This document shows positions 1-64,000 of a DNA stretch of 64,000 bases, one piece after another. Within the stretch, counting starts at the first letter, position 1. Each line of letters starts with the position of its first letter. Where the stretch lies: the NCBI GenBank assembly GCA_024508855.1, contig JANINJ010000003.1, positions 1 to 64,000 of the forward strand, given 5' to 3'. This DNA is from Xanthobacteraceae bacterium. Lineage in GTDB: Bacteria; Pseudomonadota; Alphaproteobacteria; Rhizobiales; Xanthobacteraceae. A program made the position numbers and the translations under genes. The notes under the pieces are model-generated. The model had not been told where the DNA came from. It saw nothing but the letters and a program-made list of their open reading frames with translations, and searched no databases.

Positions 1-1495
1 TTTGTGGAGAGGCGTTACGCACCTGCTCCGCCCACCGCTGCGCCAGTTGCCTTGCACTGCTTGCCCGCTGCGAACGGTCGCGACGGAGCTGATCGAGCCG
101 CGCGTCGAGGTCGGCGCTATCGCCGCCCAGGCCGCGCTCGGTCAGGATCGCGGCAATTTTGGCCGCTTCCTCACCCGATCCGAGACGATGGGAATCCACG
201 ATCATCCTTGCCAGACGCGGCGGCAGCGCCAGCGCGCGCAGGGTTTCACCTTCCGTCGTGATCCGGCCGTCGGCATCGATGGCGCCGAGTTCACCCAGCA
301 GATTTCGCGCCTCCGTCCACGCAGGCACCGGCGGCGGGTCGAGGAACGCCAGCGTCGATGGATCGCGCACGCCCCACTGCGCCAGGTCGAGCACCAGCGA
401 CGACAGGTCGGCACTGAGAATCTCGGGTTGGATATAGGCCGGCAGCGACGCGGTCTGCGGCTCGTCCCACAGCCGGTAGCAGACGCCCGGCTCGGTGCGC
501 CCGGCGCGGCCACGACGCTGATCGACGGCGGCGCGCGAGGCGCGCACGGTTTCCAGCCGCGTCAGCCCGATGTCGGGCTCATAGCGCGGCACTCGGGCCA
601 TGCCGGAATCGACCACGATGCGCACGCCCTCGATGGTCAGCGAGGTTTCCGCGATCGATGTCGCCAGCACCACCTTGCGCTGGCCCCTGGGCGCAGGCGC
701 AATGGCGCGATCCTGCACATTGGCGTCGAGCGCGCCGAACAGCGGCACGATATCGACGCCGGCATCATGCACGCGCTCTTCGAGGAAATTTTGGGTGCGG
801 CGGATTTCCGCAGCGCCGGGCAGGAATGCCAGCACCGAGCCAGCGTCGGCGCGCAACGCCGTGGCGATGGTATCCGCCATCTGCCGTTCCAGCGGCACGT
901 CCGGTTTCCGGCCGACATATCGGGTTTCCACCGGAAAGGCGCGGCCTTCGCTGGCGACCACCGGCGCGTCGCCGAGCAGCTTGCCGACGCGCGCGCCATC
1001 GAGCGTCGCGGACATCACCAGAATGCGCAGGTCCTCGCGCAGGCCGGTCTGGACGTCACGGGCCAGCGCGAGGCCGAGATCGGCATCGAGCGATCGCTCG
1101 TGAAATTCGTCGAATAGTACCGCCGAGACGCCGTTCAACTCCGGATCACGCAGAATTTGCTGCGCAAAAATGCCCTCGGTGACCACCTCGATCCGGGTCG
1201 CCCGCGACACCCTCGAGCCGAACCGGACCCGATAGCCGACCGTCTCGCCGACCCGTTCGCCCAGCGTCTGCGCCATCCGCTCGGCACTGGCCCGCGCGGC
1301 GATCCGCCGCGGCTCGAGCATGATGATCCTGCCCGCCCCCACCCACGGCTCGTCGAGCAACGCCAGCGGCACGCGGGTGGTTTTGCCGGCGCCCGGCGGC
1401 GCGACCAGCACGGCGACGTTGCTTTTCGCCAGCGTTTGCGTCAATTCACCAAGCGCGGCGTCGATCGGGAGAGATGTCGGGAAGCTACGGGTCAA
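1..1495 (-). CDS. hrpB: ATP-dependent helicase HrpB (C-terminal part outside window)
   Basis: DEAH-type superfamily 2 RNA helicase of the HrpB family. The first 498 residues are present and the gene runs off the left edge, so roughly 60% of the usual 810-840 residues is visible. Motif I reads APPGAGKTT (residues 32-40), motif II is DEFH (129-132) and motif III is SAT (162-164), all in the spacing expected for HrpB. A TAA lies five codons upstream in frame and TTG at 1495 is the only usual start codon after it, so TTG is chosen. The family is linked to RNA metabolism but its exact bacterial role is not settled. It is divergent from the acyltransferase gene. Confidence 0.9.
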   Translation of the reverse strand, partial: MTRSFPTSLPIDAALGELTQTLAKSNVAVLVAPPGAGKTTRVPLALLDEPWVGAGRIIMLEPRRIAARASAERMAQTLGERVGETVGYRVRFGSRVSRATRIEVVTEGIFAQQILRDPELNGVSAVLFDEFHERSLDADLGLALARDVQTGLREDLRILVMSATLDGARVGKLLGDAPVVASEGRAFPVETRYVGRKPDVPLERQMADTIATALRADAGSVLAFLPGAAEIRRTQNFLEERVHDAGVDIVPLFGALDANVQDRAIAPAPRGQRKVVLATSIAETSLTIEGVRIVVDSGMARVPRYEPDIGLTRLETVRASRAAVDQRRGRAGRTEPGVCYRLWDEPQTASLPAYIQPEILSADLSSLVLDLAQWGVRDPSTLAFLDPPPVPAWTEARNLLGELGAIDADGRITTEGETLRALALPPRLARMIVDSHRLGSGEEAAKIAAILTERGLGGDSADLDARLDQLRRDRSQRASSARQLAQRWAEQVRNASPQ

Positions 1496-1657
1496 CGGCT
1501 CGATCGTTGGTTAACGGAACGTGGTGCGGGGCGCGGTTTATTCTTATAGCGTCTTCATAGAAACCCGGCACATTCCTTGTATCGTGCAACCGGACGGACA
1601 ACCTTTGACAGTTCTTGGCCCGACGATGGGCCAAATCCGCGCCGAAAAGGAACACCG

Positions 1658-2722
1658 ATGACCGGAAACGGCACAGCCACTTTCACTCGCGCCAGCGCTC
1701 CTGCGTCCGAGCGCGTGGACTGGGTCGATTATGCCAAGGGCATCTGCATCGTCATGGTGGTGATGATGCATTCGGTGTTGGGTGTCGAGGCCGCCGCCGG
1801 CCAGACCGGGTTCATGCATTACGTCGTCGAGTTCGCCCGGCCGTTCCGGATGCCGGACTTCTTCCTGATCTCCGGCCTGTTCCTGTCGCGCGTCATCGAC
1901 CGCGACTGGCGCACCTATCTCGACCGCAAGGTGATGCATTTCGCCTACTTCTATGTACTGTGGGTCACGATCCAGTTCGGCTTCAAGGCTCCCGCCTTCG
2001 CCGCCGAGATGGGCTGGGCAGGCGTAGCGAAACTTTACTTGCTGTCCTTCATCGATCCGTTCGGCACGCTGTGGTTCATCTACCTGCTGCCGATCTTCTT
2101 CGTGGTCATCAAGGCCACGCGCCGCGTGCCACCGGCCCTGATCTGGGGCATCGGCGCCGCCCTCGAAATGGCGCATGTCTCGACCGGCTGGACCGCGATC
2201 GACGAATTCGCCGCACGCTTCATCTACATCTATTCCGGCTACCTGTTCGCCCCTTACGTATTCAAGCTGGCGAGCAAGGCCCGAACCTATCCCATGCTCG
2301 CCGTGGCGGCGCTGGCCGCCTGGGCCCTTGTCAATGGTAGCCTGACCCATTTCGGGCATGCCGACCTGCCGTTTGTTTCGCTGGCGCTCGGCCTGGTCGG
2401 GGCCTGTGCGATCATCACCATTGGCGTACTGCTGGCGCGGATGCAGTGGCTCGATTTCATTCGCTATTTCGGCGAGCACTCGATTGTCATCTACTTGGCG
2501 TTCTTCTTGCCGATGGCCGCCACCCGGACGGTGCTGATGAAATCCGGCATCATCCACGACATCGGGACGATCTCGGTGATCGTCACCCTGGTCGGCGTCG
2601 TTGGCGCCGTCCTGATCTGGTGGGGTTGCCGCAACACCCGGCTGGCGTTCCTGTTCGAACGCCCCGACGCGTTCTGGATCGCGCCGCGAAAGCCGGTCGC
2701 CAAGCTGCAGGCGGCGGAATAA
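1658..2722 (+). CDS. Membrane acyltransferase, acyltransferase-3 family
   Basis: A 354-residue integral membrane protein with about ten hydrophobic segments. The N-terminal region WVDYAKGICIVMVVMMH and the following FFLISGLFLSR are the typical opening of the acyltransferase 3 / OpgC-like family (Pfam PF01757), whose members O-acylate sugars, lipids or glycans at the inner membrane. The start is set at ATG 1658, preceded by AAAAGGA; a longer frame reaches 1577 but its first 27 residues look like untranslated leader (Arg/Pro rich, no membrane character). The gene stands alone between hrpB and polA, so context does not reveal the acyl acceptor. Confidence 0.8.
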   Translation: MTGNGTATFTRASAPASERVDWVDYAKGICIVMVVMMHSVLGVEAAAGQTGFMHYVVEFARPFRMPDFFLISGLFLSRVIDRDWRTYLDRKVMHFAYFYVLWVTIQFGFKAPAFAAEMGWAGVAKLYLLSFIDPFGTLWFIYLLPIFFVVIKATRRVPPALIWGIGAALEMAHVSTGWTAIDEFAARFIYIYSGYLFAPYVFKLASKARTYPMLAVAALAAWALVNGSLTHFGHADLPFVSLALGLVGACAIITIGVLLARMQWLDFIRYFGEHSIVIYLAFFLPMAATRTVLMKSGIIHDIGTISVIVTLVGVVGAVLIWWGCRNTRLAFLFERPDAFWIAPRKPVAKLQAAE

Positions 2723-2829
2723 CTGCGTGCGTACTGGCTTGCCGGCCTGCCCGCCAAGTCGGTGGATTTGCAGTTCCGGGCATCGGGTAAGGGGTGTCAA
2801 AGAGCGGGCAAAATCCCTAAGTTGCGGCC

Positions 2830-5800
2830 ATGTCCAAGAAGCCCGCTCCCGCCGCCAAGCCCGCCCCTGCCAAAGCTCCCGCGAAAGGCGATCACGTCTT
2901 TCTGGTGGACGGCTCGTCCTACATCTTCCGCGCCTATCACGCGCTGCCGCCGCTCAACCGCAAATCCGATGGTTTGCAGGTCAATGCCGTGCTCGGCTTC
3001 TGCAACATGCTGTGGAAGCTGCTGCGCGACATGCCGAAGGAGGATCAGCCGACGCATCTGGCGATCGTGTTCGACAAGTCGGAAATTACCTTCCGCAACA
3101 AGCTTTATCCGGACTACAAGGCGCACCGGCCGCCGGCGCCCGACGATCTGATTCCGCAATTCGCGCTGATCCGCGAGGCGGTCCACGCCTTCGACCTACC
3201 CTGCATCGAGCAGATCGGCTTCGAGGCCGATGATCTGATCGCGACCTATGTGCGCGAAGCCTGCGAACGCGGCGCAACCGCCACCATCGTCTCGTCGGAC
3301 AAGGACCTGATGCAACTCGTGACCGACTGCGTCACCATGTACGACACCATGAAGGACCGCCGTCTCGGCATTCCCGAAGTGCTCGAGAAATTCGGCGTGC
3401 CGCCGGAGAAGGTGGTCGAGGTGCAGGCACTGGCCGGCGACAGCGTCGACAACGTGCCCGGCGTACCGGGCATCGGCATCAAGACGGCGGCCCAGCTCAT
3501 CAACGAATATGGCGATCTCGAAACGCTGCTGGCACGCGCGGGCGAAATCAAGCAGCCCAAGCGGCGCGAAGCCCTGATCGAGAACGCGGAAAAGGCGCGC
3601 ATCTCGCGGCAACTCGTGCTGCTCGACGACAAGGTCAAGCTCGACGTGCCGCTCGACGATCTTGCGGTGCATGAACCGGACGCGCGCAAGCTGATCGCCT
3701 TCCTCAAGGCGATGGAATTCTCGACGTTGACGCGCCGCGTCGCGGAGTATTCGCAGATCGATCCGGCCGACGTTGAGGCCGCGGCCAAGCTGAAAAGTGC
3801 CTTTGCACGGGGTGGTGGCAGCACGGAATCTCCGACGACGCTGCCGCTCGGCGGAGGCGACCTGTTCGGCGATCAAGCACCGTCACCCAGAAATGGCGGA
3901 CCGACGACTGCGAAAGCATCCGCGCGGCCGGACACGCCGATCCTGACCCCACAGGCACTCGCCGCTGCACGCGCGGAGGCTGCGCGGACCGCGCCGTTCG
4001 ACGCCTCGAAATACCAGATCATCCGCACGCTCGATCAACTCAAGGCGTGGCTCGCGCGCGTCCGAGACACCGGCCATCTCGCGGTCAATACGATGACCGC
4101 CTCGATCGATCCGATGCAGGCGGAACTGACAGGCATCGCGCTGGCGCTCGCAACGGGCGATGCCTGCTATATTCCGCTGTCGCATAAGCAAGCCGGCGAC
4201 GGTGCCGGCCTGTTCGCGGCGGGTATCGCGCCGGACCAGCTCAGCACGACCGACGCGCTTGACGCGTTGCGTCCGCTGCTCGAATCCGAATCGTTCCTCA
4301 AGGTCGGTTTCGACATCAAGTTCAGCGCCGTTCTCCTCGCACAGCATGGCATCACCCTGCGCGGCATCGAGGATACGCAACTGATCTCCTATGCCCTGGA
4401 CGCGGGAAGAAGCGGACACGACAGCGATACGCTGGCCCAGCGATGGCTTGGCCATACCCCGACCGACTATGGGAGCCTCATCGGCAGCGGCAAGGGCCGG
4501 CTGACATTCGATCAAGTCGCCATCGACAAGGCCACGACCTATGCCGCCGAGAATGCGGATGTGATCCTGCGGCTGTGGCGCGTGCTGAAGCCGCGCCTCG
4601 TCACCGAGCGCATGAACACCGTCTATGAAACGCTGGAGCGGCCGCTGGTCAGCGTGCTCGGACGCATGGAGAGGCGCGGCATCTCCATCGACCGGCAGGT
4701 GCTGTCGCGATTGTCCGGCGATTTCGCCCAGACCGCCGCGCGGCTCGAAGCCGAAATCCGCCAGGTCGCCGGTGAGGACGTCAATCCCGGCAGCCCGAAG
4801 CAGATCGGCGATATCCTGTTCGGCAAGATGGGACTGCCCGGCGGCAAGAAGACCAAGACCGGCGCGTGGTCCACCACCGCCTCGATCCTCGACGAACTCG
4901 CGGAACAAGGCCACGAGTTTCCGCGCAAGATTCTCGACTGGCGTCAGGTCTCCAAGCTGAAATCGACCTACACGGACGCCCTGCCTGAATACGTCCATCC
5001 GCAGACCCATCGCGTCCACACGACCTACGCGCTCGCCGCAACGACGACCGGCCGGTTGTCTTCCAACGAACCGAACCTGCAGAACATTCCGGTGCGCACC
5101 GAAGACGGCCGCAAGATCCGCCGCGCTTTCGTCGCAACGAAGGGGAACAAGCTGGTATCGGCGGACTATTCGCAGATCGAACTGCGGCTACTCGCGGAGA
5201 TCGCCGATATTCCGGTGCTGAAGCAGGCCTTCCACGACCAGCTCGACATTCACGCCATGACCGCGTCGGAAATGTTCGGCGTCCCGATTAAAGGCATGCC
5301 CGGCGAAATCCGCCGTCGCGCCAAAGCGATCAATTTCGGTATCATCTATGGCATCTCGGCGTTCGGCCTTGCCAACCAGCTCGGCATTCCGCGCGAGGAA
5401 GCCGCCGCCTACATCAAGAAATATTTCGAACGTTTCCCCGGCATCCGCGCCTACATGGACGCAACGCGGGATTTCTGCCGCGAGCACGGCTATGTCGAAA
5501 CGCTGTTCGGGCGGAAGTGCCACTACCCGGACATCAAGGCCAGCAATCCGTCGATCCGCGCCTTCAACGAACGCGCCGCGATCAATGCACGCCTCCAGGG
5601 CACCGCCGCCGATATCATTCGCCGCGCCATGGTACGGATGGAGGATGCGCTGGCGGAAAAGAAATTATCGGCTCAGATGCTGCTGCAGGTGCACGACGAA
5701 CTGATCTTCGAGGTGCCGGACGACGAGGTAGCGGCGACGCTACCGGTGGTACAGCACGTGATGCAGGATGCACCGTTCCCCGCCGTGCTGCTGTCGATCC

Positions 5801-5850
5801 CGCTGCATGTCGATGCGCGCGCCGCCGAAAACTGGGACGAGGCGCACTAA
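2830..5850 (+). CDS. polA: DNA polymerase I
   Basis: A 1006-residue Pol I with three domains in order. The 5' nuclease (about 1-330) keeps GFEADDLIAT, SSDKDL and GDSVDNVPGVPGIG. The polymerase domain (about 600-1006) has its catalytic aspartates at D779 (SADYSQIELR) and D956 (VHDELIFEV). The 3'-5' exonuclease fold (about 400-590) aligns readily with E. coli Pol I, but the four metal-binding carboxylates are replaced: D355 to N420, E357 to M422, D424 to S499 and D501 to N575, so proofreading is predicted to be absent. A roughly 80-residue Ala/Pro-rich linker separates nuclease and exonuclease folds. The enzyme fills gaps in repair and Okazaki-fragment maturation. A lysE gene follows directly. 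Confidence 0.97.
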   Translation: MSKKPAPAAKPAPAKAPAKGDHVFLVDGSSYIFRAYHALPPLNRKSDGLQVNAVLGFCNMLWKLLRDMPKEDQPTHLAIVFDKSEITFRNKLYPDYKAHRPPAPDDLIPQFALIREAVHAFDLPCIEQIGFEADDLIATYVREACERGATATIVSSDKDLMQLVTDCVTMYDTMKDRRLGIPEVLEKFGVPPEKVVEVQALAGDSVDNVPGVPGIGIKTAAQLINEYGDLETLLARAGEIKQPKRREALIENAEKARISRQLVLLDDKVKLDVPLDDLAVHEPDARKLIAFLKAMEFSTLTRRVAEYSQIDPADVEAAAKLKSAFARGGGSTESPTTLPLGGGDLFGDQAPSPRNGGPTTAKASARPDTPILTPQALAAARAEAARTAPFDASKYQIIRTLDQLKAWLARVRDTGHLAVNTMTASIDPMQAELTGIALALATGDACYIPLSHKQAGDGAGLFAAGIAPDQLSTTDALDALRPLLESESFLKVGFDIKFSAVLLAQHGITLRGIEDTQLISYALDAGRSGHDSDTLAQRWLGHTPTDYGSLIGSGKGRLTFDQVAIDKATTYAAENADVILRLWRVLKPRLVTERMNTVYETLERPLVSVLGRMERRGISIDRQVLSRLSGDFAQTAARLEAEIRQVAGEDVNPGSPKQIGDILFGKMGLPGGKKTKTGAWSTTASILDELAEQGHEFPRKILDWRQVSKLKSTYTDALPEYVHPQTHRVHTTYALAATTTGRLSSNEPNLQNIPVRTEDGRKIRRAFVATKGNKLVSADYSQIELRLLAEIADIPVLKQAFHDQLDIHAMTASEMFGVPIKGMPGEIRRRAKAINFGIIYGISAFGLANQLGIPREEAAAYIKKYFERFPGIRAYMDATRDFCREHGYVETLFGRKCHYPDIKASNPSIRAFNERAAINARLQGTAADIIRRAMVRMEDALAEKKLSAQMLLQVHDELIFEVPDDEVAATLPVVQHVMQDAPFPAVLLSIPLHVDARAAENWDEAH

Positions 5851-6492
5851 TTGATCGGCGACCTGACTTCCAACTCACTGTTCGCCTTCCTGCTGACTGC
5901 AACTGTCATCGAGGTTACGCCCGGTCCCAACATGGCTTACCTCGCGGCACTGTCATTGTCGCAAGGCCGACGGGCTGGCATTGCCGCTGTCGCAGGCATT
6001 GCGATCGGACTTTCCGTCTATGGCGCCGCGGCAGCGGTCGGCCTCGGCACCCTTATCGCCAATTCGCGATTTCTCTACGAGGCGTTGCGGTGGGCCGGCG
6101 TCCTCTATCTGTTATGGCTGGCATGGGACGCATGGAAGGCGGAGAGCGATGTACCGTCCGACAACGAACCCACCCCGAATGTTCCGCCATGGCCCGCGTT
6201 CCGGCGCGGCCTGATTACCAACCTGCTCAATCCGAAAGCGGCAGTGTTTTATATCGCCGTGCTGCCTGAATTCATTCAGATCGGCAAAGGTGCGATCCCT
6301 GCGCAAACCCTGATGCTGTCGGCCATCTATGTGGCTATTGCGACGACGATCCATTTGGCGATTGTGCTGCTAGCGGCGCGGCTACAAACAGCGATCGAAA
6401 CGCCGGACAGCCGCCGTACCATCCGGCGCGTCCTCGCCGTACTCCTCGCGGTCATCGCAATCTGGTTCGCCGTGAGTACCGAGCGGAGTTGA
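5851..6492 (+). CDS. LysE/RhtB family amino-acid exporter
   Basis: A 213-residue inner membrane protein with about six hydrophobic segments. The N-terminal TPGPNMAYLAALSLSQGRRAG and the internal GLITNLLNPKAAVFYIAVLPEF are the hallmark motifs of the LysE/RhtB translocator family, which exports amino acids or related small molecules using the proton gradient. The TTG start at 5851 directly follows the polA stop codon, so the two genes are probably cotranscribed and translationally coupled. The substrate cannot be told from sequence alone. Confidence 0.88.
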   Translation: MIGDLTSNSLFAFLLTATVIEVTPGPNMAYLAALSLSQGRRAGIAAVAGIAIGLSVYGAAAAVGLGTLIANSRFLYEALRWAGVLYLLWLAWDAWKAESDVPSDNEPTPNVPPWPAFRRGLITNLLNPKAAVFYIAVLPEFIQIGKGAIPAQTLMLSAIYVAIATTIHLAIVLLAARLQTAIETPDSRRTIRRVLAVLLAVIAIWFAVSTERS

Positions 6493-6512
6493 AAACAGCA
6501 TCCTGCAGCAAT

Positions 6513-7139
6513 CTAGTTCAGCTTCACGCTGAATCCACGCTTGACGCCGGGCCGCGCCATTAGTTGGTCGTACCAACGACCAACGTTGGGGAAATCGGCG
6601 AATGACACTTTGTGTCGTTCATGCCGCCACGCCCAGCCGAGAATCGCGAAATCCGCGATCGACAACAGGCCCGCAACGAACTCATGATCCGCCAGACGGC
6701 GGTCGAGCACGCCGTACAGCCGCCGCGTCTCGTCGGAAAATCGCTTCAGGCCGTATCTGCGATCCTGCTCGTTCTCCAGCGCGATGAAGTGATGAACCTG
6801 TCCCGGCATCGGCCCGAAGCCGCCCATCTGCCACATCAGCCATTCCAGCACCGGAATGCGCTGGATCAGTGGGCCGGGAAGGAACTTGCCGGTTTTCTCG
6901 CCGAGGTAGAGCAGGATGGCGCCCGATTCGAATACGCTGACGCGCTTGCCGCCGGGGCCGTCCGGATCGACGATCGCCGGGATCTTGTTGTTCGGGCTGA
7001 TGTCGAGGAACGCCGGCGCATGCTGCTCGCCCTTGGTGATATTCACCGGGTGAACGCTGTAGGGCAGGCCCATTTCCTCCAGTGCGACGCTGATCTTCCG
7101 GCCGTTCGGCGTATCCCAGGTATAAAGTTCGATTGTCAT
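6513..7139 (-). CDS. Glutathione S-transferase family protein (YfcG-like)
   Basis: A 208-residue cytoplasmic protein with an N-terminal thioredoxin-fold domain (DTPNGRKISVALEEMGLPY, then NKIPAIVD and FESGAILLYL, which bind glutathione) and an all-helical C-terminal domain. The TPNG segment and the overall pattern are closest to the YfcG/Ure2-like nu-class enzymes, which act as glutathione-dependent disulfide reductases rather than classical conjugating transferases. It is convergent with the lysE-like gene and divergent from pyrE. The exact substrate is not known. Confidence 0.87.
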   Translation of the reverse strand: MTIELYTWDTPNGRKISVALEEMGLPYSVHPVNITKGEQHAPAFLDISPNNKIPAIVDPDGPGGKRVSVFESGAILLYLGEKTGKFLPGPLIQRIPVLEWLMWQMGGFGPMPGQVHHFIALENEQDRRYGLKRFSDETRRLYGVLDRRLADHEFVAGLLSIADFAILGWAWRHERHKVSFADFPNVGRWYDQLMARPGVKRGFSVKLN

Positions 7140-7298
7140 GTCGTGAGCCCCACCATGGCGAACCCCTACTAAGCCGGAATGGCGCGGGGTGGCAACATCA
7201 CCGATAGATGACCGAGCATTGTTGACGGCTCCGCATCCCCACTGGCATGTCGCGCCCGCGCCCGATAAATTGCCGCCATATCACAGAGAGATCGAACC

Positions 7299-7862
7299 GT
7301 GTCCAAATCAGCCTCCCGTGCCCGCCTTGCCGACATCATTCATGCCCGCTCATTCGGACGCGGCGAGATCACGCTGGCATCGGGACGCAAGAGCGACTTC
7401 TATTTCAACCTGAAACCGACCATGCTCAATCCGGAAGGTGCGTCACTGCTGGCCGAACTGACCTTCGACGCGCTGAAGGATGACAAACTCGACTATATCG
7501 GCGGCCTCGAAATGGGCGCGGTACCGCTGGCAGGCGCCATCGCGCAACTATCGTGGCAGCATGGCCAGCCAATTGCCGCCTTCTTCGTCCGCAAGAAGCC
7601 GAAGGAACACGGCGCGCGGCTAGCAGTGGAAGGCCTCGCGAAAGGCGAGACCCTGCAAGGCAAGCGCGTCGTCATCGTCGAAGACGTCACCACGACGGGC
7701 GGATCGGCGGTCAAGGCGGTCGATGCCGTGCGTGATGCCGGAGGTGAGGTGGTGCTGGCCTTCACCATGGTCGACCGCGAAGAAGGCGCCAACGAGACAT
7801 TCGCACAGGCGGGCGTGCCGTTCCGCTCGCTATATACGGCTGCGGAATTTCTCAAGCGGTAA
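7299..7862 (+). CDS. pyrE: Orotate phosphoribosyltransferase
   Basis: A 187-residue enzyme of de novo pyrimidine synthesis that transfers phosphoribose from PRPP to orotate to form OMP. The PRPP-binding signature [18 protein letters not shown] lies near residue 130 and the flexible loop RKKPKEHG precedes it, as in type I phosphoribosyltransferases. The start is GTG 7299, with an AGAGAG purine stretch upstream. Length and motif spacing match alphaproteobacterial PyrE. It appears monocistronic, divergent from the GST gene. Confidence 0.95.
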
Positions 7863-7928
7863 GGATGCGCCGCTGCGGCGTGTCGCCGCGTTTGCCGCGC
7901 TTGCCCATCTTTGCTAGCTGAATGGGTC

Positions 7929-9347
7929 ATGCCAAGAATATTTGACCCATTGCGTTTCTGTATTCCCGCGTCGTTGATTTTACTTGCATGGCCCGGCAGC
8001 GCGTCAGCAGCCGACGGGCTCGACGGCGCCACCCTGTCATGGCCCTGGGCCCTGCCGTTCGTCGGCATCCTGCTCAGCATTGCAACCGGGCCGCTGCTGT
8101 TCAAAGCCATCTGGCACCATCACTACGGCAAGCTGGCGCTGGCCTGGGGCGCGCTGGTGTTGCTGCCGATGGCGCTCATTCATGGCGCGCCGGTCGCACT
8201 TGCCGCCTTTATCCATGCCGCACTGGGCGAATACCTGTCCTTTATCGTGCTGCTGTTCGCGCTGTACGTGGTCGCGGGCGGCATTCTCGTCACTGGCAAT
8301 CTGCGCGGTACACCACTCAGCAACACCACGCTGCTGGCCTTCGGCACATTGATCGCCAGCATCGTCGGCACGACCGGCGCAGCGATGATCCTGATCCGGC
8401 CGCTGTTGCGCGCCAATGAGGGACGCCAATTCAACGCACACGTGGTGGTGTTTTTCATTTTCTTGGTCTGCAATATCGGCGGAGCCCTGACCCCGCTCGG
8501 CGATCCGCCGTTGTTCATCGGGTTCCTCAAGGGTGTGGAATTCTTCTGGACCGCAAAACACCTCTGGCTGCAAACGCTGCTGGTCGCCGGCGTGGTGCTG
8601 GCAATTTTCGTTATGCTGGATGTCTCGCTGGCCCGCCGCGAACCAAAAGCCCGCATGGATAAATCGGCGCTCAATCTGAAAGTCCATGGCCTGATCAATC
8701 TCGCACTGATTGCGATGATCATCGGAGCCATCCTTGGCTCGGCGATCTGGCGGCCTGGCATCACTTTCGACATCTACGGCACACCGCTCGAACTCCAGAA
8801 TATCGTACGCGATGCAGGTCTCCTGCTGATCGCCGCGCTGTCGCTGTGGCTGACGCCGGACGAACACCGCGAGGCCAATGGCTTTTCATTCGAGCCGATC
8901 CGCGAAGTCGCGATCCTGTTCGCAGCGATCTTTATTTGCATCATCCCGGTGATGGCGATGCTCGACGCCGGCGCCAACGGTCCGTTGTCGGGCCTGCTCG
9001 GCGCAGTCACCGCGCCGGACGGCACCCCGCGCAACGTCGTCTATTTCTGGCTGACCGGCGCGCTGTCGGGATTTCTCGATAATGCACCGACCTACCTGGT
9101 CTTCTTCGGGTTGGCCGGCGGCGACGCCCAGCGGCTGATGACCGACCTTGCGCCGACGCTGGCGGCGATCTCGATGGGCGCAGTCTACATGGGCGCACTG
9201 ACCTATATCGGCAACGCGCCGAACTTCATGGTCTATGCCATCGCGTCCGAGCGCGGCGTGCAAATGCCGAGTTTCTTCGGCTATATGCTGTGGTCGGTCG
9301 GAATTCTGATCCCCGTCTTCGTGGTTCTGTCCCTCGTTCTCGTTTAG
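7929..9347 (+). CDS. Sodium:proton antiporter, NhaD-like / ion transporter superfamily
   Basis: About 472 residues with an N-terminal signal peptide (hydrophobic stretch, then PGSASA-AD) and about 11-12 further membrane segments. The segments GGALTPLGDPPLFIGF, SGFLDNAPTYLVFF and GALTYIGNAPNFMVYAIA are the paired discontinuous-helix motifs (GDPP; DNAPT; GNAPN) of NhaD/ArsB/citrate-type ion transporters, and the NhaD branch exchanges Na+ or Li+ for H+. ATG 7929 is used; an in-frame TTG at 7911 is possible and neither has a clear ribosome-binding site. It is followed by a second member of the same superfamily. Confidence 0.8.
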   Translation: MPRIFDPLRFCIPASLILLAWPGSASAADGLDGATLSWPWALPFVGILLSIATGPLLFKAIWHHHYGKLALAWGALVLLPMALIHGAPVALAAFIHAALGEYLSFIVLLFALYVVAGGILVTGNLRGTPLSNTTLLAFGTLIASIVGTTGAAMILIRPLLRANEGRQFNAHVVVFFIFLVCNIGGALTPLGDPPLFIGFLKGVEFFWTAKHLWLQTLLVAGVVLAIFVMLDVSLARREPKARMDKSALNLKVHGLINLALIAMIIGAILGSAIWRPGITFDIYGTPLELQNIVRDAGLLLIAALSLWLTPDEHREANGFSFEPIREVAILFAAIFICIIPVMAMLDAGANGPLSGLLGAVTAPDGTPRNVVYFWLTGALSGFLDNAPTYLVFFGLAGGDAQRLMTDLAPTLAAISMGAVYMGALTYIGNAPNFMVYAIASERGVQMPSFFGYMLWSVGILIPVFVVLSLVLV

Positions 9348-9357
9348 CCAAAGGAAT

Positions 9358-9373
9358 AACGGCGCGGCCGTTT
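9358..9373 (+). terminator. Short hairpin after the NhaD-like gene
   Basis: A perfect 6-bp stem AACGGC / GCCGTT with a GCG loop, followed by a short T run, lies 10 bases after the stop codon of the NhaD-like gene. It could act as a weak terminator or attenuator before the next transporter gene. The stem is short, so the call is tentative. Confidence 0.3.
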
Positions 9374-9427
9374 GACTCGTGACCGGCACTTGATAAAGCT
9401 CGCCGCGGGCAACGGGGGAACGGTCAG

Positions 9428-10762
9428 ATGACGCACACCGCATCGCAGGTCTATTTCGGCATGAACCCGATGTGGGTGGCGACCTGCTTGCTGCTCGTGA
9501 CCTACGCGCTGATCATGACCGAGAAGGTCAATCGCGCCATCATCGCGCTGCTCGGCGCCGGCGCCATGGTCATCATCGGGGTGATGGATCAGCACGAAGC
9601 CTTGCGCGGTGTCGACTGGAATACGCTGGGGCTGCTCGCCGGGATGATGATCCTGGTGTCGATCTCGCGACGCTCCGGCATGTTCCAGTATGTTGCGGTC
9701 TGCGCCGCGCAGTGGGCCAAGGCTCATCCCGCCGGCATCCTTCTGCTGTTGCAGATCACGACCGCAATACTGTCGTCCCTGCTCGACAACGTCACCACCG
9801 TGCTGCTGGTGGTGCCGGTAACGCTGGCGATCACCAAACAACTCGACGTGCCGCCCTATCCGTTCCTGTTCGCCGAAATCTTTGCCTCCAACATTGGCGG
9901 CACGGCGACCTTGATCGGCGATCCGCCCAATATCCTGATCGGCTCGCAGGTCGGCCTTTCGTTCAACGACTTCGTCTTTCACCTGACTCCGGTCATTCTC
10001 GTCGTCATGATCGTTCAGGCGATCGCCGTTCACATGATCTGGGGCCGCAAGATGCATGCGACGCCGGAGGCCGAAGCCCGCGTGATGGCAATGAGTGCCA
10101 ACGACACTATCGAGGACTGGCTGCTGCTGAAGCAGTCGCTGGCGGTGCTGACGGTGGTCATGCTGGGCTTCATCTTCGCGCGGCAGCTGCGTCTCGAGCC
10201 AGCCACGATTGCCATGGTCGGCGCCGCGATCCTGATGCTCCTCGACAACTGGGCGCATTCGTCGGAGAAGGCCGCGCACAACGTGCACCAGACCTTCAGC
10301 GACGTCGAATGGATCACGATCTTCTTCTTCATCGGCTTGTTCATCGTGGTGCACGGCGTCGAGGTCGGAGGCCTGCTGACCCTTCTCGCCAACAAGCTGG
10401 TCGCCGCAACCGGCGGCAACATGGCCCACACCGGCTATGCCATCCTGTGGGCATCTGCCGTGCTGTCCGCGTTCGTCGACAATATCCCGTTCGTCGCCAC
10501 CATGATCCCGCTGATCAAGACCATGGCGCCCTCGTTCGGCGGAGCGGATCAGATCCAGCCGCTGTGGTGGTGCCTGTCGCTCGGCGCCTGCCTCGGCGGC
10601 AACGGCACCTTGATCGGCGCATCGGCCAACCTGACCGTTGCCGGTATCGGCGACCGCAACGGAGTTCCCTTCAAGTTCCTGACCTACACGCTCTATGCAT
10701 TTCCGCTGATGCTGCTGTCGGTCGCGATCAGCCAGGTCTATGTATGGTGGCGATACTTCTAG
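9428..10762 (+). CDS. ArsB/NhaD superfamily permease (SLC13-like)
   Basis: A 444-residue inner membrane protein with about 11 hydrophobic segments. The two repeated signature regions of the ion transporter superfamily are visible: SSLLDNVTTVLLVVP with GTATLIGDPPNILIG in the first half, and SAFVDNIPFVATMIP with GGNGTLIGASANLTVAGI in the second. Such proteins move Na+/H+, arsenite, or anions; specificity is not evident. ATG 9428 has GGGGGAA upstream. It follows another member of the superfamily on the same strand by 80 bases, so they may be cotranscribed. Confidence 0.8.
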   Translation: MTHTASQVYFGMNPMWVATCLLLVTYALIMTEKVNRAIIALLGAGAMVIIGVMDQHEALRGVDWNTLGLLAGMMILVSISRRSGMFQYVAVCAAQWAKAHPAGILLLLQITTAILSSLLDNVTTVLLVVPVTLAITKQLDVPPYPFLFAEIFASNIGGTATLIGDPPNILIGSQVGLSFNDFVFHLTPVILVVMIVQAIAVHMIWGRKMHATPEAEARVMAMSANDTIEDWLLLKQSLAVLTVVMLGFIFARQLRLEPATIAMVGAAILMLLDNWAHSSEKAAHNVHQTFSDVEWITIFFFIGLFIVVHGVEVGGLLTLLANKLVAATGGNMAHTGYAILWASAVLSAFVDNIPFVATMIPLIKTMAPSFGGADQIQPLWWCLSLGACLGGNGTLIGASANLTVAGIGDRNGVPFKFLTYTLYAFPLMLLSVAISQVYVWWRYF

Positions 10763-10892
10763 CACGCTTATTCGCGCCAACGCCCCGCGCACTCACCTCT
10801 CGTTTACCATCACCGGATAAAGTCCGAGCCAGTCGGGTCGTCTGGCATGGCGTTGATGGCGCCGGGTCGGCGTTGAACTGCTGGAGTTCGCG

Positions 10893-11705
10893 TTGCGTAC
10901 AGAATTGCGTTTCCAGGCCGTGCATCGCCGTGTGGTCATTGTCGCGGCCGCCGCTATAGCCACCCTTGCCGTGAGCCTGCCCCGGGCCGCATCCGCGGAA
11001 GGCCTGTTCGACTTTTTCTTCGGCGGCGGGCCACAAAAGCAGCAACAGTCAGGGCCGTCGCCGAGCAATTTCTTTACCGATCCATTCGGCCTCAACCAGC
11101 AGCAGCCGGCCGCACCCGCGCCGCGTGTCGCGACCGGAAATTCCGGTCGCGGTACCGCCTACTGCGTGCGAAGCTGCGACGGCAAATACTTTCCGATCTC
11201 GACCCGCGGCGGCGCGACGCCAGCGCAGGTCTGCCAATCCTTCTGCCCGGCCGCACAGACACGGGTGTTCTCCGGTGGCACCATCGACAACGCGGTTGCC
11301 AGCAACGGCGAACGCTATGCCGACAGCGCCAATGCCTACGCCTATCGCAAGGCCCTGAAGGCCGATTGCACCTGCAACGGCCGCGATCCCGCCGGTCTCG
11401 CCCACATCGATCTCGCACAGGATACCTCACTGCGCTCGGGCGACGTCGTTGCAACGACCGACGGACTGGTCGCCTATACCGGCGTCAGGCTCGGTGCCGG
11501 CCAGGCGCCGGATTTCTCGCCTGTAGCCGATTATCCCGGTCTCACCGCGGGCATCCGTGCCAAACTCGGCGAAATGAAAGTGGCGCCGCAGAACGCCGAA
11601 CTGATGGCCGACAGCGCAGCCCCCGCGGAACCTGGTCGTGCAGCACCGCCACCAGCACCAGCAACTCACGCCGCCACCAAGAGCAAGCACAGCGTTGTGA
11701 ACTAG
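10893..11705 (+). CDS. DUF2865 domain secreted protein
   Basis: A 270-residue protein with a signal peptide (RRVVIVAAAAIATLAVSLP, then AASA-EG) and a Gln-rich linker, followed by a Cys-containing domain: YCVRSCDGKYFPI, CQSFCPAAQTRVFSG and CTCNGRDPAGLAHIDLAQD. This pattern is the DUF2865 family, common in Bradyrhizobium relatives and of unknown function. The paired cysteines suggest disulfides in the periplasm. The start is TTG 10893, preceded by GGAG at a suitable distance. The C-terminal 50 residues are Ala/Pro rich and low complexity. Confidence 0.85.
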   Translation: MRTELRFQAVHRRVVIVAAAAIATLAVSLPRAASAEGLFDFFFGGGPQKQQQSGPSPSNFFTDPFGLNQQQPAAPAPRVATGNSGRGTAYCVRSCDGKYFPISTRGGATPAQVCQSFCPAAQTRVFSGGTIDNAVASNGERYADSANAYAYRKALKADCTCNGRDPAGLAHIDLAQDTSLRSGDVVATTDGLVAYTGVRLGAGQAPDFSPVADYPGLTAGIRAKLGEMKVAPQNAELMADSAAPAEPGRAAPPPAPATHAATKSKHSVVN

Positions 11706-11817
11706 CGTGAATTCATGCCTTGCTTCGCGCGGCTTGCACGACCAGTTGATCCACCGCGAACCGATCGAGGCCGCAGATGGCGGCCTCGACGAATCCACTG
11801 ACGAGTCGAACTGACCG

Positions 11818-12873
11818 TCAGTTCACGGGCGTCGCCAACAACTCGTTCAGATTAGCGTCGAGCTGCGCAAGCAGTTCCGGGTCCACGCCGAACAGCCCAA
11901 GATGGCCACAGACGCTCTTCAATGGGCGGAACTGACTTCCCGGAATCAACCGCTGCTCCGCCTCGCAATCGCCCGGTGGGAAGAACATGTCGTGGCTGAT
12001 CGGCATCACGTAGGTCTTGGCCTTGACGCGGCCCAGCGCTGCCGCGAGATCTCCGCCGGCGTTGCGGCTCACATCTCCTCGCTGCCACTTCCACGCCATC
12101 GCCAGCAAATCGTTGGGATCCATCGGCGCGAAGTAACCCGTCATGAAGGTGTCGACGAAGGATTGCATCGAGTCGAAGCCGAGTGCCTTGTGCCGGCCTT
12201 CGCGAAAGAAATCGGTACTCCACCCCATCACGGTCCACAACTTGGCATGACGCTTGAGGCCGGCGGCGACGTCCGTCGGAGAGGCGTAGTTGCCGTTCTT
12301 GAATCCTGGATCGGACGTGATCGCTTCGCTCAACGTATCGGCGAATACGAAGTCATGCTCGGTGTTCCTGGCGGTACCGGCAATCGGTGCGGCGCGTTTG
12401 ACGAAATCAGGATATCGCACGGCCCACTCATACGTTTGTTGCGCGCCCATCGAACCGCCGACGACCAGCGCCAGGCTCTTCAGACCGTATTTCCCGGTCA
12501 GCAGCTTGTGCTGCGCACGCACGTCGTCACCAATGCGCACTTTCGGGAAGTTAGGCCCGGCTTGAGCCCCGCTGCTGTTGTGCGGCGACGTCGACAGGCC
12601 GTTTCCGATCTGGTTGACGACGACGATGAAATATTTCGACGGATCGAGCGCGCGCCCCTCGCCGATGTAGACCTGCTCCATGATCTTGCTCGTTCCCGAG
12701 TACCAGGTGGGAACGAGGATTGCGTTGTCCTTCGCCGCATTCAGCGTGCCGTGCGTCGCGACCGCGAGCTGAACGTCCGGAATGCTGCCACCCTCCTCGA
12801 GTTCGAGGTTGCCGATTCCGATCATCTCGTAAGGGCCGTGGCCTTCCTGACCGTAGTATGGATTGGTGCTCAT
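11818..12873 (-). CDS. Alpha/beta hydrolase of the homoserine O-acetyltransferase (MetX)-like family
   Basis: A 351-residue alpha/beta-hydrolase-fold protein. The nucleophile elbow is GGSMG (Ser141), with Asp295 in SHDMFFP and His324 in CGHLGLFG completing a plausible triad in MetX order. MetX enzymes acetylate homoserine, but many relatives are plain esterases. The gene lies 30 bases downstream of a Baeyer-Villiger monooxygenase gene on the same strand, so I infer that it hydrolyses the ester or lactone made by that enzyme rather than working in methionine synthesis. ATG 12873 is preceded by GGGAGGAA. Function is inferred from context only. Confidence 0.8.
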   Translation of the reverse strand: MSTNPYYGQEGHGPYEMIGIGNLELEEGGSIPDVQLAVATHGTLNAAKDNAILVPTWYSGTSKIMEQVYIGEGRALDPSKYFIVVVNQIGNGLSTSPHNSSGAQAGPNFPKVRIGDDVRAQHKLLTGKYGLKSLALVVGGSMGAQQTYEWAVRYPDFVKRAAPIAGTARNTEHDFVFADTLSEAITSDPGFKNGNYASPTDVAAGLKRHAKLWTVMGWSTDFFREGRHKALGFDSMQSFVDTFMTGYFAPMDPNDLLAMAWKWQRGDVSRNAGGDLAAALGRVKAKTYVMPISHDMFFPPGDCEAEQRLIPGSQFRPLKSVCGHLGLFGVDPELLAQLDANLNELLATPVN

Positions 12874-12903
12874 TGGATATTCCTCCCATCACTATTATTA
12901 TGA

Positions 12904-14553
12904 TCAAGTCATCGCGAAGCCTTGGTAACCATTGGCCGCAAGCTCGTCGCATTGCTGGTTGTAGTTGCCGACGCCGCCGATATAGGACAGTAGGCGCCGC
13001 GGCTTTCCATCGACATTGGAGCCCATGTACCAGGAGTCTGTTTTCACGACGAGGGTCGCGGCCGCGGTCTCGTCGTGGTGCTTCACCCAGTAATCCTCGA
13101 ATTCCTTGGTCGCCTCGACGACACTTTTTCCATTCTTCCGCGCATAAGCGATGCAATCGGTGATCCAGTCCACCTGTTGCTGAAGGCACGTCGTCATGTT
13201 GCACAGTGCTGCAGACGGCGCGAGCGGCGCGCCCGTCGTGAACAGATTTGGATAGCCGTGCACCTGCAGGCCCATGGCGGTGCGGATTTCGTCGTGCCAT
13301 CGATCTTTCAGCGACCGGCCGTCGCGGCCGCGAATGTCGATACGGCTGAGCGCGCCTGAGCCGGCATCGAAACCGACGGCGAGGACGATCACGTCGGCTT
13401 CATGCACCTTGCCGTCGGAGGTCTGAATGCCTTCGGGCACGATGCGCTCGATCGGCGTCTCGCGGCAATTCACCGCCTCGACATTGTCCTGCAGGTAGGC
13501 CTCGAGATATTTGTTCTCCAGTGGCACACGGTGCGTGCCGAACCCGTAGTCGTCCTTGGTGGGGATGAGGATGTCGCACAGCTTCGGGTCGTTCCGGAGT
13601 CGCGCCCGCAGCTTGCCGCGCACGAACTCGGACACCACGTCGCTCACCGCTTCATCGAAGAACATTTCCGGGAATGTCGCGAGCCACATCGAAAGCGATC
13701 CGTCGTTCCAGAATTTCTCCAGCACCTCGGTGCGCTGATCGGCCGTCAGCTCTGCCCATGGGCGGTTCTCGAAATCATAGTCGAAGCCCGCAAAAGTGGT
13801 GCGTACCCGTGTCTTGAGTTCGCTGAACCGGCTGCTGCAGCGATCCCAATCGGCTTGCGAATATTTCGGGTTCTTCATGGGAACGACGTATTGCGGCGTG
13901 CGCACGAACACCTTCATGGAGCCGACCTCGGGCGCGATGGTCTGGATGACCTGAATTCCGGTCGCTCCGGTACCAACTACGGCAACACGCTTGCCCTTGA
14001 GATCGATGCCCTCTTTCGGCCAGAGGCCGGTGTGGGTGATGACGCCTTTGAACGTCGACTGACCCGGAAAACGCTCGTTCAGCGGCGCCGACAGCATGCC
14101 GCAACACGCCAATACGTATTGCGTATCGATATGCTCGCCGTCCGAGGTAATCACATCCCAGCGGCCGTCTTTCTCCCGATAGGTCGCGGACTCGATCCGG
14201 GTATCGAACTGGATATCCTTCTTGAGATCGAAGCGATCGGCGACGAAGTTCAGCCATTGCTCGGTCTCGGGCTGCGCGGGAAAGCGTTCGCTGGGCTTCC
14301 ACGCTTTATACAGATCCTCCGAGAACCAGTATTGGTAGACCTCGACTTGTGAATCGAAGCGAGCACCGGGATAGCGATTCCAGTACCAGGTTCCACCGAC
14401 GCCGGATCCCGCCTCATAGGCGCGGACCTTCAAGCCCATCTCGCGCATGCGGTACAGTTGATACAATCCCGCGATACCCGCGCCGATAACAACCGCATCG
14501 AGCGTCGTCTTTGTAACGGTCGGGCTTTCGGATTTGATTTCAGCTTGGCCCAT
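12904..14553 (-). CDS. Flavin-containing Baeyer-Villiger monooxygenase
   Basis: A 549-residue class B flavoprotein monooxygenase. The FAD Rossmann motif GAGIAG is at 24-29, the Baeyer-Villiger fingerprint FKGVITHTGLWP at 168-179 (F-x-G-x3-H-T-x2-W-P), and the NADPH Rossmann motif GTGATG at 194-199. Such enzymes insert one oxygen atom next to a ketone carbonyl, giving esters or lactones. ATG 14553 is chosen because GGAGAGGG lies just upstream; an in-frame extension to 14652 adds 33 residues unlike the family. With the downstream hydrolase it forms a two-gene operon, probably controlled by the divergent AraC gene. The ketone substrate is unknown. Confidence 0.92.
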   Translation of the reverse strand: MGQAEIKSESPTVTKTTLDAVVIGAGIAGLYQLYRMREMGLKVRAYEAGSGVGGTWYWNRYPGARFDSQVEVYQYWFSEDLYKAWKPSERFPAQPETEQWLNFVADRFDLKKDIQFDTRIESATYREKDGRWDVITSDGEHIDTQYVLACCGMLSAPLNERFPGQSTFKGVITHTGLWPKEGIDLKGKRVAVVGTGATGIQVIQTIAPEVGSMKVFVRTPQYVVPMKNPKYSQADWDRCSSRFSELKTRVRTTFAGFDYDFENRPWAELTADQRTEVLEKFWNDGSLSMWLATFPEMFFDEAVSDVVSEFVRGKLRARLRNDPKLCDILIPTKDDYGFGTHRVPLENKYLEAYLQDNVEAVNCRETPIERIVPEGIQTSDGKVHEADVIVLAVGFDAGSGALSRIDIRGRDGRSLKDRWHDEIRTAMGLQVHGYPNLFTTGAPLAPSAALCNMTTCLQQQVDWITDCIAYARKNGKSVVEATKEFEDYWVKHHDETAAATLVVKTDSWYMGSNVDGKPRRLLSYIGGVGNYNQQCDELAANGYQGFAMT

Positions 14554-14901
14554 TTCCCTCTCCTGTATTTTTTTTCCATCGCGCCATCCGACTCGATCGG
14601 ATGGGCGTTGCATCTCTTTGGTGATCCAGCAGAATCGGTGGCCCGGCCTCAAAGTTTTGGACTAGAGACGCGGGCCGCTCTCCTGCGGAATGCGCCGGAG
14701 GTTAAGCGTCCTGAGATCGCGTGGGCTTGGATGAAACGAACTTTGCTTTGAACGAAAATGCGGCCCGATGAATGTTCCGCGACGTAATACCTAAGGACCT
14801 TTGGGCGAACGGAAAAAGCGCCGTATTCTGAAGAGCCGATGTAACCTCATCGGGAAAGAAGAGCCGACGAACCGGCCCGCCAACTATCGGGAGGCTGCGT
14901 C
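14554..14901. promoter_or_regulatory. Divergent control region between BVMO operon and araC-type gene
   Basis: A 348-base gene-free stretch between two divergent starts, so it should hold both promoters. I see a GGGAGG ribosome-binding site for the regulator near 14888 and a 10-base direct repeat (GAAGAGCCGA) at 14830 and 14858. I do not see a convincing -24/-12 sigma-54 element or a full sigma-70 consensus. Confidence 0.5.
14830..14874 (+). repeat. Direct repeat GAAGAGCCGA x2, candidate AraC binding site
   Basis: GAAGAGCCGA occurs at 14830-14839 and 14858-14867, and each copy is followed by a similar G(T)AACC tail. The copies are 28 bases apart and end about 30 bases before the start of the AraC-type gene. 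AraC/XylS regulators bind tandem direct half-sites, so this may be an operator or autoregulatory site; the spacing is not a whole number of helical turns, which weakens the case. Confidence 0.35.
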
Positions 14902-15792
14902 ATGACCAAGCTCATTACGATCGAGGAATTGCCGCAATATGCGCCCGGCGAATTGAAGCTGGACAGTTCAGCCATCGGGCGCCCCGACTTCCGCATGCGC
15001 GTGTTTCGTTACGCGCCATCCGACATCTGCGTTCCTCCGTCCGAGAACTTCCTGGTCGTCGTGTATCGGCAAGGTATCACCGCGATGAATCGGCGTGTGA
15101 CCGGTACATGGAAGCAAGAACGTGTCGGCCTCGGTATTACGACGTTGCTGACCCGCGCCGAGCCTTCGCATTGGCGATGGGGAAACGATATCGAGGTCAG
15201 TCACTTCTATATTTCGCCTGCGTTCATGCTGAAGACCGCAAGCGAGGCATTCGACAATGAAATCGGCGCAGTCGAGCTTCACGATCTACTTGGAATCGAC
15301 GATCCGGTGCTAAGCTGGATCAACGAACAGATGGTTCACGAAGTCGCGTCCGGCGGTCTCGGCGGTCGGCTTTGCTACGACGCCCTGTCGCTTCAGGCGA
15401 CGATTCATATCCTGCGGAAGTATGCGGCCGTCCAGATCAAGATGCCTTCCACGCATGGGCATTTCCGACCCGCTCACGCCCGATTGATCGAGGACTATAT
15501 CGAGCAGAACATTTCCCGAAACATGACGCTCGATGAGCTCGCGAACCTCTGTAGCTGCACGCCGGTTCAATTCGCACGCAAATTCCGAGCGTATTACGGG
15601 ATGCGTCCTCACGCCTTCGTTCTGAAACAGAAGGTCGAGCAAGCGTGCAAGCATCTCCGCAAGGACCATTTGCCACTCAAGGAGATCGCGCTGGCCAGCG
15701 GCTTCGCCGACCAGAGTCACCTCAACCGAGTCTTTCGACAGCAGCTCAACTGTACACCCGCCGAATATCGAAGGCATACCTGTGGAGCGTAG
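14902..15792 (+). CDS. AraC family transcriptional regulator
   Basis: A 296-residue regulator. The C-terminal 100 residues carry two helix-turn-helix units: MTLDELANLCSCTPVQFARK, then LPLKEIALASGFADQSHLNR followed by GCTPAEYRR-type closing sequence (here NCTPAEYRR), the classical AraC/XylS signature. The N-terminal 180 residues are a probable ligand-sensing cupin-like domain without a clear family match by eye. ATG 14902 has GGGAGG upstream. It is divergent from the Baeyer-Villiger monooxygenase operon and is the natural candidate for its activator. Confidence 0.9.
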   Translation: MTKLITIEELPQYAPGELKLDSSAIGRPDFRMRVFRYAPSDICVPPSENFLVVVYRQGITAMNRRVTGTWKQERVGLGITTLLTRAEPSHWRWGNDIEVSHFYISPAFMLKTASEAFDNEIGAVELHDLLGIDDPVLSWINEQMVHEVASGGLGGRLCYDALSLQATIHILRKYAAVQIKMPSTHGHFRPAHARLIEDYIEQNISRNMTLDELANLCSCTPVQFARKFRAYYGMRPHAFVLKQKVEQACKHLRKDHLPLKEIALASGFADQSHLNRVFRQQLNCTPAEYRRHTCGA

Positions 15793-15811
15793 CGCCGCGG
15801 CAATGCGCAGC

Positions 15812-16243
15812 TCAGCGGCCGACGATGACGCCGATTACGTTCGGCGCCGCGAGATATTCTTCCTCGATCGCCGCGCGTGCCGCAGCTCTGTTCTCCGGCG
15901 TCAGCAAGCCGCGCTTCTCGGCCAGGATCATCCAGCAGTAACCCCACCAGTCCGTCAGCATGCCGTTGTCATCGACCAGATCGTAGCCCTGCTCGGCGGC
16001 GAAGATCCGCGCGTGGGCCTCATCGAGCGAATCTAGCCAGGCGTGATCGTCGGTGGAAAACAGATCGTCACTGATGTCGTCGATGGTGTAACCCCACACC
16101 GACTGGCACACGGCGTTGAACTCACGATCGATCTGATCGTCATCGACCGGCTGCCGCCGCGCGATGAGATGCAGCCGCGATAACGAGCGCGCAAAATCGG
16201 CGATGCGGGTGAGCGCGAACTGATTGAAGGCGATAGTGGACAT
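15812..16243 (-). CDS. Conserved-looking acidic protein of unknown function
   Basis: A 143-residue cytoplasmic protein with no signal peptide or membrane segment. It is rich in Asp and Glu and has a central Trp-rich part (WGYTIDDISDDLFSTDDHAWLDSLDEAHARIF, then LTDWWGYCWMILAEKRGLL). I do not recognise the family. Codon use is like its neighbours, which supports a real gene, and it ends tail to tail, 19 bases from the AraC-type gene. The upstream region is AT-rich and carries a TCGGAA/TTCCGA palindrome, which may control it. Confidence 0.6.
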   Translation of the reverse strand: MSTIAFNQFALTRIADFARSLSRLHLIARRQPVDDDQIDREFNAVCQSVWGYTIDDISDDLFSTDDHAWLDSLDEAHARIFAAEQGYDLVDDNGMLTDWWGYCWMILAEKRGLLTPENRAAARAAIEEEYLAAPNVIGVIVGR

Positions 16244-16551
16244 GTAGTCCTCGAAAGCTTGACCATCCGCTAGATATTGTGTCGGAAATGTTCCGAATCA
16301 CAATGATATATCAATAGCTTACTAAAATGTTCTTAATTTGTTCCAAAAATCAACAACACGGTCGAAAAAAGCCGATGTCGGCCGCGCTTTCTATGCAGCA
16401 CAACGTCTGGTCGAACGGCGCTCGCCTCGCACGCTTGCTGCAAAGTTCCAAAATCAGATTTTCTCCATATCACCGTCACACTTTCGAACGCCGAGTCAGA
16501 TCAGTTTTCCGAACCGTTGTAGTTACCTCTCCAGTCAGGGAGCACCCGGCC
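16244..16551. other. AT-rich intergenic region
   Basis: About 308 bases between the acidic orphan gene and the small protein gene, notably AT-rich for this genome around 16265-16350. It contains the TCGGAA-ATG-TTCCGA palindrome and several GTTCC/GTTCT words. A forward reading frame is open from 16327 into the small protein, but its first 75 residues have no recognisable features and are probably leader. Confidence 0.5.
16282..16296. promoter_or_regulatory. Palindrome TCGGAA-ATG-TTCCGA, operator candidate
   Basis: A perfect inverted repeat with 6-base arms and a 3-base centre, 39 bases upstream of the start of the acidic orphan gene on the minus strand, within an AT-rich patch. Its position suits a repressor site overlapping a promoter. 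No specific regulator can be assigned. Confidence 0.35.
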
Positions 16552-16722
16552 ATGGCACCCACCTCCTCGCCACCGTGTGCAAATGCGATCAAGCGATCCG
16601 ACTTGTCACGTCACGACAAGTCCATCGACGTTGAGGTATTGCTCGAGGAAAACGACAGGCTTCGGAATCTCGTCGTGCAACTGTCGAAACTCGTGATCAG
16701 GAATGCCACCGAGCAACGATAG
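16552..16722 (+). CDS. Small (56-residue) protein with a C-terminal amphipathic helix
   Basis: The 56-residue frame starts at ATG 16552, with GGGAG about ten bases upstream, and ends in DVEVLLEENDRLRNLVVQLSKLVI, a leucine-spaced helix that could form a short coiled coil. I recall similar small proteins with an LLEENDRLR...LVVQLS core in Bradyrhizobium-type genomes, annotated as hypothetical. The reading frame stays open upstream to 16327, but that extension lacks the same character. It lies just upstream of glgP; a functional link is not shown. Confidence 0.6.
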   Translation: MAPTSSPPCANAIKRSDLSRHDKSIDVEVLLEENDRLRNLVVQLSKLVIRNATEQR

Positions 16723-16724
16723 CT

Positions 16725-16759
16725 CGGTTCCATACGGTTCCATGTATTTATAAAAATAC
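16725..16759. promoter_or_regulatory. Tandem CGGTTCCAT repeat plus AT-rich palindrome upstream of glgP
   Basis: CGGTTCCAT occurs twice, at 16725-16733 and 16735-16743, separated by one base. Immediately after comes GTATTT-ATAA-AAATAC (16744-16759), a perfect 6-4-6 inverted repeat. The block lies 65-100 bases before the glgP start. It may be an operator/promoter block or, if transcribed, a weak hairpin after the small gene. Confidence 0.4.
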
Positions 16760-16823
16760 TAGCGGTTACGGCTCCGCTGCGATCGGGCTATGATACCGAC
16801 GGTTTCACTGTCAGGAATACAAT

Positions 16824-19343
16824 TTGCCGCATCAATCAATCGCTGCTCAGGCTCAGCCATCGCATCTTCCCATCGACGAATTGGCGCTCGCTGAAATCAA
16901 GAGCGCCATTCTTACCAAGCTGACTCTGGCGATCGGCCGAGACACTGCGATCGCAACGTCGCATGACTGGTATAAGGCAGCGGCCTTGGCGTTGCGTGAT
17001 CGTATCGTGCATCGCTGGCTGACGACCGGCAAAGAGGACTACGACGCCGGCCGCAAGCGCGTCTACTATCTCTCGCTGGAATTCCTGATCGGCCGCCTGT
17101 TCACCGATGCCCTCAACAACATGGGATTGCTGGCGGTGTTCAACGCCGCACTTGGCGATCTCGGCGTCGACCTCAACGAATTGCGCAAATGCGAACCTGA
17201 CGCCGCGCTCGGCAACGGCGGCCTTGGCCGACTCGCCGCCTGTTTCATGGAAAGCATGGCGACGCTGGGCATTCCCGCACTGGGCTACGGTATTCGCTAC
17301 GACTTCGGACTGTTCCGGCAGATCATCGCCGATGGCCGGCAGCAGGAATATCCCGACGAATGGCTCGCCTTCGGCAACCCCTGGGAATTTCCGCGCCGCG
17401 AGGTGGTATACGACGTCCACTTCGGTGGCCATGTCGACGTTGCAGCCGATGAAACGGGACGCGACCGCTACACGTGGCATCCCGCGGAAACCGTGCGGGC
17501 CGTCGCTTACGATACGCCGATCGTTGGATGGCGTGGCGCACACGTCAACGCGCTGCGGCTGTGGTCGGCGCGCGCGCCCGATCCGCTCCGGCTCGACATC
17601 TTCAATACCGGCGATCATCTCGGCGCGATGTCGGAGCAGGCGCGCGCGGAGGCGATCTGCAAATTTCTTTATCCCAACGACGAAACCGCCGCCGGACGCG
17701 AATTGCGCCTGCGGCAGGAGTATTTTTTCGTTTCGGCCTCGCTGCAGGATCTGATCAACCGGCATCTGCAGGCCGATGGTTTATTGACCACGCTGCCTGC
17801 CAAGGCCGCCGTACAGCTCAACGATACTCACCCCAGTCTCGCCGTCGCCGAACTGATGCGCATTCTCGTCGATCTTCACGGCATGGAGTGGGACGCAGCG
17901 TGGGACATCACCACCAACACGCTGTCATACACCAATCATACGCTATTGCCTGAAGCGCTCGAGGTCTGGCCGGTCGAACTGTTCGAGCGCACCCTGCCCC
18001 GTCACCTGCAGATCATCTACCGTATCAACGTCACGCATCTCGAACGTGCCGAGGCCGCCCGCCCGCATGACGGTGATTTTCGTTCGTCCGTATCGATCAT
18101 TGACGAGAACGCCGGCCGCCGCATCCGCATGGGCTATCTGGCGTTCGTCGGCGCCCATCGCATCAATGGCGTCTCGGCGATGCATTCCGAATTGATGAAG
18201 GAAACGGTGTTCCACGGACTGCATCAGCTTTATCCTGACCGCATCACCAACAAGACCAACGGCATCACCTTCCGCCGCTGGCTGTTGCTGGCCAATCCCG
18301 GTCTGACCGAACTGCTGTGCGAGGTTTGCGGCGACGGGCTGCTCGACGATCCGACACAGTTGGCGCGCGCCGAGCACCACGCCGGCGACGCCGTCTTCCA
18401 GCAGCGGTTTCGCGAGATCAAGCTGCGCAACAAAAGCGCGCTGGCGAAACTGATCGGCGAGAGACTTGGTATCGAAGTCGATCCGACTGCGCTGTTCGAC
18501 GTTCAGATCAAGCGCATCCATGAATACAAACGGCAGCTTCTGAATATCCTGGAGACGATCGCGCTGTATCAGGCCATCAAGGACGAGCCGGAACGCGACT
18601 GGGTGCCGCGCGTCAAGATCTTCGCCGGCAAGGCCGCCGCGAGCTACACCTACGCCAAGCTCATCATCAAGCTGATCAACGACGTGGCCAAGGTGGTCAA
18701 CAACGATCCGGTTGTCGCCGGCAGGTTGAAGGTCGTGTTTCTCGCCGACTACAATGTCAGCCTGGCGGAGGTGATCATTCCCGCCGCCGATCTGTCGGAA
18801 CAGATCTCGACCGCAGGCATGGAAGCCTCGGGCACCGGCAACATGAAGCTCGCGCTCAACGGCGCTCTCACCATCGGCACGCTGGATGGCGCCAATATCG
18901 AGATTCGCGATCATGTCGGCGCCGAGAATATCGCCATCTTCGGCATGACCGCGGAAGAAGTCGTCGTGCGCCGCGCGCGAGGCCTGGATGCCAGCGACGT
19001 CATCGCTGCGTCGCCCCGGCTGGCGCGTGTCATCGATGCCATCGCCGGTGGCGTCTTCTCGCCCGATGAGCCCGACCGCTTCGCCGCCATCGTCGAAGCG
19101 CTGCGCCACCGCGACCCTTATATGGTCAGCGCCGATTTCGACGCTTACTACGACGCCCAGCGTGCAATCGATGCCCGCTGGCGTGCAACCTCGGCCTGGT
19201 CGCGCGCCGCCATTCTCAATGTGGCGCGCATGGCGTGGTTCTCCTCGGACCGGACCATCCGCGAATACGCGGAAGATATCTGGGACGTGCCGGTGCCTCC
19301 GGAAGCGCAAACGCCGGTACGCCTGCAGCAGCGGCGCTCCTGA
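16824..19343 (+). CDS. glgP: Glycogen/alpha-glucan phosphorylase
   Basis: An 839-residue GT35 enzyme that releases glucose 1-phosphate from the non-reducing ends of glycogen or maltodextrins using phosphate. The pyridoxal phosphate lysine is K675 in EASGTGNMKLALNG, followed by TIGTLDGANIEI. The N-terminal substrate region ALGNGGLGRLAACF is intact. The start is TTG 16824, with AGGAA upstream, and no ATG is available nearby. Length is normal. Other glycogen genes (glgA, glgB, glgC, glgX) are not in the window, so it is an isolated copy here. Confidence 0.96.
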   Translation: MPHQSIAAQAQPSHLPIDELALAEIKSAILTKLTLAIGRDTAIATSHDWYKAAALALRDRIVHRWLTTGKEDYDAGRKRVYYLSLEFLIGRLFTDALNNMGLLAVFNAALGDLGVDLNELRKCEPDAALGNGGLGRLAACFMESMATLGIPALGYGIRYDFGLFRQIIADGRQQEYPDEWLAFGNPWEFPRREVVYDVHFGGHVDVAADETGRDRYTWHPAETVRAVAYDTPIVGWRGAHVNALRLWSARAPDPLRLDIFNTGDHLGAMSEQARAEAICKFLYPNDETAAGRELRLRQEYFFVSASLQDLINRHLQADGLLTTLPAKAAVQLNDTHPSLAVAELMRILVDLHGMEWDAAWDITTNTLSYTNHTLLPEALEVWPVELFERTLPRHLQIIYRINVTHLERAEAARPHDGDFRSSVSIIDENAGRRIRMGYLAFVGAHRINGVSAMHSELMKETVFHGLHQLYPDRITNKTNGITFRRWLLLANPGLTELLCEVCGDGLLDDPTQLARAEHHAGDAVFQQRFREIKLRNKSALAKLIGERLGIEVDPTALFDVQIKRIHEYKRQLLNILETIALYQAIKDEPERDWVPRVKIFAGKAAASYTYAKLIIKLINDVAKVVNNDPVVAGRLKVVFLADYNVSLAEVIIPAADLSEQISTAGMEASGTGNMKLALNGALTIGTLDGANIEIRDHVGAENIAIFGMTAEEVVVRRARGLDASDVIAASPRLARVIDAIAGGVFSPDEPDRFAAIVEALRHRDPYMVSADFDAYYDAQRAIDARWRATSAWSRAAILNVARMAWFSSDRTIREYAEDIWDVPVPPEAQTPVRLQQRRS

Positions 19344-19382
19344 GCGCAGATCGAACGGTCTGCCTTCCCTCTGCCGCACGCC

Positions 19383-19399
19383 ATAACCTGCCAGGTTAT
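19383..19399. promoter_or_regulatory. Palindrome ATAACCTG-C-CAGGTTAT, operator candidate
   Basis: A perfect 8-1-8 inverted repeat in the gap between glgP and the thioesterase gene, 73 bases before the thioesterase start. The form is typical of dimeric repressor sites such as those of TetR-type proteins. No matching regulator gene lies next to it. Confidence 0.4.
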
Positions 19400-19472
19400 T
19401 GAATTTGGCCGCTGGTTGCGCCATGCCTTGGCGGTAACTGACGCAACGCGCCCGACCAAATCCGGAGTCTCC

Positions 19473-20306
19473 ATGCTGACCAGATCGCCCGATGCCACAG
19501 AGCATGTATTCGACAAGGCAACGCATGTGGCTCCCGGAGACAGCCAGTGGAGCGGGCACACAAGCGACGATTACTGGGCCTTCATCGGCCCGTTCGGCGG
19601 CGCGACTGCAGCCACCATGCTGCACGCCATCATCGGTCACGCGCAGCGCGACGGCGACCCGCTGTCGCTCACGGTGAACTATTGCGCGCCGATCGCACGC
19701 GGCCCGTTCGATCTGGATGTACGTCTGATCCGGGCCAATCGCTCCACCCAGCATTGGTCCGTGGAGTTGACGCAGGGCGGCGAGGTTTCGGCATTCGCCA
19801 CGGCGGTGTTCGCGATACGCCGACCGTCGTGGTCGCATCAGCCACGGCAACGCCCCGATGCCACGAGCTTCGAACAGACGCGCCAATACCCCAAGAGTGC
19901 GCTGAAAATGTCGTGGGTCCATCAGTATGATTTTCGCTTCGTCGAAGGGCAACCGGTTCTCGACGGCGCCCCCCGCACCGAGCCGGCAAGTCCATTCTCC
20001 AAGCTGTGGATCGGCGATACCGTGCCCCGCCAGATCGATATGCTGTCGCTGATGTCGATGTCGGATGCATTCTTCGGTCGCGTCTTCCACGTCCGCGGCG
20101 AGATGGTGCCGTTCGGGACGGTGTCGCTGACGACATACTTCCATGTCGATGCCGAGGACCTTCGCACCGAAGACATCCGGCAGGTGCTGGCGATTGCCGA
20201 CGCAAGCAGCTTCCACAAAAGCTACGCGAACCAGACCGGCGAGTTGTGGTCACCGGGCGGACGCCTGTTGGCGACGACGCAGCAGATCGCGTATTTCAAG
20301 GTGTAG
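19473..20306 (+). CDS. Acyl-CoA thioesterase family protein (double hotdog)
   Basis: A 277-residue protein resembling the TesB-like double-hotdog thioesterases. The N-terminal half has FIGPFGGATAATMLHAI (compare GGYLAA-type motifs) and LSLTVNYCAPIARGPFDLDVRLIR. The C-terminal half has DMLSLMSMSDAFFGRVF and GTVSLTTYFHVDAEDL with a family-typical ending. The enzyme likely hydrolyses acyl-CoA to free acid and CoA in the cytoplasm. ATG 19473 is preferred over an upstream ATG at 19416 because CGGAG precedes it and the family begins here. It stands alone. Confidence 0.8.
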   Translation: MLTRSPDATEHVFDKATHVAPGDSQWSGHTSDDYWAFIGPFGGATAATMLHAIIGHAQRDGDPLSLTVNYCAPIARGPFDLDVRLIRANRSTQHWSVELTQGGEVSAFATAVFAIRRPSWSHQPRQRPDATSFEQTRQYPKSALKMSWVHQYDFRFVEGQPVLDGAPRTEPASPFSKLWIGDTVPRQIDMLSLMSMSDAFFGRVFHVRGEMVPFGTVSLTTYFHVDAEDLRTEDIRQVLAIADASSFHKSYANQTGELWSPGGRLLATTQQIAYFKV

Positions 20307-20366
20307 GTCCGCATCGGGGATTGATGCACGATCATCGGCCTTAGCGAAAATTGTCTTCCAAGAAAA

Positions 20367-20388
20367 AACAAACTCGAACGAGTTCGTT
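20367..20388. promoter_or_regulatory. Imperfect palindrome upstream of the type I secretion locus
   Basis: AACaAACTCG-AA-CGAGTTcGTT: inner 6-base arms match perfectly and three further pairs follow after one mismatch. It lies about 115 bases before the secreted-protein gene and is the only clear symmetric element in that 196-base gap. It could be a regulator site for the secretion operon. Confidence 0.35.
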
Positions 20389-20502
20389 TCCCCGCGTTAA
20401 GCACGCAATACGCAACTTTTGCGAGAGCCGAACCGTCCTTTCATCTCCATCGTTACTTCGATTGGGAGAACATCCCGCCATGCAACATCGAAGAGGTGAG
20501 AG

Positions 20503-21723
20503 ATGACCAATATTCTGGGAAATGACCTCGCTGCAAACCGTCTCGTCGAAGCCATTGCGGGCTCGACCGGCTCGCTGGTGCAATCAGATACATCGACGAG
20601 TCAGCTCAATGCGATTCCCCTGCTGGACACGGGGCTTTTGGGTGACCTGCCGACGCAGGATTTGACCGGCGGAGATATTGCAGGACAAGGCGCAACACTG
20701 CAGCCGATCCTCGACACAGCGAATACCACCGTTCTGGACGTCCACGAGGAGTTGGAAATCCTCGGCCACGAACTTGGTGTGCCATTTGCCGTTCATGGCG
20801 TCACCAGCACCGGAGAGGCGATAGGCCTCGGTCACATTGGCGATCCGTCAACGGCCACCGACGGTCACACCAATCTCGTCTCGGACGCGCTGAACGCTCC
20901 CGGCGATATTCTTTCGGGGGACACCGATCAGGCGATCTCGAATGTAGGTCACGATCTCACCGATACCGTCAATGCAGCCGCGCAATTGAAAGACACTCTG
21001 ATCTTTCCGACCGTCGGACAGGATCCCACCAACCCGGTGCCGGAACTGATCCAATCCGTCGGCCAGACCGTGCAGACATTGCCGTTGCTCGATATCAATG
21101 GCGGCGACAGTCCAGGTAGTGGGCTTCTCAGCGGGTCGGTCCTCGACGTTTCACATTCATCGACCAATCACCTGCTCGATATCGACCTGGGGCCGATCAC
21201 CAGCGGTAATAACCTTGTCTTGAATCTTCTCAGCGGAACCGAAGCAGGGCCACATCACGCCGCTGAACTCAACATCCTCGACGTTGGCCCCGACGGACCG
21301 CATCTCGGCGATCTCAGCATCCTGACCGGCCTGGGCGACACCGGCGTCGGCGGCTTGCTCAACGATGTCCTTGGCAACGTAGGTGGCACAACAGGTGGAT
21401 CATCCGGCGGGCTGCTGAACGAAGTCCTCGGCACCGTCGGCAGCGCGACCGGCGGTTCATCGGGTGGCTTGTTGAATGGCGTCCTCGGCAACCTGGGCGG
21501 CACGGCGGGCGGTTCATCCGGTGGTGCGGATGGCCTGGTCGGGCATGTGCTGAGCGCTCTTCCGGTTGGCGTTGGCAGCGTGCTCGACCCGGGGAGTACA
21601 TCGACACCTGCTACTCATGCCCCTGAAGCACTTCCGCTCCATGACATCGCGGCAATCCCGGACGTCGTGACCTCGCTGCTCGGTAACCAGCACGGTCTGC
21701 TTCACGACACCCATCTGATCTAA
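20503..21723 (+). CDS. Probable type I secretion substrate, Gly/Leu/Asp-rich, with 19-residue repeats
   Basis: A 406-residue protein with a striking composition: one Arg, one Lys, two Phe, no Cys, Trp or Tyr, and Met only at position 1, but many Gly, Leu, Asp, Thr, Ser and His. It has no N-terminal signal peptide. Residues 283-339 are three tandem copies of GGLLN-x-VLG-x-(V/L)G-x-(T/A)-x-GGSS. It is the first gene of a locus whose next two genes encode a type I secretion ATPase and adaptor, so export by that system is inferred; the Leu-rich C-terminus (GLLHDTHLI) may hold the signal. No RTX nonapeptides are seen. ATG 20503 follows GAGGTGAG. Function after export is unknown. Confidence 0.7.
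   Translation: MTNILGNDLAANRLVEAIAGSTGSLVQSDTSTSQLNAIPLLDTGLLGDLPTQDLTGGDIAGQGATLQPILDTANTTVLDVHEELEILGHELGVPFAVHGVTSTGEAIGLGHIGDPSTATDGHTNLVSDALNAPGDILSGDTDQAISNVGHDLTDTVNAAAQLKDTLIFPTVGQDPTNPVPELIQSVGQTVQTLPLLDINGGDSPGSGLLSGSVLDVSHSSTNHLLDIDLGPITSGNNLVLNLLSGTEAGPHHAAELNILDVGPDGPHLGDLSILTGLGDTGVGGLLNDVLGNVGGTTGGSSGGLLNEVLGTVGSATGGSSGGLLNGVLGNLGGTAGGSSGGADGLVGHVLSALPVGVGSVLDPGSTSTPATHAPEALPLHDIAAIPDVVTSLLGNQHGLLHDTHLI
21349..21519 (+). repeat. Three in-frame 57-base repeats
   Basis: Copies at 21349-21405, 21406-21462 and 21463-21519 each encode a 19-residue GGLLN...GGSS unit without gaps. Synonymous positions differ between copies, so the array is not a recent duplication and the protein pattern appears to be under selection. 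Confidence 0.85.
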
Positions 21724-21796
21724 CCCGAGGGCGGACGCGTGATAAGTATCGCGCGTCCACTGCCTCGTCGTCCCTCTAGCGGTGGGTGGACGTGCG

Positions 21797-23575
21797 ATGC
21801 CGATCCAATTCCGTCGCCTGAATGCGCTTCCTGACGAGCTCAGGCGCGCCCTTCGGCAGCACAGGTGGGCCCTGGGCGCGTTGATCTGCGCCAGCAGCAT
21901 GGTCAACCTTCTGATGTTGGTCGGACCTGTCTTCATGTTGCAGGTTTACGATCGCGTGCTTCCCAGCAAGAGCTTTGCGACCCTCGCGGGCCTGCTGTTC
22001 ATCGCCGTTGTTCTGTACATCGTGCAGGCGCTGGTCGATGCCATCCGCAACCGGCTATTGGCCCGATTGTCGGAAGCCTTCGATCTCTCGATTCGCGACC
22101 ACGTCTTCGAGGCCGTTCACCAATCGGCCCTCAAATCAACCCAAACCGACGGGCTGCAGCTCATCCGTGACCTCGATACGGTACGTGGATTCATTGCCGG
22201 CAGCGGCCCAATCGCCGCATTCGACCTGCCGTGGACACCGATCTACATCCTGGTGTGCTTTCTGTTTCATCCCTGGATGGGCGTTGCCGTGTTCGCCGGC
22301 GCAATCGTACTTTGCACCATCAACGCCGCGGCCGAAGTTTCCATCCGCAAACCGACCGGCAGGCTGATCGGAGAAATGAGTACGCGGCGAACGACCGCCG
22401 AAACCGCGTTCCGCCACGCCGAAACCATCCATGCACTCGGCATGAAACGGCGTCTCAATGACATCTGGTCGAGTCAAAGCTCCGCCTATCTGGACACGCA
22501 ACGACACCTCTCCGATCTCTCGAGTACTTTCGGCAGCGTCTCGAGATTTTGCCGCATGCTGATGCAGTCCGGCATCCTCGCAATCGGGGCGCTTCTGGTC
22601 ATCAACCAGCAGGCTACGGCGGGCGTCATGCTTGCCGCAACGATCCTGTCGATCCGTGCTCTCAGCCCGATCGAACTGGCGATCGCGAACTGGCGCTCGT
22701 TCATTGCGAGCCGAAACAGCTTTAAGCGCCTTCTCGAAACCTTCGACGACGCGAAAATATCCACGCCGACACCACTGCCCGCGCCTCGCCGCGAGCTTAA
22801 AGTGACCTCGGTCTCTGTCACGGTTCCCGATACCGGCGCGGTAGTTCTTCACGACGTGAGCTTCGCGTTGGCGGCGGGGCAAGCCGTCGCCGTCGTCGGC
22901 GCAAGCGGCTCGGGGAAATCCACTCTCGCCCGGGCGCTCGTCGGAGCCTGGCCTGCCGCACGTGGCGTCATCCGCATCGACGGCGCCGCGCTCGACCAGT
23001 GGGACCCCGTCGCCCGTGGGCAGCATATCGGCTTCGTGCCTCAGGATGTGGCCCTGTTTCGCGGCACGGTGGCCGAAAACATCACCCGTTTCACGCCAGC
23101 GCCGAATCCGGAGAAACTCATTGCAGCGGCCACCGCAGCAAATGTGCATGACCTGATCCTCAGTCTTCCCCACGGATACGAAACCGAGGTGGGCGATGGC
23201 GGCGTGTCCCTGTCGGGAGGGCAACGACAACGCATCGCGCTGGCGCGGGCACTCTATGGCGATCCTTTCCTGATCGTGCTGGACGAACCGAATTCGAATC
23301 TCGACACCGAGGGCGAACAGGCGCTGATCCGCGCCATCGTGAGCGCGCGATCCCGCGGCGCGATCGTGGTGCTGATCGCGCATCGCACCAAGGCGATCGA
23401 AGCGGCGAGTCATCTGCTGGTTCTAAATCAAGGACGCATGCACGCCTTCGGCGAAACCAAAGCCGTGCTGCCGCTGATTTCGCCGCGCCCGACCGCGCAA
23501 CCTGCAGCAGTGCAGAAGCCGCCGGCACGCCGCCGCAGCCGCGCCAGAAAGCAGGTGGCGGATGCAGCCGAATGA
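21797..23575 (+). CDS. Type I secretion ABC transporter (permease/ATPase, PrtD family)
   Basis: A 592-residue inner membrane exporter half-molecule. The N-terminal 300 residues carry about six membrane segments starting with MVNLLMLVGPVFMLQVYDRVLPS, typical of the PrtD/AprD family. The ATPase domain has Walker A GASGSGKST, the signature LSGGQRQ and Walker B LIVLDEPNSNLD. No C39 peptidase-like N-terminal domain is present, so substrates need not be processed. ATG 21797 is chosen; a GTG five codons earlier is possible. A basic tail (RRRSRARK) ends the protein. The adaptor gene overlaps it by 14 bases. No TolC-type gene lies in the window. Confidence 0.92.
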   Translation: MPIQFRRLNALPDELRRALRQHRWALGALICASSMVNLLMLVGPVFMLQVYDRVLPSKSFATLAGLLFIAVVLYIVQALVDAIRNRLLARLSEAFDLSIRDHVFEAVHQSALKSTQTDGLQLIRDLDTVRGFIAGSGPIAAFDLPWTPIYILVCFLFHPWMGVAVFAGAIVLCTINAAAEVSIRKPTGRLIGEMSTRRTTAETAFRHAETIHALGMKRRLNDIWSSQSSAYLDTQRHLSDLSSTFGSVSRFCRMLMQSGILAIGALLVINQQATAGVMLAATILSIRALSPIELAIANWRSFIASRNSFKRLLETFDDAKISTPTPLPAPRRELKVTSVSVTVPDTGAVVLHDVSFALAAGQAVAVVGASGSGKSTLARALVGAWPAARGVIRIDGAALDQWDPVARGQHIGFVPQDVALFRGTVAENITRFTPAPNPEKLIAAATAANVHDLILSLPHGYETEVGDGGVSLSGGQRQRIALARALYGDPFLIVLDEPNSNLDTEGEQALIRAIVSARSRGAIVVLIAHRTKAIEAASHLLVLNQGRMHAFGETKAVLPLISPRPTAQPAAVQKPPARRRSRARKQVADAAE

Positions 23576-24863
23576 TCTCAGCCGGTCGATCCATCGCCAT
23601 ACGCTTTCGGTTGTCATCGCCGGCGGCCTTCTGGTAGCGAGCGTGGGCATCATGGGGGCTGCCACGGAAATCGCAGGCGCGATCATTGCATCGGGTTCGC
23701 TGGTCGTGGAATCCAGCGTCAAGAAAATCCAGCACCCGACCGGCGGCGTGGTGAAGGAACTGCTGATCACCGAAGGCCAGCACGTCAACGCCGGCGATCT
23801 GCTGATCAAGCTCGATGAGACCGTAGCCCGCGCCAATCTGGCAGCAATCTCGAAGAGCTATTGGGAATTGCTGTCACGTAAATCGCGTCTGGAAGCCGAG
23901 CGAGATGGCGCCGATGAGCCTGAATTTCCCCCCGAACTCACCTCGGCGTCCAACGATCCCGCCGTCGCCTCTACCATGAATGGAGAGCGCCGGTTGATGA
24001 CCCTGCGTCGCGAAGCCCGCGACAATAACAAGAAGCAACTCAACGAGCGCATCGCCCAGCTCAAAGACGAAATTGTCGGGCGGCAGGAGCAACTGGAAGC
24101 CAAGCAGCGCGAGTCAGGTTTGATCGAAAAAGAACTGGTCGCCGTGCAGGGTCTCTGGGAACAGAAACTGGTCGCGATGCCACGCCTGACGACATTGCAG
24201 CGCGAAGCCGCGCGGCTGCTCGGCGACAAGGGACAACTGACGTCGGCGATCGCACAGGCGAAAGGCAAGATCGCGGAGACCACTCTTCAGATTACGCAGA
24301 TCGATGATGAATTCCGCCGGGATGTAGCGAAGGAGCTTGGCGACGTCCGGGCAAAATCCGAAGAGACGCTGGAGAAGCGCGTCGCTGCCAGCGACGTCGC
24401 AAACAAGATCGATATTCGTTCGCCGCAATCGGGCTTCGTGCATGATCTCAGCGTGCACACAAAAGGTGGCGTTGTCTCGCCGGGCGAAACGCTCATGGTC
24501 ATCGTCCCCGATAACGACAACCTGATCGTCGAGAGCAGGATCGCCCCGCAAGACATCGACCAGATCAAGCTCGACCAGGACGCCACCTTGCGATTCTCCA
24601 ACTTCAACCAGCGAACCACTCCCGAAGTGAACGGCAGGGTGGCGCGGATCGGCGCCGACATTTCACATGATGAGAAAAACGGCCCGGGCTATTTCGTCGT
24701 GCGGGTCAGCATTCCGGCGAACGAGGTCAAGCGCCTCGGCCGCGTTCATCTCGTACCGGGAATGCCGGTCGAGATATTCATCCAGACCCACGAACGAACC
24801 GTCCTGTCATATCTCATGCGGCCACTTGCCGATCAAATTCGACGCGCTTTCCGAGAAAAGTAG
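23562..24863 (+). CDS. Type I secretion membrane fusion protein (HlyD/PrtE family)
   Basis: A 433-residue adaptor with one N-terminal membrane anchor (LSVVIAGGLLVASVGIMGAA). It is followed by a lipoyl-like half (SSVKKIQHPTGGVVKELLITEGQHV), a long coiled-coil hairpin rich in Glu/Lys/Gln (about 110-270), the second lipoyl half (IDIRSPQSGFVHDL) and a C-terminal beta domain ending with GMPVEIFIQTHERTVLSYLMRPL, as in the AprE/PrtE family. It bridges the inner membrane ATPase to an outer membrane TolC-type channel. The start overlaps the end of the ATPase gene, so the two are translationally coupled. Confidence 0.92.
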   Translation: MQPNDLSRSIHRHTLSVVIAGGLLVASVGIMGAATEIAGAIIASGSLVVESSVKKIQHPTGGVVKELLITEGQHVNAGDLLIKLDETVARANLAAISKSYWELLSRKSRLEAERDGADEPEFPPELTSASNDPAVASTMNGERRLMTLRREARDNNKKQLNERIAQLKDEIVGRQEQLEAKQRESGLIEKELVAVQGLWEQKLVAMPRLTTLQREAARLLGDKGQLTSAIAQAKGKIAETTLQITQIDDEFRRDVAKELGDVRAKSEETLEKRVAASDVANKIDIRSPQSGFVHDLSVHTKGGVVSPGETLMVIVPDNDNLIVESRIAPQDIDQIKLDQDATLRFSNFNQRTTPEVNGRVARIGADISHDEKNGPGYFVVRVSIPANEVKRLGRVHLVPGMPVEIFIQTHERTVLSYLMRPLADQIRRAFREK

Positions 24864-24905
24864 TCCACTCTTCCTCCGTCCTCGCCAGAGAGGGTGGACA
24901 AACGA

Positions 24906-24929
24906 AAAGGGCGGCCACAGCCGCCCTTT
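24906..24929. terminator. Bidirectional terminator between secretion operon and pckA
   Basis: A perfect 10-bp stem, AAAGGGCGGC (24906-24915) and GCCGCCCTTT (24920-24929), with a CACA loop, lies between two convergent genes. On either strand the A/T-ended stem gives a short T-run, so it can serve both the adaptor gene and pckA. Confidence 0.8.
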
Positions 24930-24964
24930 CCTTTCAAACCTTATGTCGCACGCGCGAGCCGTGC

Positions 24965-26581
24965 TTACTCCGCCGCGAGCTTGACGTCGGGCGCAGCCGC
25001 CTTGACCTCGGCATCGACATGGTCTTCGAACTTGGCGAAGTTCTTCTGGAACATGCCGACGAGGTTGCGCGCGGTCTTGTCGAACTCGGCCTTATCCTTC
25101 CAGGTGTTGACCGGATCGAGGATTTCGCTCGGCACGCCCGGCAGCGCGGTCGGCACCGCGAAACCGAAATACTTGTCGGTGCGGAATTCGACGTTGCGCA
25201 GCGAACCATCGAGCGCGGCGGTGAGCAGCGCGCGGGTTACCTTGATCGGCATGCGGCTGCCGACGCCGTACTTACCGCCGGTCCAGCCGGTATTGACCAG
25301 CCAGCAGTCGACGTTGTGCTTGGCGATCAGTTCGCGCAGCAGATCGCCGTATTCGGCCGGGTGACGCGGCAGGAACGGCGAACCGAAGCAGGCCGAGAAT
25401 TCCGGCTGCGGCTCGTTGCCGAGACCACGCTCGGTGCCCGCGACCTTGGCGGTGTAACCGGAGAGGAAGTGATACATCGCCTGCGCCGGCGACAGCTTCG
25501 CGATCGGCGGCAACACGCCGAAGGCGTCGGCCGCGAGCATCACGAGGTTCTTCGGCTGGCCGGCACGGCCGGTGCGCGATGCATTGGGGATGAATTCCAG
25601 CGGATAGGCCGAGCGGGTATTCTCGGTCTTCGAGCCGTCGTCGAAATCGGGCTCGCGGGTTGCCGGATCGAGCACGACGTTCTCGAGCACCGATCCGAAA
25701 CGGCGACTCGCGGCATAGATCGCCGGCTCCGCTTCCTGCGACAGCTTGATGGTCTTGGCGTAGCAGCCACCTTCGAAATTGAAGATGCCATCCTTGCCCC
25801 AGCCGTGCTCGTCGTCGCCGATCAGCGTGCGCTTGGGATCGGCCGACAGCGTGGTCTTGCCGGTGCCGGAGAGGCCGAAGAAAATCGCGCTATCGCCGTT
25901 GGGGCCGACGTTGGCCGAACAGTGCATCGGCATCACGCCCTTGGCAGGCAGGTAGTAGTTCAGCGTGGTGAACACCGACTTCTTCATCTCGCCGGCATAA
26001 TAAGACCCGCCGATCAGGACGATCTTGCGGGCGAAATCGATAGCCACGACGTTTTCCGAACGCACGCCGTGACGTTTAGGATCGGCCTTGAAGCTCGGCA
26101 GATCGACGATCGTCAGTTCAGGTACGAAACCGGCAAGCTCGGCCGTTTCGGGGCGCCGCAGCAGCGTGCGGATGAACAGCGAATGCCACGCGAGTTCGGT
26201 GTAGACGCGGGTCTTGATCTGGAATGCCGGATCGGCGCCGCCGTAGAGGTCCTGCGCGAACAGCGACATGCCTTCGGCATGCTTGATGAAATCTTCGTAC
26301 AGCGCCTGGAACTGTTCCGACGTGATCGACTGATTGCCCGCCCACCACATCGTCTTGTCGGTTTCGGCGTCGCGAACGGTGAACTTGTCCTTCGGCGAAC
26401 GGCCGGTGAACTCGCCGGTTTCCGCGCACAGCACGCCGTCAACGGTCAATTCGGCTTCGCCCGCTTGAAGCGAATATTCGTAGAGTTGCGGCGTGCCGAG
26501 ATTCCAGCGCACCTCTTTGAGATTTTTGAAACCGAATTTGTCGGCGCCGAAAGCACCGTTACGTACACCCGTCTCTTGCAC
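24965..26581 (-). CDS. pckA: Phosphoenolpyruvate carboxykinase (ATP)
   Basis: A 538-residue enzyme that converts oxaloacetate and ATP to phosphoenolpyruvate and CO2, the entry step of gluconeogenesis from organic acids. The kinase loop is [12 protein letters not shown], preceded by HCSANVG and followed by LIGDDEHGW; the substrate arginine motif [10 protein letters not shown] is near the N-terminus. The start is GTG 26581, with a strong AGGAGG eight bases upstream. In Rhizobiales pckA commonly lies divergent to chvI/chvG, as here, although a HugZ-like gene sits in between on the same strand as pckA. Confidence 0.97.
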
Positions 26582-26771
26582 GAAAGATTCCTCCTAGAAT
26601 CCGCTTGTCGCGAGAACGCGATCGTCCCAATCGCGCTCCATATCCGCGGTGACCGGCAATATAACCAACCGGCTCCGGTCCCGCGACCTAATAGTGATGA
26701 ACACGGAACTTGCCAAGCCGAACATAGAAATCGGGCAATTTCAAAGACCCCATCATGAGGTACCGCATAAG

Positions 26772-27500
26772 TTAGCTGCGCGCTTGTGCGGCAAGCTCTT
26801 TCAGCACCTGCCGCAGTGCAGCAGGCGAGACAATACGACGCGGAAATTCCAGCCGCACCGTCTCGAGGCCGTTCTGCATATCCATGCCGTCCGGATCGCA
26901 ACCGGTACAACGCCAGTCGGCGCTCGATGCCCCAAGCAATCGTGTTGCATAAAGATTCATCGTGTCCAAATGATCGGCATTCATGTGCGCAACGATGTCG
27001 GACTCAGATGCCAGCAACGCATCAGCGTCGCCGAGATCGGTCAAGATATCGGATGCCGCCAGATCGACGATGCGGCCAAAACCAGCGACCAGGTGCACGC
27101 CGCTCGGAACGATCCGGAAGAAGCCGAAATCGGCAAAATCCACAAATGTCTCGGCCGAAGGATGGGTATTAAGGTAGCGCCGTCGCAGATCCGCGGCCTC
27201 GTTATCCGCAGCCGCGACGGCTGTCCCTGCCAGCATGATCCGGGCACCTTCCAGCGGGTCGCCAGGCGCCCGCTCGTCGAGCATCAATGAGACCCGCGGG
27301 TCGGCCAGGATGTTCCGGGTATGTACCGCCAGACGCGAGACGAGCAGGATCGGCGTGCCGTCGAAATGGCTGGCCAGGTTCACAAGCGAACAATAGGGGT
27401 CGCCACTCCCGGGCATCAGCGTCGCCAGCGCGCCCTGCCGGGACCGCCGCAACAGGGATCGCGCCAGCTTCGCAGCGCTGAAATCGGCATCCGGCTGCAT
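26772..27500 (-). CDS. HugZ-like pyridoxamine 5'-phosphate oxidase-fold protein
   Basis: A 242-residue protein with an FMN-binding split-barrel domain (GALATLMPGSGDPYCSLVNLA, then GARIMLAGTA) in the first 150 residues and a C-terminal DUF2470-like domain (ESDIVAHMNADHLDTMNLYA). This two-domain layout is that of the HugZ/HutZ group, some members of which bind or degrade heme; others have no known role. ATG 27500 fits an AGGGG ribosome-binding site better than a TTG two codons earlier. It lies between pckA and chvI. Confidence 0.8.
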   Translation of the reverse strand: MQPDADFSAAKLARSLLRRSRQGALATLMPGSGDPYCSLVNLASHFDGTPILLVSRLAVHTRNILADPRVSLMLDERAPGDPLEGARIMLAGTAVAAADNEAADLRRRYLNTHPSAETFVDFADFGFFRIVPSGVHLVAGFGRIVDLAASDILTDLGDADALLASESDIVAHMNADHLDTMNLYATRLLGASSADWRCTGCDPDGMDMQNGLETVRLEFPRRIVSPAALRQVLKELAAQARS

Positions 27501-27712
27501 CCTCAAATCCCCTTATTTCCCTCGGGAAAGAGCCTTTCCCCGGCCGTATTGTGCATTATATAGACGGGGCAAGGGAACCTCATGTTCCTCCAGACGTTTC
27601 ATGGAACTCGGCCACACTTCAGCCCAGCTTGCCATGCTGGTTGCTGGCCGTCTGATACGGCGCTGCGTCGAATTGGTCGACGTTTAGCCCTCCCGCTTCG
27701 GAAAGCAGGCTC

Positions 27713-28414
27713 ATGCCCACAATCGCTTTGGTCGATGACGACCGCAACATTCTGACGTCCGTCTCGATTGCGCTGGAAGCCGAAGGCTACCGCATCATGA
27801 CCTACACGGATGGTGCCTCGGCGCTGGATGGTTTCCGCACCAGTCCACCCGACCTTGCCGTGCTCGATATAAAAATGCCGCGCATGGACGGCATGGAGAC
27901 GCTGCGGCGATTGCGGCAGAAGTCGGACCTTCCCGTGATCTTCCTGACTTCGAAGGACGAGGAAATCGACGAATTGTTCGGCCTCAAAATGGGCGCCGAC
28001 GATTTCATCCGCAAACCGTTCTCGCAACGCCTGTTGGTCGAACGAGTCAAGGCGGTCTTGCGCCGCTCCGCGCCGAAAGACCCGACTGCGGTGCCAAAGG
28101 AAAACGATGCCAAGGCACTGGATCGCGGCCTGCTGCGGATGGATCCGGAACGCCATACCTGCACCTGGAAGAACGAGCCCGTCACGCTGACGGTCACCGA
28201 GTTTCTCATCCTGCAGGCACTGGCCACCCGGCCGGGCGTGGTGAAAAGCCGTAACGCCCTGATGGACGCGGCCTATGACGATCAGGTCTATGTCGACGAC
28301 CGCACCATCGACAGCCACATCAAGCGGCTGCGCAAGAAGTTCAAGGTGGTCGACGACGACTTCGAAATGATCGAAACGCTTTACGGCGTCGGCTATCGTT
28401 TCAAGGAAACGTGA
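27713..28414 (+). CDS. chvI: Two-component response regulator ChvI
   Basis: A 233-residue OmpR-family regulator. The receiver domain has the acidic pocket DDD at 8-10, the phosphoacceptor D52 in [13 protein letters not shown], and the conserved Lys in FIRKPF. The C-terminal winged helix ends with [16 protein letters not shown] and GYRF. Sequence and order match ChvI of Rhizobiales, which with ChvG controls envelope, acid-stress and symbiosis or virulence functions. The sensor gene begins 146 bases downstream. Confidence 0.94.
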
Positions 28415-28560
28415 ATCCGGCCGATTGCCGGGAAACCGGGCTTCGCGCGGCCTAAGCTGCGCCCGGCATTGCATTTTGTTAACTGACGGCGTCGCCCGAC
28501 TGGGCTAGAATGCCGACGCGCGCGGGCGCTATCTTGAAACAAACCCGGCGGTTTTAGCCA

Positions 28561-30366
28561 TTGCTGGATCGAACGCAGCCTGACCGAAACCCACGCGACG
28601 GGTCTTCCTCGTCGCTGGCGCTTTCCGATGCCGCGGGCGTGAATGCCACGCGAGGCTGGCAGCGACCGCTCGGCTGGCTGCGCCGGGTTGGGCAGTTCTT
28701 CTTCACGGTCAGCTTCTCGAGCCTGACGCGGCGTATCGTCTCGCTCAACCTCGCCGGCCTGATCGCCCTCGTCGCCAGCATCCTTTACCTCTCGCAGTTC
28801 CGCGCCGGCCTGATCGACGCGCGGGCGCAAAGCCTTCTGGTCCAGGGCGAAATCATCGCCGGTGCGATCGCCGCATCGGCGACCGTCGAGACCAATACCA
28901 TCACCATCGATCCCGACCGGCTGCTCGATCTCAAGCCCGGCGAAACCTACGGCGCGCCGGACGAATTTTCCGGCCTCGACTTCCCCATCAATCCGGAACG
29001 CGTGGCGCCGGTGCTGCGGCGGCTGATCTCGCCGACCAAGACCCGTGCGCGCATCTACGACCGCGACGGCGTGCTGATCCTCGACAGCCGCAGCCTCTAT
29101 GGGCGCGGCGACGTGATGAAGTTCGAACTACCTCCTCCCACGACGGAAAAGCCGGGCATCATCGAACGCACGACGATTGCGATCCGCACCTGGCTCAATC
29201 GCGGCGACCTGCCGCTCTATCGCGAACTCGGCCCTGAGAACGGCAACGGCTATCAGGAAGTCGCGGACTCGCTGAAGGGCCAGAAGGCGAGCATGGTGCG
29301 CATCAACGACCGCGGCGAAATCATCGTCTCGGTCGCGGTGCCGGTGCAGCGCTTCCGCGCGATCCATGGCGCGTTGATGCTCTCGACACAAGGCGACGAC
29401 ATCGACCAGATGGTGACGGCGGAACGCCTCGCCATTCTGAAGGTGTTCGGCGTCGCCGCGGTCGTCATGATCGTGCTGTCGCTGCTGCTGGCGAGCACGA
29501 TCGCCGGACCTGTGCGCCGACTGGCCGACGGGGCCGAGCGCGTTCGTCACCGCATCAAGACCCGTGTCGAGATTCCAGATTTCACTCAACGCCGCGACGA
29601 GATCGGCCATCTCTCCGGCGCGCTGCGCGACATGACCGAGTCGCTTTACAACCGCATCGAAGCCATCGAAATGTTCGCCGCCGACGTGGCGCACGAGTTG
29701 AAGAATCCGCTCACCTCGCTGCGTTCGGCAGTCGAGACGCTACCGCTGGCCAAGAACGAGAACAGCCGCTCGCGTCTGCTCGCCGTCATCGAGCACGATG
29801 TACGACGGCTGGATCGGCTGATCTCGGACATCTCCGATGCCAGCCGGCTCGATGCGGAATTACAGCGGCAGGATATCGGGCCTGTCGACGTGCGCCGATT
29901 GCTGACGACGCTGACGTCGGTCGCTAACGAGACCAAGCTCGGCCACGATGTCGCGGTCGAAACGCGGTTCGAGGGCGGATCGGCCGATACGTTCGCGGTA
30001 CGCGGACACGATTCCCGTCTCGGTCAGGTCATCTCCAATCTGGTGGTCAACGCACAATCGTTTTCGGAGTCCGGCGGCAAGGTCCGCGTGGTGTGCCGCC
30101 GCGTCAAATCCGAAATCGAGATCGTCGTCGACGACAATGGCCCGGGAATTCGCGACGACGCGCTGGAGCGCATCTTCGAGCGCTTCTATACCGATCGCCC
30201 GCATCAGGGCTTTGGCCAGAATTCCGGATTGGGTCTGTCGATCTCGAAACAGATCATCGAAGCACACCGCGGCCGCATCTGGGCCGAGAACCGCCCGGGT
30301 CCGTCCGATGCCGATGGTATGGCGACAGTGGCCGGCGCGCGCTTCGTGGTCCGGTTACCGACATGA
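28561..30366 (+). CDS. chvG: Sensor histidine kinase ChvG
   Basis: A 601-residue inner membrane kinase. One membrane segment (SLNLAGLIALVASILYLSQF) precedes a periplasmic domain of about 240 residues, and a second (VFGVAAVVMIVLSLLLASTIAGP) leads into a HAMP linker. The phosphoacceptor is H378 in FAADVAHELKNPL, and the ATPase domain carries DNGPGI and GLGLSISKQI. It should phosphorylate ChvI. The start is TTG 28561; no ATG fits. The stop overlaps the hprK start (ATGA), so translation is coupled to the PTS genes. Confidence 0.93.
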   Translation: MLDRTQPDRNPRDGSSSSLALSDAAGVNATRGWQRPLGWLRRVGQFFFTVSFSSLTRRIVSLNLAGLIALVASILYLSQFRAGLIDARAQSLLVQGEIIAGAIAASATVETNTITIDPDRLLDLKPGETYGAPDEFSGLDFPINPERVAPVLRRLISPTKTRARIYDRDGVLILDSRSLYGRGDVMKFELPPPTTEKPGIIERTTIAIRTWLNRGDLPLYRELGPENGNGYQEVADSLKGQKASMVRINDRGEIIVSVAVPVQRFRAIHGALMLSTQGDDIDQMVTAERLAILKVFGVAAVVMIVLSLLLASTIAGPVRRLADGAERVRHRIKTRVEIPDFTQRRDEIGHLSGALRDMTESLYNRIEAIEMFAADVAHELKNPLTSLRSAVETLPLAKNENSRSRLLAVIEHDVRRLDRLISDISDASRLDAELQRQDIGPVDVRRLLTTLTSVANETKLGHDVAVETRFEGGSADTFAVRGHDSRLGQVISNLVVNAQSFSESGGKVRVVCRRVKSEIEIVVDDNGPGIRDDALERIFERFYTDRPHQGFGQNSGLGLSISKQIIEAHRGRIWAENRPGPSDADGMATVAGARFVVRLPT

Positions 30367-30899
30367 CCGCGATCGCAAACGGTCCGGCAACTAGCATCCA
30401 TGCTTCGGCGGTGCGGATCGGCGATCTCGGCATCCTGATCCGTGGTCCGTCCGGCGCGGGAAAATCCCGGCTGGCGTTCGATCTGATCCTGGCGGGCCGA
30501 GCCGGGCAACTTCCTCCTACGGTGCTGGTAGGCGATGACCGGGTATATCTGGCTAATCAGGACGGCCACCTCACGGTGCGCCCGGTGCCGAACCTTGCCG
30601 GGCTGATCGAGGTCCGCGGCCTCGGTATCCGCCGCTGCGACCATGTGCCCGAGGCGACCGTAAGCCTCATCGTCGACCTTGGTGCAGCCGACGGCGCGCG
30701 CCTGCCGGAGCCCGAAAGCCTGATCACGACCCTGTTCGGGGTCATTCTGCGGCGAATACCGGTCTTGAGCGGCTTTTCGGCACTATCTTTGATTGCTGCC
30801 GATGTTTTGACAACCTCAGGTTACCCTGAGGGCGACATTTTGGACGATTGCCGGAAGGAAATTCGTAACCATATAAGTCCCACTATCGCCACCAAATAG
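30363..30899 (+). CDS. hprK: HPr kinase/phosphorylase, short alphaproteobacterial form
   Basis: A 178-residue protein equal to the C-terminal catalytic domain of Gram-positive HprK, without its N-terminal domain, as is usual in alphaproteobacteria. Walker A is GPSGAGKS (28-35), followed by LVGDDRVYL and the family signature IEVRGLGI. It phosphorylates and dephosphorylates the regulatory serine of HPr. It overlaps chvG by four bases and precedes the EIIA and HPr genes, forming one regulatory operon. The residue after GKS is Arg where relatives often have Asp or Glu. Confidence 0.92.
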   Translation: MTAIANGPATSIHASAVRIGDLGILIRGPSGAGKSRLAFDLILAGRAGQLPPTVLVGDDRVYLANQDGHLTVRPVPNLAGLIEVRGLGIRRCDHVPEATVSLIVDLGAADGARLPEPESLITTLFGVILRRIPVLSGFSALSLIAADVLTTSGYPEGDILDDCRKEIRNHISPTIATK

Positions 30900-31028
30900 A
30901 CGCCTCCGGCCTCCCGATAATGGCAAAAATCGGGGAGAATCCTTGCGGCCCCCCCTTGCGCGGCGGCTCCGGATGGTCAAAGTGGCCCGTTCGTGCGGTG
31001 CACCAAAGGCACCCACGAGGAGTTCTCG

Positions 31029-31430
31029 ATGATTGGTCTGGTACTTGTGACCCATGGGCGCCTTGCCGACGAATTCAGGGCAGCGCTCGAACACGTAATG
31101 GGTCCGCAAAAACAAATCGAATCGATCACCATCGGCGCGGAAGACGATGCCGATTTGTGTCGAAGCGATATTATTGAAGCCGTTAACCGGGTCGACAGTG
31201 GCAACGGCGTTGCTATCCTGACCGACATGTTCGGTGGCACGCCTTCAAACCTCGCGATCTCCTGCATGAGCCGACCCAAGGTCGAAGTGCTCGCAGGCAT
31301 CAACCTTCCGATGCTGGTGAAGCTTGCGAAGGTGCGCAACGACCTTCCGTTGCCGGAAGCCATTGCAGCGGCGCAGGAAGCCGGACGCAAGTACGTCACC
31401 ATCGCCAGCCGGGTTCTCGCAGGCAAATGA
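31029..31430 (+). CDS. PTS system EIIA component, mannose family
   Basis: A 133-residue EIIA(Man)-type protein. The phosphoacceptor is His9 in LVLVTHGRLADEF, and ILTDMFGGTPSNLAI is the family signature. No EIIB, EIIC or EIID permease genes lie nearby, so this is the sugar-transport-free, regulatory PTS branch known in alphaproteobacteria. ATG 31029 follows GAGGAG. It overlaps the HPr gene by four bases (ATGA). Confidence 0.93.
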   Translation: MIGLVLVTHGRLADEFRAALEHVMGPQKQIESITIGAEDDADLCRSDIIEAVNRVDSGNGVAILTDMFGGTPSNLAISCMSRPKVEVLAGINLPMLVKLAKVRNDLPLPEAIAAAQEAGRKYVTIASRVLAGK

Positions 31431-31771
31431 CCGCAGCGCCCGACGATCCAGCACCGCCGGGCGACAACGTCGCAGCCGATTCACCCTCGCCGCAAGCCGG
31501 GGCCACGACCCGCGAACTCATGATCACCAACAAGCGCGGCTTGCACGCACGCGCTTCGGCAAAGTTCGTGCAGCTGGTCGAACGCTTCAACGCCAATGTC
31601 TCCGTCACCCGCAACGGCGAGACGGTGGGCGGCACATCGATCATGGGATTGATGATGCTTTCTGCCGGTCCCGGCACCAGCATCGTCGTTTCCGCAACCG
31701 GCGCGGAAGCCGAGCAGGCCGTCGCCGCGATCGCCGATCTCGTCAACGGAAAGTTCGGCGAAGGTGATTGA
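31427..31771 (+). CDS. ptsH: Phosphocarrier protein HPr
   Basis: A 114-residue HPr with an unusual Pro/Ala-rich N-terminal extension of about 28 residues before the core. The phosphoacceptor is His40 in KRGLHARASAKF, and the regulatory serine is Ser71 in GGTSIMGLMML, the target of HprK. It relays phosphate from EI(Ntr) to EIIA(Man). EI is not in the window. It is the last gene of the chvI-chvG-hprK-EIIA-ptsH operon; ahcY, which often follows in rhizobia, is absent here. Confidence 0.93.
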   Translation: MTAAPDDPAPPGDNVAADSPSPQAGATTRELMITNKRGLHARASAKFVQLVERFNANVSVTRNGETVGGTSIMGLMMLSAGPGTSIVVSATGAEAEQAVAAIADLVNGKFGEGD

Positions 31772-31804
31772 TCCAAAACGGTCGATGGCCTGATCGGCCG
31801 CGCA

Positions 31805-33403
31805 CTACCCTTTCGGCGCTACGATATAGATCTCCCAAGTGACCACCGGTCCCGGTGTGCCGTGAAAGAAGCGGCGCGTCGTCATGTCGAGACGTTCGGC
31901 ATCGGGAACGTGCGCCTTCATCCATGCGACGCAGGCCGCATGCTGCCAGTCCTTCGGATCGCAGATGCCGATGAAGCCGGTGCGCATGGCGTCCTCTGTC
32001 GACAGCAGCCCGGCCGACCACGCATCGTATGGCGTGAATGGCGTCGGATGATCCAGGCTGTAGAACGTCATCAGGTCGGCGGTCTCCACCGATCCCGCCA
32101 CGGCCGACCAGCGCGAGGCAAACCGCTTGTGCCAGATGTCGCTCAATTCGCGCGCCAGTTCGGAGCGGGCCTCATAGGACAAACTGGTGTGAACTTTTTG
32201 GGCCGCTTTCCTGTTCGCGATCTGAGGGGACAGCGCCAGGATCAGCAGCGTGAGCACCAGCCACATGCCGGTAATCCGGAACAACGCAATCCTCGGAATG
32301 CGCAGGACCGGAATGGAAACCAGCGCCAGCGGCACCAGGAAAAACAGCGGAATGCCCCAATCGGTCTTCATCCAAACCGCAAACGCGAAGGCGCCCAGCG
32401 GCGGCCCGATCGCGACGATGATCGAGATCAGCCAGATATGGATCGCTTGCGAAATTCGTACGCCGGAGTTCGCGCCGTGCCTCCAGTTGAACGTCATTGT
32501 CCGCAGTGCATTTCGTCTGCCTTGCGGCATGAACCAGACCGCCAGCGCGGCGAGCGCTATTGGAAACAGCAACAGCACGACGTTATGGCCGATGTACCCG
32601 CCGACAGAATGCAGGGCGTGGATGCGGCTCGGGTCGTCGTAGACGTCTCCGGCATACTTGAGCGGCAGGAAATCCACCCGCTTCAGCCACCACAGATGCG
32701 GCGTCAGCACGAGCAGGAACGTGGCGATCGCCACCCACGGCGCCGGAGAGCGCAGAAATCGCACCCGTTCCGGATGCAGCAGCGCGGCTATTCCGACAGC
32801 GCCGATCATCGTCAGCGCCCAGTACTTCGTCAGCAGTGCGGCGGCTCCCGCCAGCCCGAGCAGCACGCCGGACCACGCGTTGCGCTTCTCGAATGCGTTC
32901 AGATAGGCCAGCACCAACAGCGGCAATGTCGCGAGTTGCAACAGGTCTGCATTGTATTTGTATCCTTTGAAATTGAAGATCGGATACAGCGCCAGCATGA
33001 CGACCGTCAGGAATGCGCGCCGGCGGTCGACCACGCGGAGCGCAATCCGCCAGCAGACCCAGATCCCGAAACTGACGACGGTCATCGCCAGTGCGTAGGT
33101 CGCCCAATCCGCAACCGGGAAAAACCGGAACCAGATGCCGATGACCCAGCCCGACAGCGGCGGATGCTTGCCATAGCCCAGCAGCCATTGCTGCCCCCAG
33201 GCATAGGCTTCGGCGACATCGAAGTGGATATTCTGGGCGCGCTTGACGAGCGTCAGGATCGCGGTCCACAGCACCACATGCAGCGCCAGCAACGCCGCCA
33301 CCAGCGTATCGGCGTAATACTCGTCATCGACGATCGCCCCAAGCCACGCCGCGGCACGGCGGTAGAGGGAGGGTCGAGAGGAACGGGACCCGACTGACGG
33401 CAT
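31805..33403 (-). CDS. Membrane glycosyltransferase, family 39 (ArnT/PMT-like)
   Basis: A 532-residue inner membrane protein with about 11-12 hydrophobic segments. The N-terminal loop NIHFDVAEAYAWGQQWLLGYGKHPPLSGWVIG is the acidic first periplasmic loop plus HPP motif of GT-C / dolichyl-phosphate-mannose-protein mannosyltransferase-like (PF13231) enzymes, which transfer sugars from lipid-phosphate carriers to envelope acceptors. ATG 33403 is used; an ATG at 33511 would add 36 low-complexity residues. The acceptor is unknown. It is convergent with ptsH and divergent from lepA. Confidence 0.82.
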   Translation of the reverse strand: MPSVGSRSSRPSLYRRAAAWLGAIVDDEYYADTLVAALLALHVVLWTAILTLVKRAQNIHFDVAEAYAWGQQWLLGYGKHPPLSGWVIGIWFRFFPVADWATYALAMTVVSFGIWVCWRIALRVVDRRRAFLTVVMLALYPIFNFKGYKYNADLLQLATLPLLVLAYLNAFEKRNAWSGVLLGLAGAAALLTKYWALTMIGAVGIAALLHPERVRFLRSPAPWVAIATFLLVLTPHLWWLKRVDFLPLKYAGDVYDDPSRIHALHSVGGYIGHNVVLLLFPIALAALAVWFMPQGRRNALRTMTFNWRHGANSGVRISQAIHIWLISIIVAIGPPLGAFAFAVWMKTDWGIPLFFLVPLALVSIPVLRIPRIALFRITGMWLVLTLLILALSPQIANRKAAQKVHTSLSYEARSELARELSDIWHKRFASRWSAVAGSVETADLMTFYSLDHPTPFTPYDAWSAGLLSTEDAMRTGFIGICDPKDWQHAACVAWMKAHVPDAERLDMTTRRFFHGTPGPVVTWEIYIVAPKG

Positions 33404-33628
33404 AATGTGCCCTGACTGACGATCGGCTGGAACGGAAAACAGCAGCGGGACCGGCCTGGAACCGGTCGTACGCGGAATTGGCCGCGGCAAACGCGACGGC
33501 CAATTCGTCATAATCGGCCGGCCCAGTCCCTATCCTGTTTCGCGGCCAAGGGGAATCCGGCGCCGCTCACACTTAAGAGATTTTCCAAGATAGTTGCCGG
33601 TTTTTGGTGCCGGTGCTATCCCCCGCCG

Positions 33629-35434
<1,806 letters not shown>

Positions 35435-35601
35435 CGCTTTCCACCGCCCCGAAGCCGCTTTGGTGAGATTCCCCTCGCCCTGCGACCAAATGTAACGTGT
35501 CTGCATGCACAACGGGATTGCACCGTTGCGCTTAACCTTGCCTGCCCTCGGCAACTCCTCCAAGCTGTTCGTTTGAAGCAAAAACAAGCTGGGAGGCACC
35601 A

Positions 35602-36816
35602 ATGAGATTCTCGCGCCACGCGATCACCGCGGCGATATTGTCGTTATCATTGACCGCAGGAGGAGCCGCGTCGGCACAATCGTCCGATGCGCCCTTGAAG
35701 ATCGGCGTCATCACCGACTTCGGGTCGGTCTATGCCGATATCGGCGGCGCCGGCAATGTCGAAGGCGCCAAGATGGCCATCGAGGAATTCGGCGGCACCA
35801 TGTTCGGCAAGCCGATCGAGCTCGTAACGGCCGATCCGCAGATGAAAGCCGACAACGCGGCTGCGATCGCGCGCAAATGGTACGAGGCCGAAAATGTCGA
35901 CATGATCATCGACCTTCCCACATCCGCCACGGCGCTGGCCGCGATGGAGATGTCGAAGCGCTTCGAAAAGATCATGATCATCACCGATGCCGCCAGCTCG
36001 GACATCACCGGCAAGTCCTGCTCGCCCTATACGGCACACTGGACTTACGACACCTATTCGAACGCACATACGGTCGGAAGCGCCATTGTCAAACAGGGCG
36101 GCGACAGCTGGTTCTTCATCACCGCCGATTACGTATTCGGCCATTCGATCGAACGCGACGTCAGCGAAGTGGTGAAAGCCGCCGGCGGCAAGGTTCTCGG
36201 CAGCGCACGACATCCGCTCAACACCTCCGACTTCTCATCGTTCCTGCTGCAGGCGCAGGCCTCCAAGGCCAAGGTGATCGGCCTCGCCAATGCCGGCGGC
36301 GACACCATCAACGCCATCAAGCAGGCCTCGGAATTCGGCATCGTCGCCGGCGGCCAGAAGCTCGCCGGTATCGTGATGTTCATTTCGGACATTCACAGCC
36401 TCGGCCTCAAAATGGCGCAGGGACTGATCATCACCGAAGCCTACTACTGGGACTTGAACGATCGCACCCGCGCTTTCGGCAAGAAGTTCTTCGAACGCAT
36501 GAAGCGGATGCCGACGATGAACCAAGCCTCCACCTACAGCGCGACGCTGCATTACCTGAAGGCCGTCAAGGCGGCCGGTACGCGAGACACCAAGACGGTT
36601 CTGGCCAAGATGCGGGAGATGCCGGTGCGCGACGCCTTCACCGACAACGGCGTACTGCGCGAAGATGGCCGCATGGTGCACAGCATGTACCTGCTCGAAG
36701 TGAAGAAGCCGGAGGAATCGAAATATCCGTGGGACTACTACAAGGTCTTGGCCGAAGTCCCCGGCGATCAGGCGTTCCGGCCGATGAAAGATGGCGGCTG
36801 CCCGCTGATCAAATAA
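35602..36816 (+). CDS. ABC transporter substrate-binding protein, branched-chain amino acid type
   Basis: A 404-residue periplasmic protein with a signal peptide (LSLSLTAGGAASA-QS). It is followed by a type 1 periplasmic-binding fold of the LivJ/LivK family: LKIGVITDFGSVYADIGGAGNVEGAKMAIEE, then VDMIIDLPTSATALAAMEMS and a family-typical C-terminus. Ligands of this family include branched-chain amino acids, amides, urea and aromatic acids. ATG 35602 follows GGGAGG. No permease or ATPase genes accompany it, so it is an orphan that must share a transporter, and it is closed off by a strong terminator. Confidence 0.88.
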   Translation: MRFSRHAITAAILSLSLTAGGAASAQSSDAPLKIGVITDFGSVYADIGGAGNVEGAKMAIEEFGGTMFGKPIELVTADPQMKADNAAAIARKWYEAENVDMIIDLPTSATALAAMEMSKRFEKIMIITDAASSDITGKSCSPYTAHWTYDTYSNAHTVGSAIVKQGGDSWFFITADYVFGHSIERDVSEVVKAAGGKVLGSARHPLNTSDFSSFLLQAQASKAKVIGLANAGGDTINAIKQASEFGIVAGGQKLAGIVMFISDIHSLGLKMAQGLIITEAYYWDLNDRTRAFGKKFFERMKRMPTMNQASTYSATLHYLKAVKAAGTRDTKTVLAKMREMPVRDAFTDNGVLREDGRMVHSMYLLEVKKPEESKYPWDYYKVLAEVPGDQAFRPMKDGGCPLIK

Positions 36817-36829
36817 ATCGCACTAAAAC

Positions 36830-36867
36830 AACGGCATCGCGCACATGACACAAGGCGCGATGCCGTT
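36830..36867 (+). terminator. Rho-independent-type terminator after the binding-protein gene
   Basis: A perfect 13-bp stem, AACGGCATCGCGC (36830-36842) and GCGCGATGCCGTT (36855-36867), with a 12-base loop, followed by CCTT. It lies 14 bases after the stop codon. The T-run is short but the stem is long. Confidence 0.75.
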
Positions 36868-36993
36868 CCTTCGCGTTTTGCTCCCCAGCATCGAGAAGAC
36901 GATGCGGGGACAATAGCCGCCCGCGACTTGACAGCGGTTCCATCACCCCTGAGGCTGCCGGTGTCGAATCCACATCCAAGCTTCGGAGGCAAA

Positions 36994-37176
36994 ATGGCGT
37001 ATAAATTCGAGGTCTACAAAGACAAAGCCGGCGAATTCCGTTTTCGTTTCAAGGCATCGAACGGCGAGATCATGTTCGGGTCGGAAGGCTATGCGCAAAA
37101 AGCATCCGCACTGAGCGCCATCGACTCTATCAAGAAGCACGCGCCCGCCGCAGATATCGACGACCAGATCAAGTAA
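36994..37176 (+). CDS. YegP/DUF1508 family small protein
   Basis: A 60-residue protein made of one DUF1508 unit: YKFEVYKDKAGEFRFRFKASNGEIMFGSEGY, then SALSAIDSIKKHAP. The E. coli relative YegP has two such units. Function is unknown; it is a small beta-beta-alpha cytoplasmic protein. ATG 36994 has CGGAGG upstream, which decides against a longer frame from 36928. Confidence 0.85.
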   Translation: MAYKFEVYKDKAGEFRFRFKASNGEIMFGSEGYAQKASALSAIDSIKKHAPAADIDDQIK

Positions 37177-37187
37177 AGTAATCTATC

Positions 37188-37649
37188 GTGTCCCCCGCGA
37201 CACGCGCTGGATCGGCAAAAGCCTCGATGCGCTTTGCCGATCCATCTGTCGGCGCGGCTTTCAAGGCTTATCCGCCGGCATTGCGTTCGCGGCTGATGAT
37301 GTTACGTCAGCTGATCTTCGAAACGGCGCGAACGACCGAAGGCATCGGCGAGTTGCACGAGACCCTGAAATGGGGCCAGCCGAGCTATCTCACGGCTGCA
37401 TCGAAAAGCGGCAGCACGATTCGTATCGACCGCATCAAATCGCGCGACGATCGATACGCGATCTACTTCCACTGCCAGACCGATCTGGTGGAAACCTTTC
37501 GCGAGCTCTATCCGAAACAGCTCGCCTTTGCGGGCAACCGTTGCATCGTGCTGAACGTGTCCGATGAGCCTCCCAGGCGAGCGCTGCGTCATTGCATCGG
37601 ACTGGCGCTGACCTATCACCTCCGCAAGGCGCAGCGCCGCCGATCGTGA
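37188..37649 (+). CDS. DUF1801 domain protein
   Basis: A 153-residue cytoplasmic protein of the DUF1801 (YdhG-like, PF08818) family. Recognisable pieces are LRQLIFETARTTEGIGELHETLKWGQPSYL and the beta-rich IRIDRIKSRDDRYAIYFHCQTDLV. The start is GTG 37188, eleven bases after the DUF1508 gene, so the pair may be cotranscribed. Function is unknown. Confidence 0.8.
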   Translation: MSPATRAGSAKASMRFADPSVGAAFKAYPPALRSRLMMLRQLIFETARTTEGIGELHETLKWGQPSYLTAASKSGSTIRIDRIKSRDDRYAIYFHCQTDLVETFRELYPKQLAFAGNRCIVLNVSDEPPRRALRHCIGLALTYHLRKAQRRRS

Positions 37650-37736
37650 GCCACTCTCTGGACTTACTCCAATGTGATCCGGCGCGATCGCCCAATGTGC
37701 TGAATTCGATTCACGCATGGGCTATACTGATATGCG

Positions 37737-38675
37737 ATGATTCATCGTCGGCTGATTCTCACGTCGCTGCTCTTTCCTGCTGCGCTGCTCGCGGCGGTCG
37801 CGGCGCTGGCGCAGGATAAGGGCACGCTTCACCCGAAGCCGCTGCCGCCGCTGGCCAATCCCAACGATCCACATCTCGCCGCCAAACAACTGTTCGGGCG
37901 CAAGACCAAGCCGTCGAACCAGCAACCGCAGGCGATCGGCTTCTATGCCAAAGGATGCCTCGCCGGCGGCGAGGAATTGCCGGTCAACGGACCGGACTGG
38001 CAGGTGATGCGCCTGTCGCGCAATCGCAATTGGGCGCATCCGGACATGGTCGCGCTGATCGAAAAACTGGCGGCGAAAGTGCACAAGACCGCGGGCTGGC
38101 CCGGTCTCCTGATCGGCGACATGGCGCAGCCGCGCGGCGGCCCGATGATCACCGGGCACGCCAGCCATCAGATCGGACTGGATGCGGATATCTGGCTGAC
38201 GCCGATGCCGAACCGGATGTTATCGCGCAACGAGCGCGAGGAGATGTCGGCCGTCAACATGGTGCGGGCCGACAAGCTCGACATCGATCCGCGAGTCTGG
38301 ACGCCGCATCATCTCGAGGTGATCCGCGCCGCAGCAATGGAGCCGCGGGTCGAGCGCATCTTCGTCAATGCCGCAATCAAGAAGGCGCTCTGCCGCGAAG
38401 CCAGGGGCAACCGAAGCTGGCTGTCGAAGGTGCGTCCGATGTGGGGGCACAACTACCACTTCCACGTCCGCATCACCTGCCCGGCCGGTAGCCACGATTG
38501 CAAGCCGCAAAAGCCGCCGGCCGACAGTGACGGATGCGCACCATCCGACCTGGCCTATTGGTTCAGCGACGCGGTGCTTCACCCGAAGCCGCCGAAGAAA
38601 CCACCGAAGCCGCCGCATCAGATTACGCTGTCCGAATTGCCTGCCGCCTGCCGGCAGGTGCTGGCGGCGCCATAA
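37737..38675 (+). CDS. mepA: Penicillin-insensitive murein endopeptidase
   Basis: A 312-residue periplasmic LAS-family metallopeptidase that cleaves D-alanyl-meso-diaminopimelate crosslinks in peptidoglycan. A signal peptide (LLFPAALLAAVAALAQ) precedes the catalytic part. The zinc site motifs are GHASHQIGLDADIW and WGHNYHFHVRI, with CPAGSHDCKPQ following as in MepA. A Pro/Lys-rich stretch (PKPPKKPPKPPH) near the C-terminus is extra. ATG 37737 starts the frame. Length is slightly above E. coli MepA. Confidence 0.93.
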   Translation: MIHRRLILTSLLFPAALLAAVAALAQDKGTLHPKPLPPLANPNDPHLAAKQLFGRKTKPSNQQPQAIGFYAKGCLAGGEELPVNGPDWQVMRLSRNRNWAHPDMVALIEKLAAKVHKTAGWPGLLIGDMAQPRGGPMITGHASHQIGLDADIWLTPMPNRMLSRNEREEMSAVNMVRADKLDIDPRVWTPHHLEVIRAAAMEPRVERIFVNAAIKKALCREARGNRSWLSKVRPMWGHNYHFHVRITCPAGSHDCKPQKPPADSDGCAPSDLAYWFSDAVLHPKPPKKPPKPPHQITLSELPAACRQVLAAP

Positions 38676-38741
38676 TCAAGCCTGATTGTTTCCCCTGCCC
38701 GACTATCCCGGGAATATCAAAATGCGCTAGGATGCGGCATC

Positions 38742-38780
38742 GGTCCGCCGTAAGCGGCCGAAACCGCAGGCCGGCGGTCC
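38742..38780 (+). promoter_or_regulatory. Structured leader or hairpin upstream of the mop gene
   Basis: GGtCCGCCG (38742-38750) pairs with CGGCGGtCC (38772-38780) with one T-T mismatch, and inside it GCGG (38754-38757) pairs with CCGC (38764-38767) around a CCGAAA loop. The element lies about 75 bases before the Mop start codon and 66 after mepA. It may be the mepA terminator (no T-run) or a structured leader of the molybdate genes. Confidence 0.35.
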
Positions 38781-38854
38781 CGGTCTTACATCAATCGAAC
38801 GCTCGTCCCGGCGCGTTGTTCTCCCGCGCGCAGGGTGATGCTGTGAGGATTATT

Positions 38855-39064
38855 ATGCGCATCAGTGCACGCAACCAGATCAAGGGTACCGTCGTCGAAG
38901 TGACGAAAGGCGCCACCACGTCGCATGTCCGCGTCGATATCGGCAATGGACAGGTCGTCACCTCCTCGATCACCAACGAGGCTGTCGACGAACTCGGCAT
39001 CAAGGCCAAGGGCCAGGTCATCGTCGTCATCAAGGCATCCGATGTGATGATCGCGGTGAACTGA
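38855..39064 (+). CDS. Free Mop/TOBE-domain molybdate-binding protein (molbindin)
   Basis: A 69-residue single Mop domain: MRISARNQIKGTVVEVTKGATTS opens it, as in molbindins and the C-terminal domains of ModC and ModE, and ITNEAVDELGIKAKGQVIVVIKASDVMIAV closes it. Such proteins oligomerise and bind molybdate or tungstate between subunits, for storage or sensing. ATG 38855 has TGAGGA upstream. It is the first gene of a locus leading to modABC, and the ModC encoded there lacks its own Mop domain. Confidence 0.88.
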   Translation: MRISARNQIKGTVVEVTKGATTSHVRVDIGNGQVVTSSITNEAVDELGIKAKGQVIVVIKASDVMIAVN

Positions 39065-39066
39065 CC

Positions 39067-39570
39067 ATGCGACGCACGCTCCTCGTTGTGCTGGCACTTG
39101 CGGCAACCGCGCCGGCCTTTGCGGCCGAACCGAGCGGCTGCGACAAGTTCAAGTGGCCCATCGAACGGGAGCGTGCCGCATTGACGTCGCCCGATCGGGC
39201 GACGCTCGCGTCCGCAGCCGACCTTACCGGACATCCACCGATCGGATGGACGTTGACGCTCCGCCCATCCGCCGAAGCCGCGCTGCCGTCGCCGCCGGAG
39301 CGCGCCCCGGCTGCCTCGACCTTCGCAGGATTCGTCAGCGTCAAATCGCCGTGGCCGGCCGGGGTTTACACCATCAGCCTGTCGGCGGGGGCCTGGGTCG
39401 ATGTGGTGCAGGATGGCAAGCACCTCAAGCCAAAGGCTTTCAGCGGCGCCACGGATTGCAGCGGCATCCGCAAGACCATGAAGTTCGATCTGGCGGCCTC
39501 TCCATTCGTCGTACAGATCAGCGGTGCGAAGGAAAATTCCATCGCTCTCGCGATCCTGCCGTCCGAATAA
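39067..39570 (+). CDS. Periplasmic protein of unknown function in the mod locus
   Basis: A 167-residue protein with a signal peptide (LLVVLALAATAPAFA-AE). The mature part has two cysteines (SGCDKFKWPI and TDCSGIRK) that could form a disulfide, and beta-strand-like segments (WTLTLRP, GVYTISLSAGAWVDVV, FVVQISG) suggesting a small beta sandwich. I do not recognise a characterised family. It begins two bases after the Mop stop codon, so it is in the same operon, and modA follows after a 172-base gap. A role in molybdate handling is only suggested by location. Confidence 0.7.
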   Translation: MRRTLLVVLALAATAPAFAAEPSGCDKFKWPIERERAALTSPDRATLASAADLTGHPPIGWTLTLRPSAEAALPSPPERAPAASTFAGFVSVKSPWPAGVYTISLSAGAWVDVVQDGKHLKPKAFSGATDCSGIRKTMKFDLAASPFVVQISGAKENSIALAILPSE

Positions 39571-39742
39571 AAGCAAGGGTCTTTACCCATTTCCTCAGCC
39601 TGATAGTGTTGGGACCGCGACGTCCCGATAAGGCCGTAAGCCTATCGGATTGCCGGAACGGCGCTTCCGCCTGTCGCATCATTCATAATCAACGCTTGTT
39701 TCGCAGGCGCAATGCGCCGCGGCCATGTATCGGAGCGCCAAA

Positions 39743-40528
39743 ATGTATCGCTTTGCCGGATTGTTCGCTGCCTTCCTGATCCTCGTCGGATCGATCCATT
39801 CGCCGGCGCAGGCGCAAGACAAGAGCCTGACAGTCTTCGCGGCCGCTTCGATGAAGAATGCGCTCGATGCCGTCGATGCCGCTTACACGGCAAAGACCAA
39901 CGTGAAGATCAGCGCCAGCTATGCCGCAAGCTCGGCATTGGCCAAGCAGCTCGAACAGGGCGCTCCCGCCGATATTTTCGTGTCGGCCGATACCGCATGG
40001 ATGGATTACTCGATCAAGAAGGACGCCATCAACGCATCGACCCGCGTCGATCTGCTAGGCAACACCATCGTGCTGATTGCCCCGAAAGATTCCAAGATCG
40101 GTGACGTCACCATCGGCCAGGGCTTCGATCTTGCCAAGCTTGCCGGCGACGGCCGTATCACCACCGGCGACGTGAAGGCCGTCCCGGTCGGCAAATACGC
40201 CAAGGCGGCGCTGGAAAAGCTCGGCGCCTGGCAGGCTGCGGAGCCCAAGTTCGCCATGGCCGAGAGCGTACGCGCCGCACTGGCGCTGGTCGCGCGTGGC
40301 GAAGCCGCGCTCGGTATCGTCTATTCCACCGACGCCAAGGTCGAACCCGGCGTCAAGATCATCGGCACGTTCCCGGCCGATTCCCATCCGCCGATCATCT
40401 ATCCGGTCGCCGCGACCACCCACGCGAAGGCCGAAGCGACGGACTATCTGGCCTTCCTGCGTTCACCGGAAGCCAAGACGATCTTCGAGAAATATGGCTT
40501 CGCGGTTCTGAGCGCTCCGAAGTCGTAA
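39743..40528 (+). CDS. modA: Molybdate ABC transporter, periplasmic binding protein
   Basis: A 261-residue binding protein with a signal peptide (FAAFLILVGSIHSPAQA-QD). The molybdate-binding elements are visible: LTVFAAASMKNALDAV, SYAASSALAKQLEQGAPADIFVSAD and GIVYSTDAKVEP, as in ModA. ATG 39743 is preferred over ATG 39725 because CGGAG lies at the right distance. It delivers molybdate (or tungstate) to ModB. The modB gene begins seven bases downstream. Confidence 0.93.
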   Translation: MYRFAGLFAAFLILVGSIHSPAQAQDKSLTVFAAASMKNALDAVDAAYTAKTNVKISASYAASSALAKQLEQGAPADIFVSADTAWMDYSIKKDAINASTRVDLLGNTIVLIAPKDSKIGDVTIGQGFDLAKLAGDGRITTGDVKAVPVGKYAKAALEKLGAWQAAEPKFAMAESVRAALALVARGEAALGIVYSTDAKVEPGVKIIGTFPADSHPPIIYPVAATTHAKAEATDYLAFLRSPEAKTIFEKYGFAVLSAPKS

Positions 40529-40535
40529 CAGGCAC

Positions 40536-41231
40536 GTGTTCGATATCTCGCCAGCGGAATGGACGGCGATCCTGCTGTCCATTCGCGTCGCCGTGGTTGC
40601 GACGCTGGTTGCGACGCCGCTCGGCATCGCGGTCGCGTGGCTGCTGGCGCGGCGAGAGTTCTGGGGCAAGTCGGTCGCTGACGCCATCATTTATCTGCCA
40701 TTGGTGCTGCCGCCGGTGGTGACAGGATATCTCCTGCTGCTGACCTTCGGGCGGCGCGGATTGATCGGCGCGTGGCTCGCGGATCACCTCGGCATCGTAT
40801 TCGCCTTCCGCTGGACCGGCGCGGCGCTGGCTTGCGGAATCATGTCATTTCCGCTGCTGGTTCGCCCGATCCGGCTCTCCATCGAAGCGGTGGATCGCCG
40901 GCTGGAGCAGGCCGCGAGCACGCTCGGCGCGCCGCCGTGGCGGGTGTTCTGGACCGTCACGCTGCCGCTGGCTCTGCCCGGCGTGCTCGCCGGCATGGTG
41001 CTCGGATTTGCAAAGGCGATCGGAGAATTCGGCGCGACGATCACCTTCGTGTCCAATATTCCCGGCGAAACGCAGACGATTTCTTCCGCGATCTACACCC
41101 TCACGCAGGTGCCCGACGGCGATGCCGCGGCGCTCCGCCTCGTCGCCATCTCCATCGCCATTGCCATGGCCGCGCTGGTCGCCTCCGAAATCTTCGCACG
41201 ACGCGCGACCAAGCGCCTGCACGGACTCTGA
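40536..41231 (+). CDS. modB: Molybdate ABC transporter permease
   Basis: A 231-residue inner membrane permease with about five to six hydrophobic segments. The ATPase-coupling EAA loop reads EQAASTLGAPPWRVFWTVTLPLALPGVLAG, and KAIGEFGATITFVSNIPGETQT is the typical ModB segment. The start is GTG 40536. It forms the channel for molybdate taken over from ModA. modC begins two bases after its stop codon. Confidence 0.94.
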   Translation: MFDISPAEWTAILLSIRVAVVATLVATPLGIAVAWLLARREFWGKSVADAIIYLPLVLPPVVTGYLLLLTFGRRGLIGAWLADHLGIVFAFRWTGAALACGIMSFPLLVRPIRLSIEAVDRRLEQAASTLGAPPWRVFWTVTLPLALPGVLAGMVLGFAKAIGEFGATITFVSNIPGETQTISSAIYTLTQVPDGDAAALRLVAISIAIAMAALVASEIFARRATKRLHGL

Positions 41232-41233
41232 TC

Positions 41234-41941
41234 GTGCTGCGCGTCGAGGCCCAAAAACAGCTCGGCGATTTTTCGCTCGACGTCGCCTTTTCGACCGAGG
41301 GCCGGGTCACCGGCCTGTTCGGCTCGTCGGGCGCCGGAAAGACATCGCTGGTCAATATCATCGCCGGACTGCTGCAGCCGGATCGCGGCCTCGTCGCCAT
41401 TGGCGACGACGTGCTCGACGATACATCGCGCGGCCTTCACACGCCGCCGCATCGCCGCCGCATCGGTTACGTCTTCCAGGATGCACGCCTGTTTCCGCAT
41501 CTCGACGTGTCGCAAAACCTGGATTACGGCCGCCGAATGAACGGGCTCACTTACGATCGTGATGCCCAAAGCCGCGTCGTCGACCTGCTCGATATCGGCA
41601 AGCTGCTCGATCGTCGCACCGGCCGGCTGTCCGGCGGCGAACGCCAGCGTATTGCGCTCGGGCGTGCCCTGCTGGCACAGCCGAGACTCCTGTTGCTCGA
41701 TGAACCGCTCGGCGCGCTCGACGCCGACCGCAAGGCGGAAATCCTGCCTTATCTCGTTCGCCTGCGCGACGAGACCGGCGTCCCGATGGTCTACGTAACA
41801 CACGATCCGCAGGAATTGCGCCGGCTCGCCACCGAGGTCGTCGTGCTCGAACGCGGCCATGTGGCTCGTTTCGGCAGCCCGGATATCCTGAGCGGCGTCA
41901 TCACACCGACCGAAATACAGGCGTTAGAAGCCGGCCACTGA
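41234..41941 (+). CDS. modC: Molybdate ABC transporter ATP-binding protein, short form without TOBE domain
   Basis: A 235-residue ATPase. Walker A is GSSGAGKTS, the signature RLSGGERQR and Walker B LLLLDEPLGALD, followed by VTHDPQEL. Typical ModC proteins are about 350 residues with a C-terminal Mop/TOBE domain; here the protein stops right after the ATPase (ITPTEIQALEAGH). A separate Mop protein is encoded four genes upstream and may take over the regulatory role. The start is GTG 41234. The last 18 bases overlap the convergent antiporter gene. Confidence 0.9.
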   Translation: MLRVEAQKQLGDFSLDVAFSTEGRVTGLFGSSGAGKTSLVNIIAGLLQPDRGLVAIGDDVLDDTSRGLHTPPHRRRIGYVFQDARLFPHLDVSQNLDYGRRMNGLTYDRDAQSRVVDLLDIGKLLDRRTGRLSGGERQRIALGRALLAQPRLLLLDEPLGALDADRKAEILPYLVRLRDETGVPMVYVTHDPQELRRLATEVVVLERGHVARFGSPDILSGVITPTEIQALEAGH

Positions 41942-43720
41942 GGCCCATGCGCGTGACAGCCGGCCTTTGAACGACGACAACCGCGTCGCGGGTGCCGGTG
42001 CCGTCTCTTCATCTTCCGGAAGCCGCAGACCTACGACGTTGACCCTGCCCCCGCTGATATTGCGGGCGACCAGAATGATCGAGTCGAGCGGCAAGGTCGC
42101 GCCCGCCTTCGGTGCACGATCAAGGTGAACGTCGAAGTAATCGGCCAGCGTCAGGTTCGATTCATCGTCCTTCACGTTGATCCCGTAAATCTCGGCAAGG
42201 TCGCCCAACACGATCTCGCCGGAAACGACGAAATCGCCGAGAAGATGCGGGTCGGGCAACGCGGCGGGCTGCATGTCGGTAAAAAAGCGGTCGAGCGAAT
42301 CGGCCTTCTCCGGCGGCGCCAGCAGATAGAGGTAGTCCCCGGCCGCAACCGGCGCGGCTTCATCCGGCGAGAGGATCTTCTCATCGCGAATGACGAGCGT
42401 GGGCCGCGACCACGACGGAAGCAATCCGCGCTTCAGGTACAGGCTCTTCGGGCGCACCGGATATCCGACCAGTTGCTGTTCGAGTTGCCCGGGGAGATCC
42501 AGTTCGACGCGGCGCGGCTTCTGCTCGGTGCGCGGCAGCGCGACGTTGAGGCGTCGTGCCGCGGCGCCAAGCGTCCAGCCCTGCAGCAGCAGCGAGATGA
42601 TGACGACGACGAAGGCCACATCGAAATACAGATAGGCTTTCGACAGGCCGACCAGCATTGGGATCGAGGCCAGAAAGATCGCCACCGCGCCCCGCAAACC
42701 GACCCAGGCGATGAATGCCTTTTCACGCCAGTTGAACCGGAACGGCGCGAGGCAGAGGAATACCGCGATCGGCCGCGCCACCAGCATCAGGACCAGGGCA
42801 ACCGCGACGGCTGGCAGCGCGCTGTCCAGCAACCGTTGCGGCGAGACCAGCAAGCCGAGCAGCACGAACATCACGATCTGCGCCAGCCAGGTCGCGGCGT
42901 CGAGAAACGTCACCACCGAATTGTGCGCGCGGGTCGGCCGGTTGCCGATCATGATGCCCGCGAGATAGACCGCGAGAAAACCGGACGCATGGGTGATTTG
43001 CGCAAGGCCGAAGATCACAAGGGCCGCCGTCGTGACAAACGGCGCGTGCAGCCCTTGCGGCAACGCGACCCGGTTCAGGGCCACGATCACCAGCCAGCCG
43101 CCGACCAGGCCGATGATCAGCCCCAGCACCGACTCCTGAAAGAATTCAGCCAGCACATGCGTGGCCGAACTGTCACCCAGGGTGATCAGTTCGACCAGCA
43201 TCAGGGTGAGGAACACCGCGAACGGGTCGTTGGTGCCGGACTCGACCTCCAGCGTCGCCCCGACACGCGGGCGCAGCCGGAGACCCTGCGCATGAACGAG
43301 CAGGAATACCGCCGCCGCGTCGGTGGACGCCACGACCGCGCCGGCCAGAAGCGCCTCGGTCCAGTTGAGGTCCAGCGTGAACTTGGCGACCGGCGCGGTG
43401 ATCAGCGCGGTCAGCAATACGCCGACCGTCGCCAGCACCATCGATGGCGCGAGAACCGTGCGGATGCTTTGGAAGCGCGTCTTCAGCCCGCCATCGAACA
43501 GGATCAGCGCCAGTGCCACCGAGCCCACCAGATAGGTGGTGTGCACATCGCTAAAAATGAGCCCACCGGGACCTGCGTCACCGGCCAGAATGCCCAGCAA
43601 CAGGAAGACCAGCAGCAACGGTGCGCCGAAGCGCAACGCCAACAGGCTCGACAGGATCCCGGCCATCACCAGGACCGCGCCAAGGAATATGGCTATGCTG
43701 ACGGAGTCCAGTGACGTCAT
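41924..43720 (-). CDS. K+/H+ antiporter, CPA1 family (NhaP2/CvrA-like)
   Basis: A 598-residue protein with about 12-13 membrane segments in the first 390 residues (ALILFDGGLKT, ASTDAAAVFLLV and LEVESGTNDPFAVF are the antiporter motifs). A cytoplasmic part follows with a TrkA-C-like segment (LPSWSRPTLVIRDEKILSPDEAAPVAAGDYLYLL) and a CorC_HlyC-like C-terminal domain (LADYFDVHLDRAPKAGATL). That layout matches NhaP2/CvrA, which expels K+ or Na+ in exchange for H+ and helps cell volume control. The next gene on the other strand encodes an MscS channel, also a volume-control function. Confidence 0.9.
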   Translation of the reverse strand: MTSLDSVSIAIFLGAVLVMAGILSSLLALRFGAPLLLVFLLLGILAGDAGPGGLIFSDVHTTYLVGSVALALILFDGGLKTRFQSIRTVLAPSMVLATVGVLLTALITAPVAKFTLDLNWTEALLAGAVVASTDAAAVFLLVHAQGLRLRPRVGATLEVESGTNDPFAVFLTLMLVELITLGDSSATHVLAEFFQESVLGLIIGLVGGWLVIVALNRVALPQGLHAPFVTTAALVIFGLAQITHASGFLAVYLAGIMIGNRPTRAHNSVVTFLDAATWLAQIVMFVLLGLLVSPQRLLDSALPAVAVALVLMLVARPIAVFLCLAPFRFNWREKAFIAWVGLRGAVAIFLASIPMLVGLSKAYLYFDVAFVVVIISLLLQGWTLGAAARRLNVALPRTEQKPRRVELDLPGQLEQQLVGYPVRPKSLYLKRGLLPSWSRPTLVIRDEKILSPDEAAPVAAGDYLYLLAPPEKADSLDRFFTDMQPAALPDPHLLGDFVVSGEIVLGDLAEIYGINVKDDESNLTLADYFDVHLDRAPKAGATLPLDSIILVARNISGGRVNVVGLRLPEDEETAPAPATRLSSFKGRLSRAWASVAGF

Positions 43721-43724
43721 CTAT

Positions 43725-43756
43725 GATGGATATCCGGAATTTGCGGCATATCCATC
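43725..43756. promoter_or_regulatory. Inverted repeat GATGGATAT...ATATCCATC upstream of the antiporter gene
   Basis: Nine-base perfect arms (43725-43733, 43748-43756) separated by 14 bases, starting five bases upstream of the antiporter start codon. In the antiporter mRNA it would form a hairpin in or over the ribosome-binding region, or it may be an operator. I see no classical ribosome-binding site there. Confidence 0.35.
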
Positions 43757-43965
43757 AATATCGTCGCAACTCTCAAGCTCCAACCGATTTCTGCCGAATG
43801 AACCGATCCAGCGCATGAGGCGGTACCTGGCGCCCATTTATCAAGCAATCCGATGAGGCGAGATGCGTCAACGATGGCGTGGCGTCGGCTGTTATGAGAG
43901 TCTACCTGCATCTCGAATCGAACCATCGAAGGACATCGGCGCGGATTTAAGACCGGATTTTGACA

Positions 43966-45276
43966 ATGAATATGGATCAGATAGGCGCATGGCTGCTTGA
44001 CGGAGAAACCACCGTCAGCGCTGAAATCACCTCGCCGGGGTTTTTCCTGCAAGTGGGAATCATCCTCGTCGGAGCTGGTATTGCCTTCGCTATCTGGACC
44101 GCGATCCGGTCGCGCTATTCGACCACGTCGCTGGCGATGGGCTGGCCGGGGCCGGTTCGGCTGCTGGTCCGCGTGCTGGTGGATAGCGCGCCGATTGCGT
44201 TGTTCGCGGTGCTGATGGTTCTCACCCGCGCCGTCATGATGGCGGCAGCCTTGCCGAGCCGAAGTTACCTGTTGCCTGTCGCCGCCAAGCTTGCCGTGGC
44301 GTGGCTCGTGATCCGGCTGGCCACCAGCGTCATTCGCAACCAGTTCCTGGTTCGCACAGTTTCCGTCCTGTCCTGGTGCGTTGCCGCCCTCAGCATCCTT
44401 GGCCTGTTGCAGCCGGTAATCGACGCCCTCGATTCGGTGGCCATCGTGATCGGCGGGCTGCGGCTGTCGCCGCTTCTGCTCATCAAGGCGACCGTTCTGC
44501 TTGCCATAGCGCTATGGGTATCCAACTTCATCGGTCATTTTCTAGACAGCCGCATCTCACGATCGCACGACCTGACACCTTCGATGCAGGTGCTGCTGAT
44601 CAAGCTGATCCGCGTGTCGCTGATGGTGGCGGCGGTGGCGCTGGTGATGAGTGCCCTCGGCATCAACCTGTCGGCATTGGCATTTTTCTCCGGCGCGGTC
44701 GGGGTCGGTATCGGCCTCGGTTTGCAGAAGATCGTCGCCAATTTCATCAGCGGCATCATCCTGCTGGTCGACAAGTCGGTGAAACCCGGCGACCTCGTGA
44801 CGATCGGCGACAGTACTGGCCGGATCAATGCGATGAACACCCGCTATATCGCGGTCGCGGCCGGCGACGGTCGCGAGTTTCTGATTCCCAACGAAGATCT
44901 GGTGACGCAGAAGGTGGTGAACTGGACCTACACCGACAAAAGCACGCTGGTGACGGTGAAATTCAGCACCAACTACGATGCCGATCCGCACGTCGTATGC
45001 CGGCTGGCGATCGACGTTGCGACGAAGACCCCCCGCGTCACCGATATCAAGCCGCCCGGCTGCCTGCTGGCGGAATTCGGCGACTACGGCATGCGCTTCT
45101 CGCTATCGTTCTGGATTGCCGACGCCACCGCCGGCACGGACAACGTCCGCAGCGACGTGATGCTGTCGCTATGGGATGCCTTCAAGCGCGAGGGCATCCA
45201 TGTGCCGTATCCGGTGCGGGACATCCGCATTCGCGGCGCGCTGCCGGTCGAGACCGCGACGGACGGTCACGGCTGA
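43966..45276 (+). CDS. Mechanosensitive ion channel, MscS family
   Basis: About 436 residues with around five to six membrane segments. The MscS pore region AFFSGAVGVGIGLGLQKIVANFISGIILLVDKSVKPGDLV is unmistakable, and the beta domain continues GRINAMNTRYIAVAAGDGREFLIPNEDL. The channel opens under membrane tension and releases solutes on osmotic downshock. ATG 43966 is used; TTG 43960 is possible. The sfsA gene starts three bases after its stop codon, so the two are cotranscribed. Confidence 0.92.
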   Translation: MNMDQIGAWLLDGETTVSAEITSPGFFLQVGIILVGAGIAFAIWTAIRSRYSTTSLAMGWPGPVRLLVRVLVDSAPIALFAVLMVLTRAVMMAAALPSRSYLLPVAAKLAVAWLVIRLATSVIRNQFLVRTVSVLSWCVAALSILGLLQPVIDALDSVAIVIGGLRLSPLLLIKATVLLAIALWVSNFIGHFLDSRISRSHDLTPSMQVLLIKLIRVSLMVAAVALVMSALGINLSALAFFSGAVGVGIGLGLQKIVANFISGIILLVDKSVKPGDLVTIGDSTGRINAMNTRYIAVAAGDGREFLIPNEDLVTQKVVNWTYTDKSTLVTVKFSTNYDADPHVVCRLAIDVATKTPRVTDIKPPGCLLAEFGDYGMRFSLSFWIADATAGTDNVRSDVMLSLWDAFKREGIHVPYPVRDIRIRGALPVETATDGHG

Positions 45277-45279
45277 GAT

Positions 45280-45993
45280 ATGAAGTTCGTATCCGAACTC
45301 ATTCCGGCGACTCTGCTGCGCCGCTACAAGCGCTTTCTCGCCGATGTGGAAATGCCCGACGGCACCACGACAACCGTGCATGTCGCCAATCCCGGCGCCA
45401 TGACCGGCCTGCAATCTACGGGCGCACGGGTTTGGCTGTCGAAATCGCCCAACGCCGCACGCAAGCTGCCGTACTCATGGGAATTGATCGAGGCGGATTT
45501 CGGCGGCGGCACCGAATTGGTCGGCGTCAACACCGCGCATCCCAATACGATCGCCGCCGAAGCACTGGCGGCTGCCGCGATTCCGGGGCTTGCCGGCTAC
45601 GACATCGTTCGCCGCGAAGTCAAATACGGCAAGGCATCGCGGGTCGACTTCCTGCTCGAGCACGCCGATCGCCCGCCGTGTTATGTCGAGGTCAAGAACG
45701 TCCATTTGATGCGCCAGCAGGGGCTCGCCGAATTCCCGGATTCGGTGACCGCGCGCGGATCGCGGCATCTCGACGAACTCGCAACCATCGCCGCCACGGG
45801 CGCGCGGGCCGTCATGCTGTATGTGATCCAGATCGGCTCGGCGACTTCGCTCCGATTTGCCCGGGATATCGATCCCGCCTACGGACAGGCATTCGACAGA
45901 GCACGCGCGGCGGGCGTCGAAGCGCTGGCCCATACCTGCCGGATCGGGATGGACGGAATTACGCTGGCGCATCCGGTTCCAATCCTGCCCTGA
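45280..45993 (+). CDS. sfsA: SfsA family DNA/RNA nuclease
   Basis: A 237-residue SfsA protein. Family motifs are [34 protein letters not shown] and the PD-(D/E)xK-like core RVDFLLE...[11 protein letters not shown], followed by [17 protein letters not shown]. coli SfsA was first described as affecting sugar fermentation and has nuclease activity. It follows the MscS gene by three bases. Confidence 0.95.
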
Positions 45994-46085
45994 CTGCTTG
46001 CAACGGTCGTATGTCCTTGCACTGTCAGCGGCATTCATTAAATTAGGCCGATGTTCATTCCCCTCCCGCAACAGCAAGCACAACC

Positions 46086-46910
46086 ATGAGTTACGTCGAA
46101 GCCTCCGAATCCGCGCTGCGAAAGACCGGACAGATCAAATTGCACGGCCCTTCGGGCTTTGCCGGCATGCGCAAGGCGGGTGCGCTCGTCGCGCAGTGCC
46201 TCGACGAACTGACGGACGTCGTCAAGGCTGGCGTCCCCACCTCGCAGATCGACGATTTCGTGCGGGAATTTGCCTTCCGCCATAATGCCTTTCCCGCCAC
46301 GCTGATGTATCGCGGCTATCGCTATTCCACCTGCACGTCGCTGAACCATGTCGTGTGTCACGGCATGCCCGGCGAGCGGCAACTCAAGGATGGCGACATC
46401 GTCAATGTCGACGTGACCTTCATCGTCGATGGCTGGTATGGCGATTCCAGCCGCATGTACGCCATCGGGCCGATTGCACGAAAGGCCGAGCGGCTGATGG
46501 AAGTGACCTACGAGGCGATGATGCGGGGCATTGCCGCGGTGAAGCCCGGAGCCACCACCGGCGATATCGGCTACGCCATCCAGAGCTTCGTCGAACCGCA
46601 GCAGATGAGCGTGGTGCGCGATTTTTGCGGGCACGGTCTCGGACGCATGTTTCACGACGAGCCCAATATCATCCACGTCGGACGGCCCGGCGAAGGCGTG
46701 GTACTGCGGCCGGGAATGTTCTTCACCATCGAGCCGATGATCAACCTCGGCAGACCGCACGTGAAAATCCTGTCCGACGGCTGGACGGCGGTGACGCGTG
46801 ATCGCTCGCTTTCGGCGCAGTACGAGCATTCCGTGGGCGTGACCAAGACCGGCGTCGAGATTTTCACGCTCTCCGCGCGGCATGGCGAACAGCCGCCCGC
46901 GACCACCTAG
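46086..46910 (+). CDS. map: Methionine aminopeptidase, type I
   Basis: A 274-residue enzyme that removes the initiator methionine from nascent proteins. Metal ligands lie in [18 protein letters not shown] (two Asp), the His in [14 protein letters not shown], the Glu in FTIEPMI, and the last Glu in GVEIFTLS. The order and spacing match the E. coli enzyme, with a 15-20 residue N-terminal extension. It starts 93 bases after sfsA; radC follows. Confidence 0.96.
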
Positions 46911-46981
46911 CGCGCTCACGCCGCAGCATCATTTTTGCAAGCCCGGCGCCAATTGCTGTTGCAAATGTCGCCGGGCGCGGC

Positions 46982-47740
46982 ATGGTTGCAAGATTCGATG
47001 AATCGCGCGTGTTTGTGCCTATGCCTTCGAAAGATAGCGACCCGCCGAAGCCAGCCGGATTTTCCGAAGCGCCGCACTATCACGGCCATCGCGAGCGGTT
47101 ACGGGAGCGTTTCCGCGACGTCGGCGCCGATGCGCTGAGCGATTACGAATTGCTGGAGATGGTGCTGTTTCGTGCGCTGCCGCGTCGCGACGTCAAGCCG
47201 CTGGCAAAGATCCTGATCGGCAAGTTCGGCTCCTTCGCCGAAGTGGTTCATGCGCCGACGGCGCGCCTGCTGGAAGTCAGCGGCCTGGGCGAAGCCGCCA
47301 TCACCGAAGTCAAACTGATTGCCGCAGCCGCGAGCCGGGTCGCCAAGGGGCAGTTGAAGCAGCGCACCATCCTGTCGTCGTGGACCAGCGTGATCGAATA
47401 CTGCCGATCGTCGATGGCCTTCGCCGACAAGGAGCAATTCCGCATCCTGTTTCTCGACAAGCGCAATCAACTGATCGCCGACGAGTTGCAACAGGTCGGC
47501 ACCATCGATCATACGCCGGTCTATCCGCGCGAAGTGGTGAAGCGTGCACTGGAGCTTTCTGCGACGGCCATCATCATGGTGCACAACCATCCATCCGGCG
47601 ATCCGACTCCCTCCACCGCCGATATCCAGATGACGAAAACCATCGTCGGCATCGCCAGCCCGCTGGGCATCTCGGTTCATGACCACATCATCGTGGGCAA
47701 GAACGGCCATGCGAGTCTGAAGGGCCTGCGCTTGATGTGA
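46982..47740 (+). CDS. radC: RadC family JAMM/MPN+ protein
   Basis: A 252-residue protein with an N-terminal helix-hairpin-helix-like part ([21 protein letters not shown]) and a C-terminal JAMM metalloprotein domain: [31 protein letters not shown] contains the HxHPSGD zinc motif. The historic DNA-repair name is doubtful; the biochemical role of RadC is unsettled. ATG 46982 opens the frame; a start at ATG 47021 (MPSKD) is also possible. Confidence 0.92.
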
Positions 47741-47772
47741 AAATCACGGCGATACCGATCCGCCGGACTATC

Positions 47773-48471
47773 TTACTGCCGAACCAGAATCAGCGGATCG
47801 GCGCTGTCCGGCACGCGCCGCCATTGGGCATTGTCGTCCGCTTCGAAATGCCAGGTTTCGCCCTGCGCCGATGTCAGCAGCACCTCGCCGCGCTCCAGCC
47901 GCCAGACCTTCGGCGCGAAATTGGCGATCATCGGATCGCAGCGCGGTTTAAGGAAAACGGCGAAGTTATCCTGCGTGGCTTCGGTATTGGTCAGCGTCAG
48001 GCCGCACAGCACGCTGCCGTTGCCGCGAACGATTGCCCAGTCGCCGATCATCTGATCCATCGACCGGGCCGATTCCCGCGCCGCGGCGAGATTTTGCAGG
48101 AGGTAGATTCCCTCACCGGCGCGCTTGCCTTCAAGGATGCCGCTCTCGACCTCGGTGAGGTCGATCACCGGCTGTCCTGTTGCGTCCTGCAGCCGCACGA
48201 TATCGAGACCCTTGATGCTCCATGCAACGATGTCCTTGGTGAACGGCAGCGCGGCGGCACACCCCGGTTCGAGTTCGAGCTTCTGGCCCTGCGAGGTCGT
48301 ATCAGCCTTCAAGGTGATAACGCAGGTCTTGCTGCGTTCCGTCGTCGACAATTCCCACTGCCCGACCATGTCTTTCTTCAGGGTCGATGCCGTCTGCGCG
48401 TTCGCCGGCGCGATGGCCGCGGCCATCGCCAGCAATACAACACCGCAAACTGAAACGGCCCCGAGGCGCAT
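47773..48471 (-). CDS. Periplasmic protein with two AprI/Inh-like domains
   Basis: A 232-residue protein with a signal peptide (GVVLLAMAAAIAPANA-QT) and two similar halves. Each opens with a Met-x-Gly-x-Trp segment (MVGQWELS and MIGDWAIV), has a cysteine pair (KTCVI...PGCAA; VLCGL...PRCDP), and later a W plus DITG-like strand. This is the AprI/Inh (Omp19-type) fold, known from inhibitors of serralysin-type metalloproteases. Most family members have one domain. It is the last gene of the ABC-importer operon, two bases after the dehydrogenase stop codon; its target is unknown and no serralysin is in the window. Confidence 0.75.
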   Translation of the reverse strand: MRLGAVSVCGVVLLAMAAAIAPANAQTASTLKKDMVGQWELSTTERSKTCVITLKADTTSQGQKLELEPGCAAALPFTKDIVAWSIKGLDIVRLQDATGQPVIDLTEVESGILEGKRAGEGIYLLQNLAAARESARSMDQMIGDWAIVRGNGSVLCGLTLTNTEATQDNFAVFLKPRCDPMIANFAPKVWRLERGEVLLTSAQGETWHFEADDNAQWRRVPDSADPLILVRQ

Positions 48472-48473
48472 GA

Positions 48474-49454
48474 TCAGCGATCTTTCACCGGCGTCTCCGC
48501 GATCGGCGTCAACGGCGCCTTGCCGGAGAACCACGCTTTCAGATTATCGACCACGAGTTGATCCATCGCGTTGCGCGTCACCAGCGAAGCCGAACCGATA
48601 TGCGGCAGCAGAACAACGTTCTGCATCGATTTCAGTTCATCCGGGACGTTTGGCTCCTTGGCGAATACGTCCAGCCCCGCAGCGAGAATGGTCCCGGATT
48701 TCAGCGCCGCGATCAAGGCCGGCTCGTCGATTACCGAACCTCGCGCCACGTTGATGATGACGCCGCGCGGCCCCAACGCCTTCATGACGTCGGCATTGAT
48801 CATGTTAGCCGTAGCAGCGCCGCCCGGAGTGATAACGATCAGGGTATCGACCGCCGTCGCCATCTCGATCAGATTTGGATAATGCTGGTATGACACTCCG
48901 GCGGCAGGATTGCGGGAGTGATAGACCACCGGCACGCGCGCGGCCTCGAGACGGCGGGCGATGGCTTGCCCGATCCGGCCCATGCCGACCATGCCCACCT
49001 TGCGATCCCGCAACGAGCCGACGCTGAGCGGATAGTCCTGCGTGGTCCAAAGCCCGGACCGCAGATAGCGATCGGCCTTGAGGAATTCGCGCAGCACTGA
49101 AATCAGAAGACCGATCGCGGTGTCCGCCACTTCTTCGGTGAGGACATCCGGCGTGTTGGTGACGACGATGCCGTGTTCTTTTGCGTAGGCCGAGTCGACG
49201 TGGTCGTAACCGACGCCGAAGCTCGACACGATCTCGAGCTTGGGGAAGCGCGACAACACCGGCTTGCCGGTGGGACGCAGCCCGGTCACCGCGATGCCGC
49301 GAATCTTTTCCGCGACTGCCGGGGTGAGACGGTCCAGATCGCCGATGGTTTCGAAATTATGCCGGACGAAGCGCTCGGAAAACCCGTTGTCGACCACGGG
49401 TTTTCGGGGTCCGTAGATCAGCAGGTCAATCTTCTCGGAAGTACCAGTCGACAT
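48474..49454 (-). CDS. 2-hydroxyacid dehydrogenase (glyoxylate/hydroxypyruvate reductase type)
   Basis: A 326-residue D-isomer-specific NAD(P)-dependent dehydrogenase. The nucleotide loop is GMVGMGRIGQAIAR, and the catalytic trio sits in NVARGSVIDE (Arg), FAKEP (Glu) and LPHIGSAS (His). Such enzymes reduce glyoxylate, hydroxypyruvate or other 2-oxo acids. The ATG at 49454 adjoins the stop codon of the permease gene, so it belongs to the NMT1-type importer operon. It may process a product of the imported compound. Confidence 0.9.
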   Translation of the reverse strand: MSTGTSEKIDLLIYGPRKPVVDNGFSERFVRHNFETIGDLDRLTPAVAEKIRGIAVTGLRPTGKPVLSRFPKLEIVSSFGVGYDHVDSAYAKEHGIVVTNTPDVLTEEVADTAIGLLISVLREFLKADRYLRSGLWTTQDYPLSVGSLRDRKVGMVGMGRIGQAIARRLEAARVPVVYHSRNPAAGVSYQHYPNLIEMATAVDTLIVITPGGAATANMINADVMKALGPRGVIINVARGSVIDEPALIAALKSGTILAAGLDVFAKEPNVPDELKSMQNVVLLPHIGSASLVTRNAMDQLVVDNLKAWFSGKAPLTPIAETPVKDR

Positions 49455-50273
49455 TCAGCTATCCTTTCCAAGCGCACTTTCGTGCCAGCGTCGCAGAATG
49501 AGGTGCGAGGCCAACGCGAGAACCATATAAATGACAATCCCCGCCAGAGAGAGCAACAGCAACGCGGCGAACATTCGCGGAATGTTCAGCCGGTAGCCGG
49601 ATTCGGCGATGCGGTAAGCGAGACCCGAGCCGGCCCCGGCCGAGCCCGCGGCAATTTCCGCCACCACCGCGCCGATCAGCGACAGCCCCCCGGCGATGCG
49701 CAAGCCACCGAGGATATACGGCAGTGCAGCAGGCAGCTTCAGGTAACGCAAAGTCTGCAAGGGCGAGGCATGGTAGAGCTGGAACAGCCCCGACAGATTG
49801 CGATCGATCGACTTGAGGCCGAGGGTCGTATTGGCCAGCACCGGAAAGAACGCGACGATCCAGGCGCAGACCACCACCGCGGCGTGTTGCGGCAGATAGA
49901 TCAGCAGCAACGGCGCGATCGCAATGACGGGCGTCACCTGCAGGATGATCGCATAGGGAAACAGCGAATATTCCAGCCATTTCGAGCGGCTGAACAGCAG
50001 TGCCAGCGCGATGCCGCCGATCGCGGCGGCCACAAAGCCCTCGAAGGTCGTCAACAGTGTCGTCAGCAGCGATGCCCAGAGGATCGGCCAGTCGCTAATC
50101 AGCGTACGAACGACGGCGCCCGGGCTCGGGAGCACGTAAGGCGGGATCTGGTTCAGACGCACGATCAGATCCCATGCCAGCACGCCGATTGTCAGCACAA
50201 CGACGGGAAGCACAAAGCGCAACGCACCGCGCTCGTGATTTGTTCGGAGCGACGAGGGTTCGACGGCGCTCAT
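49455..50273 (-). CDS. ABC transporter permease, SsuC/TauC/ThiX type
   Basis: A 272-residue inner membrane permease with about six hydrophobic segments. The coupling loop LFQLYHASPLQTLRYLKLPAALPYILGGLRIAGGLSLIGAVVAE is the EAA motif of the nitrate/sulfonate/taurine/pyrimidine importer group, and YVLPSPGAVVRTL near the N-terminus is also typical. ATG 50273 overlaps the stop of the ATPase gene (ATGA). Substrate is undefined. Confidence 0.9.
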   Translation of the reverse strand: MSAVEPSSLRTNHERGALRFVLPVVVLTIGVLAWDLIVRLNQIPPYVLPSPGAVVRTLISDWPILWASLLTTLLTTFEGFVAAAIGGIALALLFSRSKWLEYSLFPYAIILQVTPVIAIAPLLLIYLPQHAAVVVCAWIVAFFPVLANTTLGLKSIDRNLSGLFQLYHASPLQTLRYLKLPAALPYILGGLRIAGGLSLIGAVVAEIAAGSAGAGSGLAYRIAESGYRLNIPRMFAALLLLSLAGIVIYMVLALASHLILRRWHESALGKDS

Positions 50274-51073
50274 GATTGCGCCTTGGCGTCGCTGGCGTGC
50301 GCCAGTGCAATCGAGGCTGCCCGGCAATAAGCAGCGTATTCTGCCGAGGTGCGGAAATCTTCATTGCGTTCAGGCGCGTCGATGCCGATCTCGGCGGCTA
50401 TGCGGCCGGGCCTCGCCGTCATGACAATGACGCGCTGGGAAAGAAACACCGACTCGAATACCGAATGCGTGACGAAAACCACAGTCTTGTTGAGGCCGCG
50501 CCACAGCGTCAGTAAATCGTTGTTCAACTTGAAGCGCGTGATCTCGTCGAGCGCTGCGAACGGCTCGTCCATCAGCAGCACGTCGGGATCGGTCACCAGC
50601 GCCCGCGCCAGCGACACCCGCATCTTCATGCCGCCCGACAATTCGCGCGGATAGGTCTGCGCGAATTCCGCCAGGCCAACACGCTCCAGCGCATCGCCGA
50701 CGCGCCGGTCGGCCTCGATCCGCGCCACATGTGCCAGCTTGAGGGGCAGCAGCACGTTGTCATGCACCGTTGCCCACGGCATCAAGGTGGGCTCCTGAAA
50801 GACAAAGCCGATCGATTGCGCGGCAGCCGCGTGACCTGCGATACGCACTTCTCCGGAGGTCGCCGCCGTCAATCCGGCAACGATCCGCAGCGCCGTCGAC
50901 TTGCCGCAACCGGAGGGGCCGAGCAGCGAAATGAATTCACCTTTACGAACATCGAGATCGATCGGGCCCAGCGCCTTGACCCCATTGTCGTAAACCTTGC
51001 CGACCTGCCGCAGCCGGATGGCGATGTCCGACTTCAAATTCCGATCGAGAGCGACTGGTGCCGGTTCGGCCAT
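50270..51073 (-). CDS. ABC transporter ATP-binding protein, SsuB/TauB/ThiZ type
   Basis: About 267 residues. Walker A is GPSGCGKST, the Q-loop FVFQEPTLMPW, the signature ELSGGMKMR and Walker B VLLMDEPFAALDE, followed by VTHSVFE. This combination is typical of ATPases that pair with SsuC/TauC-like permeases. ATG 51073 is used; a GTG at 51085 directly abuts the upstream stop codon and is an alternative. It energises uptake of the ligand of the binding protein encoded upstream. Confidence 0.9.
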   Translation of the reverse strand: MAEPAPVALDRNLKSDIAIRLRQVGKVYDNGVKALGPIDLDVRKGEFISLLGPSGCGKSTALRIVAGLTAATSGEVRIAGHAAAAQSIGFVFQEPTLMPWATVHDNVLLPLKLAHVARIEADRRVGDALERVGLAEFAQTYPRELSGGMKMRVSLARALVTDPDVLLMDEPFAALDEITRFKLNNDLLTLWRGLNKTVVFVTHSVFESVFLSQRVIVMTARPGRIAAEIGIDAPERNEDFRTSAEYAAYCRAASIALAHASDAKAQS

Positions 51074-51085
51074 GATGCGGCGCAC

Positions 51086-52123
51086 TTATTTTTTCGGCCG
51101 AAGATCGAGACCGACGCCCTTGTTCACGAAGCGCAGGGTATAGGCCTTGCGAAAATCGATGTCGCGGCGGACCACGCCGGCGCGCACCATCTTGTCGAAG
51201 AAGCTTGCAACTCTCGCATCGGTCATGGCGCCGATGCCGTCGTGCACCGCGTCGCCGGAATCGACAATGCCGTATTCCTTCATTTTCTCGACGGAATAGG
51301 CCAGCACCGCATCGGTCATTTCCGGATTGAGTTTCTTGATCAGATCGTTGCCCGGCTTGTTGTCGCCGTAAATGTAGTGGTACCAGCCGATGATCGACGC
51401 ATCGACGAAGCGCTGCACCAGATCCGGCTTGGTGTCGACGAGATTGCGCCGGGTTTCGATCAGCGTCGAATAGGCGTTGAAGCCATAGTCTGCGAGCAGG
51501 ATCACCGTCGGCTTGAAGCCCGCCTGACTCTCGACCGCGAATGGCTCCGACGTGACATAGCCCTGCATGGCGCTGTTCTTGTCGGCGAGGAACGGCTGCG
51601 CATTGGAGGTGTATGGCTTCACCTTGTCTTCGCTGAAACCGTACTCCGATTTGAGCCACTGGAAATAACTCGCGATCCCTTCCTTCGAGACGAACAGCGT
51701 CAGCGGCTTGAGGTCTTGCAGCTTTGTCACCTTGGACTCGGGATGCGCCAGGAACACCTGCGGGTCCTTCTGGAACATCGCGGCAACCGCCACTACGGGC
51801 ACATTATTGGCGACCGCATCGAACGACTGCAGACTGTTCGCACTCATGAAGAAGTCGAGTTTGCCGGCGACCAGCAGCATGCGGTTGTTGACGTTGGGGC
51901 CGCCGGGCACGATCGTCACGTCGAGGCCGTATTGCTTGTAGGTGCCATCGGCCAGCGCCTGAAAGAACCCGCCGTGCTCGGCTTCGGCCACCCAATTGGT
52001 TCCGAACGACACCTTGTCGAGGGTAGCGCTGTCGGTTTTCTCTGCTGCGATTGCGGGGGACTGTGCCGTATATGTGCCCATGACGCAGGCGGTTAACAAT
52101 GGCAGCAGATAGGCCAGTTTCAT
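51086..52123 (-). CDS. ABC transporter substrate-binding protein, NMT1/THI5-like
   Basis: A 345-residue periplasmic protein with a signal peptide (LLPLLTACVMGTYTAQSPAIA-AE). The mature part starts KVSFGTNWVAEAEHGGFFQALADGTYKQYGLDVTIVPGG, characteristic of the NMT1/THI5-like binding proteins that carry thiamine pyrimidine precursors, riboflavin, sulfonates or related small heterocycles. ATG 52123 follows CGGAG. It heads the operon of ATPase, permease, 2-hydroxyacid dehydrogenase and Inh protein and is divergent from a creatininase-family gene, which hints at a cyclic-amide or N-formyl-type substrate; this is inference. Confidence 0.88.
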   Translation of the reverse strand: MKLAYLLPLLTACVMGTYTAQSPAIAAEKTDSATLDKVSFGTNWVAEAEHGGFFQALADGTYKQYGLDVTIVPGGPNVNNRMLLVAGKLDFFMSANSLQSFDAVANNVPVVAVAAMFQKDPQVFLAHPESKVTKLQDLKPLTLFVSKEGIASYFQWLKSEYGFSEDKVKPYTSNAQPFLADKNSAMQGYVTSEPFAVESQAGFKPTVILLADYGFNAYSTLIETRRNLVDTKPDLVQRFVDASIIGWYHYIYGDNKPGNDLIKKLNPEMTDAVLAYSVEKMKEYGIVDSGDAVHDGIGAMTDARVASFFDKMVRAGVVRRDIDFRKAYTLRFVNKGVGLDLRPKK

Positions 52124-52262
52124 GATTGGACTCCGGCGATTATTCTGGCCCATGATGGCGAGGTGGAACAAGCGGTATGGACGTTGTACCGGTTCGATCG
52201 CAAGTGGTCAGGGATGATGGTGAATTTTTTCTGCAATCCTTATCGATGAAGCGCACGTTATC

Positions 52263-53072
52263 ATGACCGACACCGCTCCGCCCCGCGACTGGACCGATCT
52301 GCACTGGCCCGACATCACGCCGGCAATGTCGGCTGGCTGGATCGCGGTTCTGCCGCTCGCGGCAACCGAGCAGCACGGTCCGCATCTGCCGCTCGGCACC
52401 GATGTCATGATCGCGCAGGCCTACCTCGATCATGTGCGCGACGTACTCCCGGCGCATATTCCTGCGATCTTCTTGCCGATCCAGCCGGTCGGCATTTCAA
52501 CCGAGCATATCGCCTATCCCGGAACGCTGACACTGCCTGCCGATGTCGCCATCGGAAACTGGATGGCAATTGGCGAAAGCATCGCGCGCGCCGGCCTTCG
52601 CAAGCTCGTGATGGTCAGCAGCCACGGCGGCAACAACGCAGCGATGGGTCTTGTCGCGCAAGAGCTGCGCGCCCGTCACGGGATGCTTGCCGTGACCACG
52701 GCCTGGGGCCGCTTCGGAACGCCAGACGGCCTGTTCACGGCTGAGGAGCAACGGCACGGCGTCCATGGCGGCGCGATCGAAACCTCGATCATGATGGCCG
52801 CCTATCCAGACCTCGTCCGCACCGACAAGATCGGCAATTTCCGATCGAGCGCGGTTGCGATGGACAAGGACTATCGCTGGCTCAGTGCGCATCGCCCTGC
52901 GCCCTTCGCGTGGCAAACCCAGGACCTGCATCGCAGCGGTGCGATCGGCGACGCCACCGCCGCCAATGCCGAAAAGGGCCGCCAACTGCTTGCCCATGGC
53001 GCGCGCGCCTTCGTCGAGTTGCTGGCAGACGTCCACCAGTTCGACCCCGCTATCTTCAACGACCAGATCTGA
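52263..53072 (+). CDS. Creatininase family amidohydrolase
   Basis: A 269-residue metal-dependent hydrolase of the creatininase fold. The metal ligand motifs are ATEQHGPHLPLGTD (Glu, His, Asp), VSSHGGNNAA (His) and HGGAIETS (Glu). Family members open creatinine, remove formyl groups in flavin and F420 synthesis, or act in peptide cofactor maturation. It is divergent from an NMT1-type importer with a 139-base shared control region, suggesting it acts on the imported compound or its derivative. Confidence 0.88.
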   Translation: MTDTAPPRDWTDLHWPDITPAMSAGWIAVLPLAATEQHGPHLPLGTDVMIAQAYLDHVRDVLPAHIPAIFLPIQPVGISTEHIAYPGTLTLPADVAIGNWMAIGESIARAGLRKLVMVSSHGGNNAAMGLVAQELRARHGMLAVTTAWGRFGTPDGLFTAEEQRHGVHGGAIETSIMMAAYPDLVRTDKIGNFRSSAVAMDKDYRWLSAHRPAPFAWQTQDLHRSGAIGDATAANAEKGRQLLAHGARAFVELLADVHQFDPAIFNDQI

Positions 53073-53131
53073 CGGCGTTACACGACTGTCACATGCCAAT
53101 GGCAGTGACAGCCGTACTTTGCCTCATAATC

Positions 53132-53160
53132 GCGAATTGCAATTGCGAATTAGTTGCAAT
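53132..53160. promoter_or_regulatory. AT-rich operator-like site (GCGAATT x2; TGCAA-N11-TTGCA)
   Basis: Within an AT-rich patch 136-164 bases before the porin start, GCGAATT occurs at 53132 and 53145, AATTGCAATT (53135-53144) is a perfect palindrome, and TGCAA (53138) faces TTGCA (53154). The look is like alphaproteobacterial Fur/Mur-type metal-regulator sites built from TTGCAA words, but this is by memory and not verified. Confidence 0.4.
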
Positions 53161-53295
53161 AATAAAATGGAGCAAATGGATCGAGAGTGATTGACGGGGC
53201 GGGATGTGCGTCAGAAAAGCAAGTCAGAACAGGTTGTTATTGGAAATCGACAGGCACGCCCGATAAATCGCGGCGATGTGGTACGGGGCGGCGTC

Positions 53296-55275
53296 ATGAA
53301 ATTCGCGTGGGCTGCCTTGGGATTCGGCGCATTCGCGACGTGTGGCGTCGCTGCTGCCGCGGATTTGCCCATTGCAACTCCCCTCAAGGCGCACGGACCG
53401 ACGCCTTCTTTCGATTGGTCGGGCTTCTATATCGGCGCGCATGCCGGCTTCGGACAGGGGAAATCCGAAGCAACGCTGAATGATCCGGTGCCAAGCAGCA
53501 CCCGTAGTACCTTCGGTGGCATGATCGGAGGCATTCAGGCCGGGTACAATTTTGTGCTTCCGTCCGGGATTCTGCTCGGCGTTGAAGCCGACGTCTCATT
53601 CCCCAACTACATCGACTCCAACTCAGCGGTGTCAGCCTTGGCCACAGGCCGCTCCGACATCGCCGAGAAGCTGGACTATGTCGGGACTGCGCGTGGCCGC
53701 ATCGGATATGTCGATGGCCCTTGGCTAGCCTACGCGACCGGCGGTCTGGCATGGGCCGGCGACCGCTTCGTCAACACATCGCCCACGGGCGAGGAAGACA
53801 AGCATCTCAATGTGCGGCTCGGCTGGGCAGCCGGGGCCGGCATCGAATATGCGTTCGCGCCGCATTGGAGCGCGCGGCTGGAATATCTGTACAGCCAGTT
53901 CGATAAAGCCAACGTTCAGTTCGGGACCGGCGCGCAATATGCCTCGACCATGGATTTTCAGTCGCTGCGTATCGGCCTCAACCGCAAGCTGGACTGGACG
54001 GGCGGCAGCAGTCCCTTGAAGTCGGACACCGTATTCGACCCCGAATCGAACCGCTGGGAAATTCACGGGCAGACGACCTATCTGCAGCAAGGTTATCCCG
54101 CCTTCCGTGCGCCCTACTCCGGCCCGAACAGTTTCACACCAGCGGCCCAGACGCAGCAGACCTGGACCAACAGTCTGTACCTGAACGCACGCCTGTGGGA
54201 TGGCGGCGAGGTCTATTACAATCCCGAACTGCTGCAGGGCTTCGGCCTCAGCGACACGGTCGGCGCGGCTGCATTCCCGAGCGGCGAAGCGCAGAAATCA
54301 AACTTCCCCTATCCGCACTACAACACCTCACGACTGTTCGTGCGGCAGACCTTCGGCTTCGGCGGCGAGCAGGAGAAACTGGAAAGCGGGCCAAGCCAAA
54401 TGGCCGATACGGTGGACGTCTCCCGCCTGACACTGCAGGTCGGCAAGTTCGCCGTCACCGACGTGTTCGACGGCAACGCCTATGCCAAGGACACCCGAAA
54501 GGATTTCATGAACTGGGCGCTGTGGGCGCCGGGCGCATTCGACTATGCGGCCGACAAGCTCGGCCTCACCTATGGCGCGACCGCCGAATTGAACCAGAAG
54601 CAGTGGGCGCTGCGCGCCGGTTACTTCCTGATGGATGCGGAATCGAATTCCAACAATTTCGACATGCGGCTGTTTCAGCGCGGCGAATACGTGCTCGAAC
54701 TCGAAACGCGATACTCGCTGTTCTCGCAGCCCGGCAAGCTCCGCACCATCGCATGGCTGAACAGCGCCTATTCCGGCAGCTACAGCGAAACGCTGGCCAA
54801 TCCGGCATACAACCTCGACATCTCAAAAACCCGCGAAGGGCGCATCAAGTATGGCTACGTCATCAACCTCGAACAGGCACTGAGCGACGATATCGGCCTG
54901 TTCGGGCGCTGGAGCTGGAACGACGGCAAGACCGAGATCATGTCGTTCACCGACATCGATGCCAGCCTGTCGCTCGGCACATCGATCAAGGGGACGCGGT
55001 GGGGCCGACCGGATGACGTGATCGGTATCGGCGGCGCCATCAACGCGCTGTCGAAGGATCACCGCGATTTCATCGCGGCAGGCGGGCTCGGCGTGCTGAT
55101 CGGCGACGGCCAGCTCAACTATCGCAACGAACGGGTGCTCGAAGCCTATTACGCGTACGCGCTCAACAAGCAATTGACGCTGACCGCCGACTACCAGCTC
55201 ATCACCAACCCGGGCTACAACGCCGACCGTGGGCCGGTATCGGTTTTCTCCGGGCGCCTGCACGGGGAGTTTTAA
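53296..55275 (+). CDS. Outer membrane protein: Omp25-like barrel fused to OprB-like carbohydrate porin
   Basis: A 659-residue outer membrane protein with a signal peptide (FGAFATCGVAAAA-DL). Residues about 30-230 are an Omp25/31-type small barrel (FDWSGFYIGAHAGFG, GGIQAGYNF, GVEADVSF, VGTARGRIGY, HWSARLEYLY). Residues about 245-659 resemble OprB porins (QTWTNSLYLNARLWDGGEVYYNPELLQGFG, LQVGKFAVTDVFDGNAY, then YNADRGPVSVFSGRLHGEF at the end, the strand-closing C-terminus with terminal Phe). Two barrels in one chain are unusual. ATG 53296 begins the signal peptide. The substrate is unknown. The stop overlaps the convergent gene by four bases. Confidence 0.85.
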   Translation: MKFAWAALGFGAFATCGVAAAADLPIATPLKAHGPTPSFDWSGFYIGAHAGFGQGKSEATLNDPVPSSTRSTFGGMIGGIQAGYNFVLPSGILLGVEADVSFPNYIDSNSAVSALATGRSDIAEKLDYVGTARGRIGYVDGPWLAYATGGLAWAGDRFVNTSPTGEEDKHLNVRLGWAAGAGIEYAFAPHWSARLEYLYSQFDKANVQFGTGAQYASTMDFQSLRIGLNRKLDWTGGSSPLKSDTVFDPESNRWEIHGQTTYLQQGYPAFRAPYSGPNSFTPAAQTQQTWTNSLYLNARLWDGGEVYYNPELLQGFGLSDTVGAAAFPSGEAQKSNFPYPHYNTSRLFVRQTFGFGGEQEKLESGPSQMADTVDVSRLTLQVGKFAVTDVFDGNAYAKDTRKDFMNWALWAPGAFDYAADKLGLTYGATAELNQKQWALRAGYFLMDAESNSNNFDMRLFQRGEYVLELETRYSLFSQPGKLRTIAWLNSAYSGSYSETLANPAYNLDISKTREGRIKYGYVINLEQALSDDIGLFGRWSWNDGKTEIMSFTDIDASLSLGTSIKGTRWGRPDDVIGIGGAINALSKDHRDFIAAGGLGVLIGDGQLNYRNERVLEAYYAYALNKQLTLTADYQLITNPGYNADRGPVSVFSGRLHGEF

Positions 55276-56897
55276 GTCGCAGCGGCAAAAGAATCTGCCC
55301 TCGCCATCGCCCACGCATCGCGAAACCGTTCGTCCTGTGTGCCGGAGATCAATTCGCCGGGCTTGAGCTCCGGATACAATCGCGCGAACGACTTGACCTC
55401 GGTGTTGGATACGCGCTGGGAAAAATGCACCGGCCGAATGTCTTGCGGATGCTCGAGTCCTGCGGCCGCGATCAGTTCGGTCAACGCGTGGAGCGTCGCG
55501 TGATGATAGTTGAAGACACGCTCCAGCTTGTGCGGCACCACCAGTGCGCGACTGCGCGTCGGATCCTGCGTCGTCACCCCCGTAGGGCAGCGGTCGGTGT
55601 GACAGCTTAGCGACTGGATGCACCCCAGCGAGAACATGAACCCGCGCGCCGAATTGCACCAATCGGCGCCCAATGCCATGGCCCGCGCCATGTCGAAGGC
55701 GGTTGCGATCTTGCCGGATGCGCCGATGCGGATGCGATCACGGGCATTGATGCCGATCAGGGCATTGTGCGCGAAGTTGACGCCTTCCCGCATCGGCATG
55801 CCGAGATGGTCCATGAACTCCAGCGGAGCGGCGCCGGTGCCGCCTTCGTTGCCGTCGATGACGATGAAATCCGGATAGATGCCGGTTTCGAGCATCGCCT
55901 TGCAGATCGCCAGAAACTCCCAGCGATGGCCGATGCACAGCTTGAAGCCGGCGGGCTTGCCGCCCGACAGGCGGCGCATTTCGGCGATGAATTGCATCAT
56001 CTGTATGGGTGTCGAAAACGCCTTGTGGCCGGGCGGCGAGATGCAATCCTCGCCCATGCCGACGCCCCTGATTTCCGAAATCTCCGGCGACACTTTCGCC
56101 GCCGGCAGCACGCCGCCATGACCCGGCTTGGCGCCCTGGCTGACTTTCAGTTCAACCATCTTGATCTGATCGCCGGACGCGACCTTGGCGAACTCCTGCG
56201 GATTGAAGGAGCCATCGTGATTGCGGCAACCAAAATATCCCGACCCGATCTCCCAGATCAGATCACCGCCATTTTCGCGATGATAGGGGCTGACACCGCC
56301 CTCGCCGGTATCGTGCGCGAAGCCGCCCTTCTTGGCGCCCGCGTTCAACGCGCGAACGGCATTCGGGCTGAGGGCACCAAAACTCATCGCGGAGATATTG
56401 AAGACGGACGCCGAGTAAGGTTTCGTGCATTCGGGGCCGCCGATGGTGATGCGAAACTTCTCGGTCGCGTGCGGCTTCGGCGCGACGGAATGATGCATCC
56501 ATTCGTAGCCTTCGCTATAGACGTTCTCTTGCGTGCCGAAAGGCCTTTTGTCGAGCACCATCTTGGCGCGCTGATAGACCACCGCGCGCGTGTCGCGGCT
56601 GAACGGCATGCCGTCCTTTTCGCTCTCGAAAAAATACTGCCGCATCTCCGGCCGGATTTCCTCGAGCAGAAACCGCAGATGCGCCGAGATCGGATAGTTG
56701 CGCAGGACGGCGTGATCGCTCTGCAGCAGATCGCGTATCCCGAGCAAGGTCAGCCCGCCGAAAATCAGGATCGGGATGACGACCAGATGCAGGATCTTGT
56801 GATCGGTGAGGCCGAGACCGAGCAACAGGACGGTGACGACGCTGCAGATCGTGAGGACGATGAAGCGCGGTGAAAACGGAAGCATCAAGGTTTCCAT
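55272..56897 (-). CDS. FMN-binding glutamate synthase family protein
   Basis: A 541-residue protein with two N-terminal membrane segments (IVLTICSVVTVLLLGLGL; ILHLVVIPILIFGGLTLLG), then the FMN/Fe-S central domain of GltB. It keeps SAMSFGALSPNAVRALN, GEGGVSPYH and the 3Fe-4S cysteine set in CIQSLSCHTDRCPTGV. No glutaminase domain is present, so it is an orphan, ferredoxin-type synthase domain whose substrate is not known. ATG 56897 follows GGGGGGA. The gene for ferredoxin-NADP reductase lies upstream on the same strand but is separated by a terminator. Confidence 0.9.
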   Translation of the reverse strand: METLMLPFSPRFIVLTICSVVTVLLLGLGLTDHKILHLVVIPILIFGGLTLLGIRDLLQSDHAVLRNYPISAHLRFLLEEIRPEMRQYFFESEKDGMPFSRDTRAVVYQRAKMVLDKRPFGTQENVYSEGYEWMHHSVAPKPHATEKFRITIGGPECTKPYSASVFNISAMSFGALSPNAVRALNAGAKKGGFAHDTGEGGVSPYHRENGGDLIWEIGSGYFGCRNHDGSFNPQEFAKVASGDQIKMVELKVSQGAKPGHGGVLPAAKVSPEISEIRGVGMGEDCISPPGHKAFSTPIQMMQFIAEMRRLSGGKPAGFKLCIGHRWEFLAICKAMLETGIYPDFIVIDGNEGGTGAAPLEFMDHLGMPMREGVNFAHNALIGINARDRIRIGASGKIATAFDMARAMALGADWCNSARGFMFSLGCIQSLSCHTDRCPTGVTTQDPTRSRALVVPHKLERVFNYHHATLHALTELIAAAGLEHPQDIRPVHFSQRVSNTEVKSFARLYPELKPGELISGTQDERFRDAWAMARADSFAAAT

Positions 56898-57070
56898 GGA
56901 TCCCCCCGGAAATTACGGCTTTCAAAATCACTTTCGATCACCGGCCGCAGACCGACGGTCTGCGCATAGTCTCGTATCGCAGTTCAATACACCTATTCTA
57001 ACATCCGCTTGACAGAAAAGGGCCGCATTGCCGCTTTGGGTGGGCCTGATGCTGAAAATCAGCCCCAAAA

Positions 57071-57104
57071 GCAAAAAGGACCATGCGGGTCACGCACGGT
57101 CCTT
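57071..57104 (-). terminator. Terminator of the ferredoxin-NADP reductase gene
   Basis: Read on the minus strand, AAGGACC-G-TGCG pairs with CGCA-T-GGTCCTT around a five-base loop, followed by a run of T (TTTTTGC). This is a good intrinsic terminator 28 bases after the fpr stop codon. Confidence 0.8.
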
Positions 57105-57131
57105 CCGGCAGACTAAACGACGGTGTCGCGG

Positions 57132-57905
57132 TCAGCGCTCGACGAAGGCCTTTTCAATGACGAAATGGCCCGGCTCGCTGTGATTCCCCTCTTCGAAACC
57201 GCGCGCATTGAGCATATCGCGCAGTTCTTCCAGCATTCCGGGACTTCCGCACATCATGATCCGATCGGTCTCGATATCGAGCGGCGGCAGCCCGACGTCG
57301 TCGAACAACTGGCTGGACGAGATCAGGTCGGTGATGCGGCCACGGTTGCGGAACGGCTCGCGCGTCACCGTGGGGTAATATACCAGCTTGTCGCGCAGCA
57401 ATTCGCCGAACAGCTCGTCCTCGGTCAGCCGCGCTACCAGTTGCTCGCCATAGGCCAGTTCGGACACCTGCCGGCAGCCATGCACCAGCACGATGGTCTC
57501 GAAGCGCTCATAGACCTCGGGATCCTTGATGAGGCTGGCGAACGGCGCAAGCCCGGTCCCGGTCGACAGCAGCAGCAGCCGCTTGCCGGGGATCAGGTTA
57601 TCGGTGATCAGCGTTCCTGTAGCCTTGCGGCCGACCAGAATGGTGTCGCCTTCCTTGATCTGCTGCAGCCGCGAGGTGAGCGGACCATCGGCGACCTTGA
57701 TGCTGAAGAATTCGAGCGATTCCTCGTGATTGGCGCTCGCCATGCTGTAGGCCCGCAATAGCGGCCGGCCGTCGACCTCCAGGCCGATCATCGCGAACTG
57801 GCCGTTGAGAAATCGAAAGCCTGAATTTCGGGTGGCGGTGAAGCTGAAAAGCGTATCGGTCCAATGACGAACGGAAAGAACCTTCTCCCGGTGGAACGCA
57901 CTCAT
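57132..57905 (-). CDS. fpr: Ferredoxin--NADP+ reductase
   Basis: A 257-residue FAD enzyme of the bacterial class I subgroup. The FAD motif is RAYSMASANH, the NADP loop GTGLAPFASLIKD, then GSPGMLEELRDML, and the C-terminus ends FVIEKAFVER, which stacks near the flavin. It moves electrons between NADPH and ferredoxin or flavodoxin and is often induced in oxidative stress. Length is normal. It is monocistronic, closed by the terminator at 57071. Confidence 0.94.
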   Translation of the reverse strand: MSAFHREKVLSVRHWTDTLFSFTATRNSGFRFLNGQFAMIGLEVDGRPLLRAYSMASANHEESLEFFSIKVADGPLTSRLQQIKEGDTILVGRKATGTLITDNLIPGKRLLLLSTGTGLAPFASLIKDPEVYERFETIVLVHGCRQVSELAYGEQLVARLTEDELFGELLRDKLVYYPTVTREPFRNRGRITDLISSSQLFDDVGLPPLDIETDRIMMCGSPGMLEELRDMLNARGFEEGNHSEPGHFVIEKAFVER

Positions 57906-58128
57906 CTGTCTCGTTTTCCTGATAAACTTTCTGTGAAAAATTCCCGGACGCTGTCGCGCGCCAACGAAGCTGGCGACGCCGAGACCGCTATCGGCGGCAG
58001 CGGTCTGGCGGCTAATTGCGGAATGAAAATGGCGATGCCGGCGACAATGGCCAAGAGCTATCTGGTTCTATTCTAAAGCAATTTTCTTTCTGAAATAGCG
58101 CCGCTGCTGCGCTTAAATTGCGGGCCGT

Positions 58129-58752
58129 TCAGGCACCGCGGCCTAGCTGATCCACAAACACGATCTCCTCTCCGGCCGCAGATTCCACGAGTCGTGGAGG
58201 GGCCGGCATGTCCGGGTCAACGACCACGGCCCAATGCAGCGGGACTTTTGGCAGATCTCGGAAAAGGCCGTGAATGAGGAAACGACCCTCGGTGCTCCAG
58301 GCATGCAACGCGGCGACAACGAAATCCACGTCAGCGGCGCCGCGGCCATAGGGCAGGAAAAGCTGCTCCACCGTCACGGGACGTCCGTCGCGATCGGCCA
58401 GCGGCAGGATGGAATAGACTGGAAGCCCATTGGCGACACAGCCATCCCAGATCGGCTGCGCCGCTTTCGCCATAGCGGGATCCAGACATTCATGGAGAAA
58501 CCGCGAGGTCATGCTGTGGCCGTAGATTTGCTCGACCCGCTCGCCAGCCGACCGGCACCGATAGCGTGGCTTGTCGTCCCGATACACGACCTCGCTGATG
58601 AGAAGTTCGGTGGCATCCCCGGAACGTTCGTCGGGAATGAAATCCGCGAACTTTGGCAATTCGCCGCTGCCCCGAGAACGGTGCCAATCCCGAATCAGAC
58701 TGACGTGACGGATCGACCGCACAGTGCTGACGTGGGCGCGTTGAAATTGCAT
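58129..58752 (-). CDS. PAS domain protein (PAS_5 type)
   Basis: A 207-residue cytoplasmic protein matching the alphaproteobacterial PAS_5 family. It has an N-terminal SIRHVSLIRDWHRSRGSGELPKFADFIP-type segment, a PAS-like beta core (RYRCRSAGERVEQIYGHSMTSRFLHECL) and a C-terminal strand pair (PVYSILPLADRDGRPVTVEQLFLPYG). There is no kinase, GGDEF or HTH domain, so it is a stand-alone sensor of unknown output. It is divergent from the ATP-grasp gene with 204 bases between. Confidence 0.75.
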   Translation of the reverse strand: MQFQRAHVSTVRSIRHVSLIRDWHRSRGSGELPKFADFIPDERSGDATELLISEVVYRDDKPRYRCRSAGERVEQIYGHSMTSRFLHECLDPAMAKAAQPIWDGCVANGLPVYSILPLADRDGRPVTVEQLFLPYGRGAADVDFVVAALHAWSTEGRFLIHGLFRDLPKVPLHWAVVVDPDMPAPPRLVESAAGEEIVFVDQLGRGA

Positions 58753-58956
58753 TGGAACTATTGATCCTGGGCGCGGTGCAGCCGGGAAAACCGAAAAGCA
58801 AAAACGGCAGACAGGTTATTGGACGGCGTCTGATTCGCAATCGTTGTCACACTAACATGAAATCCGAACACGCGCGGCAGGCGCAGGACGGTTGACGGCT
58901 TTCGGCCCGCCACCGCCTCCTGTATAGCGAGATATCGTCAGCTACCTTGGAGTTTC

Positions 58957-59967
58957 ATGCGAAACCTTCGGATGCTTCGCAAACGAAAGCCAAGCTTCTA
59001 TCCCGATCAATCCATCTATGCGGAATATGCCTGCTCCGAGTTCGGGCTTGCATTCGAAGAACTGGATGGCGGAACGGGGCTTGTTTTCCGCATCTCGTCT
59101 GCAACCGCGAGCCATTGCTTCGGCGGCGGCCGCTGCTCGTTCTTTCCGCAAAATACCGCGACGGCGGCGACGCTGGCGGCCGACAAATATTTCACCAATC
59201 GCATTCTCGAACGGGCCGGCATCCCGAGCCTCGGCGGAGAATATTTTTTCCTGCACCAGCGCCATCGGGCCCATCGCGCACCGGGGCACGAGCGAGACGA
59301 CGCCTTCGCCTATTTCGACAAACTGAACGGCATCGCTTTCGCCAAGCCCCTGAACGGATCGCGCGGCGACTTCGCGCAACCGGTGCAGGACGCGGCCGCG
59401 CTGGCAAGCTACCTCGATGCCGTTACGGTGTTCTACGATTCCGTTCTGATCCAGCCGCTGGTCGTCGGCAACGAATATCGGATATTTCTCCTTGATGACC
59501 ATGTCGTCTACACCGCCAGTAAATCGCCACCCTTTGTCGAGGGCGATGGCATCCACCCGATCCGCGATCTGCTGGACACGCGCAATGCATCCCTGCAATC
59601 GAACGGCCTTTCACCGGTCGTATCGCAAGATCACCTGACCGAGCAGCTTGATGAGGTCCTCCCTGCAGGCGAACGGCGCGAACTACCGGGACGTATGAAT
59701 CGCAGCGCCGGGGGCACGATGACGTTCGGTACTCCGCCCGACGAACAGGCCGCATTTGCCCTGGCACGCCGCGCAGTGCGTGCGCTGAGCCTGCGTGCTG
59801 CCGCCGTGGACATCTTCACCGATATCGGCGATGACCCCAACGCTATGCGGGTCATCGAAATCAACGCCAACCCATCGATCCGGTTTCTGGAAGACAACGA
59901 CCGTGCCGATCTGATCCTGCAGATCTGGCGCCACACCCTGACTGCCATAGGCCTGTTGCGTGTTTGA
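58957..59967 (+). CDS. ATP-grasp ligase related to the cyanophycin synthetase ATP-grasp domain
   Basis: A 336-residue enzyme. ATP-grasp features in order: ADKYFTNRILERAGIP (76-90), K130 and the glycine loop PLNGSRGDF, EYRIFLLDDHVVY (173-185), VEGDGIHPIRDLL (194-206), NRSAGGT (248-254), and the metal-binding VDIFTD plus EINANP (301-306). The EGDGxHxIRDL and N-x-S-x-GGT pieces point to the CphA/glutathione-synthetase-like group rather than to D-Ala-D-Ala ligases. Such enzymes form amide bonds through an acyl phosphate. The CphA N-terminal domain is missing. ATG 58957 has TTGGAG upstream. It overlaps the next gene, a FolC-like ligase, by eight bases. Substrate unknown. Confidence 0.82.
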   Translation: MRNLRMLRKRKPSFYPDQSIYAEYACSEFGLAFEELDGGTGLVFRISSATASHCFGGGRCSFFPQNTATAATLAADKYFTNRILERAGIPSLGGEYFFLHQRHRAHRAPGHERDDAFAYFDKLNGIAFAKPLNGSRGDFAQPVQDAAALASYLDAVTVFYDSVLIQPLVVGNEYRIFLLDDHVVYTASKSPPFVEGDGIHPIRDLLDTRNASLQSNGLSPVVSQDHLTEQLDEVLPAGERRELPGRMNRSAGGTMTFGTPPDEQAAFALARRAVRALSLRAAAVDIFTDIGDDPNAMRVIEINANPSIRFLEDNDRADLILQIWRHTLTAIGLLRV

Positions 59968-61276
59968 CCTGCCGAAATACGGGAACGGCGTTTGCCTCGC
60001 GCGTCTCGCGCGACTGTTCGACGCGCTCGCCATCGATCGCGCGCGGTTGCAACGAAACTCGATCGTGATCACCGGCTCGAACGGTAAAGGCAGCACCGCG
60101 GCATTCTGCGCCAGCATCGGCCGCGCGGCCGGCCTTCGCACCGGACTGTTCACATCACCTCACCTGTATCGTTTCAACGAACGCTTCCAGATCGACGGCA
60201 TGCCGATCGACGACACGCAACTGGCGGCGATGATCGCGCGAATCGAAGCCGCGATCCGGAACGTCTCGGCACAATTGCCCGACGAAAGTTTCGGCGCATT
60301 CGAAGCACAGTTCGCGCTCGCTTGCCTGTACTTCCAGGAAAAGGAATGCGAGTTCGCCATATTCGAAGCCGGCATCGGCGGCCGCTACGATCCGGTTAGG
60401 CTGGTCGGCACGGACATCACCTGCGTCACGTCGGTCGACCTTGAACACGTCGCACTACTGGGCAATTCGCTGGAGCTCATCAGCGCCGACAAGAGCGATG
60501 CATGTACCGCCGGCGGCACCATTATTTATGGCGAGAACTGCAGGAAGCTGCGGCCGCATCTCACCGAATACAATCGCAACCGCAAGGTCACGAGCCTCTT
60601 CGTCCGCGACGACATTGTCATCGAGGGAGAGCGTATCGGCGCCGGCGTGCAGCATTTCGATCTGCGATTCGATGACCATGAATTTCCAGCTCTCGAGATT
60701 CCTCTGGCCGGAGCATTCCAACTCAACAATGCAGCAATCGCGGCCACCCTGTTTTGGCTTTGGGCGCGACGAGCCTCGCCGTCTCAAACGATCCCACTCG
60801 AGACTGCGATCAGGACTGGCCTGATCGATACACGCTGGCCCGGACGTCTCGAATTGATCCGGAACGATCCCCTCACGGTGATCGATGTCGGTCACACGCC
60901 GGACGGCATCACCCAGGCGCTGCAAGCGCTGACACGGGCATATGGCGCAGGTAACTGGATTCTCGTCACCGGCGTCTCGCACGACAAGAAGGCGAGCGAG
61001 ATCGTCGAACTGCTGGCGCCGTCCTTCGACGCCATCATCTGCACCTCCGCGCATCACAAGGGGTCGGATCCGCAGGCCATTGCAGAATCCGCGCGAAAGG
61101 CCAATCCGAAGGCAGCGATTGAGGTGGCGGCAACGATCGAGCGGGCAGTCGCACTCAGCACGACACAAGCCGCGGCGACAAATCGCAAGATATTCGTCGC
61201 CGGCGGATTATTCCTCGCGATCGAATATGCCGCGATCGTCAACGGCAAACGCGCGCAAGACCTGCGGTTTTTCTGA
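59960..61276 (+). CDS. Mur ligase family protein, FolC-like
   Basis: A 438-residue ligase. The P-loop is TGSNGKGST (38-46), followed by TSPHLYRFNERFQIDG (65-80), FEAGIGGRYDP (135-145), SVDLEHVALLG (158-168) with a possible carbamylated Lys178, and VIDVGHTPDG in the C-terminal half. This is the folylpolyglutamate/dihydrofolate synthase pattern. Housekeeping folC usually follows accD in this group, so this is probably a paralogue with another substrate; accD is not here. The GTG start at 59960 overlaps the ATP-grasp gene. I infer a two-step peptide-type ligation by the pair. Confidence 0.85.
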   Translation: MFDLPKYGNGVCLARLARLFDALAIDRARLQRNSIVITGSNGKGSTAAFCASIGRAAGLRTGLFTSPHLYRFNERFQIDGMPIDDTQLAAMIARIEAAIRNVSAQLPDESFGAFEAQFALACLYFQEKECEFAIFEAGIGGRYDPVRLVGTDITCVTSVDLEHVALLGNSLELISADKSDACTAGGTIIYGENCRKLRPHLTEYNRNRKVTSLFVRDDIVIEGERIGAGVQHFDLRFDDHEFPALEIPLAGAFQLNNAAIAATLFWLWARRASPSQTIPLETAIRTGLIDTRWPGRLELIRNDPLTVIDVGHTPDGITQALQALTRAYGAGNWILVTGVSHDKKASEIVELLAPSFDAIICTSAHHKGSDPQAIAESARKANPKAAIEVAATIERAVALSTTQAAATNRKIFVAGGLFLAIEYAAIVNGKRAQDLRFF

Positions 61277-61373
61277 CCGGCGCATCCGGATACCCGCAAT
61301 TACGGCGGCCTTTCGCTTCAGCTAAAATAGCTTTAGCGTTTGCAACCAACGCAAATGGCGAGGAAGCGATATC

Positions 61374-62375
61374 ATGGCAAACAGCACCAACCGTCAGATT
61401 CTGCTGGTCGAAAAGCCGACCGGCAAACTCTCGACCGATCATTTCAAGATGGCGGAAGCGGCCATTCCCGAGCCGAAGGATGGTGAGGTATTGCTGCGCG
61501 TTCGTTATATTTCGCTCGACGCCGCCAATCGCGCGTGGATGCACGGCGCCACCTATCGTTCGGCGGTCGAGGCCAACACCGTGATGGCGGGCGGCGGCAT
61601 TGCCGAAGTCGTGTCGTCCAAGGCGCCGGGCTTCGCCGCCGGCGACATCGTGTTCGGCGACACCGGCTGGCAGGAATATGCCGCGGTGCCGGCAAAGCAT
61701 CTGAGCAAGATGCCACGCATCGAGCCGATGACCCACCTGCTGAGCGTGTATGGCATCGCCGGCCTCACCGCCTATTTCGGCCTGCTCCATGTCGGCCAGC
61801 CGAAGGCCGGCGAGACGGTCGTCGTTTCTGCGGCGGCGGGATCGGTCGGATCGATCGTCGGGCAGATCGCCAAGATCAAGGGCTGCCATGTCGTCGGCAT
61901 TGCCGGCGGCAAGGCGAAGTGCGACTGGCTGAAATCCGACCTCGGCTTCGACGCGACCGTCGATTACAAGGACGGCGCGGCGTTCAAGGCGTTGCGGGCC
62001 GCGGCGCCGAAAGGCATCGACGTCTATTTCGATAATGTCGGCGGCGATATCCTGGAAGCCTGTATCGCGCAGATGAACCTGCGCGGGCGCATTGCCTGTT
62101 GCGGTGCAATCTCGCAATACGACGGCGTGCCTTCAGCAACCGGACCGCGTGGCGTGCCCGGCCTGATCGTCGTCAAGCGGTTGATCATGCAAGGCTTCAT
62201 CGTGATGGACTACATGGATCAACGCGACCAGGCATTGAAGGACCTGCAGTCGTGGGTCGCCGCCGGCAAGCTGAAGGTCCAGGAAGATGTTATCGCGGGG
62301 TTGGAAAACACCCCGCAGGCGCTGATCGGACTTCTCGCCGGCGAAAATCGCGGCAAGCGCATGATCAAGCTCTAG
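61374..62375 (+). CDS. NADP-dependent oxidoreductase, MDR family (CurA/2-alkenal reductase-like)
   Basis: A 333-residue zinc-free medium-chain reductase. The nucleotide loop VVSAAAGSVGSIVGQIAKIKGC (near 145-165) and GIAGLTAYFGLLHVGQPKAGETV are typical of the leukotriene B4 12-hydroxydehydrogenase / CurA / YncB group, which reduces the double bond of enones and alkenals with NADPH. No zinc ligands are seen. ATG 61374 starts the frame. The stop codon lies in the outer arm of a palindromic repeat (62372-62448). Confidence 0.92.
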   Translation: MANSTNRQILLVEKPTGKLSTDHFKMAEAAIPEPKDGEVLLRVRYISLDAANRAWMHGATYRSAVEANTVMAGGGIAEVVSSKAPGFAAGDIVFGDTGWQEYAAVPAKHLSKMPRIEPMTHLLSVYGIAGLTAYFGLLHVGQPKAGETVVVSAAAGSVGSIVGQIAKIKGCHVVGIAGGKAKCDWLKSDLGFDATVDYKDGAAFKALRAAAPKGIDVYFDNVGGDILEACIAQMNLRGRIACCGAISQYDGVPSATGPRGVPGLIVVKRLIMQGFIVMDYMDQRDQALKDLQSWVAAGKLKVQEDVIAGLENTPQALIGLLAGENRGKRMIKL

Positions 62376-62448
62376 TGCCCTGAATCCGAAGTTTGCTACC
62401 ATTGCGGCATCGTTTGATGCGAACTTCGGATTCAAAAAGGGGTGCTAG
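62372..62448. repeat. Palindromic repeat element, copy A
   Basis: A 77-base element bounded by CTAGTGCC and GGTGCTAG. Its main arms are a perfect 13-base inverted repeat, TGAATCCGAAGTT (62381-62393) and AACTTCGGATTCA (62422-62434). The left end overlaps the stop codon of the oxidoreductase gene. Related in layout and in the GAAGTT...GCT core to the element at 62462. Probably a REP- or MITE-like dispersed repeat. Confidence 0.7.
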
Positions 62449-62461
62449 CAACTTTATGATT

Positions 62462-62539
62462 CTAGTGTGGTTTAGGTTCAGAAGTTCGCTTGAAGGACTC
62501 GCGGAAACAATGAAGCGAACATCTGAACCACCACACTAG
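62462..62539. repeat. Palindromic repeat element, copy B
   Basis: A 78-base element starting CTAGTGTGGT (62462) and ending ACCACACTAG (62539). The arms continue as GGTTCAGA / TCTGAACC and GTTCGCTT / AAGCGAAC, giving 26 paired bases with a three-base bulge, one mismatch and a loop of about 21 bases. Shares CTAG ends and a GAAGTT(C/T)GCT core with copy A. Confidence 0.75.
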
Positions 62540-62567
62540 GCCGAAACATCGCCGTTTTCCACACACA

Positions 62568-62600
62568 AGAATGCCAACCACGGATCGTTGCCGGCATTCT
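62568..62600. repeat. Inverted repeat AGAATGCC...GGCATTCT
   Basis: Perfect 8-base arms (62568-62575, 62593-62600) with a further AAC/GTT pairing inside. It lies 124 bases before maiA. It may be a leftover terminator-like hairpin or an operator. Confidence 0.4.
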
Positions 62601-62648
62601 GTTGCTGCGCGAAAAATCAGATCGTCGCCGATGGCGGACGATGATTTA

Positions 62649-62677
62649 TTGACGGCATACTGACAGAATGCATACTG
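62649..62677 (+). promoter_or_regulatory. Probable sigma-70 promoter of maiA with GCATACTG direct repeat
   Basis: TTGACG (62649-62654), a 16-base spacer and CATACT (62671-62676) match the -35/-10 consensus at 5/6 and 4/6. GCATACTG is repeated at 62655 and 62670, so one copy spans the spacer start and the other the -10 box. A regulator site is plausible, for example for the MarR protein encoded downstream. Confidence 0.4.
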
Positions 62678-62723
62678 CCAATATCGGCGTTCAAGTATCG
62701 TATCATCGGGGAGGAGCCGCACC

Positions 62724-63356
62724 GTGGATCTTCACGGCTATTATCGTAGCAGCGCATCCTGGCGCGTGCGCATCGCGCTGAACCTCAAGGGCCTGCCGGC
62801 CATGCATCTGTCGCACCATCTGCGCAAGGGAGAACAGCACGATCCGGCTTATCTCCGGCTGAATCCGCAAGGCCTGGTGCCGACGCTGTCGCTGGACAAC
62901 GGACCTCCCCTGACGCAATCGCTCGCCATTATCGAATGGCTCGATGAAACTCACCCGACGCCTCCTCTGCTGCCGACCGATCCGCTGCGCCGCGCGCGCA
63001 TCCGCGCCTTCGCACAGGTGATCGCGTGCGATACGCATCCGGTGCAGAATCTCAAGGTGCTGGCGCGATTGCGCCAACTCGGATTGCCGGAAGACACCGT
63101 GACCGCGTGGGCGGCATGGGCCAATACGGAAGGGCTCGGTGCCTGCGAGATTCTCGTCGCCAACGAACAAGGGCCATTCTGCTTCGGCAGCGAACCCAGC
63201 CTCGCCGACATTTGTCTGATCCCGCAACTTTTCAATGCGCGGCGCTTCGGCGTCGACGTCAGCGCCTATCCGCGCCTGCTTCAGGCGGAAGCCGCAACAA
63301 AGACGATACCGGCATTCCAGGATGCCACGCCGGACCGACAGCACGATGCCGAGTAA
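62724..63356 (+). CDS. maiA: Maleylacetoacetate isomerase (zeta-class GST)
   Basis: A 210-residue enzyme that isomerises maleylacetoacetate (or maleylpyruvate) to the fumaryl form using glutathione, in tyrosine/homogentisate or gentisate breakdown. The N-terminal zeta-class motif is YYRSSASWRVRIALNLKGLP, with NPQGLVPTL and LTQSLAIIEWLDE following. The catalytic Cys of the mammalian SSCS motif is Ala here, as in many bacterial members. The start is GTG 62724 after GGGGAGGAG. It overlaps a MarR gene. Homogentisate dioxygenase and fumarylacetoacetase genes are not in the window. Confidence 0.85.
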   Translation: MDLHGYYRSSASWRVRIALNLKGLPAMHLSHHLRKGEQHDPAYLRLNPQGLVPTLSLDNGPPLTQSLAIIEWLDETHPTPPLLPTDPLRRARIRAFAQVIACDTHPVQNLKVLARLRQLGLPEDTVTAWAAWANTEGLGACEILVANEQGPFCFGSEPSLADICLIPQLFNARRFGVDVSAYPRLLQAEAATKTIPAFQDATPDRQHDAE

Positions 63357-63864
63357 GGCCACATCGAAATCGATGGACGACGTCTACACCAAGCCGGGAC
63401 ATCTGTTCCGGCGCATGCAGCAGATCGCGGTCGCGATCTTCATGGAAGAGTGCAAGGGGTTCGATCTGACGCCCGTGCAATATGCTTCGCTGGTTGCGAT
63501 CCGCGACTATCCCGGCATCGACGCCACCCGACTCTCGGCGCTGATCGCATTCGACCGCTCGACGCTCGGCAGCGTCATCGAACGGCTGGAAGCGAAAGAA
63601 CTCATCGTTCGCAAGCCGATCCCGAAGGATCGGCGCCTGAAGTTGCTTCACCTCACGGCCAAAGGCGGCCAATTGCTGACCAAGGCCATTCCGGCCGTCA
63701 ACCGCGCGCAGCAACGGATGCTCGAGCCGTTGAAGGCGTCCGACCGCGATGTGCTGATGAGATTGCTGGGGCAACTGGTGCATCTCAACAACGATGTTTC
63801 CCGCGCGCCCATGAAGGTCGCCGAATTACACGGTCATCCCGGTATCCATGGGGCGTCGAAATGA
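63346..63864 (+). CDS. MarR family transcriptional regulator
   Basis: A 172-residue winged-helix regulator: LTPVQYASLVAIRDYPGIDATRLSALIAFDRSTLGSVIERLEAKELIVRKPIPKDRRLKLLHLT contains the HTH and wing with the DRR motif. ATG 63346 overlaps the maiA end by eleven bases; a later ATG (MDDVYTKPG, 63373) is possible. It overlaps the next gene (ATGA), so maiA, the regulator and the oxidoreductase form one operon. MarR proteins here usually sense aromatic compounds. Confidence 0.9.
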   Translation: MPSKATSKSMDDVYTKPGHLFRRMQQIAVAIFMEECKGFDLTPVQYASLVAIRDYPGIDATRLSALIAFDRSTLGSVIERLEAKELIVRKPIPKDRRLKLLHLTAKGGQLLTKAIPAVNRAQQRMLEPLKASDRDVLMRLLGQLVHLNNDVSRAPMKVAELHGHPGIHGASK

Positions 63865-64000
63865 GCGCTCGCACGATCGCCGAACCCGCACGCCAGATTC
63901 CGCTCTATGGCGAATACGAAGTTGCGGTGCTGGGTGGCGGCCCTGCGGGCATCGCCGCGGCCGTGGCGTCGGCGCGTGCGGGCCGGCGGACATTGCTGAT
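63861..64000 (+). CDS. FAD-dependent oxidoreductase (N-terminal part only)
   Basis: Only the first 46 residues are in the window. After about 20 residues comes YEVAVLGGGPAGIAAAVASARAGRRTLL, an FAD-binding Rossmann motif (GGGPAG) of the FAD_oxidored/NAD(P)/FAD-dependent oxidoreductase type. It overlaps the MarR gene by four bases. The full enzyme and its substrate cannot be judged. Confidence 0.75.
   Translation, partial: MSARTIAEPARQIPLYGEYEVAVLGGGPAGIAAAVASARAGRRTLL

Follow-up and report, generated by a model that had tools for sequence, protein, structure and literature searches.

Organization of the locus

The window, a 64,000-nucleotide stretch at the start of contig JANINJ010000003.1 of a Xanthobacteraceae bacterium, carries two overlapping ligase genes on the forward strand. 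The first (58957..59967, ATG start) encodes an ATP-grasp ligase of 336 amino acids that resembles only the G domain of cyanophycin synthetase (CphA). The second (59960..61276, GTG start) encodes a FolC-like Mur ligase of 438 amino acids, termed FolC2 here, which comprises the middle and C-terminal Mur domains. The GTG start of FolC2 lies within the end of the ATP-grasp gene, so that the two genes share 8 nt (59960..59967, forward strand). An earlier note on this DNA had claimed two overlapping open reading frames, and both are present as described; the ATP-grasp motifs that it quoted are found as well, as FVEGDGIHPIRDLLD, MNRSAGGTM and VIEINANPSIR. With starts set by the longest open reading frame, 16 of 36 distinct pair loci show the identical 8-nt overlap.

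The pair occupies a variable site within a syntenic block. On one side, on the reverse strand, lie the gene for a protein with an FMN glutamate-synthase domain (55272..56897) and a ferredoxin--NADP reductase-like gene (fpr, 57132..57905); on the opposite side of the variable site follows a zinc-type oxidoreductase gene on the forward strand (61374..62375). A promoter scan gave 0 hits, compared with 0.8 for shuffled sequences. A defense system was rejected, as PADLOC gave no match at E 0.01 for either protein, and plasmid carriage was rejected with just two weak plasmid matches of ∼30% identity.

Conservation of the gene pair

Protein searches detected the ATP-grasp ligase in 9 of 61 genomes including the window's own; the 10 named loci, one of which (L022) is cut short, belong to Bradyrhizobium and Tardiphaga, both Nitrobacteraceae, and to a Rhizobiales MAG. 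Among 198 family genomes, 26 carry the enzyme at E < 1e-100. FolC2 adjoins it in all 26 of these carriers and at 19 of 19 near loci, at least two of which represent one site from two collections. More distant ATP-grasp ligases were sought among 385 genomes of the class, and seven alphaproteobacterial loci were read. Three of them (L055, L057, and L058, the last two from one genus) contain the pair, with identities of 31 to 33% for the ATP-grasp ligase and 35 to 38% for FolC2. At L059, L060, and L061, no FolC2 lies beside the ATP-grasp gene, and L056 is cut by a contig end. The genome searches covered Pseudomonadota, the class and phylum searches scoring the best few first-look candidates; in the phylum sample, no ATP-grasp match from beyond the family exceeds 117.2 bits, and most of these matches fall in frames of at least 580 amino acids, the size of CphA or of N-acetylglutaminylglutamine synthetase (Ngg).

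Within the family, the distance matrices of the ATP-grasp ligase and FolC2 correlate with r = 0.87 (n = 33), a value reached in 0 of 2,000 permutations and to which shared species descent contributes. dN/dS lies at ∼0.06 to 0.18 for the genes of the pair in six pairwise comparisons. The conservation across genomes for which the earlier note had suggested a check is borne out by the near loci, the family carriers, and the three distant loci; the pair is a conserved two-ligase unit whose adjacency exceeds chance.

The surroundings of the pair change. At six of the 10 named loci (L017, L018, L020, L023, L024, and L025), two convergent genes separate the pair from the oxidoreductase gene; in L017 and L063, Pfam identifies them as an SDF symporter and a solute-binding protein. 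None of the genes flanking the pair at L055 and L057 matches a flanking gene of the window at E 1e-8. The L055 pair adjoins a chemotaxis receptor gene and other genes unrelated to folate, and at L057 (genome G183) the order accD, folC, ATP-grasp, FolC2 is found on one strand. Since convergent genes intervene and the flanks of L055 and L057 are unlike those of the window, a longer operon was rejected and the unit is taken as two genes. The convergent sodium:dicarboxylate symporter and family-3 solute-binding protein genes downstream of the pair span L017:10430-12697 and L063:9408-11643.

The ATP-grasp ligase

The earlier note proposed comparing both proteins with family profiles, and this comparison places the ATP-grasp ligase near the G domain of CphA below the cutoff and FolC2 above the folC cutoff. 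The matches of the ATP-grasp ligase to NCBIfam models are weak and below cutoff throughout. The best is cyanophycin synthetase, TIGR02068, with 74.2 bits (E 5.8e-21) against a cutoff of 850 that is set for the whole fused CphA chain, followed by Ngg, TIGR03103 (47.5 bits; cutoff, 569), and the RimK family, TIGR00768 (39.8 bits; cutoff, 143.4). The top matches of a PDB sequence search are CphA and bifunctional glutathione synthetases, and enzymes of the CphA and GshF types outrank RimK by sequence.

The predicted structure is confident (pLDDT 88.9); the alignment behind it (A4) included three rows without FolC2. It aligns to residues 158 to 485 of TeCphA1 with a Z score of 21.3 and an rmsd of 4.4 over 293 residues. 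TeCphA1 with primer and aspartate is the best fold match, tied with ArgX (Z score, 20.6), and LysX/ArgX and RimK rank near the top. The N domain of TeCphA1 comprises residues 1 to 161 according to its description (PMC9427784), so the absence of this domain, which the earlier note had pointed out, is confirmed by the predicted structure. Throughout, a fold or sequence match was not counted as proof of a substrate.

As given in the same description, N394, R323, and R458 of TeCphA1 touch the incoming aspartate, R458 at its α-carboxylate; the aspartate site includes N394-x-S396; R309, D431, and E450 are catalytic; and G456 is proposed to stabilize the intermediate (PMC9427784). The equivalent of N394-x-S396 is N248-R-S250 of the ATP-grasp ligase (59698..59706, forward strand), and that of R458 is its own R309 (59881..59883, forward strand). 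In TeCphA1 numbering, the equivalents of R309, N394, S396, D431, and E450 are kept in 36 of 36 distinct paired ATP-grasp rows. R323 is replaced by Lys in all 33 family rows and is Lys or Arg in the three distant pairs; R458 is Arg in 33/33 family rows and Ala in 3/3 distant pairs. The position of G456 holds Ser or Ala in all 36 paired enzymes. Of the 23 CphA rows, 22 are readable, and each of these keeps Gly there, together with R309, R323, N394, S396, D431, E450, and R458. His267 of the P-loop is Arg in 36/36 paired rows; in CphA, this position is His in 4, Gln in 18, and Lys in 1 of the 23 rows. The ATP-grasp ligase retains most of the CphA aspartate pocket. Judged by the aspartate contacts that N394, R323, and R458 make in TeCphA1, the most straightforward guess for the first step is the use of an acidic amino acid. 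As the distant pairs lack R458, this guess should not be carried beyond the family without caution.

In a quick tree with long branches, the paired ATP-grasp ligases group together with three unpaired ones (support, 94), apart from CphA and Ngg (support, 99). Since the unpaired enzymes of L056, L059, and L060 fall among the three distant pairs, the paired rows do not form one clade; by this tree, pairing with FolC2 does not appear to be a clean mark of the ATP-grasp subfamily.

FolC2 and the ordinary folC

FolC2 matches the Pfam families Mur_ligase_M and Mur_ligase_C and scores 260 bits with the folC subfamily model TIGR01499, above its cutoff of 162.65, compared to 29.7 bits with TIGR02068. 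The matches of a PDB sequence search are folylpolyglutamate synthases (FPGS). The predicted structure is confident (pLDDT 91.5; four ordinary FolC rows were included in the underlying alignment, A5) and superposes on FPGS/FolC entries of the PDB with query TM scores of 0.77 to 0.84 in the 16 best rows and 0.61 for the Helicobacter FPGS. The earlier note's statement that the pair is not an ordinary CphA and has a FolC-like Mur half agrees with the score above the TIGR01499 cutoff and with the missing N domain. In a tree of FolC2 and FolC, in which only one FolC comes from outside the class, the FolC2 rows form their own clade on one side of a branch with 100/100 support.

The catalytic residues are shared with ordinary FolC. 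The P-loop (residues 39 to 45; 60074..60094, forward strand) keeps G39 and N41 to S45 in 35 of 35 FolC2 rows, as do E136, H163, K178, D309, and H312; the P-loop and these five residues are common to all 66 rows when 31 ordinary FolC are added. K178 (60491..60493, forward strand) is the equivalent of K185 of the Lactobacillus casei FPGS, which we take to be the modified active-site lysine of Mur ligases. Other positions separate the two groups. G416 of FolC2 (61205..61207, forward strand) corresponds to L. casei S412 and is Gly in 35/35 FolC2 rows, compared to Ser in 31/31 ordinary FolC; N154 is replaced by Arg in 35/35, whereas 30 of 31 ordinary FolC have Asn; T119, presumably a pterin-site residue in E. 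coli FolC, is Gly in 35/35 as opposed to Thr in 31/31. The position of N317 is occupied by Thr or Ser in FolC2. A model of the Mycobacterium tuberculosis enzyme places the γ-carboxylate of the incoming glutamate by Ser473 (PMC10861534). This serine probably corresponds to L. casei S412, judging from the surrounding motif, and FolC2 would then have an altered glutamate site relative to FolC, the site in question being the modeled one.

The window's own genome has six Mur_ligase_M matches. Its other folC is located on contig C6, where it shares 4 nt with a carboxyl transferase gene that is read as accD; a PLP enzyme nearby is taken for trpB. A separate accD-folC arrangement, for which the earlier note had suggested looking, therefore exists elsewhere in the genome. 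The assignment of FolC2 as the ordinary folC was rejected because accD-folC sits on another contig. In a set of 35 chosen genomes, the pair is present in 16, each of which has two folC-type genes and keeps the ordinary folC. Of the 19 without the pair, 17 have one folC-type gene, G064 has two ordinary ones, and G127 has none. The two ordinary-looking folC genes of G064 are located at G064:C8:4795-6000 and G064:C7:386861-388084 (375 and 353 bits), and its ATP-grasp gene of the pair subfamily lies elsewhere, beside neither of them. G127, the genome of L056, gives no folC-type match at E 1e-20 though rated complete; its ATP-grasp gene is at a contig end.

A different ATP-grasp ligase in the same chromosomal block

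A different CphA-like ATP-grasp ligase of ∼320 amino acids, with no FolC2, is present in eight relatives that lack the pair and came up with weaker matches in the search of the family genomes. This stand-alone enzyme is 23 to 30% identical to the ATP-grasp ligase of the pair where the two align. A profile built for it finds 15 of the 198 family genomes at E 1e-30 (L149 to L156 and L170 to L176), none of which is among the 26 carriers of the pair. Both modules together thus occur in 0 of 198 family genomes; simple counting gives this absence no significance (P = 0.11), and common descent has a part in it.

The stand-alone gene sits in the syntenic block of the pair in all 15 carriers. Thirteen are near the FMN glutamate-synthase-domain gene, 12 of these also with the reductase or oxidoreductase gene and 11 with the oxidoreductase gene; the remaining two (L150 and L155) lie beside the genes for the creatininase-family protein and the solute-binding protein in this block. 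The flanking proteins are mostly 67 to 90% identical to those of the window, with 47 to 84% for the porin and ∼60% for the MarR-type protein. As the flanks are alike and the ATP-grasp ligases are not, either one module took the place of the other or an ancestor had both and lost one. Each of the nine listed genomes of genus g25 carries exactly one of the two modules. G858 has the glutamate-synthase-domain gene without either module, so the link to this gene is not obligatory.

Two further observations concern the stand-alone enzymes. In seven g25 genomes (L166 to L169 and the matches in G535, G948, and G784), ∼50 middle residues (profile positions ∼177 to 226) are missing while the frame stays open. 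A further stand-alone CphA-like ATP-grasp ligase of G858 (L148:6905-7999; 159 bits to TIGR02068) adjoins thiC and a PNPOx-like gene.

Proposed function and alternatives

The pair may be a two-enzyme non-ribosomal module that performs two successive ATP-dependent ligations and yields a small peptide-like metabolite, a reading that we consider about evenly poised. Like the G domain of CphA, the ATP-grasp ligase would activate a carboxylate as an acyl phosphate and couple it to the amino group of an amino acid, the acidic Asp or Glu being the likeliest candidates. FolC2 would then activate a carboxylate of this product, again as an acyl phosphate, and add a second amine or amino acid, probably not a glutamate held in the manner of FolC. 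As no further gene is linked to the pair in all contexts read, both enzymes would act sequentially, and the small molecule on which they act would be assembled from primary metabolites. The step order, the amino acids, and the product, whether dipeptide, short peptide, or amide, are what we infer from these comparisons.

Two successive ligations are backed by the adjacency and parallel inheritance of the genes, the catalytic residues kept in both enzymes, the loss of the FolC serine, and the largely retained aspartate pocket. Against them stand the ATP-grasp ligases of the same subfamily that have no FolC2 (L059 and L060). The use of an acidic amino acid may fail, at least in some members, given the change of R458 to Ala in the distant pairs and the replacement of G456 in 36/36, and the Ser-to-Gly argument for FolC2 would hold as far as the modeled glutamate site does.

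Modification of folates or another pterin, with FolC2 as a second folyl ligase and the ATP-grasp ligase adding a further amino acid, is unlikely. FolC2 is nearest to FPGS/FolC in sequence and fold, and the position of the pair behind accD and the ordinary folC on one strand of G183 could point to folate, but the scanned flanks of the window and L055 contain no folate gene, the proposed glutamate-site serine and the T119 equivalent are both Gly in 35/35, and the ordinary folC is retained in 16/16 pair genomes. A cyanophycin-like polymer, made by both ligases alternating repeatedly to give a polyamide with side-chain amino acids, would match the order of the parts in CphA, the top-ranking fold match (TeCphA1 with bound primer and aspartate), and the kept residues of the aspartate pocket; the missing N domain, the position of the ATP-grasp ligase outside the CphA group in the quick tree, and a second half of the FolC rather than the MurE type make it quite improbable. 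The Arg in place of P-loop His267 in 36/36 rows carries little information here since His occurs in just 4 of 23 CphA rows. The cyanophycin pathway itself was rejected, as no cyanophycinase match was found in the window's own genome at E 0.001.

The ATP-grasp ligase could also tag a protein or ribosomal peptide in a RimK- or graspetide-like way, FolC2 extending the tag. The closeness in fold of LysX/ArgX and RimK, with ArgX tied with TeCphA1, and the weak score of the RimK model fit this proposal; CphA- and GshF-type enzymes lie above RimK by sequence, and no conserved substrate gene was noticed, small open reading frames falling outside the systematic search, so we regard tagging as very doubtful. 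Hardly any likelihood is left for a poly-glutamate tail on methylofuran or F420. The methylofuran tail too requires two ligases, MyfA and MyfB, yet both are ATP-grasp enzymes (PMC8141765) and neither is of the FolC type. F420_ligase (PF01996) matches are present in 7 of 16 pair genomes but were not found in the window's own, and the formyltransferase PF01913 is found in 0 of 16, for which reason methylofuran was rejected. The poly-glutamylated cofactor considered in the earlier note becomes less likely with this result and with the loss, in 35/35 FolC2, of the serine proposed, from the model in PMC10861534, to hold the incoming glutamate; the other products considered there, a short peptide or a polyamide, remain tentative. 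As a separate observation, a stretch of G616 that resembles F420_ligase (G616:C156:6016-6587) is interrupted by three in-frame TGA codons and is possibly a decayed gene.

Two successive ligations on a small molecule can be extended to a wider and more tentative picture, which we think possible but would not wager on. The product would be an undescribed non-ribosomal peptide or polyamide of Nitrobacteraceae and scattered other Alphaproteobacteria, the logic of CphA having been reached independently through a recruited folC copy; the address would be a swap site for rival ligase modules, with a one-enzyme ATP-grasp module in related strains, and the two would serve a single physiological role, connected with the neighboring genes of the glutamate-synthase-like protein and the reductase. 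By implication, soil bacteria such as Bradyrhizobium and Tardiphaga would make a metabolite that is still undescribed. Because FolC2 exceeds the folC subfamily cutoff, its annotation as a folate enzyme is a likely error. The pair is compact and intact, some of its carriers are named strains, and the address that it has in common with an unrelated stand-alone ATP-grasp ligase offers a natural comparison between strains.

Comparison with known systems

Searches of PDB, Pfam, NCBIfam, and PADLOC gave no characterized orthologue of either protein, and no description of the pair was found in the open-license literature searched. The resemblance to cyanophycin synthetase is one in separate pieces, drawn from two unrelated families of amide-bond-forming enzymes. 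The pair shares with CphA1 the order of ATP-grasp and Mur ligase, the fold of the G domain, and the equivalents of R309, N394, S396, D431, and E450, with R458 added in the family rows. In contrast to CphA1, which joins the N, G, and M domains in one chain, the pair consists of two chains, has no N domain, and has G456 replaced. The split cyanophycin synthetase of the earlier note does not hold up in this form: the Mur half derives from FolC and is not MurE-like (260 bits for folC versus 30 for CphA), and the ATP-grasp ligase falls outside the CphA/Ngg group of the quick tree. Given this grouping and the folC score, the pair resembles CphA in its parts and their order, the Mur ligase having been recruited separately.

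FolC2 shares with FolC/FPGS a score above the TIGR01499 cutoff, the fold, and the Mur catalytic residues. It differs from them by its own clade, by the replacement of Ser412, Asn154, and Thr119 (L. casei numbering) in 35/35, and by its location beside an ATP-grasp gene in genomes that retain the ordinary folC. Ngg is a CphA-type ATP-grasp ligase that makes a small peptide and carries a GNAT domain; the ATP-grasp ligase of the pair resembles it in type and in its 47.5 bits to TIGR03103, but Ngg groups with CphA and not with the enzyme described here. The pseudomurein clusters of methanogens encode ATP-grasp and Mur ligases together, namely a CarB-like ATP-grasp ligase and muramyl ligases (PMC11915815), whereas FolC2 is nearest to FPGS/FolC. 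Amide synthesis by ATP-grasp and Mur ligases is already known, and the locus adds another pairing of the two, with a partner derived from FolC.
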